A stretch of 64,000 nucleotides of DNA from Cristatella mucedo (taxonomy: Eukaryota > Bryozoa > Phylactolaemata > Cristatellidae). Location of the stretch: contig WPIO01000044.1 in assembly GCA_009760855.2 (NCBI GenBank), forward strand, positions 124,001 through 188,000, read 5' to 3'. A program made the position numbers and the translations under genes. Within the stretch, counting starts at the first letter, position 1, and each line of letters opens with the position of its first letter. Below, in pieces: positions 1 to 64,000 of this stretch. The notes below the pieces were generated by a model. It was not told the DNA's origin. It saw only the letters and a list, made by a program, of their open reading frames with translations, and ran no database searches.

Positions 1-384
1 CATAGTCAAATGTTGATAGCGTTAATATACTTCCATACTTAATAATGATTGCTCAATAGTGAGCTCTTTCAACGAACTTCTTTAGCTTGTCGTTTTTTAT
101 ATGCCACCGCGCGCTCACTGTATAGCACTGAACTGTTACTTGAATTACTGTAGCAATGCACTACTGGGTTCGTGTAGCAGCAGGCGTTCGTATTGCATGA
201 CTCGCGTTTTTTTAGTGCCTCCATGCTGGGCTAAAAAGACTCAGCGAAACTAAGCAAATCTTATACTAGAGTAATTAAATCTCAAGTAAATTTTAAAAAT
301 TGGTTTTGCTCCATGGGACGATCGAAGAGATGGAGGGCTTCTGAGGAGTTTTCAGATTCTAGAAATTCGCTTAACCACGGCATC
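1..384. other. no recognised feature
   Basis: No exon, repeat family or structured element recognised. It would be expected to lie within or near gene 2, whose later exons have not been found. Confidence 0.5.
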
Positions 385-520
385 CCGAACATCGCCCCGA
401 CCAAGGTCTGGCTGAGGTCATGGGCTCGAGCCCCGAGGCATATGTGAAGCGTCTGAATAGAGATTAAGTTCTCTTGGGGCACTATATCAATGAATTGTAT
501 TATATTTTATGTAATGAAAA
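385..520 (+). mobile_element. SINE-2 copy
   Basis: A degenerate tRNA-derived head with a box-B-like GGGCTCGAGCCCC is followed by a 3' part AAGCGTCTGAATAGAGATTA with TTCTCTTGGGGCACT. That 3' part is the same hairpin that ends LINE-B. The copy ends in AT-rich sequence. Confidence 0.65.
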
Positions 521-1269
521 TGTCTATACTTTTATATCAGCCTTCCACGAAATCAACGTTTGCACGCTCATAAAAAAGGGCTAAGCAGAATAAAAAAAAG
601 CACTTTTGGAGGAAATGAACACTGAGGCGAGTCATGTAATGAGAAATGGCTAGACCGCCGTTGCACCGGCTGTATAAATAATTTTATTTTCTTGCCCAGA
701 CTGCTGAGTAAATCTAGAGAGGACGCTTTTCCTTCGTAATATGCCCGATTAACTACAGCTGAGTATTTGAAAGGCAGGAACCTTTCAGACCCGGTTTCTT
801 TTATCTAGCCATGCAATATATAAGGAAATAATGATTACTGATCGGCAATAGCTACGGCTAAAGTATTCAACATAAATGTTTAATTTTTGAAATTATTATG
901 AAACTAACGTGAAAAACTATTAGTGGGCTGCAGGAAGCAGCGATAAACAAGTTTTTCAATATTCTAAACTTTGTTATTGCAGGCTAATAAATTGTGAGGT
1001 ATACCAAATGGCAGTGCTCATCGGACCGCACTGTAGCTGCAAACTAGCGAACGTAAGAGTGACACGACAGAATTCAGGCCATGCCTGGTATGTCACACTT
1101 ATTTCACATGATAAGAAGCGGGTTTTAAGCGAAATAGTTAGACAATTGTGTAGCTTGAGGGTTCCATAAATAATAGTAATAATAATAATGATGATGATGA
1201 AAAAGGCTTTATGTCTCTCCCGGTCGGGCTACACAGAACTGGAGCGCTGATGGGGTATACCTAACGGAA
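521..1269. other. no recognised feature
   Basis: AT-rich sequence. A short ATA/ATG trinucleotide run lies at about 1170-1200. Nothing else supportable. Confidence 0.5.
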
Positions 1270-1506
1270 CTACCTCAACGCCCCTTTAGATCCTGTGAAG
1301 CCAGGTGGCCCTTTTTGGAAGCTGACCCCGAAGCGGCAAAAGTGCAATGCCATCCAGGCCACTTTATCCCCAGATAGAAATGCAGTAATTTCTCTAAAAT
1401 AAATTATAGCCTCCTGTAAAAACATACCCTCGTCATTTTTCCCAGCGGAGGCACTCATCAGGGCCGCTCTAACAAAACATTGGCACGCCCCATCTTTGCA
1501 ATGCAT
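1270..1506 (-). CDS. unassigned 78-codon ORF
   Basis: An open minus-strand frame with mixed, protein-like composition (for example EAIIYFREITAFLSGDKVAW). I recognise no family. It is the most coding-looking unexplained frame at the left end and sits immediately next to a SINE-1 copy. It could be part of an old transposon, an exon, or chance. Confidence 0.2.
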   Translation of the reverse strand: MHCKDGACQCFVRAALMSASAGKNDEGMFLQEAIIYFREITAFLSGDKVAWMALHFCRFGVSFQKGPPGFTGSKGALR

Positions 1507-1544
1507 GACGCTTCGCGAAGAATGCTCGCTGGCGATGGATAAAA

Positions 1545-1725
1545 GTCGTAGTGGCTCACTAGGTAAGGCGGTTGCTTTTCACGACCTCAGCCCCGAGGTT
1601 GTGAGTTCGAATCCTCCGGTGGGCGATCCTTTATCGCCACTGCAAGCGGTCGTGATAGCCGTAAAGGCTCTTCTGTCGCTATACAAAAAAAGGATGTTAA
1701 ATCAGCTAGTATTTATTTATTTATT
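1545..1725 (+). mobile_element. SINE-1 copy
   Basis: The tRNA-like head shows a box-A-like GGCTCACTAGGTAAGGCG and box-B GTTCGAATCC. It is followed by the family core ATCGCCACTGCAAGCGG and the tail GTTAAATCAGCTAGTA. It is almost collinear with the copy at 41159-41334. Confidence 0.85.
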
Positions 1726-2017
1726 TAAAAGCCTCTCTGGGCACCTTCTAAAAAATATATGAGTAATCGTTATTCGGTTAAGAAGATTGTAGGAGGCTCA
1801 ATCTGCAGCCGGAGGCTCGCCGGCAGGCCGGCAGGCAGGCTATTTAGTTCCATCTAAAAGGAAAATAACTTCCCCTCTGTAGAAGCATCTAGAAGCTGTG
1901 CACATAAGATGCGTGTCGATGAAGGGCTATTTCCATATTCTCCTAAAATTGTATACATTATCCTGCCACTGCTAAATAGTATATAGCCACCTCTTGAAAT
2001 AATAATCACAATTTTGT

Positions 2018-2715
2018 TAAAGCACTTATTTCGTGCCCTTAGCGATCTAAATCTCTTTTTAAGCACTCTACTTTTACTGCACAGAAATAATGTCAATAGG
2101 GTTAGTATTAACATGCACAGCGATAGCACGCATAAGCACTCACAAAGACAATTCACGGGGACCCAGAGGAAGTTGTGAGGACGGAAGTGCATTTTCAGCT
2201 TCTCTTTAAATTTAGTCGTCAGGGGATGCCGTGACATTATCTGAGACTGGGTTTAAGGCCCTTGAAGCAAACAAGCGAAATTCATAGGCACCGTCTCCTA
2301 GGGATTTGAGTTTGGTTCGCGAACAGCTAAACGACTAAATTTAGAAGATCGGGTTGTAAGATATTTGGCCTGATTTGGTAGAAGCTCTGATAAGTAGGCA
2401 AAAGAATGGAGGTACCTAAAAGTTACTGACAAAAACCTTGAATTCGATGCACTGCTTAATATGGAGCCAGGATAGGTCGGTGAGAAGCACTGTAATTTTG
2501 CAACTGCAACGTTCACGACAGACGAACCTAGCTTCAGAGTTCTGCACCAACTATGCGAGTCTTATTGCACAGGCCAGAAGACCTGCCAGTAGTGAGTAAC
2601 CGAAGTCGAGACGGGATGTCAAAAATGCACGGACAAACTTGGATGTGGTTTCGCAGTCTAAGCAGGCCCGAATTTCTGCAATGTTACACAGTAGCTAGAA
2701 GTAGTCAGACTTGAC
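2018..2715 (-). mobile_element. LINE-B, old 5'-truncated copy
   Basis: Minus-strand frames keep the C-terminal RT-ORF patterns (SVTFRYLHSFAYLSELLP, LATRSSKFSR-like) and the 3' non-coding block, with many mutations. It is more diverged than the copies at 29 and 45 kb, so it is an older insertion. Confidence 0.7.
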
Positions 2716-3924
2716 TGTTTACCAGAAGAAACCGTCTAATAGTAACATGTGTCAAAGGCTGCCGTCTCAGCAGCGTGTTCAGCACTCGTAAGAATAGTGA
2801 CAGCCGACAGAATGGCGAAGCTTCTTCAAGCTGGACGCCGAAGGCTCGCCGTACGACATGCCTCAACAGCCGGTCTCTGTGCCGTATACCGCGATAGCCA
2901 CTAGAGTAGACGGAGCTACAGAGCGTCTACGCTTTCGGAAGTCTAAAAATTCTCTGGCTAAAAATTCTGGAAGTCTAAAAGTGCTCCTGGTGGCTGGCTG
3001 CCGTGAGCCTCTTCATGTCATTTCGCGCAGAAGAGATCTCAAGCCACCTTTAGCGACTGCCGCGTAGGAGCCAGGAAGTAAATCTGAAACAAGCCAATGC
3101 TAAGAAATAATGTGTTTTAACTGTCCCGGAGTAGCAAAAATGGCTCACCGAAAAAGTGGTTAAACCCGGGGAACAAAAATTCTGCAAGCAACCTGCCAGA
3201 CTCTTGTGATTTTCTGCGAAACAGCCAATCTGACCCGCTGTAGCAAGTGGTGGCTTCAAAGAAACTAGAGTCGCGGGCATCGCATGCTGACATGCGCACT
3301 ACTGCGCTTCCGAGAATCCATCCAAGAATGGCTAGCAAGCTACTCTTGATCGCTTAAAAGAAGAGGAAGGCCGCTTCACTAGCGCCAGATATCGATATTT
3401 GGAAACACAATAAAACCTTTCCTCGTGCCAGGAATGCCAAATGGTTTCTTGGAGGCCAGCAAAATTGACCAAATTCTATTCGGATGATAACCCCAGCCTG
3501 ATTAAGGCTCGTCGCTACGTTTTTTCTGGGAGAATGTGGTGCCAGAGTGGTAGGTGGGTGTAACTAAGTTCCGTTGGCAGCTACCAATACGCTACCTTGG
3601 GAAATGTGCCGGCACTTGCTTGCTGATACGGCTTTGTGTCAACAGCTCTTGGCGGTCACGTTATACAGGCACAGAAGCAACAGTGCAAGGCAGCGACTCT
3701 GGATCCATAAGCTCTACGCCACACAGCAGAAAAATAAAGTGAATACAGTTGAGCCACATTCCGTTGTCAAGGTTGTCGCGATAGAACTATTTAAATCAAC
3801 TAATACGGTCGATTGAGTAGAGAAACGACGAATTTTCTGCGAAGGGCACTGTGCACATGACAGAAAGTTCGACGGACTAGTCAGCATCATCGTACATTTG
3901 CAACGACAAATGCATTTAGAGATA
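2716..3924. other. no recognised feature
   Basis: No exon, known repeat or structure recognised; the short ORFs here have no protein-like conservation that I can see. It is the region where gene 2's next exon might have been expected. Confidence 0.45.
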
Positions 3925-4090
3925 TACTTTTTTCAGTTTAGGGTTTAACATTTCGATTGTATGCTTTATGATTTAGAGTTTAGAGTTCGCATGCTTTTTA
4001 GGTTTAGGGTTGACGATTTGGAGATGAGTTTTGCGGTTGGAGTTTAGGGTTTAGGAAACGGGTATTAGATTTTAGCGTTCATGGTTTACG
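3925..4090 (+). repeat. degenerate TTTAGGG-like repeat
   Basis: About ten imperfect occurrences of GTTTAGGGTTT-like words (TTTAGGGTTTAAC, GTTTAGAGTTTAGAG, TTTAGGTTTAGGGTT, GTTTAGGGTTTAGG) in 165 bp. It resembles a decayed interstitial telomere-type repeat, or simple G/T-rich low complexity. Confidence 0.5.
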
Positions 4091-4261
4091 GAGACTGGCT
4101 ATGCGAGTAACTTTCTGCTTTGGGCATAGCAGAAATTGTAATGTCACCATGCAAAAACAATGCTGTGTTAACTGCCTAAATTGCATTCTTGCCACTCGCT
4201 TTTTTAAATAAAAAGTAGGAAAAGTAAAGTAAATGTCATCTGTTTGTTTCAACAGCCTTAT

Positions 4262-4400
4262 TGAAATAGCAGCAGAAGTACCTTAACGGCTACCACTTTG
4301 TTGGCAGTGGTCAATAAAGCACTACCTGCTGCAGGACTCGAACCTAAGACCATGGAAGAGAAGTGGGAGCACCTTACTTCTAGGCTGAGACCCCGCCGCT
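4262..4400 (-). mobile_element. SINE-1 copy, diverged
   Basis: The minus strand reads box B GGTTCGAGTCCTGCAGCAGG, then TTATTGACCACTGCC and the tail TAAGGCTGTTGAAA, matching the SINE-1 order. It has been mutated. Confidence 0.7.
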
Positions 4401-4611
4401 GTACTACTTAATGCTAACTCATAAAACAGAGCAAGCGATTGTCAAGACACGGGCTACACAAACTACTGCAGCATACGTCCTATCGTCGGCGTGTGCTTAA
4501 CCAGGATACTGAGGCAGAATTTTGGCCACTGTACTATTAAGTTGGACGCAATTTAGCCACCCACTTCCACTCTACAGCCACTCCAGTGAGGGAAAAGCAT
4601 AGCAAAGGTTA

Positions 4612-4800
4612 GCTGATCAAGCAGCCTCATTTGTGCCTCCGCTTCAGAAGAGCTTCACTGGCTTCCTTCCCGCTTTCAGTGGGCCACAAAGGATTGCCTG
4701 CTTCGTTGGGACTCGGGCCCATGACTATATTATCTTGCATTGCGAGCACCTTGTCTCTGGGATAAGTAAGACCCAGGGACAAGGTGTGGGCTTGTGCACG
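4612..4800 (-). mobile_element. SINE-1 copy
   Basis: The minus strand reads CAAGGTGCTCGCAATGCAAG, box-B-like GGGCCCGAGTCCC, ACTGAAAGCGGG and the tail AATGAGGCTGCTTGATCAGC. It lies immediately beyond the donor of gene 2's catalytic exon (the exon ends at 4806), so the SINE is inside the following intron within the first few bases of the donor region. Confidence 0.75.
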
Positions 4801-4805
4801 CTTAC

Positions 4806-4963
4806 CTGACAAAGCAGGGTGAACCTGTGGCGATCGTCAGGCGGACTTCCACGAACAGCAGGAAATTCCCATTCAAGCTCTAAGCCATCAAAACCATTCA
4901 ATCGAAGGAACGATATAGATGAGTTGATGAATTTTGCCCTTGTCGCACTAGTCCTGACAGTAT
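4806..4963 (-). CDS. chitinase gene 2, catalytic exon
   Basis: 158 nt, phase 1 in and phase 0 out, with acceptor ...ttgcgttgcag and donor CAG/GTAAGC. It encodes [18 protein letters not shown] and ends RFTLLCQ. Two Asp-to-Glu changes are present in the catalytic motif. A (CAG)27 run lies 238 nt upstream on the transcribed strand. Confidence 0.9.
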
Positions 4964-5198
4964 CTGCAACGCAAGCATTTCTTTACCAGTCCGATCCCTT
5001 TCGCAGAACATACAAGTGCTTAGAAGTAATGCGAACGACGGAATAAAATTATAGTAGCTAGAAGAGTTGGTGGGGCAATCCATTTATGCTGGAAGCTAGT
5101 GTAGAGGCATTTGATTAGGGAAAGAAAATTACACGATTGGTTTTTTAAGAGCTTAGAGGAAAGCACTTTATTATTCGGAAGCCCAACTATGTGGGTCG

Positions 5199-5282
<84 letters not shown>

Positions 5283-8200
5283 GAGAGGTAATAAACACGA
5301 AATGGACACCCGAATGATGGCGGCGGCCCGTGGCGTTGCGGTTGAGCCATGTGACCACGGACCCCTGGGTGTCCATAGAGGCCTGCCAGTGTATCCACGT
5401 ATCACGTATATGTCAACGGCTTCTGTGCGGCGGCAGCGGCAGAAGCGAAGGCACACCGGCAGACCATTGACTCACTGATCCCGCAAATAAATGCAAGCCA
5501 TGGCTGCCGCCGCATTGGAGTTTAAGTCTACGAAGGGAGGCACAGGCTTAACTCCTGCGAATAAGGAATGGGCACTCACTGGCCATGCCCCGGCGTTTTT
5601 TCACTGCCCCAGCGTTCTTTAAAGCCGGTGGCGTTCGTAGCCGGCTGGTAGCCACGGGTCATGCGTTCGCCCAAGTCGTCTCCGACGGAGGAGGCAGGCC
5701 AGCACACGGCCGAGTGGCATTCGTAGCCTGCAAGCTAGGGAAGGCTACAAAAGCAAACAAGCTAGGTGTTGCTGATTTATTGCATTGCTATTGACCTTTA
5801 TGACTATGTTATTTCCGCTGCGGCCAGTTTATGGCCGAGCCATGTTTATGCCCCAGTGTCATTTACGGCCTGGTAATTTCCATTGTAGTCAGTTGATGAT
5901 CTTGTTATTCGCACCACGGCTAGTGTACGGCCTAGACGAGATTACGACAGCACTGCCACGGGCTTAGGGGCCATGCCAGCTTATGAGGAAATGGCCTGTG
6001 ACAGGGAGTTACGGCATGCAGAGGCGGGGCAGTACGAACGCCGGTGGAGGGGAGGACGATCTGTGTTCGCGCCCGCGAGAAAACACTTCTCTACGAGCCC
6101 GCTTCTTAGCTCTTGTCTACAACCGCATACGCGCTGCTGACTAGAGCATTGACTACACTAGTAAAGGCATCGTCGCTACTTGGCGTTCGACGCATGCACT
6201 GTTGTGCCTCTCGTTTGCCGTGCACCGTTTTGTAGCTGTGCTTTTCGCATTCCAGATTGTGTAGCTGGAATCGCTCTGCTGGCTTCTATTTCTGCTGCAG
6301 CGCTTCGCTGTTTGAACGCCTGATCTTTAGATACGGGGTAGTACATAATGGGTGTTTAGTGGTCCTCCGTAGCTGGCAGTTGAGAGGAGGCTTCGGCCGA
6401 GGCGGCACACCTTGCAGAGCAGCATTACGTACAGAGATTCGCCATCCGACGGGGGGGGATTACCTGCCGCGAAAGTCCCGCTGCGAGCTGCGTTAGAGCT
6501 CGGTACAAGCTTCCGATCAATGCGGGCCGCCGCCGCCGTAATGTACAACTGCTAATACCATCCAATGTAATTGTATACACTCCAAACCGTAGGCTATAAT
6601 AGCCGGTTTCTAATGATTACACAACTCCGTAACCGCAAGCTATCTTCCGCACTTTCTTAATCTGGCTCAGTTAGGACGCCAACTTGTAGCTGTCTTTCGC
6701 CTGCAATGAATAGCAGGCGTAGAATTGCAAGCGTGGTGACCTTTATTATTAAAGCATATTGCCCTTGAAGGAAGACAAAATGGGGTTACGACTACCCAGT
6801 ATTGCTTTTTCCATCAGATGCTCCTCTACTGGTCAGTCTGATTTATGTATAACCAAATGAAAGCTGCGCTGCACTTTCCTCATTCGTCGTTCACCAGGGT
6901 ATCCATCTGTAGCAGCAGGGTATCCATTTGTATCACCGGGGTATCCATCTGCTCCACCAGGGTATCCATCTGCTCCACCTGGGTATCCATTTGTACCACC
7001 TGGGTATCCATCTGTACCACCTGGGTATCCATCTGTAACCACCTGGGTATCCATCTGTACCACCTGGGTATTCATCAGTTAATTAAAAGACAAGAGTTTC
7101 TGGGCTCGTGCGTACAGCTTGTGAAACTTGACCTTGATAGCCCAGGAGGTAATGTGCTTACTCTTCACGACCAAGGTCGTGGGTTTGAATCCTGCGGTGG
7201 GGCGATCCGTTATCGCCAACTGCAAGCGGTGGTGATCGCTAAATGGCTCTTCTGACGCTTAAAAAATGAGGCTGTTTAATCAGCGAAGATTTTTTTAATG
7301 AAAGAAGTCAGCAGTCTGAAAACGTACCTATTTATGACAGCATTTAGTGGGTCCCTGTGATTTGTCCTTTATGCGCTTATGCGTGCTGACACTTTGCATG
7401 CTGCCACTAACCACGCTTGCATGCTGACCCTGTGCATGTCACCCCTAACCATGTTATTCATGTTGTTCATCAAACATGATACCACTCACCATTCGATCAT
7501 GTTTCCTTTGCAGAAATTGTAAAGCGCCTAGAAGGAGATTGAGTTCTCTGAGGGTGCTTTATCGAGTGTATTATTATTATTATCATTAGCAGTCATCTGG
7601 CAACAAAATCTCTCCAGGCAGTCTGGTTTTCACTTGGCTGGTTATTTAAATCAAATGTCAGTCATAAAGCAGCCACAGTACAACTAACGTACAACTAACT
7701 AACGTATATTGGTATGAACATGATATTACTGTATTTCTGTCCAAGCAAACCTAAACATCACTCGTACCTGAAAAACCCTTGGAGCCGAAGTTCCATCCGC
7801 CTATTGCCAGCAGTACCTTCAAATTTCCGTCTTGCCTTTTCTTGGACGCAAGATCAACGAAAGCGGCTGCAATATAATAGATCTTTCTAGGCAGACCTCT
7901 GTCGCTTAAGGTAAATATCCACTACATTGCAAGACTGATAGTCAGGAAGCACGCCATCATTCCATGTAAAATCAGCTAATGAACCACAGGTCACAGATAG
8001 TACAAATCGGCTAAAACGAAGAGCAGAGTTTTACAATCCATACTGGATAAACCGAATCATTGAGGTCACCTAGGCTTTATACTTCTTTTTTTACCATATG
8101 ATGAGAGATAATGAGTTCATAAGTTTGAAGGGAGCGTTCACATTACCAGGATCTTTACCGCTAAACGAATTTTTCCAGAATCGATAACAGAGTGGAGGAG

Positions 8201-11200
8201 GAAAAGAGAGATGGAGAAAGGAGGGGAGGCATTTACTTTGCTACTACTCCTAGTAGGGTCTTGCACATAGCTAAGTATAAATCCTTGGGAAAATAGCTGC
8301 GGATTGTCAAAATAGATTGAGATTAATAGAATTAAAGCCTTGATTTCGATTCCGTTCCGCGACATGCTTGTCACTTGGTCAAGGCTAGCCATTTCACCAA
8401 AACGCCGATGTATGGCTCTGCGGTTCAAACTTAATCGGCATAGGCTCACATATCATAAACATAAAATTTCTGTGTATAGCGCCCTCAGAAAACTTAATCT
8501 ATTGTACAGCCTTCTTACTCTAGAACAATTTTACGGATATTAGTCCATAAGCGAAACTAAAATACGTAAAACAAAACTCTAAATGGGTGTTTTTTGAGGA
8601 GTTCTATATAGCCCACTCGGAGCCTAAGTTGCTTTTTCTGTGTGCATATTCCATTTCTTACGACAAAGATGAAGTAAAAAGCATGCATGCATGTGCATCT
8701 GAGTCATGAGGGCAGTTGATGAAGTGAGTAGCATGGAAAGCAGCAGCCCAGAATGGCTGGTAATGCTATGCCACAGTCGGCAATGGGATAGTAGATCTCG
8801 TTGCGGAAGAATTGTAGAAGCGAGTTCCAGTGTAGAACCTGAAGGGCAATAGCGTCTGTCGCAAGCATTCTTCCGCAAAAGAACGAACAGGCGAATGTTT
8901 TTGTCCATGGAGAACTATGGGCAAGAGGCTGAAACTGATGCAGCAGGGTCAGCTAGATATGAAGAAGCCAAGCCATGGCGGGTCTTGTAGGTCAGAGTAG
9001 GAATTTTGCTTAATATGGGACACTGATCAACCGGGAGCCAAAGCAGCTCGTCCAGCAAAGGAGACACCTGGCTGAACATGTGAGATTTGTTGAGTGACCT
9101 TGCAGCCATATTACTCAGTGACTTAATTGTTTCTTTCTTAATGAATTCAAAATGTCAAAACAAATTACAGTAGTCCCGTCCAAAAGAACGAGGGAGCTAT
9201 AAATATCTTCAGCCAGCCACCTTTTTAGGATGTGCGTAATTTTGGACAGGGATCGAAGGTGATTACTTGTTTTAGAAGCAGTCTTTTGTGTGTATATACG
9301 TACAAGTACGAATACATATGAGTACACACTGATAATTATCAAGATTGCCAAGCCATCCTCATCAGACTGATAATTATCAAGATTGCCAAGCCATCCTCAC
9401 CAGTTTCTTTTAAAACTCGGCAAATCTTGTTCTTCAAATCGCCATCCAATTAAAATATGAGTCTTGCAACATAATGAACACATACAGTTTATCTAACTTG
9501 AAATATGTTTTTATTATTTCACCGGAAAGATTTATTAAATGAACTCAAAGCCTTCGCGGCTTTTGGTGCGCCACTTTAACCAACCGACTTCCTCTCTAGC
9601 AATAAAGAAGCAATGGAATTAGAAAAGATAATAATAACAATATAAATACAGTTGCAAACCACCCTTGGAGAACCTAATCTCTTTCTAGGCACCTTACATA
9701 TGCTGTAAAGGAAGCATGAGCACAATGTCAACAGCGCCATGTGATTAGTGTTAATACGCACTGTGTCAGCTCGCACAAGCACACAAAGAAAAAATCACAT
9801 TGACTTCGCAAATGCTGGGAGGAAAAGATTCGCTTTTAGCTTCTTTTTAAATGTCATAGATACTTAAAAAAAAATAAGGAGCGGCCGAGTCAGGGGGAAT
9901 GGGGATTAAGTAAGCAGCTTGGAAGTAGCAGCACAGCACGTCTGGAAAGGATGTGGCAGATTCAGCAGCATAACATGTAGACGTGCACAAACTTGAAAGT
10001 CACTTCTACAGTCTAGAACCCACAGATCAAAAGCTTCGGTCGCTAAAAGTCGTAGGGTAAAATGATAGTAACGCTTATGTATGGCATTAAGGAAATCAAA
10101 AGAAGAAACTGGTTAAGGATGATGATAATAAGAATAAAACTGGTGAAGCAGTCTAGCTAGACGCAGATGAGCCAAACCATGGCTGGCCTTGCGACATTTC
10201 AGAATAAGAATTTTGTTCTGTATTCATTAGTTAGTACGCTCATTAACCAACAAAAACACGTGACTAAATTCTTTGACTTTGCAGCCTAGCTTTCCACGTT
10301 CGTCACCTGCTGTAGAGGAGTAATGGCTTTTTACGCCCGACCCGCCAATACTGACTTAGTTAGAGTATAATGTTTCCCCCAGCCGTTGATTTAGGGGGCT
10401 ACTGGCCTAATCCCCCTGCACGTGCTTCCTAAAGGGGCGGTGCTGCTCCAGCCGAAACTAAAGCCGCCCAAGCCCACCTGCACCGAGAATTCTTCCTATA
10501 GTCCTGCCCTAGCATCTGAGCAGCCCCTTGCGAGTGCCTTCCATGCTTTCGGGGGGCGGGATCTGCCCTAGGCTCGAAGAGCAGCCCTGGAGGCTTTCGG
10601 GGGGGGGGCGGGATCTGCCCTAGGCTCGGAGAGCTGCTCTGGAGGCTTTCGGGGGCGGGATTTGCCCTAGGCTCGGAAAGCTGCCCTGGAGGCTTTCGGG
10701 GGCGGGATCTGCCCTAGGCTCGGAGAGCTGACCTCGAGGCTTTCCGGGGGGGCCGGGATCTGTTCTGTCCTAGGCTCGGAGAGCTTATCTCGAGGCTTTC
10801 CGGGGGGCCGGGATCTGTCCTAGGCTCGGAGAGCTTATCTCGAGGCTTTCCGGGGGGCCGGGATCTGTCCTAGGCTCGGAGAGCTGACCTCGAGGCTTTC
10901 CGGGGGCGCTCCTGAATGCTTGGCTCTAGAGGGGAGCTAGTAGTTTTATTTAAGATGCGAAATCAAACAGCTAGCCAGAGCATGGAAAATTCAATTAGCA
11001 CATTTAGGGTTGGCACCCAGGTGACACTGTCATTCTATGGGAGTTTTGATCGCATTATTTGGGAAGTGATGAAGAGGTGACTCCGCTTAGACGGATCTCA
11101 GGTGAGCACTGCCTTAGGCTCATCACTTCCGGCTCCCCAAATTGAAGTCCAAGTATCTTTGCAGACATGTCATCCTGACAAGGCGTTCGAGCGGCATATT

Positions 11201-12362
11201 TTGGGCTCGGAGTTTCAGGCTCTCACAAAAAATGAGGAATTACTATTTTTAGGAGGTGCTAAAGAGCCCTTTACGGAGTGAACGCTTTCGGCTTAAAGTT
11301 TCAAGGTGTTTCACGAGAGTGAGGCTAGCAGCATTTTTAAATGAGCTACATCCTGCTGGGCCGGAAGCCTTTGGAGCCCAGCTTCGGGCACTCCGAACGG
11401 GGTACCGTAGTGTCATTTTCGATGGCCTTTAAAGAGCCTTTTCGGTGCAGATATTCAGGCTCTTCCAAAATTGGGGCTGTATACTCTTTTTTACAGGATT
11501 TGAAGAGCTCCTCTGGTCCGTACGTCTTCGATTTGCAGAATCGGTGTAAGCTTCCAAAAGAGGCTATCATTTCTTTCAAAAGAAGCTAAAGAGTTTCTAC
11601 AGAGGCGAGGTAAACGTGGATATATGGGCTTTTGCTTTCGACGCACAGACGCAAAGACTCTCTGTCGCCAGAGAGGCCATTGAAGCCTAGAAGGACGCGA
11701 AAAAGAATTCCGAGCAACTTCAGCACTGACAGCTCATGCCGGCTTCGTTTGTTGGGACAAGCTGCTTCTAGAATCGTCCTCCTAAGGAGTTTATTGAGTA
11801 CTTAGCAGTAAGTCAGCTCGGTGGCTGCTAAACGGCGACGACATACCGGTACTAACCCTGGCAACTCGGCTGCGGATTTAAAAATTGAAACATTTGTTAT
11901 GTACTTATTACATGTCTTCGATAAAATTTGAATCTTCTTTTGAGATAAGACGGACAAGTAAATGCTCGTGAGTGATCAGCTGGCAAGTATAGTTACAAGC
12001 GACTGAGAAAAGTCATAAGAGAGATGCTAGAGAGTAGAGAATTAGCCCAATGTAGATCATTCGTAGATCATGACCTGATACACCAGCCTTTAAGCGTATC
12101 AGTCATCCTATGTGTGCACGCATCATTAAATATCGTGATAGAGATCTACATCGTTGCTATAGCGTGTTAGGGAAGATTGCTAGTTCGTCTTACCATAATC
12201 GTTATATTCGACAGTGGTGACTTCCATATTAACTATCTGGCCGAATGCAAACGATATATGTGTACACATCGAAGTGTCAATATTCCTCATAGTAAATTTC
12301 ATTGGATCTGGTTTGTACTGGGACCAGTTTGTGTAATAACAGACTACCTTCTTGTCATTGAA
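4806..12362 (-). CDS. GH18 chitinase-family gene 2 (partial, 3 exons)
   Basis: Second chitinase paralog, downstream of gene 1 on the same strand. Exons 12194-12362, 7768-7866 and 4806-4963 join in phase to 426 nt (142 codons). They encode CYYTNWSQY (strand 1), CTHISFAFG (2), [11 protein letters not shown] (3) and [10 protein letters not shown] (4). Exon sizes and phases match gene 1 (169/172, 99/96, 158/158), so the pair came from gene duplication; residue identity of roughly one half indicates it is not recent. Both internal acidic residues of the DGxDxDxE motif are Glu, while the catalytic-acid Glu remains; lowered activity is possible but is inference. I found nothing like gene 1's later exons between 1 and 4805, so they probably lie off the left edge. 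Confidence 0.85.
5201..5281 (+). repeat. (CTG)27 microsatellite
   Basis: Uninterrupted 81 bp of CTG on the plus strand, which is CAG on the strand transcribed as chitinase gene 2. It lies in the intron between exons 7768-7866 and 4806-4963. ORFs of pure Leu, Ala, Ser or Gln here are simply translations of the repeat. Confidence 0.98.
5282..6887. other. gene 2 intron, no recognised feature
   Basis: Moderately GC-rich stretches (about 5300-5720 and 6370-6540, with a G8 run near 6450) but no motif, splice-bounded exon or repeat family that I can support. Confidence 0.45.
6888..7075 (+). repeat. 21-bp minisatellite, about 8 copies
   Basis: The unit ATCCATCTGTACCACCTGGGT is shown by consecutive copies; one copy has 22 bp. 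On the minus strand most of it reads as a seven-residue GYPGG(T/A)(D/N) repeat, and the 22-bp copy shifts the frame. It sits in gene 2's intron and nothing shows that it is translated. Confidence 0.95.
7138..7295 (+). mobile_element. SINE-1 copy
   Basis: CCCAGGAGGTAATGTGCTTA head, GGTCGTGGGTTTGAATCC box B, CAACTGCAAGCGGTGGTGAT core and AATGAGGCTGTTTAATCAGC tail. Confidence 0.85.
7323..7585 (+). mobile_element. LINE-B 3' end
   Basis: A 5'-truncated copy holding only the 3' non-coding block (GCATTTAGTGGGTCCCTGTG onwards), the hairpin AAGCGCCTAGAAGGAGATT with GAGGGTGCTTT, and (ATT)n. It ends about 180 bp from the gene 2 GGW exon. Confidence 0.9.
7768..7866 (-). CDS. chitinase gene 2, GGW exon
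   Basis: 99 nt, phase 1 in and out, with acceptor ...tatattgcag and donor TCAG/GTACGA. It encodes [18 protein letters not shown] and then [15 protein letters not shown]. The GGWNFG form is closer to the common animal chitinase sequence than gene 1's GGWGKR. Confidence 0.9.
7881..8599. other. gene 2 intron, no recognised feature
   Basis: No repeat family or exon recognised. A minus-strand 103-codon ORF at 8138-8449 shows no family motif and is probably chance. Confidence 0.45.
8600..9295 (-). mobile_element. LINE-A, degraded 3' half
   Basis: Minus-strand frames, broken by frameshifts, give [18 protein letters not shown] and [12 protein letters not shown], the C-terminal RT-ORF pattern of LINE-A (PLLKxLGWLPVDQRI, [13 protein letters not shown]). 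The 3' UTR is partly present. Confidence 0.8.
9328..9403 (+). repeat. 38-bp direct duplication
   Basis: Two adjacent 38-bp copies (9328-9365 and 9366-9403) starting ACTGATAATTATCAAG, with one mismatch. A recent local duplication beside LINE-A. Confidence 0.95.
9590..9890 (-). mobile_element. LINE-B 3' end, diverged
   Basis: On the minus strand: cysteine/leucine-rich 3' block, then the tail hairpin (plus-strand GGAGAACCTAATCTCTTTCT) and ATTATT. Confidence 0.75.
9900..10275 (-). mobile_element. LINE-A fragment, diverged
   Basis: The plus-strand words AGTAGCAGCACAGCACGTCT, CTACAGTCTAGAACC and AAACCATGGCTGGCCTTG line up with the LINE-A copies at 8.6 and 15.4 kb in the same order, with an unrelated AT-rich insertion near 10060-10135. 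Confidence 0.65.
10541..10915 (+). repeat. G-rich minisatellite, about 7.5 copies of 47-56 bp
   Basis: Units begin GAGGCTTTCGGGGGCGGGA and contain TGCCCTAGGCTCGGAGAGCT. Starts are near 10541, 10589, 10641, 10688, 10735, 10791, 10841 and 10891. Variants differ mainly in G-run length. Confidence 0.95.
10916..12193. other. gene 2 intron, weak internal repetition
   Basis: Between about 11030 and 11590, words such as AAAGAGCC, AGGCTCT and TTTCGG recur irregularly, suggesting old tandem repetition. Nothing else recognised. Confidence 0.35.
12194..12362 (-). CDS. chitinase gene 2, N-terminal barrel exon
   Basis: 169 nt, phase 0 in and phase 1 out, with acceptor ...ttgttcttgtag and donor TATG/GTAAGA. 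It encodes [17 protein letters not shown] and [15 protein letters not shown], ending TTVEYND as in gene 1. A possible signal-peptide exon just upstream (13111-13242) is treated under findings. Confidence 0.9.
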
Positions 12363-13442
12363 CTACAAGAACAAAGAGAATGCGATTATAATAAAAAAAA
12401 TTATCTGGCTGGCGCCAGCTTTCGATTGAAATAACTGCACAAACACTTCTCCAGTCTCTAATAGAGTCGCGATATTTACTCTTACGAATAGTTGAAACAT
12501 TTACTTGGTTCAAACAATAATACTTGATAGCCCGTGTCAATATGAATTGAGCTGGACCCTGATTGATGCAGATTTTTAATTATAAGGGAGACTGAAATTG
12601 ATCTACGGGTATATTTTACTTATATGCAACATTAACTGTCCAATACTTGACATACTTTTCAGGAAGCTACTGTTCTTCTGCTCAACGGGGTAGCATTTAA
12701 GCGTTTTAGCTACAATTATGACAAAGCTTTTCGTACCGTTAACGATTATATCAGATACCCACCACGAACATTGGGTATAGCCTCCGTTGGTCTAATAGTT
12801 GCATCTTGGCACATAATTTAAAATTAGTAACAAATTAATTCATGCTAAGCACTAAGATTTTACTTAAGCACATCATGTAAATTGAAAACCGAGGCTATAA
12901 AATCCATGTGTTGAGTGCCCAGCAGACGGCACTGTTCATAGCTCAATCGCTTGAGCGCTAGCAGATAACACTTTACAGCATATATTTTGTTCCGGGGTAG
13001 TATCTGCTGCATTCTGCTTCCTTATGTATCTGAAGTATAGAAAATTGCCATTAGGCTCCACAAATAATTGCTTGTGTGACTAGGACAGCAATAAATTTGA
13101 ATTTACTCACTTTCAATGAGCAAATTGATGAACTTGCGTCTTTTGGTTCATGTTTAGTCAGAAAAGCAACAAATAATCTAAATGAGCATACAATTAAAAA
13201 TCTATAAAAAATCTCACATATTAAGATTATTTCGAAATTCACAAAGTTATTATAAATAATTTTTGTGAATCAGCCCTCAAATATAGTCCTCTACCATGTT
13301 TGCCTCACACTGTCTTTGGTAGTCATCCTAAAGGTTCAGCAAGTCTTAGTGGAAGCGCTCGCCAAGCACTCCGACGAGTAAGCGCTCGCCTTGCCCCGAC
13401 GAGTAAGCCAACTTGAATTAATCAAGATGAGCACCAAGGAAA
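12363..13442. other. AT-rich interval upstream of gene 2 exon
   Basis: Should contain the gene 2 promoter and signal-peptide exon. No TATA box or start could be fixed. A candidate exon at 13111-13242 is weak. Confidence 0.35.
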
Positions 13443-14055
13443 TGAACTTTAACGATTTATTTCTTTTTAAATGTGGTCAAGTCAGGGGATGTCGTGACGG
13501 AAGTTGGGAGTGAGTTCCAGGCAATGGGAGCATACGAACCAAAGGCACGATCTCCAAAGGATTTGAGAATTGTGCGAGGTATAGGTAAACAGTTAGATTC
13601 CGAAAAGCAGGTGGTACGATGCTTAGCCTGGTGGGGGATTGGATCTGAGAAATAGGCTGGAGCCAAAGAATGAAGTGACCTAAAAGTGAGCAACAAAACC
13701 TTGAAGTCGATCCATTGCTTGACTGGTAGTCAGTGCAGGTCGGCGAGAAGTGGTGTAACGTGGCAACTGCTATGCTCACGACAGACAAGAATAGCTGTGG
13801 AGTTTTGCACCAGCTGTAAGCGTCTGAGTGCACTGGCGGATATACCAGCAAGCAGTGAGTTACAGAAGTCAAGACGGGATGTCACAGATGCATGGACCAA
13901 CTTAGACGTGGTATTCTTATCTTAACAAGCCCGAATTTTAGAAATGTCATGTACCTGAAAGTAGGCAGATTTGACTGTGGAGCTGATGTGGTCGTCTAAC
14001 GAGAAGTCACTTTGGAACATGACACCTAGATTTTGAGCTGATTCAACAGACCATG
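13443..14055 (-). mobile_element. LINE-B, internal fragment
   Basis: The minus strand encodes the RT-ORF C-terminus ([38 protein letters not shown]). It lacks the 3' hairpin tail and is truncated 5', so both ends are incomplete. Confidence 0.88.
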
Positions 14056-14582
14056 AGAAACATCTCCACCGTCATTGCCTGTCTGACATGCATATGTTGG
14101 GCTAAGCTAAAGCGGAGCAAAACTGACCGGCAGCTGACGGCCATCGTCGGAGACTCACGGTTATCCCCCATAGACTTATCTATTGAAAAGATCGGCTCAG
14201 TCGTCAATCGTGGCGACTGAATCTTACTGGTGACCACGAGCCTCTTGTGGGGACGTGATGTTATGCTGGTAAACGCCCGCAATAGAGCCGATTATCAGGA
14301 CGCCACGATAAGTAGTGATCGCACTCATTCACCTCCGGCTAACGGCTCCTTCCGACATTGAGGCGAGGTATCCATATTTCTCATTAATTCGCTGACGACC
14401 ATTAGAGTCCCCACTAATCCTCCATACGATAATCTTTAGCATTGTGACCATATTTAAGCACCACCTGCTTCAATTGCACTTGCTAATTCTTTGCTCGCTT
14501 CAGCGGGCGTTTACCCTGAAAACCGATAAGACCACAGAAAAAGTTCACATAGCTTTTAACGCCCACTTATCAAAAATTAAAT
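14056..14582. other. no recognised feature
   Basis: No family or splice-bounded exon recognised. Confidence 0.4.
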
Positions 14583-14735
14583 ATTAGCTGATTTAACAGC
14601 CTCATTTGCGTAGCAGCATAAGGGCCTTGGTGGCTATCGCCACTGCTTTCAATTGGCAACAAAGGCTAGCCCACTGCAGGATTCGAACCCATGACCTCAG
14701 TCGTGAAGAGCGAGAAACTTCCTCCTATTTACCCT
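14583..14735 (-). mobile_element. SINE-1 copy
   Basis: On the minus strand: CTGAGGTCATGGGTTCGAAT with CCTGCAGTGGGC (box B), GCCAATTGAAAGCAGTGGCG core and GAGGCTGTTAAATCAGCTAA tail. Confidence 0.88.
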
Positions 14736-15164
14736 AAATATGGCTCACACGTCCATCTTTTACTCCTGCTTTGATCATCGCATGTCTTGGTAGCGACTAA
14801 CCTTTCTTTCTTATGTCATTTGTGTATTTTCCTTACCACGACAGTCAGCACATAAAAATCGCAGTCAGTTTTTAGAGGTACTAGCCACAGGACAACAGAT
14901 TCGTCAAAAGTGTTTCGTGAGGCCTTGGAAGTTCTGCCACCACTTTCCGCTCTCCTTCAGCATTGCCCCCCCCCCCCACTGCAACAGACCACAGTTTGCA
15001 AATCTAGCCTTCTCGTCCCGGACGGCACCTATTCGATGTCATCGTATCCCACCTTTTCCCTCCTATGTGTCCGTTCTGACTATCTCAGCTGACTAATACG
15101 GTCCTAGCAATCTCGCAGAGGTTGATTGCTAAGCACGTTAAATGGAACACTAGAAAACGAGATA
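14736..15164. other. no recognised feature
   Basis: Contains a C11 run near 14966. No gene or repeat family recognised. Confidence 0.4.
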
Positions 15165-16740
15165 TGTAATGTAATGTAACATATCTCCGTCTGTAACTCC
15201 ATAAAGCGACACAGCCTATGTGCGTGTTACACAGGAGAGCTTGGTGTAGCCCACTCACAGCCTAAGAGGCTTTCTGAACGCATTCGGTAGCCAGCAGACT
15301 TAATCTTACGAAAAAAGAGAAATTGAGAAGCATAGCATAGTCAGGAGAGCAGTTGAGGTAGTGAGTAGCATGAAAGTAGCAGCTGAGGACCGCTGGACAG
15401 GATGGGCTATAGTTGGAAGCAGAGAGTAGTTGTCGTTGCGTAAGAATCGTGGAAGTGAGTTCCACAGTCTAGGACCTGCAGTGCTAAAGCTTCTGTCGCA
15501 AACGCTCTTTAAGTGGAAGAATGGAACAACTAATTTATTGTCTATACAGGACCTGCGGACACGATGAAGATGAAACTGATGCAGCAGTTCAGCTAGGTAT
15601 GGAAGAGCCAAGCCGTGGCGGGCCCTGTGGGTCAGCGTAAGAACTTTGCTCTGTATCCGTTGATTAACCGGCAGTCATCCTAGCGCTTTTAGCAAAGGAG
15701 ACAGGTGGTCAAACCTCTGGGATTTGCAAACTTGCCATGCAGCCAGATTCATAGTCATTTGCAGCGGTCTAGTTGCTATTTTTAGTAGCTCAGCCAAAAA
15801 GGAATAACAGTAATGAAGCCGAGACAAAACTAAGAAGCTAGATAAATGTTTTGCACGCCACCGTGGAAGACAGCTTCTTATCTTAGATAGGGATTGGACG
15901 TGATGGCTAGCTGTAGAAGCAGTCTCTTGAATAAAGCTTTTAAAATTTAGGCAATTAGCGAAAGCCACACCTAAATTTTGAGCGCGTTATTATGGTTCCA
16001 CAACGGCATCACCTATTAAAAGAGCAAAGCCTCCTAGTCCAGCCACACGCTTAGGGTGTCCTATGAGCAGTAGTTTGGTTTTACCGTCATTTCGTTTCAA
16101 GAAATTTTTCGACATCCACGATCGAACGTCGGCAAGGCAAGCATTTAGTTTATCAGTTGCTGCAGCAGATTTCGACGGTTTGAATGACAAATAAAGCTGA
16201 GTATCGTCAGCATAAAAGTGATACTCTACTTCATGGGCCTTAATCACGTCCACCAGAGGTTGAGTAAAAATGGAGAACAGCAAGGAACCGAGGATGGACC
16301 CTTGAGAAAGTCCACACGCGACCGGTCTCGTCGGTGAGACCTGACCATCACACGACACCGATTGAACAAGATCAGACAATTACGATTTAAATCACGCCAG
16401 TGCTTCGTCTGCCAGACCAGTCTATGTTCTGAATCACTCAAGTAGGACATCGTGATCAACGGTATCAAAGGCAGCTCTAATCGCAAGATCTAGCAGAGCT
16501 AGGGCAGTGACATTCCCGTCATCGTTGCTGCATAGGATGTCATTATTAACACGGAGAAGAGCAGTTTCAGTAGTGTGCTGCCTCTTGAACTTCAATTGAA
16601 ATTTTTCTGATATTTCATTCTTTTCAGTAGGTAGATAGAGTAGGTCACTCAGTGAGAGGCAGGATCTGAACACCTCTAGAATAACTTTTGCATTGCATTT
16701 TTGACCAGTGCAAAGGTTTAGAAAAAGGTTACCGATTTTG
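15165..16740 (-). mobile_element. LINE-A, long 5'-truncated copy
   Basis: The minus strand spans much of the reverse transcriptase: HHTTETALLRVNNDIL-like start, a DTVDHDVL palm segment, [13 protein letters not shown] (catalytic YADD), NFLKRNDGKTKLLLIGHP, HHVQSLSKIRSCLPRW and [12 protein letters not shown], then the UTR ending ...GAGATATGTTACATTACA on the minus strand. Frameshifts and stops break the ORF in several places. The endonuclease domain is absent. The PRLWNSLP-type C-terminus is characteristic of CR1/L2-group LINEs. Confidence 0.92.
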
Positions 16741-17552
16741 CTAGGCTGATAATCTTAAAGACTTACCTGCATTCTCATATGTACACATTTTACACCCAAT
16801 TAATAACCTAATTGAAAGGCATAACTTGAAAGATCATGCATAATGTTCATTCGTGTTGTAACTCCTCGGTATATCTAGCCACTTTCGGATGGGACAGGTC
16901 ACTTTAATGAATTGCAAGGTCTTGAAGTAAGTCTTTCTTGCATTTGGTCTCCAATAATTTAGCAGCTAGGCAGCTCTGTAGTTACAAAATCACCGAATTT
17001 ATTGTTCTATGCTCCGTGGTCTTTGAAGATGGTTTGGCTTTGTTGTAACTTCTCGTAACCTAGAAACAGGATTACGGTTCGGAAGAATGCAACTGGTAGA
17101 GAGCAAATCGGTTAGTGATGTGGTGGGCTCATCAGCTCCTTTGATCAAGATGAACTAATTGAAGTTTTGCTGTCTCAAATTTTATGTGTAGACCTATCTT
17201 GTATATTCATTGAGATGAGTGTGCTTGCTACAGCATTAATGCAAGTTTTAGCATGGCTCGCTCGTTTGGCTAGTGGTTAGTGTCGCTGATCCTGGACCAC
17301 AAGGACCCGAATTTGAGTTATTTTTAGATGATTGACACCTAACTCAACAAAGTGCTTCATTGGGACCATCTTCGTGCAGGACAGCAACCCTAAAAATGTC
17401 CGAAGATTTTGTAACCATGCCACTGGGGTACTGCAATTTATCCTCGCCTACGGTTAATGCCGTTAAAACTACGTCTGTATGAGAGCCAGGGCAGGCTTAT
17501 TATTTCAACACAATAGACACTCTTGTCGATTGCATTGAATAGAAATCCTTAC
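16741..17552. other. interval after last recovered gene 1 exon
   Basis: Scanned on the minus strand for a chitin-binding (CBM14-type) exon with spaced cysteines; none could be supported. A donor-like GCAG/GTAAGT occurs near 16760 without a recognisable exon. Confidence 0.35.
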
Positions 17553-17801
17553 CGATTTTGGCGCAGATCCCTTGTTTGCAGTTGCTGCACCGCCAGAAAC
17601 GGTAGCAACACCAGCTGTCACTGTTAAAGGAGGCAGGCGACTTGATTGGTGCGCGTTCTCGACATAGCCCGGACGAAAGTTATTGTTGATGGCTCGTAAT
17701 AAAGGATAAGAGCCGGCGTTGCAGAAGAATCCGGAGAAATCGTCAAAATCGATTGTCCAGACGGCAACTCCAGCTAAACTATTGGTTTTTACATAGTCGC
17801 A
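17553..17801 (-). CDS. chitinase gene 1, strand-8 exon and linker
   Basis: 249 nt, phase 0 at both ends, with acceptor ...ataactttgcag and donor [27 protein letters not shown] is the last barrel strand; its Trp normally stacks under the substrate in the -1 subsite. The tail, rich in P, T, A, V and G ([15 protein letters not shown]), resembles the linker that joins the catalytic domain to a chitin-binding domain in many animal chitinases. If the donor were not used, translation would run to a stop after about 15 further codons. Confidence 0.88.
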
Positions 17802-20800
17802 CTGCAAAGTTATGCTCATATAGTCACAGTGTAAAAGCCGCCCGCGACACATAAAGTCTAGGCGATATATATGGCTCTTTCAAGCCATGCGAGTACTTTC
17901 TCGTAGTCTATACGCAAATGACCTACCTTTTCATTTATTGTTTGAGGATCATCGAAACCCACCCAAGTTCCTTGAGCGTTCCAAGCATACATCTCCCTCC
18001 CCACATCATCTCGATGCCGGTTGCTCCACAGCGACGGGTCGTTGCAAATCTCGTAGTATGCTAGTCTGCCAGCCTCGCCGGTATACGTTCCGCCAGGCGC
18101 GACCCCAACGATTGGTGCCAGGAGACCAGAATTAGAGATTCCGGCAAGAATATACGATCTGCCATAGGCTGGTAAACCAAGAACGATCTTGTTGGATTGC
18201 TGCTTTCCAGCAGCTAGCCAGATGTTGACGGCATGTACCTGAAGAACAAAGGCCGGCTATTTTGACAATATTTATCTACAACGAGGCAAATCAAAACAGC
18301 CAAATCAAGAAATAAGGTGCCACAGGTTGCTTTTACATTGAATCCACTTGCTTTGTGATGGCGTTTTGTTATGAATACCATAGAATCCTATTAATATATT
18401 ACATTTGATAGCATCGCTCTAGAAACTCGCGGGCAAAGTAGAGTGGAGGCTGTTTATCTATGGACTTTTGAAGTATGAAATATAATTTACACTTTAACCT
18501 ACTGTATTGTACTGAAGGCAAGACAACTCTAGTTTGATGGGGTTGCTGCCTAAATATAGTTAAAACCTGAGCCTTAATAAATAGATCAATTCTATAGCAC
18601 CATCTTTGACCGTCAAGATAGGCAAACCTTTTTATAATGAAACGTTGATATAAAAGACTGGATTAGATTCAGAAGTCCTAGCAACTGTCACCCAGTTTCC
18701 CATCTTCCTTTTTTGTCAAAGATTCTTGAAAAGATTTCGATAAGCAGCTTGCAGCACGTATTGAAGAGAACGAATTGACAGAAAAAGTTAAGTCGGGATT
18801 CAAGCGACCCATTCCACTGAAACTGCTCTCACCCGTGTAGCATTTAGTTTGTATGCTCCCAAAGCCTGGAACTCCCTCCCAACTTGTGTCAGAACATCCC
18901 ATGACTAGATCACATTTAAAAGGAACTTATAAACACACCTATTTAGGACAGCATTTAGTGGGTCCCTGTGACTCGTCATTCATGTGCTTATGCGTGCTGA
19001 CACTGTGCATGCTGCCACTAACTACATTTGCATGCTGATCCTGTGCATGTCACCCCTAAACATATTATTCATTTTGTTTGTTTTTCAAGCATTATTTTAC
19101 TTATTATTCAATTTCATTTCCCTTTGCAGCAAATGTAAAGCGCCTAGAAAGAGATTAAGTTCTCTGAGGGTGCTTTATCAAGTGCATTATTATTATTATT
19201 ATTAACTATCGACATCCTATGCAGAAATGATGACGGGAATGTCACTACCCTGGTCCTGTTAGATATATCTGTTGGGTTTAACTATATTGATTGAGATATC
19301 CTGCTTGAACTATTGAGAACAACAATCAGTCTGGAAGACGAGGCACTGGCTTTGTAGTAATCGTGCTTGTCTGATCGTGTTTCAATCCCTATCATTTGGT
19401 GGTCAAGTTTCATCCACTAGACCTGACGCCTGTGGAGTCCCACAAAGGTTCATTCTCGGTCCTTTGGGGCTCTCCATTAGTACTAAATCTCTGAGAAGAG
19501 TGACTCGGGCCGATGGGATCCGCTATCACTTCTATGCCGCCGACACTCAGTCACCGGTTAAGCCCTCAAATTATGCTGCAACGACAAATGCACTGAATGC
19601 TTGCCTTGCAGACTTGCGATCCTGGATGTTCGCAAATTTTCTTAAAACGACGATACAACCTAACTCTACACATAGGATACTCCAAACGCACAACTGGACC
19701 TGACAACTCTGCTCTTCTAATAGGTTATGCTGTTGTCTGACCAGTACCGTGCGCTCGGAATTTAGGTGTCGTCTTTGACAAGTGCCTAAATTTTGTAAGT
19801 TCATTAAGAAGATTGCTTCCATTTCTAGCCATCACGTTCGATCCTTATCTAAGATTAAGGACTGTCTACCATGACGGCTTGAAAATAACATCACCAGCTC
19901 CCAGGTTATGCCGGATAGGCTGGAGTATTGCAATTAGAGTATTCCATTTTGGCTGGGCTATCGAAAAAGCCATTTGGCCTCTGGAGCTCGTGATTAGTAC
20001 GGCTGTAAGGCTAGTTAACAAAACCCCGGGAGGTTCAATCCTTTTTCTCCTTTAGAGAAGAAGCTGTGATAGCTCCCGTTTGATTAACTAGTCCAAATTA
20101 AAGTTCTTACGCTGACCCATAAGGCCTGCTATGTTTTGGCCCCTTCACGCCGAGCTGGACTGCTGCATTAGTTTCAGCCACCTCGCACCCTTAAATCCTG
20201 TGTGGAAAATAAATTAGCTGTTTCTTTCCTAGGCTTAAAGGCTGTTGGTGACAGAAGCTTTTACTCAGCAGGTTTGTGGATTAATTCTACAATTCTTACG
20301 CAACGACACGTATTCTCCTGCTGTTGGCTGTGACACATCCTCTCCAGCCGTCCTAAGCTACTACTTCCATGCGACTCACTTACTCAACTGCCCTCCTTAC
20401 TCAGCTATGCTTCTGACTTTCTCTTAGTTGTGTGAGATGAAGTATGTTGGCTACTGCAAGCGTACCGAAAGCCGCCTTAGGCTTTGAGTGCGCTATAGAT
20501 AACTGACCTGTGTAACATACGCTTAGTCTCCGTAGCTTTTTTATAGTTACAGACGGAGACATACTACATCACATTAAGGTGAATATACCCATATGCTATC
20601 AATTTGCTTTGGAAGGCAGAACATTGAAAAAAATGAGGGACAAACGATAAGATCAGCAAGTCATTTCTTTAGTGACAGCGACTCTGTCGTGACAATACGT
20701 TTGGCCCAGATCACCATCCAATACTTTATATAGTGAATGCGACAGCTGTCCTCTATCGCGAGCACTTAAAAATAAATCTGTTACCATGTCGAGCTCAATA

Positions 20801-23800
20801 CAAGCGACAGTGAGGCTACCTTTTATGTGCACGAGAGCGATGATCAATATTAAACTGTGACAGCAAGTGACGATATGCGGTCGATAAACAGTTTAACGTG
20901 AGGCAGGAGCTGTCGATAGGATTGTCAGACAACGAAGGAAGGCTGCGAACGTGTGTTTTTTATGGCTGGGCGAGAACATCAAACAATGTGAGCCTGGCAG
21001 CTGTCACACGAATAGCCAGGAAAGTGGAACTGGGAAATACAGCATGCTAAGTCTTTGCATTGCCTGCATAGCGTTTGCTGTTTGCGTTATGGCATTGAAA
21101 CAGTTACTGGCTTACAGCAGTTAGGTTGTCGTTGACACCTCCGTAAAGGGGAGCGTGGGTCATGGCTTTGCCGTCCCATGTGCCGTGTAGGTCATAGGCC
21201 ATTATATTCACCCAATCGAGCACACTGCAAGAGGAAAAACAGTTAGTTTTCTAGAATCTAGTGTAAGCAAGCAGAATCCCACTCCAGGCCAGCTTGATCA
21301 AAGCAAGCTTTTATTTTTACGTCCAAGTGGTACGCGTGGTGTCAACTAAGAGGCTGCCTATCGATGAAGCACGGTCTCCAAGTGAAAGTCAGACTCAAGC
21401 GTTCATGATGCTCAAAATTCATGTGCATGATTCACATCCGAGCGGGCCTTCTTGATATGCATGCTATGCAAACGCTCATATACCCTAGAGTTGAATTGAC
21501 GTTGGTATTTTTGAGTATAGTAAATGCATGGATAATGCATGCAGCTAGTTGGCTTATTGCGGCTATGTTGACGTCATCCCCTTTTGGGATTGCAAAGCAT
21601 GCTTCTATATGCCTACTCCCGTCTTACGTCAAAACTGCTTTGACGTCATAGCCAGTATCCACAAGCATTTGTGTAGGAGCCACTGCAGCTGACAGTAGCA
21701 GCCGGCTTCTGTTCGTCCGAAGTCCCTCGTTGGTAAACTCTTGATGAAGTTCCTGAAAAAATAGAGACAAATCTTCAAAATCGGTGACGTAAACTTATTA
21801 CAGCACTTGATGTGCAGGTTTTGATGATGGCGCTTTTCTTGCATATCAGTGCCGTTGCTATATTTTGGCTCTGAAATGGACATCCTCTTGGGGGCGTGCC
21901 ATTCGCAGAAAATTTGGTCGTAGTAACGCGAAGTTGTCCACTTCTACATTCCAAGTCACGTGACAGGAATGAACGCAGGGGTAATCCACATTGACATTTC
22001 TACTAGGGCCCAGAAACACTCAAGGAAAGTGTTGCTAGTGGGAGAGTTCCAAAAAAAGGGTTGAGAAAGCTCAAGCAGCTTGCCTCGAGGAAAAATAGGA
22101 CAAGAAATCGACCGTAGCGGCAACCAGCATCCTGAAAAGCCACTCTCAGCAAACGCTAAGACGACCTAGACACAATTTGAAAATCCGAGTCCTCTTTTCT
22201 AGCATCACACTGTTTAAGTCCGAGCCTCTACGCCCGGGTTGGATTTTAGCAGTTAAAATCTCAGGTCAGTGACCGGAATGTTAGCGAGGGTGACGATTCA
22301 GACGGCAAGTTGAAGTACAGCTCGATACTTTGACGGCTGCTGGTGAATAGGACGAAGACAGCTGCTGTGTAGAAGCCGATCGAAATCCTGGTCGTAAATT
22401 ATTTTCTTAGATTCTGGCGATTAGGCGAAGCCGCAAGCTGACAGCTACCTTCGACTTAATGTTACACTTCATTTGCTAACCAGCTAACCAGAAAGCCAAA
22501 AGTTGAGGCAGTGAAGCCCTGGGTAGTGAGTCTGCGACCGTGGTTATTGCTGCAGTATTAGTGGTTCGTGGATTAACGACCGCGAGCATCATAGTTTATG
22601 ATAGCTAAAGCTTTGCGTTACTTACGTGCTTGCCCATTCTACGTTCTGCCACCGTCCTGTAAAAATGTGGTCTCGCTCTCTGTGGATTACAGAGACGGGG
22701 CTTAAGCACATGAAGCTCTTAGTATGGTTTGCAAAATCTTGGTTGCAATAGTGCTCTGCTTTCGTCGGCATCCCTGAGTTCATTGGTGCTGCTCGATGTT
22801 GGTCGGCCGTGCTGGGTTGCATTGATTCCTCCAGTATTGGTGTCCTGCGGTGAGGTCTAGCACCGCATACAGGGCCCATGCATGTGGCAAATACATTAGA
22901 TGCCGAACAGTTACCGGCGTTTATAACACTTGGTCCAGTTATGTTGGATGAATGAAGAAAATTACGAATGTTTTGCGACTCTAGCAGTTATTTCTGACAG
23001 TCTCGTTGCCTTTTACTCTATTGATATGGAACGTTTCTCGAGCATGCCTTTCGACATTTATAGCTAGAGGGCGCGTATTGGTCGTGGAATGAGCAAATGA
23101 AAGCTGCTTTGACCGGTTGCTTGGTCAAGACTTTGGATTAGAGAGTGAGAAATTGTTTGTGTTATATTGTAAGATGATCTAAGTGCTTATGAAATGCTAG
23201 AGATGCCATCCTTGCAACACCAACTATCTAGTCTCTACAGTGCGATCTTCGATTAACATTTTACCCATGAGTGCACCGAAAGGGCTACAAGAGGAAAGCA
23301 GCCACTGAAGTCGTAAGGCATTTCCGGAGCAGGATTTCGCCACGATTGGTCTGCCGAAAGCCGTCTACCACGTTCGGTTGGCCTACGCAGGGTAAGCTCA
23401 GCCCACTCCTCGACAGTTAAGCTCTCTAACAAGTTCTTTGATATCGCTAATAACTCATTGACTCTCGCAAATACCAGATATGTGCATACAGGTATACTAA
23501 AATATCTATGTAGACGTGTATAAGCAGATATACAGGTACCTCTGAAATATGGGGTACTACAGGGTTCCGTGCTAGGTCCGGTTCTTTTCATGGTTTATAT
23601 TCACCCTCTTGCCGATGTGATTGCCAAGCAGGCCAGGCTTTCACTTCTATGCGGATGACTCTCAGTTGTACCTATGCTTTGATCCCTCCCAGGCTTCGAG
23701 CACCTCGAATTCTTTCAACTTACTTGCTGCATGCATTGATGACCTTCAATTCCTCCTCTTAAAGACCTTTGGCTACAGTAGCATTAGCTCTGTAGGTCCT

Positions 23801-26800
23801 AGACTGTGGAACTCACTTCCATAATTCTTAGGCAACGACAACTACTCTCCTGCTGCCGACTATGGCTCATCGTTTTCAGCGATCCTGAGCTGCTACTTCC
23901 ATGCTACTCACTACCTCAACTGCTCTCCTGACTCTGCTATGCTTCCCACTTTCTCTTTGTTGCGTGAGACAAAGTATGTTGGCTATCGAATGCGTACCGA
24001 AAGCCGCTTAGGCTGTAAGTGAGCTATAGTGAGCTATAAAACTCTCCTGCCTAACACCCACATAGTCTTTGTGGCTTTTTAAAGTTACAGACGGAGATAC
24101 ATTACATTACAGCCGCACACGGATGGCAGAGAATTTTCTTCTATTAAATGATGATAAAACTAACCTATTAGTTATGGGCGAACTAAGCGTGATTCAGAAA
24201 CTGGAAAGGCTAACGCTCAAAGTCGGCTCTGCCAGCATATCTCCGGTTGAATCTGGACGAAATCTAGGTGTCCTACTCCAAAGTGACCTTTCGTTAGACG
24301 ACCACATCAGGTCAACAGTCAAGTCTGCCTACTTTCAGATACATAACCTTGCTAAAATTCGTACATGTTTAGATAAGGATACACATCTAAGTTGGTCCAT
24401 GCATTTGCTACATCCCGTCTTGACTTCTGTAACTCACTGCTTGCTTGCCGACCAGCATGTGCAATCAGGCGATTATAGCTGGTGCAATACTCCGCAGCTA
24501 TGCTTGTCTGTCGTGAGCGTCGCAGTTGCCACATCACACCACTTCTCGCCGATCTGTACTGGCTCCCAGTCAAGCAACAGATTGACTTCAAGGTTTTGTT
24601 GCTCACTTTTAGGTCTCTTCATTCTTTGGCTCCAGCATATCTCTCAGATCTACTCCCCCACCAGGCCAAGCATCGTACCACCCGCTTTTCGGAATCCAAA
24701 GTTTACCAATACCTCGTACAAACCTCAAATCATTTGGAGACCGTGCATTTAGTTTGTATGCTCCCAAAGCCTGGAACTCCATCCCGACTTGCGTCAGAAC
24801 ATCCTTTGACTTGACCACATTTAAAAAGAACTAAAAAAACACACCTATTTAGGACAGCATTTAGTGGGTCCCTGTGATTCGGCCTTGATGTGCTTATGCG
24901 TGCTGACACTGTGCATGCTGCCACTAACCACATTTGCATGCTGACCCTGTGTATGTCACCCCTAACCATATTATTCATTTTGTTTGTCTATCAAGCATGA
25001 TATTACTCACCATTCAATTGCATTTGCCTTTGCAGCAAATGTAAAGCGCCCAGAGAGAGGTTGAGTTCTCTGAGGGCGCTTTATCAAGTGCATTATTATT
25101 ATTATAAGAAGCTATTTTACGTTTTAGTTGGAAAACTGGTACTTTGGTGGTTACTTTCTGGAAACAAATCAAAATAATCAAATAGTTGTTACCAGACACG
25201 AAAATTAATAGTTATAAGACGTATCTATAGCACCCTGAAAGAACTAAATCTCTTTCTGTGCACTTTTCATATAGAAAACTGCATTTAGAGTATCCCTTAG
25301 AAGCCTATAATGATCCCTCTACTGCCGTGTGGATTGTATTAAATCAAAATGAGGTGCCGATTGGGACAAAAATATTGTCAACTAATGGAAAGGACATTAA
25401 GAAATGAGGCAGATAGCTTCCTTAGTTTCAGGTGAGCCTTTGTCAGCTGACTAAGATCGCTGAGATTGAAAAGAAAGAGCTCCACAGCAGCCCCGAGCAT
25501 TGCGGCCCCGATTGACTGCTGACAGCAGGACTGCCAGCAGATGCTCATGCTGGTACCCCTAGCTGGGTGCCAGCACTATCACGGAGACAAGCTCCTCAGT
25601 CAAAGGGATAGACGCCAGGTAGTCGGCCTAGCTCGTGAGAGTCGTCCTTTTGGTGAGGGTTTCGCCACATGGGTCAAGGCAAAGGTTTGTCAGTGACTAA
25701 TTGTCGTGTGCTTGTATTCAAATCGTAAACCCTGTGGCAGCTTGACGGTACGGCATGGCGGCTTGGCTATCAGGCGCACTGGGAGGCCTGCCTGTCTGCT
25801 GACATGGGCACAGAGAAGTGGGGCCAACAGCAGCTGCCTCGCTTTAGAAGACGCGTGCCGTGGGGGGCCAAGCCACACAGTACGTCCCCTAGCCTTTCTA
25901 TTATTGGATGCCTCCAGAAAGGTCTCACCTGACAGAGTAAAGTAAACCTCGTCTTGTCATCAGGAGAACTACCGTTTGATCCTGGAATTTCCCAATCGAG
26001 CTCCAGTCCATCAAGTCCATACTGGCGTAGTAGAGAAACGGCAGACTGAATAAATGTCTGCCTGGTTGACTTCGTTGCTGACATTGCTAGAAATTTTAAT
26101 CAACAGCCACGGATGCATGCTTATCCTCAGCCTGTGGACCAGACCCGCGGTCCATATGCATGGAAGCAAAATCAGCTGCTTGCTCGATGGCAAACACGGT
26201 GCACTTAGAACGCCGAAATGGTAACCAACAGAGAAGGAGCTACATAAAGAGAAACTAGTGGACATCTCGCAGCTTAACCGCATAGCATGGATTTTAGATG
26301 TCCGAGGAAGTGCCAGCTATTTCTGTTAGTAGAGTGACTGAGTCCTGTCAAGATTTTTGTATGATAAGCCCTAAACTCTTCAGGATATTTGAACCGTGAG
26401 CCAGAAAGCTTGCATGTTCTTCTCCGATTCTCATTGGGTACGCCTTGCTTCTCACCCTTCAGATGTCACTTTAAGGCCCGAGATGTAACCTTCCAGACCT
26501 CCTGAGTCTCAGATTTTTTATCAATTCTGAAAAGTCTTAGAAGTTGTGCTGGGTATCTTAATTGTCTGTTTTGGCAGGGAGATGGAAACAGTAACTTTTA
26601 ATTACAACCTGCATTATTAGACATCGAGATGATGCCGGCTTGACGTTACTTAAATTGCCGAGGCATTGCAACGCACGACCGGATCGCTGAACATGTATGC
26701 TAAATTGGACTTGTCCAGAAATGGTCGCTGATTACATGGATCTCGAAAAAAAGGCTGCCAAAAGACTGCGAGAATGCGATCAATACTTGGTTCGGCCACT

Positions 26801-29800
26801 TTCTGAGGAGAGTGCTTCAACAGAGCTCGGTTCAACCGCGGCCGCTCTGTTTACAATTGCTGCTGCACGGCCAGCAAAAGTCTGTACTAGAGAGAGGAGG
26901 GCATGCTCCTTTCCTCAACAGGTTTGGCACTTGCGCTCGAGGCAATCGAGGTGCACACACAACACTTGCCTGCTTGTATTTCAGCAAATAAGTGAGGGGC
27001 TAACCACTCGGTTGGCTTTCACAGCCGGACTACACATAGCAACGTGCAAAACTGGGAGGAGCCCAGCAACGCCTGCTTCACGTTAAAGTAGGAGCTCCTG
27101 CTTGCCTACATTTGAGGGGAAATGATGCGTCGACACGACAGCGGCCATAGGTAGTGCCCTGAGGCAACTGAATAAGCACCGGTTCCAAGCTAGAGACAAC
27201 CAGTGGATCCTTTCCAGAGGCCGATAGAAGTAGCGCACGAGCACCTAAGTAACCCACACGTAGTTTTGAGCAGAACATTTCACTTACCAAAAAAGAATTG
27301 CCGGATTAATCTAGCTACGGGCGCCGCAGCTGCGTGTTTACGTGGCTTGGAACACTGTTTGCAGCATGCGCGTTAGTAAATAGCGACGAGTCACAGCAGC
27401 CTCAGTCACGTGCGTATCGCACGAAGTTTTCTACCTGGGAACGAAACGGCCAAAACTCGCTTACGTGCACATGATCTTTACTGAAACGGTAGCTGTCGCA
27501 GATGGCTCTAGGGTTATTTGTGCCAACAGGAAGGACTCGCGGCACGTGCACAATTAGTCAAAAGGGCGATGAGTTTCCTTGTCGAGCCTATTTATAATTG
27601 CGCTGCTATCATTTATACGTAAATAATGAATTCAGTTTGGTTTTCAGTCAGTGGGAATCTGTCTTTAAGATGGCTTCGCCAAGGAATGAGTCGATGTTAT
27701 AGAGATGCACTGTTTTGGTAAGGGCGTGCACTGGTGAATGGACGCGGCTGCCTACACAGCTAATATGGCGTCGTTTGTTCATACAGCCGTATAAGTCTGC
27801 TATGGGCACAGTGCTCATAGCAGGCTGTTCAACACGGTCGCCAGCGTCCACGGTCGTCAGCGTCCATGTTGAAAAGCCTGCTATGAGCACTGTGCTCATA
27901 GCAGACTGACATGGCTGTATGAAAAAACGACGCCGTATTACCTAGCCTACAGCAAGTGGTTATCGCCGGCATATCAATGTGTATTTGCTGCTACTACTAA
28001 TATCTATCATGCCTCAAAGTTCGCTGTTCCACTAGCGTAAATAAATATAATTTATTTGTAAAGCGCGCTAAGAGAGAACCTAATCTCTATCCAGGCGCTT
28101 CGCATATACCACGAGGCTTGAGCCAACTATCTCGGCCACTTAACACATTAACCTTGACCTTGATCGAGGCGGCTGCCTTAACCTCTGTAACCAGTAGGCT
28201 GAACCAGCACGGTATCGGTCGACAGCCGGCATGCTCTAGCACCTGTTATCTATGAACCTGTGGTTGATTGCTACACCCTCTAATGCTGGACATCGTGCGA
28301 GATATTATTCTAATCTCTCTAATGGGCTTTATCCGAGGGTCTGTGTCTTTGTGTCTAGAGATGTATTGACGGCTTAGACTAGGCGTTCTCGCGAAATTTT
28401 TTGCCAGCTAGCCGTTTTATTAATATTACAGGCCGTCGGTTAAGGCGGCAACATCCCATTTCGTGTAATCACGCATCCGAACGTTTACGAGAATGCGGCC
28501 GATCGCCAATCCCTGCATGACGTCGCGGCTTGCTGATAGAAAAGCAGGGCTATTATTGCCGCCGTCCCCTCCCCTTTGCAGTGAGGCAAAGACTCTTAAG
28601 ATGAGTGGCCAGAGATTAAATTTCAGGAAGCCATGCCAGGCGACCTTATCCGAGGTGCACAGACTTAAGACGGGCGGGGCGGCGGCAGGCGGGCAGATTC
28701 AGGTGGAGGTGCTGTGCTCCTTTTTGTTTCACCTTAATCGGGCGGCAGATCAAAAGCCCGAGCTTACCTGCTCAATCGTGACAAACAGCAGAGCGCCGAG
28801 GCTGCTGCATCTGGTCGCATTGAGAGTGCATGACCAGACACGTCCTGCATACGTCGCTTAGGTGTGGTACTGTTGAACCGGCTAGATGCACGAGCTTGGC
28901 AGTGTGTAGGGTTTTCGTACAACCGCTCGTGCGGCAAATGTATTGTATTATTTGATAGCAGCAAGGCTTTCTCATATCGAAACCTCACACCTTGCTAGTA
29001 AGTTCCAGTCTGGCTTTAGAGCTAATTACTTCACAGAGTCACCATTGCTTAGGGTATACAACGACCTACTTAGGAATGCAGACATGGGTAGAGTGTCTCT
29101 GCTTGTTTTGCTCGATCTTTCGGCAGCTTTTGATACCATCGATCACAAAGTTCTTCTAGAGCGCCTCTCATCTCGCCTGGGCATCACTGGCACTGCTCTG
29201 CAGTGGTTCAGGTCTTATCTCAGTGGGTAACTCCAGAGTATTGATGTGAAGGGACAAAGATCATTTGAAGTACCTCTGAAATATGGAGTACCTCAGGGCT
29301 CCGGGCTAGTCCCGGTTCGTTTCACGGTTTATACTCTCCCTCTTGCTGATGTGATTGCCAAGAACAATCTAGGCTTTCACCTCTATGCGGATGACACTCA
29401 GTTGTACCTTTGCTTTAATCCCTCCCAGCCTTCGAGCACCTTAAGATCTCTTAACTCACTTGCTGCATGCATTGACGACATCCTCACATGGATGGCAGCA
29501 GGTTTTCTAAAACTAAACGATGATAAAACTAACTTACTAGTTATGGGCAAACCCAGTGTGATTCAGAGATTGGAAAGGCTTACTCTCAAAATTGGCTCTG
29601 CCAGCATATCTCCAGTTGGATCAGCTCGAAATCTAGGTGTAATATTCCAAAGTGACCTCTCGTTAGACCATATCAGCTCCACGGTTAAATCCGCCTATTT
29701 TCAGCTTCATAACATTGCTAAGATTCGGGCTTCTTTAGATAAGGATACCACGTCCAAGTTGGTCCATGCATTCGTGACATCCCGTCTCGACTTCTGCAAC

Positions 29801-32800
29801 TCACTGCTTACTGGCCTACCAGCATGTGCGATCAGGCGATTGCAGCTGGTGCAAAACTCTGCAGCTAGGCTTGTCTGTCGTGAGCGTCGCAGTTGCCACA
29901 TTACTCCACTTCTCGCCGATCTGCACTGGCTACCAGTCAAGCAACGGATTGACTTCAAGGTTTTGTCGCTCACTTTTAGGTCCCTTTATTCTATGGCTCC
30001 AGCCTATCTGTCAGATATACTACCCCATCAGGCCAAGCATCGTACCACCCGCTTTTCGGAATCCAACAGTCTACAATTACCTAGTACAAACCTTAAATCC
30101 TTTGGAGACAGTGCATTTAATTCGTATGCTCCCAAAGCCTGAAACTCCCTCCCGACCTGCGTCAAAACATCCCCTGACCTGACCACATTTAAAAGGAACT
30201 TAAAAACACACCTATTTAGGGCAGCATTTAGTGGGTCCCTGTGATTCGTCCTTGATGTGCTTATGCGTGCTGACACTGTGCATGCTGCCTTTAACCACAT
30301 CTGCATGCTGACCCTGTGTATGTCACCCCTGACCATATTATTCATTTTGTTTATTTTTCAGGCATGATTTTACTTACCATTCAATTGCATTCACCTTTGC
30401 AGCAAATGTAAAGCGCCTTGAAAGAGATTAAGTTCTCTGAGGGCGCTTTATCAAGTGCATTATTATTATTTTAATCATTATTATTCCCGAAGTCTCGTAT
30501 TGCGATAGCCAATTTTGCTACGCATCGAGTGTGTCTTCGTGGCTTTCATGTTCGTGCGAAACAAAACAACGTTTGTACCGCTAAAGACTAAATTTAAGAA
30601 CTTGGCACTAATGCATCGTTTTAATTACAGAAATGAGCACTTGCTCATTCTACGATTTCCATCCAATTTCAACGCTTGTTTTTTGTTTTGCTTGCTACTG
30701 CGATGCATACTATTTGCCATCTTCTATAGAAAGGATCTCCAGACTGAAACCAGTTTAACTGGGCAGAACAAAATGTGAGCTCAAGTGAAAATATAAATAT
30801 CAACCAGGCTGCAGTTAAGTGCCAGCCACGGACATACTTAGGAGAGCAACTTTAAGAATTTGGGCAAAAATTTATAATTTAATAAGTATGACTGGAGCAG
30901 GAACCTCTACTAGGACAAATAAGTGATCACTGGCAGTCTGCTTATACCACTTATTTGCGAGTACTAGCCAAAAGCTTCCCATTTTGTAGAAGTGCTCTGG
31001 TAATGCACGCCCCCTACGGCACATGAAGGAGCAAATCGGCGTTGGTTGGAGTATGTCTCCTGCTGCCTTTAGATGTAAATATTGGGTAAAAAAGAAGTTT
31101 GCCTCGCGCGCAAGCGATGTCATATTGTATCAACCGTGTGGCTTGGTAACTGTACTTTACAGCGCCGTTTAGGCTGTCGTCTTCCCAAAAACTTATTAGT
31201 TCTATAAGAGATCAACAACTGCTTAAGTGAGCTCCGTAGTTTTAACTGTAGACTGTGCTTTAACTGGAGACTAGCTCTATCAGGCCATACGGTGTACCCC
31301 ATTAGAAATGGCTAAGCTACGCTCCAGATTTATAATACGTTGTTCTTCCTGGCATTGTCTACGATGTCAGGCATTAATGATTGATGACTGAAAGTTTAGC
31401 GTAGCTCCTTTGTGTTTTTAGCTGCTTTGTGTAGAGCTCGCTAGATCGACACTACTTGCAATAATAGTCTTGGAACGATACCACTGTCAACGAGTTAAGG
31501 AAACTCATGCATAAGTCTCTTAATTAGCAAAAATCAACTTTACTTCCGTATCTCAAAGGAGCAAAATGTCAACGCCGGTGGGGGCCTGGAACAGAAGACC
31601 AACCAATGATACCTGCATGAGAAAGCGTTTCTGGCAGCCTTGATGATCGCTTGGGGTGAAGAGTTTAAATACAGTACGGCTATGTATATGGTTTCTAAGC
31701 CCGGAACAGCATAGCATTCATACCTGAAAGAATTGAGCGTTTTCCCCATCCTCCAACCACGAGAATGGTTGTCAGATTACCGTCTCTTTGCTTCTTTCTC
31801 AGCAACTGATTGAGGACATCTGTAATATTATAAAACGGTGAATTGTATATGACAATGACAATAATAATAATGCACTTGATAAAGCGTCCTCGGAGAACTA
31901 AATCTCTTTCTGGGCGTTTTACATTTGCTGCAAAGGGAAACGGGATTGAATGCTGAGTAATAGCATGCTTGGTAGACAACATGTATAACATGGTTAGGTG
32001 TGATATGCACAGGGGCAGAATGCAAGTGTGGTTAAAGGCATCATGCACAGTGTCAGCGCCCAGAAGCACGTGAAGGACGAATCACAGCGACCCACTAAAT
32101 TCTGTCTTAAATAGGTGTGTTTTTAAGTTCTTTTTAAATGTGGTCGAGTCAGTAAATGTTTAAAGCAAGTCGGGAGTGAGTGTCAGGCTTTGGGAGCATA
32201 CAAACTAAATGCATGGTCTCCAAAGGATTTGAGGTTTGTACGAGATATTGGTAGACTGTTGGATTCCGAAAAGCAGGTGGTACGATGCTTGGCCAGGTGG
32301 GGGAGTAGATCTGATAGATTTGCTGGAGCCAAAGAATGAAGTGACCTAAAAGTGAGCGAAAAAACTTTGAAGTCGTTCCGTTGCTTGAATGGTAGCCAGT
32401 GCAGATCGGCGAGAAGTTGTGTGATTTGGCAACTGCGTCGCTCACGACAGACAAGCTTAGCTTCGGAGTTTTGCATCAGCTATAATCGCTGGGTTGCACA
32501 TGCTGGTAGGCAAGCAAGCAGTGAGTTACAGAAGTCAAGACGGGATGTCACAAATGCATGGACCAACTTAGACGTGGTATTATTATCTAAACAAGCCTGA
32601 TTTTTAGTAAAATTATATATCTGAAAGTTGGCAGACTCGATTGTGGAGCTGATACGGTCGTCTAATGAGAGGTCACCATGGAACGTGACACCTAAATTTT
32701 GAGCTGATTCAACTGGAGATATGCTGGCTGAGCCGATTTTGAGCGTTAGCCTTTCCAATTTCTGAATCACACTTGGTTTGCCCATAACTATTAAGTTATT

Positions 32801-35800
32801 TTTATCATCATTTAATTCAAGAAAGTTATCTGATGCCATGCTGATGATTTTCGGATGTCATCAATATATGCTGCGAGTTGAGAGAATTCGAGGTGCTCAA
32901 AGGCTGGGAGGGATCAAAGCAAAGGTTCAACTGAGTGTCATCCGCATAGAAGTGAAAGCCTAGGTTGTGCTTGGTATACACATCAGCAAGAGGGAGAGTG
33001 TAAGACGTGAAAAGAACTGGCCCCTAGCACGCAGCTCTGAGGTACCCGATATTTCATAGGTATCTCGGATTATCTTTGTCCATTCACGGCAATACTCTGG
33101 AGTCTCCCACTGAGATCAGATCTGAACCATTGCAGAACAGTGCCAGCGATGCCCAGTCGGGATGAGAGGCGCTCGAGAAGAAAAAAGTCTGTATATGGGG
33201 TATTGAGATTACAGGTTTAAGCCTGCTAGACGCAGCTTAGCGTCTGAAGATTAATGATTACGCCACCGTGCACGCCCAAAAGTATGCATGGATTGGGTGC
33301 CAGCTATGCCTACACAGCAGTCGTGTTAGACAAAGAGATGGCTACAAAAACAATAAAAAAACATGTAGTGTATATAGAAACCGAAGAAGAACAAATATCT
33401 ATGAAGGCATTTCACATATGCTGGAAGGAACAAACAAACACACAAACGAACAAACAAGCAAAAAGAAGCTCATGCATGCTGTCGCTATAGCTTTGGCCAG
33501 TTGCATTCACAAACATATGAACAGAGGCCTAGCACAGGGTAAGCAGGGGAACAGGTGGCCCCGGGAGCCATGGCCAAGAGTACGCCAAAGGCAAAATGGA
33601 TTGCGAATATTGTTTGTAACTTTTCATGTGAGAATACCAATTTTGATTTCAAGGAAGTCTTTGTTTCAGTTGACTCGACTATTGCTGTCTGGGCTAGTCA
33701 AACATGCTTACAAACTTAGACAAAACTGTAGCTTGACGCTCTAGCGGCACACATGCGACAGAACGGGGGCTTCAGCCATCGTGTATTCGGCTGGTGCTGG
33801 GAGCACGCCAAGCACACGGCCGTTCACCCCTCCGTCCGAGTTTCAGCTGCTCTTCTCGTCCGCGTTTCAACTGCTCTTTCCGTTCGCTCGCCCATCCTGC
33901 GTGCCACAGGTGGCCTGAATCGGATTAAGGGCGAACCCGGCATGCTACCCAAAGTCAAAGAAGAGCCAGCTCGCTGTGGCTCAGCACCGACATACTATTA
34001 GACCATAAAAGCTAGTCTTACTTAACTGGCTGTGCTAAGACAACGCCACAGTCACGTCTGGCCACTTGCAAGGTGTCCAAAAAGAGAATGCTGTCAAGGA
34101 ATGAGAAGGCAACTTTCGTAAACTGTGATAACCACAACTTGAACCTGGCAGGAGTTCAAGCTGCAAGTCAAAACTCTGTTTGTATTAACTATTTTGCAAC
34201 AGTAGAGCACTAATTTTTTTCAATATCAACTCGAAGGTGGAAAAACTGAAGAAAGTCTTAGCCATCACTGTCAAACGTGACTCTGCAACAAGGTAGAGTG
34301 CAAACATTGAGGTTGTGTAAGCTATCAACGATCGACTGTTAAGCATAGTAGGTCTTTTGGAGCAACTTTCTGAGGACACGAGTAGAACACTTGAAACAAG
34401 AAGTGAAGCTGGCCGTCTCCGACGTTATATTTTGAAGTTCCATTTTTGGGCTCAGTTACCGTTTTTTACAGCATCTTAAGGAAGATTGACAGCGCTCAGA
34501 AAAGTATGCAGTATAGAAAGATGAACTTCAAAGACGCCTCTTTTGACCCCAACTCTATTGAGATTGAGGTGTCAAGGCTTCAAGAAGACCTGCGCCAAGA
34601 ATCACAACTCGATGCAAAAGGAGATGTGAATTGTGGAGAGCTTCAGTCGAACGAAGAATCTGCCGAAGGACAGAGATGCCTGGAGAACTCTCTCAAGACG
34701 TTGGTCTCACGGCAGAGGAGGAGATTTCAAGAATAATAAAGGACAGCATAGAAATATCTGACAATAAATTACAACTATGTTTTACCGGCTCACAGATCTT
34801 GATGCCAAATTTGGTTTCTTGTTGGAAGTTGAGAAGCTTTTGAAGACACTTGACCAGACCAAAATCCGCCAGCTATTTCTAGATCTGTCAGGCTTTTATT
34901 GTTCAGACATTGACGAAACAGAACTGTACAACAAAATATGTGACTTTAAATGCTCCTTGCCACAAGTCACGACTGGGCACCAAAGACACCACTGGACTCA
35001 TGTCTTTCATCTTTCGTTCATTGTCAGTTATGGAAAAGATGTGTTTCCCAACTTGAGACTTGTTTGCAAGTTCTTCTCACCATAGCTGCATCAATTGCCA
35101 GCCGTGAGCGTTCCTTTAGCAAGCTGGAATTAATGTTGTCTTAGCTGAGATCATAAATGGGGCAACATCGGCTCTCTGATCGGCTATCTGATCGGCCTTG
35201 TGAAGCAAAGAGAAAGATAGAAAACATTGACTTTCAAACTGTAACACTGACCAGTTTCCCACGTTCAAGGCCAGAAAAGTTCACCTAAGTTAAAGCCTTG
35301 ATAGCTAACTTGTACCTTTACTACAGTTACCAAAACTTTCTCGAATCGGCATATCTGCTCGTTTATTTCATTTCTTCTGTAAAGCTATTTTGCAGCAATA
35401 TTTGAAAAGGGATGGGTGTCGTTTGCAGCTTTGACTCCGTGCGCCGAAAGGTCTCACTACGCCTCTGAACGTAGCTCCCAATTCTGGACTCCAAGGCTGC
35501 TGTAACAAGCCTATGACGGTAGCTGTATAATTAAAGCAGCCATTTAAGCTGCTGAGCAAACATAGTCCAAATCAGGGCGTACTTAGACAAGAATAGAACT
35601 GCAAAACAAGCCCACGTGCTTGCGACATCGCGTCTGGGTTACACCGATTCCCTTTTGCAGGACTACGCCGTACTGGTACCCCTAACCGGCTGTAACTGCT
35701 GCAAAACTGAGCATTTCGCAAACTACCACAGGCTGCCACGTCACACCACACCTCTGCCTGAGCTTCACTGGCTCCCTATCAAGCAGTGAATTGACTTTAA

Positions 35801-35819
35801 GATTCCCGCTCTCCTCCTC

Positions 35820-35854
<35 letters not shown>

Positions 35855-38214
35855 GCTCGATCGCTCTCTCGGGTGCACAAATCAGTTCACTCGCTTGCAC
35901 AAGCCTACCTATCTGACCGGCTTACTCCTCCGAAGAGCTCTCGCACCTCTATCTCCTCAACTGCAAGTCGCCTCGCTGTTCGTCGAACTAAACGGCGCTC
36001 TGCTTTGTCACTCAGGCGCTTTGCTTTGTCACTGCTGCAGCTGGTAAGAAAAGCGAACTAGCTTGCGCAGCAGCGTCATCTCCGGAAATCTCGGGGCGCT
36101 GCCTCCAGACCGCTCCTCGTCCGCACTTTCCGTAGACGCGTCGCCTACGCTTCCGGTGGCAAACGCCCGAGATTCATTGGCTAAGTAGCGCGCGACTCTT
36201 CGGATTGACGGCAACTCGACGCCGTACTCGAGAAATAGGCAGCCGGAGCTCGTTAGTGTATCGCCTCTGATCGTCTAGCTTGCCGATATTCTTTGGCGCA
36301 TACTCATCTAAAACTCAGTATCCCTAAAGCTAAAACAGCTTTACTCAGCAGTTACGAATGTTCTCGTTCGAGGAGGACGTGAGCAGCTTGCCGGTAGCCG
36401 AGACGGGAGAGTTAATCTACCTGCAACGCCCTTGCTCCGGTATCGCGATGTATATCCATCTGCGAGGGAATCTCCCTGCGAGGAGAGGCTTCGAGGCTTC
36501 GAACCTTCGAGAGGCTTCGAGGCCTCGAACCTTCGAGAGACTTCGAGGCTCCTCATAGAGAGAGAGAGTGCTGACTACGACCGCTACGCTGGGATGACAT
36601 TTGCATTTGCGGTTTATGAAGTTTCATGCCTGTGCTATTATTACCCAGATAAGATATTCTTTATCGCTAATTTCGTGTGAGGCTAATTCTATTTAAACTA
36701 CCACCTTTATGCTCCTGGATAAAGATTTAGCTATCTTAAGGTGCTTAACAGGCGATCTATTATTATTATTATGTACACACTTTGATACTTGTTAAAAATT
36801 ATTCATCCTTCAGTATCACTATCTCAATTAACTCCACGGACTATGTAGCTGGTCCGACCTATCAAACGACGACCGGCTTTTTCCTGTCTGAGTGTCAACT
36901 GTCTAAGCAACTTTAGTGAAGTCTGGAGCCCGGCAAGAATGGCGTTCTTCTTCAGCGTAAGTTTGGGGTTACGAACACAGCTTTGTCAACTTCGGACGGT
37001 CTGAAGCAGTACTATGGCGCTCGAGCGCTGACTAGCCTCGCTCTCGGCACTTGCGGACGCTACTCCCTTTGCTATACAATGTAAACTGCAAAGGTTATAG
37101 GCCGACACCCACTAACCTTTTCACAGTGAGTGAATTGCCTAGGGAGAGATTTTGTTCTCTTGCGGCGATATAATACATCTTCCTATTATCGCTACCACGA
37201 CCAGTAGCTCAGCCAATTTGCGGCCGACGGGGGGGTGCGAGCGGGTACAGCCACCCTGCCGAGCAACTTTTGGCCGAGTTCGGAGGGGCTAGCATCTGCT
37301 TATCTCATGCGGATGCCATTCGTGAGTTGGGAGCCAAGTCTGATCTGGTGATGATGCTCGATTTCTTACAAGCACGTCCCAGCCTTTAAGTTACATCGGC
37401 GCTAAGTGAACCGAAATCCGGCTGCGGTGGATGAGCTACAGGCACGCTTCTTGCGCCCAGTTTTAAGATTGAAAACACTGACAGTTGGCACAGACACCTC
37501 GGCCATCTTACCACTTTGCGTACGCATTTAACTAGCTTTCTCGTTTTAACAAACTGCGTCTCTCGGTGGGCGGTGTCATCCAGTACTTCCTGTTCCTATT
37601 CGCCTGCAATTCCAAGAATCGCCAACATCTCTTAGGCTTTGGAACTTTTGATTCCACTCAATAACCCTCGGCAAATCACTTTTGTTTAACATCGCGAGTC
37701 AAAAAAGAACTCTTGACTCCAAGCAAAAGCCAGGCTAGCCAGCGTAACAGATGGCTTTAACGTAAAGCTTCAACTGACATATCGACACAGCTGTTATGCC
37801 CGCAGATTGGGTCGACATTTTGGTGATAGTAGCGTGCATTCAACTGGAATTTAAGCGTGAGCAAGCATGGCGTGTCTGCGCTGCAGTGAGTTGTGGCTGG
37901 CTTGACAGCATTAGGCACTATGTTTAGAGAAGCCATACCATAGGTATTCGCTTTAGGAAAAGAGCGTCCATAAACACGCAGCAGCAGAAAGCTCAAACAA
38001 CGCTTTACAAGATGCCTTGAGGCTCCGATATTCAGGACAAACCTCCATCATTGTATTCAACCGTAGTCAGTTTGTTGTCGGTAATGGCGGCGAACGAATA
38101 TGCCACGTGAGTGCACATAGATGTGTCCAGATTATCGATCGTGAAAGTCGCCGGACGAGGTCTGTACTGAGCCCAGTTGCTGTAATAGCAGATGATTTTC
38201 TCATCACTTCTGAC
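17553..38214 (-). CDS. GH18 chitinase-family gene 1 (partial, 7 exons)
   Basis: Secreted GH18 glycoside hydrolases cleave or bind beta-1,4-GlcNAc polymers (chitin). Seven exons (38043-38214, 31724-31819, 25929-26086, 21628-21752, 21116-21224, 17927-18238, 17553-17801) join in compatible phases to 1221 nt, about 407 codons with no stop. In order they carry CYYSNWAQY (strand 1), [10 protein letters not shown] (2), TILVVGGWG (3), DGLELDWE (4, catalytic), [10 protein letters not shown] (5), [11 protein letters not shown] (6, conserved MxYD), [13 protein letters not shown] (7) and [15 protein letters not shown] (8). Every intron has GT/AG ends. The proton-donor Glu is present; the second Asp of DGxDxDxE is Glu. 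The signal-peptide exon was not found. The last exon ends in a P/T/A-rich linker with a good donor, so more protein, perhaps a chitin-binding domain, should follow. Activity is inferred from the family; a lectin-like role is possible. Confidence 0.9.
17927..18238 (-). CDS. chitinase gene 1, strand-7 and insertion-domain exon
   Basis: 312 nt, phase 0 at both ends, with acceptor ...tttgttcttcag and donor AAG/GTAGGT. It encodes [15 protein letters not shown], then a region matching the alpha+beta insertion of family-18 chitinases ([17 protein letters not shown]), and ends [10 protein letters not shown], equivalent to the family WVGYDD motif. It is the longest exon recovered. Confidence 0.92.
18660..20578 (+). 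mobile_element. LINE-A, split by a nested LINE-B
   Basis: The left part (18660-18835) encodes the pre-palm RT region up to HSTETAL-type residues. The right part (19203-20578) resumes at CATCCTATGCAGAAATGATG and runs through [17 protein letters not shown] (YADD mutated to YAAD), SLGFKAVGD-like text and the GGAGACATACTAC tail. It is frameshifted throughout and inactive. It lies in gene 1's intron, antisense to the gene. Confidence 0.88.
18836..19202 (+). mobile_element. LINE-B 3' fragment nested in LINE-A
   Basis: Starts at GCATTTAGTTTGTATGCTCC and ends with the hairpin (AAGCGCCTAGAAAGAGATTA, GAGGGTGCTTT) and (ATT)n. The flanks are consecutive LINE-A sequence, showing a 5'-truncated LINE-B insertion. 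Confidence 0.9.
20579..21115. other. gene 1 intron, no recognised feature
   Basis: Nothing supportable apart from ordinary intronic sequence next to the 21116-21224 exon. Confidence 0.4.
21116..21224 (-). CDS. chitinase gene 1, MAYD exon
   Basis: 109 nt, phase 2 in and phase 0 out, with acceptor ...cctcttgcag and donor GCT/GTAAGC. It encodes [18 protein letters not shown] followed by HAPLYGG. The MxYD motif (here MAYD) places Met, Tyr and Asp in the GH18 active site. It is only 403 bp from the preceding exon, the shortest intron of the upstream half of the gene. Confidence 0.92.
21628..21752 (-). CDS. chitinase gene 1, strand-5 exon
   Basis: 125 nt, phase 0 in and phase 2 out, with acceptor ...tattttttcag and donor TTGAC/GTAAGA. 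It encodes [10 protein letters not shown], then [11 protein letters not shown] and [10 protein letters not shown]. This matches the family pattern in which LLLTAAVSAG is followed by AYDI. It splices in frame to 21116-21224. Confidence 0.88.
21753..23520. other. gene 1 intron, no recognised feature
   Basis: No repeat family recognised. A minus-strand ORF at 22622-22879 has no chitinase motif and is not needed by the exon chain. Confidence 0.4.
23525..25108 (+). mobile_element. LINE-B, long copy split by a nested LINE-A
   Basis: The left part has [19 protein letters not shown]; the right part resumes with [55 protein letters not shown], the full 3' block, hairpin and (ATT)n. It has frameshifts and stops. 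It lies within gene 1's 4.2-kb intron, antisense. Confidence 0.92.
23746..24110 (+). mobile_element. LINE-A 3' fragment nested in LINE-B
   Basis: About 365 bp starting at CCTCCTCTTAAAGACC and encoding [10 protein letters not shown], with the UTR to ACGGAGATACATTACATTAC. LINE-B reads GATGACCTTC on the left and CACGGATGGCAGAGAATTTT on the right, which are near-adjacent in the uninterrupted copy at 29.5 kb. Confidence 0.9.
25109..25928. other. gene 1 intron, no recognised feature
   Basis: Nothing recognised. An alanine/serine-rich minus frame near 25440-25560 was considered as an exon and dropped. Confidence 0.4.
25929..26086 (-). CDS. chitinase gene 1, catalytic exon
   Basis: 158 nt, phase 1 in and phase 0 out, with acceptor ...aaatttctag and donor CAG/GTGAGA. 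It encodes [16 protein letters not shown], then DGLELDWE, and ends RFTLLCQ. The last Glu of the motif is the predicted catalytic acid. Glu replaces the usual middle Asp, a conservative change. The paralog at 4806-4963 has exactly the same length and phases. Confidence 0.92.
26087..27746. other. gene 1 intron, no recognised feature
   Basis: No repeat family or exon supported. The 129-codon plus-strand ORF at 26697-27086 has no recognised motif and lies antisense in the intron. Confidence 0.4.
27747..27953. repeat. 207-bp palindrome (fold-back element)
   Basis: Two arms of about 90-100 bp meet near 27850. The left arm contains GGCGTCGTTTGTTCATACAG and the right arm its complement with a few changes. 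Each arm also has its own smaller hairpin, TGCTATGAGCAC one base from GTGCTCATAGCA in the right arm and the same with one mismatch in the left. It is a likely MITE/fold-back element or a cruciform-forming locus, within gene 1's intron. Confidence 0.9.
28035..28180 (-). mobile_element. SINE-2 copy
   Basis: The minus strand reads GGCTCAAGCCTCGTGG, then AAGCGCCTGGATAGAGATTA and TTCTCTCTTAGCGCGCTTT, ending in AAATTATATTTATT. It parallels the copy at 385-520. Confidence 0.75.
28181..28934. other. gene 1 intron, GC-rich patch
   Basis: 28480-28800 is GC-rich and open for 122 codons on the plus strand, but no motif is recognised. No further features. Confidence 0.35.
28935..30480 (+). mobile_element. 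LINE-B, best-preserved copy
   Basis: One reading frame runs from 28943 to 30142 and is interrupted by a single in-frame TAA at 29228-29230. It encodes [32 protein letters not shown] (catalytic Asp region), [15 protein letters not shown] (YADD), [30 protein letters not shown] and [15 protein letters not shown] 3' block of about 270 bp, the hairpin and (ATT)n follow. The N-terminal part and endonuclease are missing, so it is a 5'-truncated dead copy, though young by its openness. CR1/L2 group by the RT C-terminus. Confidence 0.95.
30481..31723. other. gene 1 intron, no recognised feature
   Basis: AT-rich, with no family recognised. Confidence 0.4.
31724..31819 (-). CDS. chitinase gene 1, GGW exon
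   Basis: 96 nt, phase 1 in and phase 1 out, with acceptor ...taatattacag and donor TCAG/GTATGA. It encodes a short helix and then [10 protein letters not shown], the strand-3 motif of GH18 barrels. Only about 30 nt separate its acceptor from the (ATT)n tail of a sense-oriented LINE-B copy, so the branch point lies in that short gap or in LINE sequence. Paralog: 7768-7866. Confidence 0.88.
31846..33190 (-). mobile_element. LINE-B, 5'-truncated copy next to an exon
   Basis: On the minus strand: [62 protein letters not shown] and [10 protein letters not shown], then the 3' block and hairpin with (ATT)n ending near 31850. It is frameshifted. It lies in the same orientation as chitinase gene 1, directly upstream of its GGW exon. 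Confidence 0.93.
33191..34170. other. gene 1 intron, no recognised feature
   Basis: Contains an A/C-rich AAACAAACACAC-like stretch near 33430 and a GC-rich patch at 33750-33960. The long plus ORF at 33268-33744 has no motif. Confidence 0.4.
34180..35290 (+). pseudogene. decayed hAT transposase (ZMYM1-like type)
   Basis: Pieces in changing frames match the order of hAT transposases of the kind related to vertebrate ZMYM1: a Trp/Arg-rich [13 protein letters not shown] segment, [53 protein letters not shown], and a C-terminal dimerisation signature around [15 protein letters not shown] and MGQHRLSD. Multiple frameshifts and stops make it non-functional. It is antisense in gene 1's intron. Terminal inverted repeats were not located. 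Confidence 0.8.
35575..36060 (+). mobile_element. third RT-family LINE fragment
   Basis: Plus-strand pieces read LHWLPIKQ, then a (CT)n run, then [14 protein letters not shown] and [14 protein letters not shown]. This is the C-terminal RT-ORF pattern of another CR1/L2/Rex1-like LINE, distinct from LINE-A and LINE-B. It is decayed, and the microsatellite at 35816-35850 sits inside the former coding sequence. Confidence 0.55.
35816..35850 (+). repeat. (CT)n microsatellite
   Basis: About 35 bp of CT repeat with one interruption. Confidence 0.9.
36061..38042. other. gene 1 intron, one LINE-B-like tail
   Basis: Apart from the short repeat at 36486-36550, only a decayed hairpin (TTGCCTAGGGAGAGATTTTG, TTCTCTTGCGGCG) near 37130-37180 is recognisable, possibly the tail of a LINE-B or SINE-2. 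Confidence 0.4.
36486..36550 (+). repeat. short GAGGCTTCGA repeats
   Basis: Two to three imperfect 27-bp units built from CTTCGAGG and TTCGAACCTTCGAGAG. Confidence 0.8.
38043..38214 (-). CDS. chitinase gene 1, N-terminal barrel exon
   Basis: 172 nt. The acceptor is ...tttcgctgcag and the donor is GGAG/GTTTGT, leaving a phase-1 end. It encodes strand 1 ([12 protein letters not shown]) and strand 2 ([13 protein letters not shown]) and ends TTVEYND, a standard start for animal GH18 chitinases. It is the paralog of 12194-12362. The mature protein should begin at or near this exon; the upstream signal-peptide exon is not identified. Confidence 0.9.
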
Positions 38215-38838
38215 CTGCAGCGAAATTAGAAAAACATGATTGGTCTTTTGAAAAACCCTCCTTGAGCAGGTACAATGGTTAGAGTGGTGCAGTACGAAAT
38301 TTTAACTGCGAGCTTTGAGAAACGGCAGTCAAAGAAGACGCGGGTGGGCAGACGTACAAGTCTGCTTAAATGATCTCAAGCAGGAAAGATTTACTGTATC
38401 GATAGCTGATAAAGTTTAATCATTCTCCCTAGCCAAACCAGCTGATATTTGGTCGCGATGATCCGGCAGACAAAACCTGAACTGCAGTCGGCTTTTATTT
38501 CCACATCCGATCAAGTCGTCGCTACCAGCTTGCCCTGCACCTAGTCCGATTAAGCAGTAGATTGAATTTTAGTGACTCCATTTAGAGACAGACGGCTCCT
38601 GCTGCATAGTCTGTCATGTTTTAGGCTACACGACACTGCACCATTTTTTTCGTTTAAGAGATTTAATAGACATTTAGCAGGCTTATGGAAATGTATGGAA
38701 AAGTAAAGTAAGCTCATCTTTCCGTTTAAAATGGCGAGATTCTTAGCTAGGAAACCAGTTGCTCAAACAAAGCCACGCAAAGGGCTCAAATTTGGCATGG
38801 GTTATCAGGCAAGTCGCATGTATACATCACCTACAGCA
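38215..38838. other. gene 1 upstream intron, no recognised feature
   Basis: Lies between the first recovered gene 1 exon and the tandem duplication. No signal-peptide exon or promoter identified. Confidence 0.35.
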
Positions 38839-40415
38839 GGGGCAGTGCAACCTCAAAACAGACATGCGCTGGCATTAGCAGAGCGGCTGAAAGCTAACAG
38901 CTTCTTCTACAGTCTTGGGGATATTAGCTGGATCATATAATTAACTTATGGTATTAGCTGATCGAATAGATGTTTTCATAGCAGGTGAGATACAGGTCCA
39001 ACCGTCGACTCAACGAGCAAAATTCTGTGACACCGAGCATAAATGGGATCATATCATCCAAACTCCCACATGCTCAGCTGTTGTCTAATGATGGCATTAG
39101 GAATGGCATCAGTTCGAAATTGCCTACCGTCCCGCGACGGTTCTGCAGCTATTTTCTGAAAAGACTATTTGAGCTTACCGTGTAAAAACTGCAGACCAAT
39201 AAAACCAAGACGGCAAGTTGCCACAGGCTACATATCCGACTGAACATGGTATCAGACCTTTTTTCCGACCGAGCCTGGATGCGGTGGCTTGCAGTGTAAG
39301 GCCGACAGCAACCGAAGGGGGAAGGTAGAGATTAAGGATGCGATCCTAAGCGCCATTATTCACCCACCCAGCTGCTTAATACTGCCTGGCGCCCAATCAT
39401 ACCTGACAACGGGCCAGGAGGGATGGTTGGTGTAGTTTAGCCTCTCTCGGGGATACCAGCCATCGTGCAAGACTGTAGATTTATTATAGGTAGGAGGAGT
39501 AAAGCTCCTAAGTCAGCGAACCTCGCCCCCCACTCCATTACCTTGGACAGCAGCCTACACCAGGACAGACTAATTATTAGCACACTATAGCTTCTACTTG
39601 CAACTGTTGAACTGGTCCTGATAATTCCTTCCAGAAGGTCAACCAGCAATCCCTAACATTTCAAAACTGCAGGGAGCATACGCAAGTAGCGGACGCTCAC
39701 ATGTTGAGCCTCTTTTACCTGGCCGTCTCTATAAGACGGCGTAAGTGCAGCAGCCGCAGCGATTTTCTGGCATCATCCACGGCTTAGCTTTGGCTCTCTG
39801 ACGAGTGATTCATGAGGGTGCTTTTTTACTGTCTCTTTACTGTCTCGAGCATGGGCAGCTACATGGGTGATTACACTGATTGCACAAATTGCATCCATCC
39901 CACCGTCGTGGACTGCAGAGGAGAGAAATTACAGCACCCGATCCGACATTCGAAGCCTGGTACTTTAGCAGCTGCCTCATCCCCCCCCCGCACACAACGT
40001 GTTAAGACCGTGATTCTCTAGCCTGAGAGGGGGCATATAGTCTTCAAAGCTAGGCAGATCGGCATTTTCAGCCAAATCTTTCTTAATTGTAAAGCATTAC
40101 CTTTTCTAACCTTACTTGGTGTATTGAAAAACCTGCTCGGCAATGAACCGCAATTACTCAAATGCAAAGATGTGACTTCACCACAGCAGATCTGCATAGC
40201 ACACATCATTGTTATCGTGTGTGTTTCCATCGTCGGAGTACCGTGCAAGCCAGCGACGATCCCACAATTCCATGGCCCACTTATGAGAACTAAGTCTCTT
40301 TCGATGCAGTTTACATATACTTGAAAAGAAGCAGGCCATTAGTAATAACATGAACATTGCGAGCACACGTAAGTACCTATATGACAATTCACGAGGATGG
40401 ATGAATTGCTTGATC
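38839..40415. repeat. tandem duplication, copy 1
   Basis: A 1577-bp unit starting GGGGCAGTGCAA. It is highly similar to copy 2, with scattered substitutions and poly-C length differences near 39986. Its right end holds a clipped LINE-B 3' end (40265-40413), cut off at the junction with copy 2. Confidence 0.95.
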
Positions 40416-42168
40416 GGGGCAGTGCAAACTCAAAACAGACATGCGCTGGCATTAGCAGAGCGGCTGAAAGCTAACAGCTTCTTCTGCAGTCTTGGGGATA
40501 TTAGCTGGATCGTATAATTAACTTATGGTATTAGCTGATCGAATAAATGTTTTTATAGCAGGTGAGATACAGGTCCAACCGTCGACTCAACGAGCAAAAT
40601 TCCGTGACACCGAGCATAAATGGGATCATACCATCCAAACTCCCACATGCTCAGCTGTTATTAAATGATGACATTAGGAATGGCATCAGTTCGAAATTGC
40701 CTACCGTCCCGCGACGGTTCTGCAGCTATTTTCTGAAAAGACTATTTGAGCTTACCGTGTAAAAACTGCAGACCAATAAAACCAAGACGGCAAGTTGCCA
40801 CAGGCTACATATCCGACTGAACATGGTATCAGACCTTTTTTCCGACCGAGCCTGGATGCGGTGGCTTGCAGTGTAAGGCCGACAGCAACCGAAGGGGGAA
40901 GGTGGAGATTAAGGATGCGATCCTAAGCGCCATTATTCACCCACCCAGCTGCTTAATACTGCCTGACGCCCAATCATGCCTGACAACGGGCCAGGAGGGA
41001 TGCTTGGTGTAGTTTAGCCTCTCTCGGGGATACTAGCCATCGTGCAAGACTGTAGATTTACTATAGGTAGGAGTAAAGCTCCTAAGTCAGCGAACCTCGC
41101 CCCCCACTCCGTTACCTGGGACAGCAGCCTACAACAGGATAGCCTGATTTATAGCATACTATGGTGAGCCGTAATGGCTCACTAGGTAAGGCTGTTGCTT
41201 TTCACGACCTTGGGGCCAAGGTCGTGGGTTCGAATCCTGTGGTGAGCGATCCTATATCGCCACTGCAAGCGGTGTTGATAGCCGTCAAGGCTCTTCTGTT
41301 GCTATACAAAAGAAGGATGTTAAATCAGCTAGTACTATTGCCTGTACTTGCAACTGGTGACCTTGTCCTGATAATCTCTTCCAGAAAGTCAATCAGCGAT
41401 CCCTAGCATTTCAAAACTGCAGGGAGCATACGCAAGTAGCGGACGCTCACATGTTGAGCCTCTTTTACCTGGCCGTCTCTAGAAGACGGCGTAGGTGCAG
41501 CAGCCGCAGCGATTGTCTGGCATCATCCACGGCTTAGCTTTGGCTCTCTGACGAGTGATTCATGAGGGTGCTTTTTTACTGTCTCTTTACTGTCTCGAGC
41601 ATGGTCAGCTACATGGGTGATTACACTGATTGCACAAATTGCATCCACCCCACCGTCGTGGACTGCAGAGGAGAGAAATTACAGCACCCGATCCGACATT
41701 CGAAGCCTGGTACTTTAGCAGCTGCCTCACCCCCCCCCCCCCCGCACACAACGTGTTAAGACCGTGATTCTCTAGCCTGAGAGGTGGCATTAGGTCTTCA
41801 AAGCTAGGCAGATCGGTATTTTCAGCCAAATCTTTCTTAATTGTAAAGCATTAACTTTTCTAACGTCACTTGGTGTATTGAAAAACGCTGCTTGGCAGTG
41901 AACCGCAGTGACTCCAATGCATAGCTGTGACTTCGCCACAGCAGATCTGCATGGCACACATCATTGTTATCGTGTGTGTTTCCATCGTCGGAGTAGCGTG
42001 CAAGCCAGCGACGCTCCTACGATTCCATTGCCCTCTTAAAAGAACTAAGTCTCTTTCGGTGCACTTTACATATACTTGAAAAGAAGCATGCCATTAGTAA
42101 TAACATGAACATTGCAAGCACACGTAAGTACCTATATGACAATTCACGAGGATGGATGAATTGCTTGA
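40416..42168. repeat. tandem duplication, copy 2
   Basis: 1753 bp; the extra 176 bp is the SINE-1 at 41159-41334. The right breakpoint falls inside the LINE-B copy that continues to 43075, so the LINE was already there before the duplication. Confidence 0.95.
41159..41334 (+). mobile_element. SINE-1, insertion specific to copy 2
   Basis: Complete-looking: GGCTCACTAGGTAAGGCTG (box A), GGTTCGAATCC (box B), CGCCACTGCAAGCGGTGTTG core and GTTAAATCAGCTAG tail. The empty site is copy 1 near 39590. Flanks suggest a short duplication of about TACTAT. Confidence 0.92.
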
Positions 42169-43075
42169 GGAACGGGTAGGTTTTATATCTTTTCTTAAAC
42201 GTCAAGTCGGGGGATTTCACGACGTCTATCGGGAGTAAGGTACAGGTTTTCTTAGCTTATGAACTGAAAGTATGGCCTTCTAAAGGATTTCCGGTTGGGT
42301 GAAGTCACAGTTAATCGATTCGAGTCACAAGAACAGGTGGTACAATTTGAACATTCATGAGGAAATATTTCAGATAGGTAGCCGGAACGACCGAATAATG
42401 GAACCTAGCAGTGATTGCCTGAATCCTGAAATTGATACGTTGCTTGTGTCGCAAATACCAATGATAGTTGGTAAGAAGCGGTTTAAGTTGGGACTCAATA
42501 TATTCACGTTATTCAAGCCTAGCTACAAAGCTTTGCACCAACTGTATGCGTCACATTTGATAGACAAGAAGGCCTGCTAGTAGTGAGCTAACAGAATTTC
42601 AGATGAGGTGTTAAAAAATTATAGATCAACTTGGTTGCGGTAGCCCTGTTTAAGAACGCTCACATTTTTGCAATGCTGCGTAGCTAAAAGTGCGTCGCAG
42701 ACTTGAATTTGGAGCTGATGTGGTCTTCTTGTGACACTTTACTTTGGAACGGGACACCCAGATTTTGCGCACATGTTACAGAAGATATGCTAATGTAACC
42801 CGTGTTGTGAGATAGGTTGTCCAATTTCTGAGTGTCCAATTTCCATGCTTACCCATCAAAAATTAATTTGGCTTTATCGTCATTCTATTAATGAAAGTTA
42901 TTTGTCACCTAAGTGTGGATGTCAGTTATACATGCAGCAAGGCAGTTGAGAGAGCCTAGCATGCTGAAAGGCTGAAAGGCTTCAAATCACGTGTTCGGCT
43001 GTCATATACATAAAAATGAAGGCCCTAATTGTGCTCGGCGACTATATCAGCAAAAGGAAGAATAGAAATTAAGAA
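42005..43075 (-). mobile_element. LINE-B, old copy
   Basis: The minus strand shows the tail hairpin (plus-strand AGAACTAAGTCTCTTTCGGT), the 3' block and degraded RT ORF up to the FYVYD remnant of YADD near 43010. It is more diverged than most copies. Confidence 0.75.
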
Positions 43076-45130
43076 AGGAGTTTTCAAAATGTATCCAACC
43101 GATTTGTGTAGAGTCATTTAAAAAAATCAGAGCTTAACTTGCATTTCAGATTATTTACTCTGATATGTGAAATATTAGCCAAGTTAAGGATTTTACAAGG
43201 CACAAACCAACACTGAAAATGAAGCTGTATAAAAGTTACAAGAACACACCTCAACAAGCTTCACCCATGTACCTCGATTTACTAGTTGGTACAAAAATCG
43301 CAAATGATGCAGAGATCGGAAAATTTCTTTATTATGTATGCTATTATATTATGTATGTTGCTTTTTGTTTATATCTGGGTTAGAGGTGGTTGGCATAATC
43401 ATTTTCTTTTTATGCGGAAGTCGTCCGAGCTTCCGATCCCATTTCTAACATATTTGTTTTTTAAATGTGCCCTTAGAAAATATATGATCATCAATAAATT
43501 TGATAAATATTTTCTTGACATGGGTTACTAAATGAAAAAGCGGGTAATGAATCCAGTGGCGATGTTGACATAGGAATGGACTCCCTGAACTCTATCTTGC
43601 TGACAACGAAAGAGAAACTATCTTCTAGATCGCCATAGGATCACCAGGTAAGGTTCAGACCTGGGAGCGGTTAAGAAGATGGTTGTTTGTCTACATCAGC
43701 TTTTCCGGATTATGTACCTGTTATTCCACCATGCTTTTATTAAAGCTTGATATAGCCTTAGCTAGTGAACTGGAGTGATCAGCAAATAATCTTCGTATTA
43801 GAGTCAATAGACAGTCAGTCGGTATCCTTTAAACGCTGTCTCAAGTTTGTGCTAAGTAGTCCTACTAGCTAGTTTAATGCCGCCTGAATGAAAATTTAAG
43901 GAACAACTAATCTAATAAATGTTCATAACCTCTTAGGCCAAGAAATATATCACTGAATGAGCTCTTAAGCATGGGTGAAGACGTTTGACTTATGCCAATG
44001 TAAAAGCTAAGCTTGTATCGATATGGGTGTTTATGAACTTAAAAATTAGCTTAATAAATTTCAATTCGTCTTGACAAGTCAATAAATCCGGAGGAAAATT
44101 GTGTTGCACTCTTTGGCCGGTATAAAGGAAGTGAGCTAATTAATTGCTATATATTGAATGCGATTCCTTAATCATCCATGCGTGCACCAGGGGTTACATA
44201 TCACATGCCAAGGTTGATAGTGTAAATATAAGAACTCAAGCTGCTGCTTGTCGCAGATAGCGTGCATTTCTGCGATCACCGTGTACAAAATAAAAGATGA
44301 ATAAGCAAATGGTTCGGAAGCCCGAAATATTAAATCGAGTGCAAACTTCTTATGAGACTGATCAGAATCGATTCTTTTAAATTTTTACTGATCCCAAAGA
44401 TGGTGCGCGACTTTTCCCATAAGACTATCCGCAGCTTGTTTATGAATTCGCCAGCACTTGAAGTCCATCGAGAAGAAAAGGCATATTAAATTAATTATTT
44501 AATACAAAAATGGATGCCTGCAGTCTGTCATTTACAACTTTTTTACGCCTACCCTTTGCAAGATGCCGGTGCCTTATAGATGAAGTATATTAGCATGTAG
44601 CAAGATAGCCTATCCTTGAAAACATTTGGGCTGGTTAAGGGCAGTGGCATGATTGTCCTGTTTTGCAGAGCCCATTCAGGAAATAAATTTCTCAGATAAA
44701 TTTGCTATTGTTATCAGAAGAATGATAACTTTAAAAAATAACTTGTCTTCCGGGGCATTTGATATATATCGTGGCCCAATTTATGGCTTTAAATAAATAA
44801 AATCTATATGCTTAGTATTAAATGTATTTTTCATCTTAATTATTACGTCGTGAGTAATCAAACTATTGAATCATTAAGTAATCGAACTCAATCAAACTTT
44901 TATAAAGCAGTAAAGCTGTAAGTATTCTATATGTCTGAGTTTATTGTTCATTCCTAGACGAAGTCGTTGAGGCCTAGCAGTGATCAGATAGTTGCTCTTT
45001 GCATTAATATGTAACTATTACTAATATCCTTCTTAATGTATAACAATTACTAATATCCTCCTTACATATTCCCTCCAGTATCATTAATAGTAGCCTGAAA
45101 GTTCACCATTTCTGTTTAATTTTAGCTGCC
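43076..45130. other. AT-rich interval, no recognised feature
   Basis: About 2 kb of AT-rich sequence with no repeat family, exon or structure recognised. Confidence 0.45.
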
Positions 45131-45137
45131 TAAGTGG

Positions 45138-45990
45138 ATGATAATAATAATAATAATAATGCATTTGATAAAGCGCCCTCAGAGAACTTAATCTCTCTCT
45201 AGGCGCTTTAAATTTGCTGCAAAGTGAAATGCAATTGAATGGTGAGTAAAGTCTTGCTTGATAAACAAAGAAAATGAATAATATGGTTAGAGGTGACATG
45301 CACTGGGTCAGCATGCAAATGTGGTTAGTGGCAGCATGCACAATGTCAGCACGCATAAGCACATGAAGGACGAATCACAGGGACCCAATAAATGCTGTCC
45401 TGAATAGGTGTGTTTTTAAGTTCCTTTTAAATGTGGTCTGGTCAGGGGATGTTCTGACGCAGGTCGGGAGGGAGTTCCAGGCTTTGGGAGCATATGAACT
45501 AAATGCACGGTCTCCAGAGGATTTGAGGTTTGTACGGAGTATTTGCAGACTGTTGGATTCCGAAAAGCGGGTGGTACGATGCTTGGCCTGATGGGGAGTA
45601 TATCTGAGAGATAGGCTAGAGCCAAAGAATGAAGTGACCTAAAAGTAAGCGACAAAACCTTGAAGTCAATCCGTTGCTTGACTGGTAGCCAGTGCAGGTC
45701 GGCGAGAAGTGGTGTGGTGTGGCAACTGTGACGCTCACGACAGACAAGCCTAGCTGCAGAGTTTTGCACCAGCTGCAATCGCCTGATCGCACATGCCGGT
45801 AGGACTGCAAACAGTGAGTTGCAGGAGTCGAGGTGGGTTGTCACAAATGCATGGACCAACTTAGATGTGGTATCCTTATCTAAACAAGCCCTAATTTTAG
45901 CAATGTTTTGAAGCTGAAAGTAGGCAGATTTGACTGTGGAGCTGATATGGTCGTCTAACGAGAGGTCGCTTTGGAATATGACACCTAGAT
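45138..45990 (-). mobile_element. LINE-B, 5'-truncated copy
   Basis: The minus strand encodes [19 protein letters not shown] through [17 protein letters not shown] in one 201-codon frame, then the 3' block, hairpin and (ATT)n. Its 5' end abuts the (ATT)n-like tail of the next LINE-B. Confidence 0.93.
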
Positions 45991-46004
45991 AGATATAATA
46001 GTGA

Positions 46005-46646
46005 TAATTATAATAATACATTTGTTTATAGTGCCCTCGGAGAACTCAATCTCTTTCTAGGCGCTTTCCATTTGCTGCAAAGGAAGCATGATTGAATGGT
46101 TAGTAGTAGCATGCTCAATGAGAACAAGCATAACATGGTTAGAGATGACATGCACAGGGTCAGCATGCAAATATAGTCAGTGGCAGTATGCACAGTTTCA
46201 GCACGCATTAGCACACAAAAGACGAATCACATGGAGCCACTAAAGGCTGTGATAAATAGATGAGTTGTGGCAACTGCGAAGCTCACGACAGACAACCTAG
46301 CTGCAGAGTTTTGCACCAACCGTAAACTCCTGATAGCACAGGCCAGTAGACCAGCAAGCAGTGAGTTACAGAAATCAAGACGGGATGTCACAAATGCATG
46401 AGCCAGTTACGATGTAGTATTCCTGTCTAAGCAAGCTCAATTTTTAGCAGTGTTATGAAGTTGAAAGTAGGTTGATTTGACTGTAGAGCTGACGTGATCG
46501 TCTAATGAAATGTCACTTTGGAGCAGGATACCTATATTTCGTGAAGGTTCAACAGGAGATATTCTGGAAGAGCCGATTGTGAGCGTTAACCTTATCAATT
46601 TCTGAATTACACTTAGTTTGCCCATAACTGGTAAGTTGGTTTTAAT
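46005..46646 (-). mobile_element. LINE-B with internal deletion
   Basis: The minus strand has the 3' tail and block (46005-46260) and then jumps at about 46262 to upstream ORF sequence (RTxxKIGSSRISPVEPSRN region), losing several hundred bp that are present in other copies. Confidence 0.85.
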
Positions 46647-46654
46647 GCTTAAAC

Positions 46655-47045
46655 GCTCGTTTCAGTCTCATCGTGCCCTCAGGTCAGCTGTTCCATTGCT
46701 GCGCTTAAAGATTGTTGGCTACAGACGCTTTTGCCCTTCAGGTTCTAGATTTTGAAGCTCGCTTCCACAGTTCTTACGCAACAGTATCTATTCCCCGGCT
46801 GCCTACTGCTTTACATTCTTCCCAGCCGTCCTGAGCTGCTACTTCCATGATAATCCCTTCCTCGACTGCCTTCCTGACTCAGCTATGCCCTTTGTCTTAG
46901 TTGCGTGAGACGAAGTCTGCTGGCTACCGTATGCATTCCGAAAACTCTCTAAGCTTCGAGTGCGCTACAGAAAACTCACCCGAGTAACACCCACTTAGTC
47001 TTTGTGGCTTTTTAATTTACAGACAGAGATACATTACATTATAGT
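46655..47045 (+). mobile_element. LINE-A 3' end
   Basis: From CATCGTGCCCTCAGGTCAGC to the tail ACAGACAGAGATACATTACA. 5'-truncated. Confidence 0.88.
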
Positions 47046-47099
47046 ACGCCTTGAGGTGCATGAGTTCGGTTTGGAGGTTTCATTAGAGGCTACAGAATA

Positions 47100-47777
47100 C
47101 AGTCGTCCCTCGTTTATCGTGACTAATCAATTCCAGATTCTACCGCGATAAGTGAATTTCCGCGAAGTTATATTCTGTATTCATAAATCGAATATTTTTA
47201 TAGTTAGAGCATAAAAAACTTGTATACGTCCCTTTAAATACGGTTTTAACATTAATAGAGCCCTCGGGACATGAAATAACACCTTTTTAGTCACTATTAC
47301 ACTCATATTACCCAATATATTAGACCAAATAAGAGAAAATAATACATACTAGACGTGGCAAATATCATATTATTATTACTTTACTTTTAATTACACGCAC
47401 ACAGTTCTCACGCACAACCACTAACCTATGAAAATAGTGTAACTTTTTTATGATGAAGTGATGAAGACGAAGAAGTTTACTGCGAAGCAAAGAAGATCAA
47501 GTTTACTGCTCCTCTGAAGGCACGACTTCAGTAGAAGAGTCTTCAAGTGGTGCAGTATTTTCAGTAGGTGTGTTGTCGTCTTCTTCCGCGTTTCATAAGT
47601 ACATTAATTTTAATTTTAATTGTAATACATGGGTATACAATTGACTCAGACGACCAAGCGCATGCCGTATCATTTTTATTATATCGATCAACTTTTTAAT
47701 GAAAATACAAGTATTAAAAGCCGCGATAGAGTGAAGCCGGGGAAGTCGAAGCGCGAAATGGCGAGGGAAGAAGGCAG
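47100..47777. mobile_element. pogo/Tigger-like non-autonomous DNA transposon
   Basis: 678 bp flanked by TA (47098-47099 and 47778-47779). The left end begins CAGTCGTCCCTCGTTTATCG, followed by CCGCGATAAGTGAATTTCC. The right end, on the complement, begins CTGCCTTCTTCCCTCGCC, followed by CTTCACTCTATCGCGGC. These end sequences resemble a family I know from many animal genomes that is assigned to Tc1/mariner-pogo. No transposase ORF remains. Confidence 0.75.
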
Positions 47778-47779
47778 TA

Positions 47780-50650
47780 GCATTTCTGATGATTGATTTT
47801 CTCAAAGCGGTTTTCGAAGTTTCCCTGCTATTTTTGCCTTTGGAACAGCAGGAACAGTAGTACCGCCAAGCGAACTATCGTACGTACGACCGGCTACAGG
47901 GAACCAATCTCTCTGTGGGTAGCAACGACGTCAAGCGGACGCCCTGGTGGACCCGATATTTGGAAAGGCCACCACTTAACATTAAATGCCCTTGTGAAAC
48001 ATTCACCAAATCTCTAGAGCTGGCAGCCATTGAGTTCCTTCAAAACTTGCGCAATGTGAAGGTCAAGGTTGGTGTGTTGGCGGTACCGCGGACAAAGGTC
48101 ATGGAATGCAAGGGTTTTACCAAAAAAACTCACTGATTAGATGAGATTTCTTTGGAACACCGTCGTCGCAGTGTTTTGAGGCTCTCTGTGCGATCACAAG
48201 GTGGAAAACTACGATGAAGGTTACTATATGAAGCTAGGAAGTTGAGACAATGGTGGATAACGATAGCACCGTGGCATGAAGGAGGTTCTTCGAAGTCCAT
48301 ATCCTTGAGCCTCATCTTGATGAATTAAAGCTATTCGAAATCTATAAACCTATTCGAAGGAGCAAGGCGAATGTCTCCACCAGGCTTCAAGGGATGAGTG
48401 ACTAGATAGTAGTAACGACAGTAAAGGTTACTTATTCAGATCTTATTATCAGACCCAAAAATGCCAAGTCTACTTTTAGCCACATAACATTGCGGAAATT
48501 CGGGCTTGTTTAGATAGGGATACCACATCTAAATTGTGGGTTGTTTTTGGGAGTTCTCGGTACATTGCTAAAGTTCAGTTCCAGAGGGCTACCATTATTC
48601 TGTTCGCGATCAATGTTATTCTTAGAGTTGCTCAAGAGGTGAATTTCTTTCAAATGGTCCTGTAGAGGCCTGCAGAGCGGCGAGCAGCTTCAGACTCTTC
48701 AAGCAGTAATGCGCGTTTTTTGAGAAGCTTTCTGTTTCGCACATTTGTTTTATAGGAGTTCTTCGAGGCAGCGCTCCTGGGCGCAGCTTCAGCCTCGCCA
48801 GAAACAAGGCTGAAGTACATGCTTATGCCTAAAAGTTATTGAGATTACTAGCGGCTGCTGAACAATAAGCATTAGTCACAGATATGACATAACCCAGTGT
48901 TTATGCCATATGAACTGGTCGCGTGTAGCGACGGTCAATTAATGGTACTTTTTATTTCAACGGGCGCAGTTTGCTGCGGCCTATCCCATAATGACGTCGC
49001 CTAAGCGGATTTCAAACAAACGACTCTACAACAGGATGCAGACGTGCAATATGGCATGGGCGAAATTGATTGCCTCTTGCTATGCTACCGTCGGCACGTG
49101 TGCGTGAATCGGTGCAGCAACTAGGGCTCGCTAGCCGTTGCTTCGACGCGTCAGCTCCCGTAGCGTTTGTCACGCGACTGCGAGGACTGGCACCTGTTAC
49201 GTCTGCGTTTGTGGCAACGGCTTTTAGTTCAAAAGCCGCAACAGTGCGTTCGTAACATTTAGCTTCAGAAGGGAGATAATTGATTCAGGACCCTGAGCAG
49301 CCATCGTGCGCTAGTCTCATTACTTGTGCCTGTATTGGCCAGCACTGGGCCTGATACGCAGACTTCGACATTGGCTGGTCGTCTAAGGCTGCTGATCTCT
49401 GCTGATCGCAGAATTAGCCGCTGAAGTGGCTGCTTGCTCTGCTAAATTGAGAAAATTCCAGAACACTATTTTACCCAACCTAGGCGAGCTTCGTATCAAA
49501 ATGCGTCCTAAATAGTTAGGAATTTCAGGCGATAAGGTGTCAAAGGCAGCACGGGTGCATGCCATTATTGAACCCCCCCCCCTGTAGTGCACTCGGGAAA
49601 TGTGATGCACAGCTTTAGAAACCCGATCTTGGGATTTTACGTGAGAGCATTGAACTGGTTGCTGGTAAAGTGCAGGCGTCGCGTACTAAAATGGCGCAGC
49701 GCTAAATCAGCCTCATGGTAACTGCCAAGAAATTCATTACTCACGGCTCCTGAATTATAATGGCTAGGAGCCGATTGTGCGGTAATCTATGGTTAGGCAG
49801 CATAAAGCAAAATTTAAGCCTGTATGCAATCAGCCTTAGCAGTTGGGTTGAGTGGTGCTCCAGGCTTTGAGCTGTTCGAGAGTTGTTGTAAATCTTGACT
49901 GCTATCAGACGCCTGTAACCCTCCGTCGCTGTAGACCTCTCAACGTTACGGATATGAACTTATCTTGAGGCGTCGGTGTTTTTCATTGCTGGCGCGTTCC
50001 ATCGCTGCCGGAAAACCTGCACTGCTGCTGCACTAGTATTTCCCTTGCCTTGAGCTTCAGGGCTTCACCATGACTTTTCCATCGCCGGTTGAGACTGGCG
50101 TAGTTACATTGGCGCAGTTACAGTGGCACCGTGCTTTCGGTTTAGTCCTGGAAGGACGTAAAAGACCATTCTTCCCGTATTTGGCCGTACCCTAGCAGTG
50201 CATTAACATGTGAGGAACGTGTCAATCCTTTTTCCTGCATGATTTATAGCCACAGTGGAGCCTGTGAGTTCCTCTTGACAGGTAAAGAAACGAGCGTCGC
50301 TAGGTACCTAGTCACTCCTCACAGTAATGCAGTGTCCTGTACTGCCTCCCGGAGCCATCTGTCATTAATGCTGCACAATAGTCTCAGGCTGTGCCACGCT
50401 GATCGATGCATACCGTAGACTGCTCCTTCAGGAACTTTTAGAATGATTTATATCTGCACGTTTCGGGATCCGAGTGCTTCGGACTTGAACTCCGGCTTCG
50501 GAGTCGTCTCACCCGGATGGGTCGAATCCGGGCAGCTGGATATTTCGTCTCGATTCCAACTAAACGAGTTTTGCAAAGAATGCCACGCTCTGTATGCTAG
50601 TAGAAAAACCTGCCATTTCTCAGCCTTAAGGGTTTACTTCGGCTACCGCG
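47780..50650. other. no recognised feature
   Basis: No repeat family, exon or structured RNA supported; a C9 run lies near 49574. ORFs here are short and without motifs. Confidence 0.4.
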
Positions 50651-50654
50651 ACTG

Positions 50655-51625
50655 ATATACTGAATGCATGCTCGCTTTGCAAACATCGATCTCGGATTTC
50701 GGCAAATTTCTTAAAATAAACGACGATAAAACGGAACTACTATACATAGGACACCCCAAGCCTGTGACTGGACTAGAAGGCTTCACTCTCCTAATAAGTG
50801 GTGCTGTTGTGCGGCTATCATCACGTGCTCGGAATTTAGGTGTCGTCGTCGATAGCTGCCTAAATTTTGAAAGCTTCATTAAGAAGACTGCTTCCACAGC
50901 CAGCCATCACGTCCAATCCCTATCTAAGATTATGAACCGTCGTCCACGGTGGCTTGCAAAACATTTAACTAGCTCCATGGTTACCTCTCGGCTAGATTAT
51001 TGTAATTCTCAATTGGCTGGGCTACCAAAAAAGCCACTTGGCCACTGCAGCTGGCGATGAATATGGCTGCAAGGCTTGTTTACAAATCGGAGAGGTTTGA
51101 TCGTGTGTCTCCTTTGCTGAAAAATCTGGGGTGAATGCCGGTTGATCAACGGATACAGGGCAAAGTTCGTACGCTGATCCACACGGCCCGCCAAGGCCTG
51201 ACTTCTTCATACCTAGCTGAACTGCTACACCAGTTTCAGCCTCCTTGTGCCCTCAGGTCTTTTATGGACAACAAATTAGCTGCTTCATTCCTCCCCTTAA
51301 AGATCGTTGGCGACAGAAGCTTCTGCTCTGCAGGTCCTAGACTGTGGAACTCACTTCCACAATTCTTACTCAAGGACAACTACTCTCCTGCTGCCGACTA
51401 TGGCACATCCTTTCCAGCCGTCCTGAGCTGCTGCTTCCATGCCACTCACTACCTCAACTGCTCTTCTGACTCAGCTGAGTTTCTCACTTTCTCTTCGTTG
51501 CGTGAGATGAAGTATGTTGGCTACCGAATTCGTGCCGATAGCCGCTTAGGCTGTGAGTGCGCTATACAAAAATCTTCTGTAACACTAACTTAGTCTTTGT
51601 GGCTTTGCAAAGTTACAGTGAGAGA
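50655..51625 (+). mobile_element. LINE-A, 5'-truncated copy
   Basis: Two long plus-strand frames (50668-51060 and 51135-51593) cover [89 protein letters not shown] and KYVGYRIRADSRLG. A frameshift separates them. It is the most open LINE-A copy here. Confidence 0.93.
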
Positions 51626-52212
51626 TGCATACAAACATACCAGCCTCACAGCGCAGCACACAGTTCACATAGCCGTGTGCGTGCAGACGACCATGATTGC
51701 TGTAACCAGCGGTGAAGCTGAGATATTCATGATAGGGGTAAGACTTGTAAGTAATGCAAAATAATAACTAAAAATCTTAATTTGTGTGCGCCAAGACTCG
51801 GTGGCTGCTCGACCGCTGGAAGTAGAACATAATTTCGTAGTTGGTAATGGTGGGGACGTCCCAGGGGGCCGCTTAAGTCGCTGAACTGCTATAGGGAGGA
51901 GGACATATGCCCCCTATCCTCCACCTGGCTCAGTCAGTGGCTGTAGCACTACCTTTAACTGAATCGGAAGAAATTTCGTAAATAAATACTGCGAGTAGTG
52001 AAACTCAGCCAAGCAACAGGCTGCGTGACCTTCAGCCGTCTTAGCCAGGCGAACATGGTAGTTTTGCTCTGCAATCAAGTAAGAAGGCTTGCATTACTCT
52101 ATAGTCATTAGCGTCTACCCGCAAATAATCACGAGTAAATGCTGTTCAATTTGAAAATTAAAAGTGCTAAATTTAAGGATAAAGCTGCGAAAAGATTTTT
52201 TCGCAGACTCGC
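51626..52212. other. no recognised feature
   Basis: Nothing supportable. Confidence 0.4.
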
Positions 52213-52365
52213 ACACCCAGGAGGTAAGGTGATTGCTCTTCATGATCGAGATTGTAGGTTCGAATCCTGCAGCGGGCGTTCCTTTATTGCCAACTGCACG
52301 CAGTGCTAATAGCCGTAAAGGCTAATCTGCTGCAATACAAATGAGGCCGTTAAATCAGTCAATAT
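52213..52365 (+). mobile_element. SINE-1 copy
   Basis: CCCAGGAGGTAAGGTGATTG head, GTAGGTTCGAATCCTGCAGC box B, CCAACTGCACGCAGTGCTAA core and GAGGCCGTTAAATCAG tail. Confidence 0.9.
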
Positions 52366-52499
52366 ACACCGGATGACAGTCACTAAGACTCGAGGTCCCT
52401 GTCAGGCTCTTCATTTTTATCCGTTCATCTGATAAGTACCCTAACGGAAAAGTTTTGACCAGCAGTTACCTCGGCCAGCCATTCCTTCCCAGGTTCACC

Positions 52500-53115
52500 T
52501 AATAATAATAAGAATACATTTGTATAGCACCCTCTGAGAACTTAATCTCATTCTAGGCACTTCACATTAACTGCAAAGTAAGCATGATCGAATGGTTAGT
52601 GGTAGCATGTTCATGTCAGCAAGCATAACATGATTAGAGACGAAATGCAAAGGATCAGCATGCCAGTATGGCTAGTGGCAGCATGCACAGTGTCAGCACG
52701 CATAAGTGCACAAAGGATGAATCACATGGAACCACTAAATCTTGTGATAAATATATGCGATTTTAGCTTCTATTTAAATGTCTTAAAGTCAAGGAATGCC
52801 GTGACGCCCGTCTGAAGTGAGTTCCAGGCTTTGAGAGCATACGAACTAAAAGCGCGGTCTTCAAAGGATTTGAGGTTCTTACGAGGTGTTGGTGTACGAT
52901 TTGGTTCAGAAAACCGGGTGGTGCAATCCTTAGCTTTGTAGGGGAGTAGATCTGATAGGTAGACCGGAGCCGAAGAATGAAGGGACCTAAAAGTTAGAGA
53001 CAGAACCTTGAACTCGAAGCGCTGCTTTACTGGGAGCCAGTGCAGGTCACGAGAAGTGGTGTGATGTAGCATCTGCGACGCCCACGACAGACAAGCCTGG
53101 CTGCAGAGTTTAACC
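52500..53115 (-). mobile_element. LINE-B, 5'-truncated copy
   Basis: On the minus strand: FRSLHSSAPVYLSDLLP, NLKSFEDRAFSSYALKAWNS, the 3' block, hairpin and (ATT)n tail. Confidence 0.92.
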
Positions 53116-53279
53116 TACATGGAACAGGTACGGCCTGGCCTCAAATAAACTACGGGAAAAGTGTCTATCCACGAATCATCTCGGAAAAATTCAATTTAAA
53201 AATAAAAGATCGAGGATGTAATTGTATAGCTGCAAAGGCTCAGCTGCAATGGATTACCAGCAGGCAAAAATATAAAACA

Positions 53280-53843
<564 letters not shown>

Positions 53844-54086
53844 TTGGAGAAGATTGAATCGCTGAAAGAGAAAGAGTTGTTACTAAATGAAGGGTTTCGG
53901 TATAGGAAAGCAAGATTTAATGCTGATTTAACGGAAGTTAATTTAAATATTTTGTGGAAGTCATCCTGGAGATGTGCTGAGTCAAATTATCGATGTGGTA
54001 TGAAAGTGATAAAAAATGATGCAACATTTATTACAGAACATACTCATCCACTGGATCTGGCAAAGAATGAAGCAGTGAAGACATAG
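53844..54086 (+). CDS. FLYWCH-type zinc-finger ORF (80 codons)
   Basis: The frame reads LLLNEGFRYRKARFNADLTE, then WKSSWRCAESNYRCGMKVI, then EHTHPLD. The pattern of aromatic residue, W-x-C, a second Cys, then H-x-H is that of FLYWCH zinc fingers, which occur in DNA-binding proteins and in some transposases. The surroundings are AT-rich with no exon partners found, and the ORF ends in a stop right after the domain. It may be a single exon, a domesticated fragment, or a remnant of a MULE-like transposon. Confidence 0.55.
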   Translation: MEKIESLKEKELLLNEGFRYRKARFNADLTEVNLNILWKSSWRCAESNYRCGMKVIKNDATFITEHTHPLDLAKNEAVKT

Positions 54087-54299
54087 TGTTAAATCAGCTG
54101 TTTTTGATTAGCAGTTAGTGTTAAATCAGAAGCGATTACATATTATTAAATCAACTAAACTTGTGACGCCAGACTTGTGTCTAAAATAGAACTATGGATC
54201 GTTATCTTGCATTGCTGACTGAGCTTTCGTATTGCCTTTTTGGCTGATCGGATCATCTCCTTCTAGAAGACAGTTCTGGAATCCATACACTGCATAAAT

Positions 54300-54455
54300 C
54301 CGTGATCTGACCGCTCTGATTGGGACCCAGGGGTAAGGTGCTCGCCTGTAGCGACAATCGTCGGCTCAAACCCTGGAGTAGGGAAAGCGTCTGGATAGAG
54401 ATTAAGTTCTTTTGGAGCGCTAAACAAAACAATTATATTCAATTTGTATGACAAT
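54300..54455 (+). mobile_element. SINE-2 copy
   Basis: GGTAAGGTGCTCGCCTGTAG head, GTCGGCTCAAACCC box B, then AAGCGTCTGGATAGAGATTA with GTTCTTTTGGAGCGCT, the LINE-B-like tail. Confidence 0.8.
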
Positions 54456-55884
54456 TTTTCAAATGAATTTGTTAGGAGCTAGTATTAGGTGTATGAGGTC
54501 GTGGGTTCACCTCTTCTGTTCACAATAAAGAGGTGAAGCATGTGGCACTCTCTCCTACGGACGGCAAATGGCCATTGGTTTTTTGCGATTCTCTTTTCAA
54601 ACTCATCGATGCAATAGTAATATGACATAAGGCTGTGATAACTCAGCTTAACATAACTCAGCTGCTTGTTCAGCCATAATTATAATCTGATCAGGTTACA
54701 TTTTTGCTCTAGTTGTATTTAATATTTATTAAATGTAAGAATTACTATGAAAGATAAGAAACTTCCGAAAAATAATGATGCCTTCTGAATACCTCAGTGT
54801 CATAAAAAAATCAATAAGGACCAAGACCATGCACTAAAAAACGTAGCCTGTAACGCTGCGATAAGTCTTGTAAGCTTTAGGCCTGAAATGAATATATGAA
54901 CTCCTTAGGCTGAAGCAAGAAAACTACCTTAGGGTGGTCTGTATTCATGTAATATTTATGTTGCTATTCATTTATAAAAAAAATGGTTTGCTTTTTCGTA
55001 CTTGCCTGAGTAGGATAATTGTTTTTTTTTATAGCTATTGGTTATTGCTTCTCTTGCAGCTAGTTAAAATTCACCCGAATATAGATTACGATCTCTTAGG
55101 GCGCTATACAACAGACTTATGATTATTATTTTATTATTTATTCACCATTCGTTGCAGCAAGCTAACTAAGCTGATCAAAATTTCTAGATTCACTTTGGTG
55201 ATTTCCTCTATCCTACCTAGTTTATCTTGCTCGTCTATAATTTTGTCCGGAACTTGTTTTCTGCAGTTGCAGAGGGAGATAATCGGGTCCTTATCTTCTT
55301 CCGCTTAGTAAGCAGATGAGGGGCTAGTGATAAACGCTATTGTGCTGCCTCTTGCTTCGGCTACAAGCCTTGTCAGCTGCGCAGCTGGTGTCGCTGTTTG
55401 TGGGGCGTTCGTTGCCCCTGGAAGCGTTTTCTAAGCTAAGAGCAAGTAATGGCAACTATAAGCATTCACGATGTTGGTGAATAGGCTTTTTGTGAGCTTT
55501 TGCTATTAGTTTTTGAGTCCGGCTTGGACAGCGGTGCACCATGTAAATATTTTGAGACAATACAAAGCCGTCATTTGCGAATCTTTTTGTGAATTCGTGC
55601 AGACTCGGATGGAAAGTCATAAGCCATTTTAACCATATGCCGATACATATTCAATAATTTAAAGTCTATATTTATCCTTAACGAGCTCGGTGCGTCAGTC
55701 GGATTTCAGCAAAGCTTGTCGGCATCGCATGTGTCGATTGTCCCTAGATATTAAGTACGGCTGGACTAACGTTTTTGTCCACACATAGGGCATAGACGTC
55801 GATTGATGGCGAATCGATCGATTGGAGCGTGTACTGTACGAGCGTACGAGCTTGATTAACTTTCAAATGCTGCTCTTCGACCCT
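54456..55884. other. one LINE-B-like tail, otherwise nothing
   Basis: 55055-55135 carries a decayed tail (ATAGATTACGATCTCTTAGGG and ATTATTATTT). No gene recognised. Confidence 0.4.
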
Positions 55885-56025
55885 GCTACGCTTAGCTCAG
55901 GGTTGACATGCTCGCATTTCACGGCACACGCAGCAGGTTCAAGTCCTGCAACAGGCAATCTTTTATCGCGCTTGAAGTGAGGCGATAGACGCTTAGGCTA
56001 TTCAGCTGCTACATGATCAAGACAA
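55885..56025 (+). mobile_element. SINE-1 copy, diverged
   Basis: GACATGCTCGCATTTCACGG head, GCAGGTTCAAGTCCTGCAAC box B, TTTTATCGCGCTTGAAGTGA core. The tail is degraded. Confidence 0.7.
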
Positions 56026-56394
56026 CAGTATCAACCAAACTTTTTTCTACTTTTCGCTGCAATAGACGGCGGCGCTCTAGCTAGGTAGTCATATTTCCTT
56101 GTTATTAGCAACAGTCTCGCTATCGTTCAGCATAAAAATAATAGTAATAATGATAGCATTTTACAGTAATGCAGTACCGAGACCGTCTCATCGACTAGAC
56201 ATATTTGCTTAGTTTCATAACCCGAATTACATAAAGTAGCGATAACTAAAATATCTTCACTATTCCACTTGCTATCTTTTAAAATTGTATACTTAAACTG
56301 ATGAAAATGTCCACCCGAGCAGTACGTCTAGGACTGCGTAATTTTAAAGTCTTCTTATACAAGGCCCGTAGCAGCCAGTTTGCCCCTAAGTCTG

Positions 56395-56548
56395 AGTTCG
56401 GGGGTAGGGGGCTTGCTGTTCATGACCCGGGTCGTGAGTTCTAGTCCTGCAGTTGTCGATCTTTTATTGACCACTGAAAGCGGTGGTGATAACCATGCAG
56501 GTTTTTCTGCCGCTATATAAATGAGGCTGTTAAATCAGCTTACCGCTT
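56395..56548 (+). mobile_element. SINE-1 copy
   Basis: GGGGCTTGCTGTTCATGACC head, GTCGTGAGTTCTAGTCCTGC box B, CCACTGAAAGCGGTGGTGAT core and AATGAGGCTGTTAAATCAGC tail. Confidence 0.88.
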
Positions 56549-59500
56549 TCTACTCTTATTCTTGACTCAGACTTACCAACAGGCCTTAAAAATTTAATTT
56601 TCCCTACCCGTAGCTGTCGTGGAGTCGGCTAAATTCTGCCCTGATAAAAGCTTCGCTTGCCATTAAAAAAAATTGCTCTACGTTATATGGATTATGCTAG
56701 CAGAAAGTATTAAAAGTGACGCACCGGAGTAATGAATATTCAATGCCCCAGCTAAATCCTCAAACTACCCTGCTGTGAGAGAAGCTGGTCAGAAAACCTC
56801 ATTACATGTATCTCGCTCAGCAGTTGAAAGTTAAACTTTATTTTACTGATCATATTCAGAAGAATGTAGAATCCGGCCTTAAAGAAGCATTTTCGATTAG
56901 CCTGTTCGGACAAAATCCGGCTGACCTGGTGATCTGGTTCTTCGAACATGGTGTTTAGCATGGCATTGGATAAAGTAATCTTGTGGGAAATAGTTACCTT
57001 AAGTCTTTCCGCCATTAGCTGAATTTGTGGCAAAAAATGTAAGTGATGGCTTTGGCCGTCCGGATGTTCCCTTCAGGATCAGATCTAGTCCTTACTGTGA
57101 CAATATTCTGGATATTCCGCTTTGGGGTTCACGAGTCTCCTACGCAGAAAGACAAAATTGCTTGCATAAAAGGGGTCCGGTGTTTGACGACGGGACACTA
57201 TAGCAATTTTAATCCCATCCGGAGCGCTACCAGATGCCTGTATTTTCGAACGGTACCAGAACCTCATTATACCTATTTTTGGCTAATGGAACTTATTTAT
57301 TCAATAATCAATCGACCACTAAGTCAGTGTAAGTGCAGAGCACTGCCCTCCAACAAGAATCCTAGGTATGAGGCCCAAACACGGAGCTCGAGAATGTGAT
57401 CTCACTTTGCAACACTTTGAGGAGTAAGAGTTTAAACGTGTGGAACGGCTTCAAGATGTTTTTTCGCTCGTATGCAGCGTAGGTAATGAATGCTAGATCT
57501 TACAGTGGTGAAAATCCTATTGTTAGGCCCTGCGCCACGGAAAAAATAGCATGCGAATCGTAGAAGTGACAAATACATAAAGACAATGTATACAGGTCAA
57601 ACGCATATAGCCGGAAATAGCTGATCGAAGTCAAGGTAAATATATTATCTGAAAGATTTCACTCCCGGCGCCTTCGCGAGGCCATCATAGGGAAGATAAT
57701 GTAAGCCCGTTTAAGACATTGTTCCCCATCACTCATTGCCAGGAAGTAGTTCAGGTCCGGCCTTTCCATGCAGTCCCGTGATTCGCTACATATCCAGGGA
57801 TTGCTAGGCAGTGCTGGCCTCCTCCAAGCATTTAAAAACATTTCTATCTACATTTAAAACAATCGCAGCTCGCTGCTCGCAGCTTGAGCAGCTTTTTCAA
57901 ATTGAGCAGTGAATGTACGAACGCTATTTTGCACTAAAATTTTCAGCAATGGTTCGGACCAACACCATAATCCGCCGCAAGCCGGAAATCAGATTTGTGA
58001 AGCTCCAATTGGGATTACGTATTACAGTACAATCTATTAAAAATCCACGTATAGCACTTCACGACATTTCGAATGCATGCTCTCTGGCAATTCACTGCAA
58101 TCAACAGACATGACCTGGCCGATATCACAATCCGCCAAAGTCGCTACAAATCGAAGAGAAATTGGTTGTGAGAAACTCTAGTTCAAATATCCTATTGCAC
58201 TACACGGCAATTCATGTGTACCCGTCACATTTTAAAATATTAATGAAGCCTAATTCTCGTGCAAATGGGCTGCAAAGGCCAGGGCCATTACCATACCATT
58301 GTCAAAACCAGATGGGTATTTAGATTTGCTGTCCATTTGGTAAAGTCGGAGAATGCGACGATAAATTAAAATGGGATAAGCTTAAGGTTAATACGCACTC
58401 GTCTGTCTTCCCTTGAGTCGTGGCATAGTTTGTAACGGTTCCCGACTGGAAACCCTTTCGTCTAACACGCTTGCGATTCTCTCACAGTAGTTCCTGTAGT
58501 GCTTATCTTACCTGTTTGTGAGCACGTTTGTTCTGTACTTGATAATTCCTTGCTAGTCTCGCCCTAATGTCCTAACGAGTATGCACGTGCATATTTTAAG
58601 ACAAATCCGTGAGACCTGTAATAACTTATAATAACGTAGATGTGTTAGAAATGATGTAAAGTGTGCGAAGGACTAGCCGAATGGCAAGCACAGGGCAGTA
58701 GGTAATGCTTAGTCTAATCTGTATTCAAGAGGACAATGGCCCATAAATATACACGCTGTTACGGATGTCAAAGTAAAGGCCACACTGTCATTGGCCAGAG
58801 TTTATATTATCCATATTTATCCGATAGCCGTCACGCAGTAACAAGTGGTTTTCGCTTAAGAATGTCAGCTTAGCCTTCGGCTGGACTACAATTAAACCTA
58901 AGGTGGGCTCTGCTGCTATTGACTAGCGTTTGCAAGTTCTGTATAAGCAGTCCCTGTGGATTGTTCAATCGCTAAGAGCATTCGAGCGGTACACAGGAGA
59001 TTGTGGAATTGTACATCTCTGTAGGCGAATATGCTCTCGGCACTAAATCCCGAGGCAGAGGGCCCTCCACCGTGCAGCTCTACGAAATCAGTGGCTCTTC
59101 AAGTCACCCCCAAACGTCTCTGCCAATTTCTTTCCCGGACGCAGAGCTGAATTTCGCACAGCCTTGCATGCTTAGGCGCAGCGACGTGTCTTCAGGTACG
59201 TGTACAGTAAATCTAGGAAGGTACCCAAATAGTCTGCATTAGCCTCCAGCAAAGGAGTTTATTCCGACACAGCAATTTCTGATCGGATTAGAATGATGAC
59301 ACGGCTATTGACATATCCTTGCATACAGGTATTTACATGTAAGTAATACAACTCCTGTCCGTGGGCTTCTGAAACCAATGTCCTCCTATTGTATTACCAA
59401 TCCTTTTGTACGGCATCGAGGGCGTCTAGGAATACAATGAGGCCTCCAGCATGTGAATAAATGCGCCAGCACAAAGGCAATCTACAAACGTTGGCAAAGC

Positions 59501-59684
59501 TGCAAAGTATACCTCGCCGATAGGGCTTCACCGAGTTCTGCCACAGCCGTAGCAGAGATGCCTGGATCGAACCGAATAGACCTTAGCTTGCTTGTGAGAT
59601 GAAATGAGCTTAAGGTTTGTATACCAGACCCTAGGCAAAAGGTAAAATTGAACTCGACACATCGTGTTGTCACCATGGTTTGGC
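56549..59684. other. 3.1 kb with no recognised gene
   Basis: Contains ORFs of 93 codons (minus, 56752-57033) and 118 codons (plus, 57043-57399) with no family motif. No repeat family recognised. This is the largest unexplained stretch on the right side. Confidence 0.4.
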
Positions 59685-59895
59685 GCAGGGGTAAGGGGCT
59701 CGCCTTTAACGACCGAGGTCGTGGGCTCGAGCCCCGAGGCACATGTGCGTTACAGCCCAATTTTTGGCCTAGGGACAAGGTGCTCGCTTTTAACAGCCGG
59801 TGTCGTGCGCTCGAGCGCTGCTGCATATTTCAAGCGCCTAGATGGAGCTTAAATTTTATTGTGGATCTCTGCAAATGAATATTTTTTTTAATTAT
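59685..59895 (+). mobile_element. SINE-2 with two tRNA-like heads
   Basis: Two heads in tandem: GGTAAGGGGCTCGCCTTTAA with GGGCTCGAGCCCC, then GACAAGGTGCTCGCTTTTAA with GCGCTCGAGCGC. The LINE-B-like tail start AAGCGCCTAGATGGAGCTTA and AATTATTATTA follow. Confidence 0.75.
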
Positions 59896-60154
59896 TATTA
59901 TATGTGAGAATTTGAACTACTGCCAATACCGGTAGCAGCACGGAAAGGTGGACTAGGAGCCACTTGGAACCTTTGCAGCTCATACGCAGAAGACCGTTTA
60001 TGCTTAATTGAGTAAAATTTGGGAGGCAAACTTGAAGCACAGTGCTGCTTAATGCGAAATCGGAAATGGATCTTCGCTCAGCCATTTTCGGGCGGATTAC
60101 AATTGATTGCAGTGGTCTTGGATCAGTACAAAACATTGGTACAGGTCGTTATAA
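59896..60154. other. no recognised feature
   Basis: Short interval between two SINE copies; nothing recognised. Confidence 0.35.
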
Positions 60155-60303
60155 ATTAGCTGATTAAAGCCTTATTTGTATAGTGCCAGAAGAACCGTAA
60201 CGGCTATCCCCACTTTGGTGTTGGCATTAAAGGATGGCTCACTGCAGGATTCGATCCTACAACCTCCTTCGTGAACAGCCAGCATCTTACCTCCTGGGAT
60301 AGG
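60155..60303 (-). mobile_element. SINE-1 copy
   Basis: On the minus strand: CCCAGGAGGTAAGATGCTGG, GGATCGAATCCTGCAGTGAG box B, and the AATAAGGCTTTAATCAGCTA tail. Its 5' end touches the inverted-repeat element at 60305. Confidence 0.88.
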
Positions 60304-60403
60304 TTGTAGGACATTTCCCCCCCCCCCGACATTTCCCCCGGATATTTCTCCAGGGTAGGACATTTCCCCCTATGCTGATTAATGTATAACTAACAATACA
60401 GAC

Positions 60404-60404
<1 letters not shown>

Positions 60405-60491
<87 letters not shown>

Positions 60492-60510
60492 TTATATATT
60501 TATACATGAT
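60405..60510 (+). repeat. (TA)n/(TG)n microsatellite
   Basis: TATATA runs flanking a GTGTGTGTGT core. Confidence 0.95.
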
Positions 60511-60514
60511 CAAA

Positions 60515-60681
60515 TGAAGTTCGCGCTCTATTGAAATAAAATAAACTCAGTACAAGCCGACGTCACCGGCCGCTGCCGACGCCACCACCGACGCCGCGCT
60601 TGCCGTACCGCCTCCGTCTGTCGTGCTATCGAGTCGCCGCTTATACTGAGTTGATTTTATTTCAATAGAGCGCGAACTTCA
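60515..60681. repeat. inverted repeat, arms of at least 37 bp
   Basis: The left arm at 60516-60552 begins GAAGTTCGCGCTCTATTGAA. The right arm at 60644-60680 is its complement with one mismatch in 37, and weaker pairing extends inward. The loop is about 90 nt and GC-rich. Each arm carries AATAAA on the strand reading toward the loop. Confidence 0.93.
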
Positions 60682-61184
60682 CCGCGGTCGACGCGCGACG
60701 CCCGGTGCAGCAACGACTGCGGCGGCGGCGCCGGTGAGCTTTGGACGGGCGGTAGACGGCGGTGCCGATGTCGGGAGGGGCGGCGACGGCGGCGGTCGAG
60801 GATACTGCTACGCGCTCGCAGCTTCTGCAGAGAGCGTCTGCTGCCAGCCGCCCGTGGCAGAGCTTTGACCTTGCACTTGGTGTTCTGCCGAAAAGCAGGG
60901 CCACAGCGACCGCATTTGTAATGACTATAATGTAGGAATATGTTACATGTTATATAATATATAATACTTTTACAAGATATTAAGCAAGGCAGTTTATATG
61001 ATGGCATTTCCATACGGGAGGGGAGAAAAGGTCCTACTCCGGGGGGGGGGAGGGGGAGAGGTCCAACTCCAAGGGGGAATGTCGGGGGGGGGAAGTCCTT
61101 GGGGGAATGTCCGTACCCCCTGGGCTATCATTGCCCTATATTTTTTATTGTGCATTACGATAAAAGAGGCATGCGCAGACGTAT

Positions 61185-62510
61185 GAAAATTCGAACGTAT
61201 GCTGAAAATACAATGTAGAGTAACATGCAATTAAAGTTGAGCTTCAACCAATGGATTTGTTATGGGTTAGATTGAATTTCGGGAGATTTCGGTAAAGGCC
61301 CGAGCCTCTGGAGCGCATTGGCTTCAGAACAAATTCCCTAATGCCTTAAAATTCGGTAATTAATGTACTACAAACGTAATGTAGTGTAATATTTAATCGG
61401 AATTTTGTCATTGCTCAGCCAGTTTGAGGTGGATTTTAGTGGATTGACGATTGATAGCAATCGTGGCCAGGAACGCTGCAGCCAGTTTGAATGATTGGTT
61501 TATCGCTCTCTCTACAACACTGCTTCACGGATCATCATACACTTTCAAAATTTAGCCATAAATCCACATCAAAGAGCTGGGCCATAAAACCACACCAAGT
61601 CTATATCAAAGGGCTGTCAACAGGCCAAAGCAGGAACGACAAGCCAAAATTCACACTGGAGCTAGGGGCAGTCGATTTCGGGACAATAGGCCGCATACTT
61701 TAGAGGATTTCGATATTGGCCCCTGGCAATCGTAGGGCCATCCATCAGAACGCACGTGCAAAATGTCATGAACTTGTTTATGTTGGCTTAGCTCGGAGTG
61801 CAGGACAATAGGCAATAAACTATGGAGCATCATTATTCCTCATCCGATTGATTCGTGGTTATTTTGCGGCGGCTCGGAGTGGACGTCCATTGAGGAAGTG
61901 CCCTGCCTCTCTCCCATTTTTTCGTGAGAAAGCAAGTGCCAAAAACCTTAAAATGCGATGCGTATATCTGATATAATTTAGAGAAGCATCCCGTTGAAAT
62001 TGGAGATAGATTCTAGCAGTCTGGTTCTGGGAAATTTACTGTGGATTCACTAAGGATTTCGCTAGTGGCCCTGGCCAAGGCTGCTGGCGTGCTGTCGAAG
62101 ATTTGCTGTGGATTGCTTTTGACCCACACCATTGCAGTTGATTGATTCAGTGCTCGAGAGCGCACTTGTGCAATAGCTTGAAATTTGGTTGGTACACTGT
62201 AAACGCAACGCAGGGTCATATGCAATATAAACTGAAGCACCGAGCATCCAATTTCTTCGTAATTTTCGGCTAATTATAGAGGATTGCGGTATCGTTCCAG
62301 CCCATTGCAGTCGATTGCAGAGCATTAGGCGGGAACGCGTGAGCGTAACGGCACGAAACTTTGTGGGTACACTTGAACGATAGCTCAGTGTAACTTGCTA
62401 TGCAAATTTGAGCGTTGTGAAACCGATTCCTTGTGGGTTTGTGGGGGATTGAAAGTGGAATGAATTGGCGGACCGTGCCTTCGGAGCCCATTTGCACGAG
62501 CAAGCACGTT
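61185..62510. repeat. degenerate tandem repeat, unit about 160-230 bp
   Basis: Recurring blocks: an AAATTYGG-like word then TACA..GTAA..CA..GTAA, then GATTGCAGTCGATTGCAG or GATTGATAGCAATCG, near 61185, 61348, 61950, 62170 and 62353. Divergence is high, and the middle (61490-61900) is poorly matched. Possibly an old satellite. Confidence 0.45.
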
Positions 62511-63565
62511 TATAATGCGCCAACTTTTTGAAACTTCATTTAAATGCTAAAGTATTGAAATATTCGACGGGATTTGGGGCTTCGGGCAGTAAATTTCCGC
62601 TCTGTTTTTGGGGTAAAAGTGTGGTAGCAGTAATTCGTCACACCCGTACGGCTGCTAGCCATAGAAATGGCCACCTAAGCTTATTGAGCATCAGAAAATA
62701 CTTGAATTGCACTTTCTATATGTTCCTTCCAACCTTATCCAACAAAACTTGCTTAACAGCATCGAACAAAATGACAAAACTGTACAAAGTCGGGTAAGTT
62801 CGGATAACCATTTCCGTGTCCACTTTATTCTCTCGCCTCCAAGGATAATAATTTTATAATTTGTAATATAATAATTATTAATCTTTATCATTTTAAAAAA
62901 CGTGCTCTATGGGCTCCTGTGCTTAAGTCCTTTGACGCAAACACAGAGCTTGTAACTGTACTTTTACCTGCAGACGCCCGACAAACATCGGTGGAGCGGG
63001 AGCCTCAAAGCACGGCTAGCGAGATCAAACATGCTGTTCGATACATGCCAACGGTAGCAGAGCACAGCAGCAAATAGAAAGCGACCATACCAAAGTTAAG
63101 TCAAGTCCATCTCGTTTGCGTTGACCTGTCTAAGCCATAGCAACTGTGAGGCACGTTCGCGTAGCTCCAGCCATAGTAAACATCGAAGCCCAAAATATAA
63201 CCGGCTGACTATTACTTCCTACATCCAGCTATACTTTCAAAATTATAGATTATGGCACATCCGGTTCGTAGAGGTCGTAATTCAGGAACCGCTTGTAATA
63301 AAGGGTCGTCATAATCTGGCCGCTGAAGCACGCCGACGTATCAATAATCAGCTGCGGTCATCAGGCTCAGGTTCCCAATGCCGTTATTTTTAGTAGTTAG
63401 GATCTTTTTTGCGAGGCTATTGCTGATAAAGTGGTATACAGATATGTCAAAATAGCTCTGCTGATTTCTGCCATCCTGTTATCGACTTGAGCTTGCTTTG
63501 TCTATCAGACGCCTCTTGTAGCAAGACAGTGGGCGTTTGACTGAATGAGCATTAAGCACGAGGCT
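62511..63565. other. no recognised feature
   Basis: No gene or repeat family supported. Confidence 0.4.
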
Positions 63566-63567
63566 TC

Positions 63568-63752
63568 TTATTTGCATGCTGACCCTGTGCATGTCACCCC
63601 TAACCATATTATTCATTTCGTTTGTTTTTCAAGCATGATTTTACTTACCATTCAATTGCATTTCACTTTACAGCAAATGTATAGCGCCTAGAGAGAGATT
63701 AAGTTCTCTGAGGGCGCTTTATCAAGTGAGTTATTATTATTATTATTATTAT
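63568..63752 (+). mobile_element. LINE-B 3' end
   Basis: Starts GCATGCTGACCCTGTGCATG and contains the hairpin AAGCGCC-like GCGCCTAGAGAGAGATTA with GAGGGCGCTTT and a long (ATT)n. 5'-truncated. Confidence 0.92.
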
Positions 63753-64000
63753 TCCTGCTAGACTCAGCTCAATCGACGCGTGCCGACTAAACCTGCAACG
63801 TCGCTACATCGATGGCAACCACGCACGCAGCGAAAGCTCTCGCGTTTCGGAAGCCAGCAATAAACGTCGTAGACCGAAAGCAAGACTAATGATTTATTAA
63901 CCAGGTAGCAGCGTAGCAACGTGTCCGGAGAGCATCCGATGCCGTTTTCCATCGAGCTTTGCTCGGTACGTTAGATGTCTGTAATGTCAATGTGGCACGA

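Follow-up and report, generated by a model that had tools for sequence, protein, structure and literature searches.

A family of probable Mutator-like non-autonomous DNA transposons with composite ends and differing GC-rich cores in the bryozoan Cristatella mucedo

We analysed a stretch of 64,000 nucleotides of the Cristatella mucedo genome (the window, on a contig labelled C387 in our searches), and searched the 572-Mb assembly to which it belongs. The window contains an 818-bp element at 60302-61119, directly beside a tRNA-derived SINE (60147-60301, minus strand), at its 5' head. This SINE is one of nine copies of its family in the window, the others lying near 1561, 4254, 7138, 14577, 41184, 52216, 55893 and 56400. 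An exon of a GH18 chitinase-like gene was found at 17858-18256 (minus strand) through a match to PF00704, its closest solved structures being those of chitotriosidase. Three reverse-transcriptase-like open reading frames, which we take to be of the L2 non-LTR type, are located at 29231-30142 (plus), 24066-24752 (plus) and 45416-46045 (minus), and only the first has a Pfam match (RVT_1). The repeats of the window include two inverted pairs longer than the one inside the element, at 27761-27841 / 27860-27940 (72 of 81 bases, 18-base loop) and at 30394-30470 / 31860-31936 (71 of 77), the second being probably inverted retroelement tails, as well as a GC-rich minisatellite of about 50-bp units at 10545-10906 and a 144-bp (TC)n tract at 53282-53425.

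A query with the element returned 973 first-look candidates from the assembly. The best 40 of these were scored, and the 39 other loci discussed below come from this set and are hence chosen for likeness to the window copy. Both ends were recognised in 32 of 40 copies (the 39 loci and the window); the eight copies in which an end was not recognised were left out of the duplication count, and a few of the 32 kept ends look misplaced. Eight flanking columns match between the two sides in these 32 copies (20, 16, 18, 18, 19, 21, 19 and 16 of 32); the columns next to these match in about 10. With shifts of one or two bases allowed, at least six of the eight bases are duplicated in 22 copies and fewer than six in 10; shuffling left and right flanks between copies under the same shift rule gave at least six in a mean of 1.0 copies, with a maximum of 5. 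This common register of ends and duplications places the window copy at 60302-61119 (GGTTGTAGGACATTT...AATGTCCGTACCCC, the labels left and right being arbitrary), with a target-site duplication of CTGGGATA (60294-60301, plus) and CTGGGCTA (61120-61127, plus) that is identical at 7 of 8 bases. The sequence-only reading had delimited the element at 60305..61120, which located it correctly but needs this small correction at its boundaries. Our own initial reading of the flanking repeat as 9-14 bp was discarded in favour of the 8 bp given by the 32-copy register.

Each end of the family consists of a 7-bp terminal motif followed by words of about 13 bp of the type GGACATTTCCCCC, in numbers that vary by copy. 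In the window copy, the left motif GGTTGTA (60302-60308, plus) and the right motif GGGGTAC (61113-61119, read inward on the minus strand) are asymmetric and lie outside the inverted words, and both are followed by GGA. Twelve matches to GGACATTYCCCC with at most 2 mismatches were found in the window, compared to a shuffle mean of 5.1, and 12 were reached in 1 of 100 shuffles. Eight of the twelve fall inside the element, four on the plus strand at 60309-60369, forming the left array (60309-60370), and four on the minus strand forming the right array (61053-61112). The mirrored GGACATT(T)CCCC words originally noticed at both ends are thus present above chance. Of 1000 dinucleotide shuffles, 3 reached the best local alignment of the two ends, as did 3 of 1000 when C and G runs had been collapsed, indicating that the likeness of the ends is not due to poly-C alone.

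The left end GGTTGTAGGACATTTCCCC was found at 316 places in the genome with at most one mismatch, and its reversed control at none; exact right ends, in two spellings, were found at 75 and 64 places, with controls of 0. By these counts, the family is dispersed and numbers several hundred copies or more. The 40 copies differ by 4-11% from a core consensus from which seven rows were omitted (three of hairpin form, described below, and four with a missing anchor). We considered whether the structure might be no transposon at all, its C-run words forming a tandem or satellite-like repeat with symmetry arising by chance. The ends are rich in simple sequence, and three of the eight words (one left, two right) have 2 mismatches; against this, the word excess, the end-alignment shuffles, the occurrence of a fixed end at hundreds of scattered places (316 against 0) and the 8-bp duplications refute such an origin, to which we give negligible weight. 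The prediction of a mobile inverted-repeat element that lacks a transposase was therefore borne out, in that many other copies with target-site duplications exist and the ends do not align through poly-C only. When viral and prokaryote collections were scanned for the exact pattern, 10, 0 and 9 stretches were obtained, taken as chance by their expected number, and a literature search by sequence string returned only unrelated titles.

Insertion of the element at the 5' head of the SINE is weakly suggested by an empty-site comparison with other SINE copies. One of seven such copies (that near 7138) runs on into the right flank of the element for 11 of 12 bases, a level expected for 0.2% of random 12-mers, and the joined flanks scored better than the element-side sequence in two of the seven, by margins of 3 points and 1 point. 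By eye, we also noted that the SINE carries TCCTACAACCT (60255-60265), the exact inverse of AGGTTGTAGGA at the left end of the element (60301-60311), which may be chance or may be a reason for the insertion site.

We compared the family with published elements. The duplications of Mutator-like elements (MULEs) are 8-11 bp long (PMC6446971), a range into which the eight duplicated columns of our 32 copies fall. Most MULEs have G or C in their first three terminal bases (PMC13359780); here the left end, GGT, has two of three and the right end, GGG, three of three. The closest anatomy is that of Tm1, of the Phantom subclass of Mutator/Foldback elements in root-knot nematodes (PMC3169594). As in the family, the terminal motifs of Tm1 (A1 CGGTTAA, A2 CCTACCC) are 7 bp long, asymmetric, placed outside an inverted repeat and followed by GGA; Tm1 also shares variable numbers of tandem units (about 14 bp in Tm1) and mostly non-autonomous copies (PMC3169594). 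The motifs themselves resemble each other only approximately and with a one-base offset, the unit sequences are unrelated (CGATTCAGTATCGC in Tm1, GGACATTTCCCCC in the family), and duplications are mostly 9 bp in Tm1 but 8 bp in the family (PMC3169594). In the portions of that paper available to us, no target consensus is reported for Tm1, a further likeness to the family, and no GC-rich cores are described, in contrast to the family (PMC3169594). Muta1 and its relatives, MULEs of Aedes aegypti, likewise combine a terminal motif with tandem subterminal repeats (12 bp in Muta1), have duplications of 8 or 9 bp and encode FLYWCH and MULE transposase domains (PMC5225508). Over 300 non-autonomous derivatives vary in repeat number and interior there; the transposase partner is known and active in yeast, whereas that of the Cristatella family is putative (PMC5225508). 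With its four words at each end in the window copy, and other word numbers elsewhere, the family shows the composite ends of Foldback/Tm1-type elements, in which short units of about 12-15 bp are repeated in tandem, and its C/G-run words form subterminal tandem arrays with the anatomy published for Muta1 and Tm1.

We identified MULE-coding sequences (PF10551) at 59 places in the same genome, of which 24 were examined. Eleven of the 24 carry GGACAAAATGTCC words (type A), five carry GGACAATTCGG words (type B), three carry another word (type D, one assigned by eye) and five carry none of these. Termini among the elements with GGACAAAATGTCC or GGACAATTCGG words are GGTACTAGGAC.. / GGTGACAGGACA.. 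and GGTTCTAGGGC.. / GGTAACCGGACA... Types A and B share with the family a GGT..TAGG-type terminus on one side, GG.....GGACA on the other, and arrays of GGAC words. All four coding MULEs whose flanks were read have an 8-bp duplication, as the family does: 8 of 8 bases in L077, where AATGGAAA occurs twice, and 7 of 8 in L074, L076 and L078, the last with GGGCGGAC/GGGCGGGC. They differ from the family in having their own word sequence and the PF10551 domain. The left 12-mer of the family matches type B at 10 of 12 bases, a level reached by 0.07% of window 12-mers starting with GG, and agrees with type A at 9, both rare by chance. At the right end, the 12-mer shares 8 of 12 bases with either type, which is not very rare (2.5% of window GG-12-mers). 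The termini of type D are unlike those of the family. One of the five type B elements (a PF10551 fragment) is nested in the right word array of a family copy (L080, 252-2413), apparently at ATTTCCCC, and the outer duplication of that copy, TGCTCAGT, is exact with a shift of one base.

The search for an autonomous partner thus found similar ends on coding MULEs of types A and B, but exactly the family's ends on none of the 24 examined of the 59 places. Consequently, we infer mobilisation in trans. Looser end-like matches (at most 3 mismatches) near three MULE loci were considered as partner ends and, on reading, looked like chance.

Duplications of 8 bp also occur outside MULEs. The family could thus be a non-autonomous element of another superfamily with this duplication length (Merlin, hAT or P), its ends being merely MULE-like, and both the lack of identical ends on the 24 examined MULE loci and the weak likeness at the right end would fit such an origin. 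Against it, the GGT..TAGG-type left end, the differing second end and the GGAC arrays are common to types A and B, and published MULE/Foldback elements have composite ends built of short units in tandem (PMC3169594, PMC5225508). We accordingly regard membership of one of these superfamilies as unlikely. The ends, the subterminal word arrays and the 8-bp duplication fit the MULE/Foldback type, several members of which are encoded in the same genome; the element is thus not unclassified, as it had first been called. Our preferred reading, to which we assign a probability of roughly 0.85, is that of a non-autonomous Mutator-like element (MULE) of the Foldback/Tm1 type, a DNA transposon moved by cut and paste through a MULE transposase from elsewhere in the genome. 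It represents a new family within a known kind of transposon, so that a formerly unclassified structure becomes a placed family with exact ends.

Under this Mutator-like reading, a MULE transposase encoded elsewhere in the genome would recognise, at each end, the 7-bp terminal motif and the tandem array of GGACATTTCCCCC words, the words serving as its presumed binding sites. It would excise the element and reinsert it with an 8-bp staggered cut, producing the 8-bp duplications, and the number of words may change by slippage or recombination. The 8-bp duplication and the ends GGTTGTAGGACATT / GGGGTACGGACATT together provide a search handle for the missing transposase.

Between the ends of family members lies first a conserved piece on the left, then a microsatellite, next an arm of 43 bp and finally a GC-rich core. 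The window copy contains in addition an internal inverted repeat of 41 of 43 bases (60515-60557 / 60639-60681, loop of 81), one of five inverted repeats that a complexity filter left of the 36 pairs scanned across the window; the 36 of 37 bases first reported are a subset of it. The first arm (60515-60557, plus) corresponds to the single arm of the usual form of the family, and the segment 60558-60681 (minus) corresponds to the inverted first part of the GC-rich core followed by an inverted duplicate of the arm. The order arm, inverted loop, inverted arm, core of the window copy recurs in L028 and L029, two of the 39 loci. The second arm was found in none of the remaining 37 usual-form loci, drawn from the best 40 of the 973 candidates. 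One arm is present in 31 of these and none at threshold in 6, and the loop lies directly before the core, reversed relative to the window copy, in 36 of 37; in L059 the sole loop match falls inside its core. A layered symmetry, as the sequence-only reading described it, is therefore a property of the window copy and those like it but not of the family as a whole.

A search for the junction of the hairpin form found six places including the window (control 0), all of which align with the same junction. Both ends are recognisable in five of these six loci, some with 3 mismatches; no right end was seen in L102 within the 1.4 kb sampled. Duplications at these loci are 7 of 8 bases in the window, 7 of 8 in L103 (shifted by one base), 6 of 8 in L029 with a shift and 4 of 8 in L028, with none in L104. 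The absence of a second arm from the 37 usual-form loci, and the junction common to six separate loci, point to a single inverted duplication that spread as a minor subfamily. By this comparison of copies, the hairpin arose once, when the arm was duplicated in inverted orientation and the adjoining segment was inverted, probably through template switching, and it was then copied by transposition. Two other origins were rejected: a nested element with terminal inverted repeats, as no duplication was seen around the repeat and the other copies point to inverted duplication, and a flip-flopping loop, as no usual-form copy has the second arm. A separate event of inverted duplication has apparently occurred at the same place in L039, where a short additional stretch of arm sequence (TTGATTTCAATAGAGCG) lies inverted next to the arm.

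The hairpin might instead be the functional part of the element, a selected stem-loop acting as a small-RNA source or regulator. Folding as RNA, one of the checks initially proposed, gave -80.9 kcal/mol (z -9.0 against shuffles), which together with the well-matched arms of the window copy and the occurrence of the structure at six loci is consistent with such a role. Single-strand DNA folding of nearly the whole element (60302-61118) gave z -11.7 against 20 shuffles; no Rfam family at the gathering threshold and no tRNA gene was found. In five of the six hairpin copies (L104 was left out of this count), 29 changes are on one arm only and four are the same on both; the four keep pairing, where about 0.5 would be expected by arithmetic from the same counts. 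However, three of these four are located at arm positions 9-10, at or beside CpG, so that they can be put down to a mutable site or to conversion between the arms, and the 29 one-sided changes and the 37 copies without a second arm also speak against selection. We consider a functional stem-loop very improbable. On balance, the hairpin looks largely unselected, with arms that mostly decay independently.

The GC-rich block noticed at the outset (60558-60905) has a CpG observed/expected ratio of 1.36, compared to 0.81 for the window. It includes most of core 1 (60682-60920, plus), which is CpG-rich and without a coding match. No Pfam family, PF10551 included, matches the longest open reading frame of the element (155 aa between stops), as expected of a non-autonomous copy. 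Beyond the 39 loci, seven further copies were taken for their exact ends. One (L070) has core 1, and the other six share the arm but have no likeness to core 1. The interiors of two of these six were read (L068, 200-983; L071, 238-1071), and these form a second subfamily with the ends and arm of the family, a different GC-rich core and then degenerate CCCTAAA-like (telomere-like) repeats. No BLASTN likeness was seen between the two cores. The interior thus looks like passenger DNA, made up of a GC-rich core, a microsatellite and, in the minor subfamily, a second, inverted copy of the arm.

Capture of the cores is the boldest part of the proposed mechanism and is putative. Pack-MULEs of plants likewise have the same ends around different interiors, which are GC-rich in both subfamilies here (PMC5225508, PMC3169594). 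We tentatively raise a further possibility, held with rather low confidence, that this is an animal-type Pack-MULE family. The fixed ends, word arrays and conserved arm would form a shell that exchanges unrelated CpG-rich cores, one of them next to CCCTAAA-like repeats, and would thereby carry CpG-island-like sequence through the genome, and template switching at the arm would make new hairpin versions that are still mobile. The biology is of a known type; the proposed exchange of cores is its most notable part. In this family one shell encloses differing cores, and a mobile element has taken along an inverted duplication that happened once.

Finally, the TA/TG tract of the window copy, present as first described ((TA)n/(TG)n, 60404-60504), occupies the place of variable microsatellites or of a long TA-flanked insert in other copies. 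A long insert was found at this place in 16 of 34 measured copies (L032, L033 and 14 others), with both CAGTCGTCCCTCG-type ends in 15, and also in L070 and L081. It is 643 bp long in consensus, has CAGTCGTCCCTCG inverted ends and is located at a TA; by its look it is a nested MITE, which we take to be mariner-like, carried along by a large subfamily.
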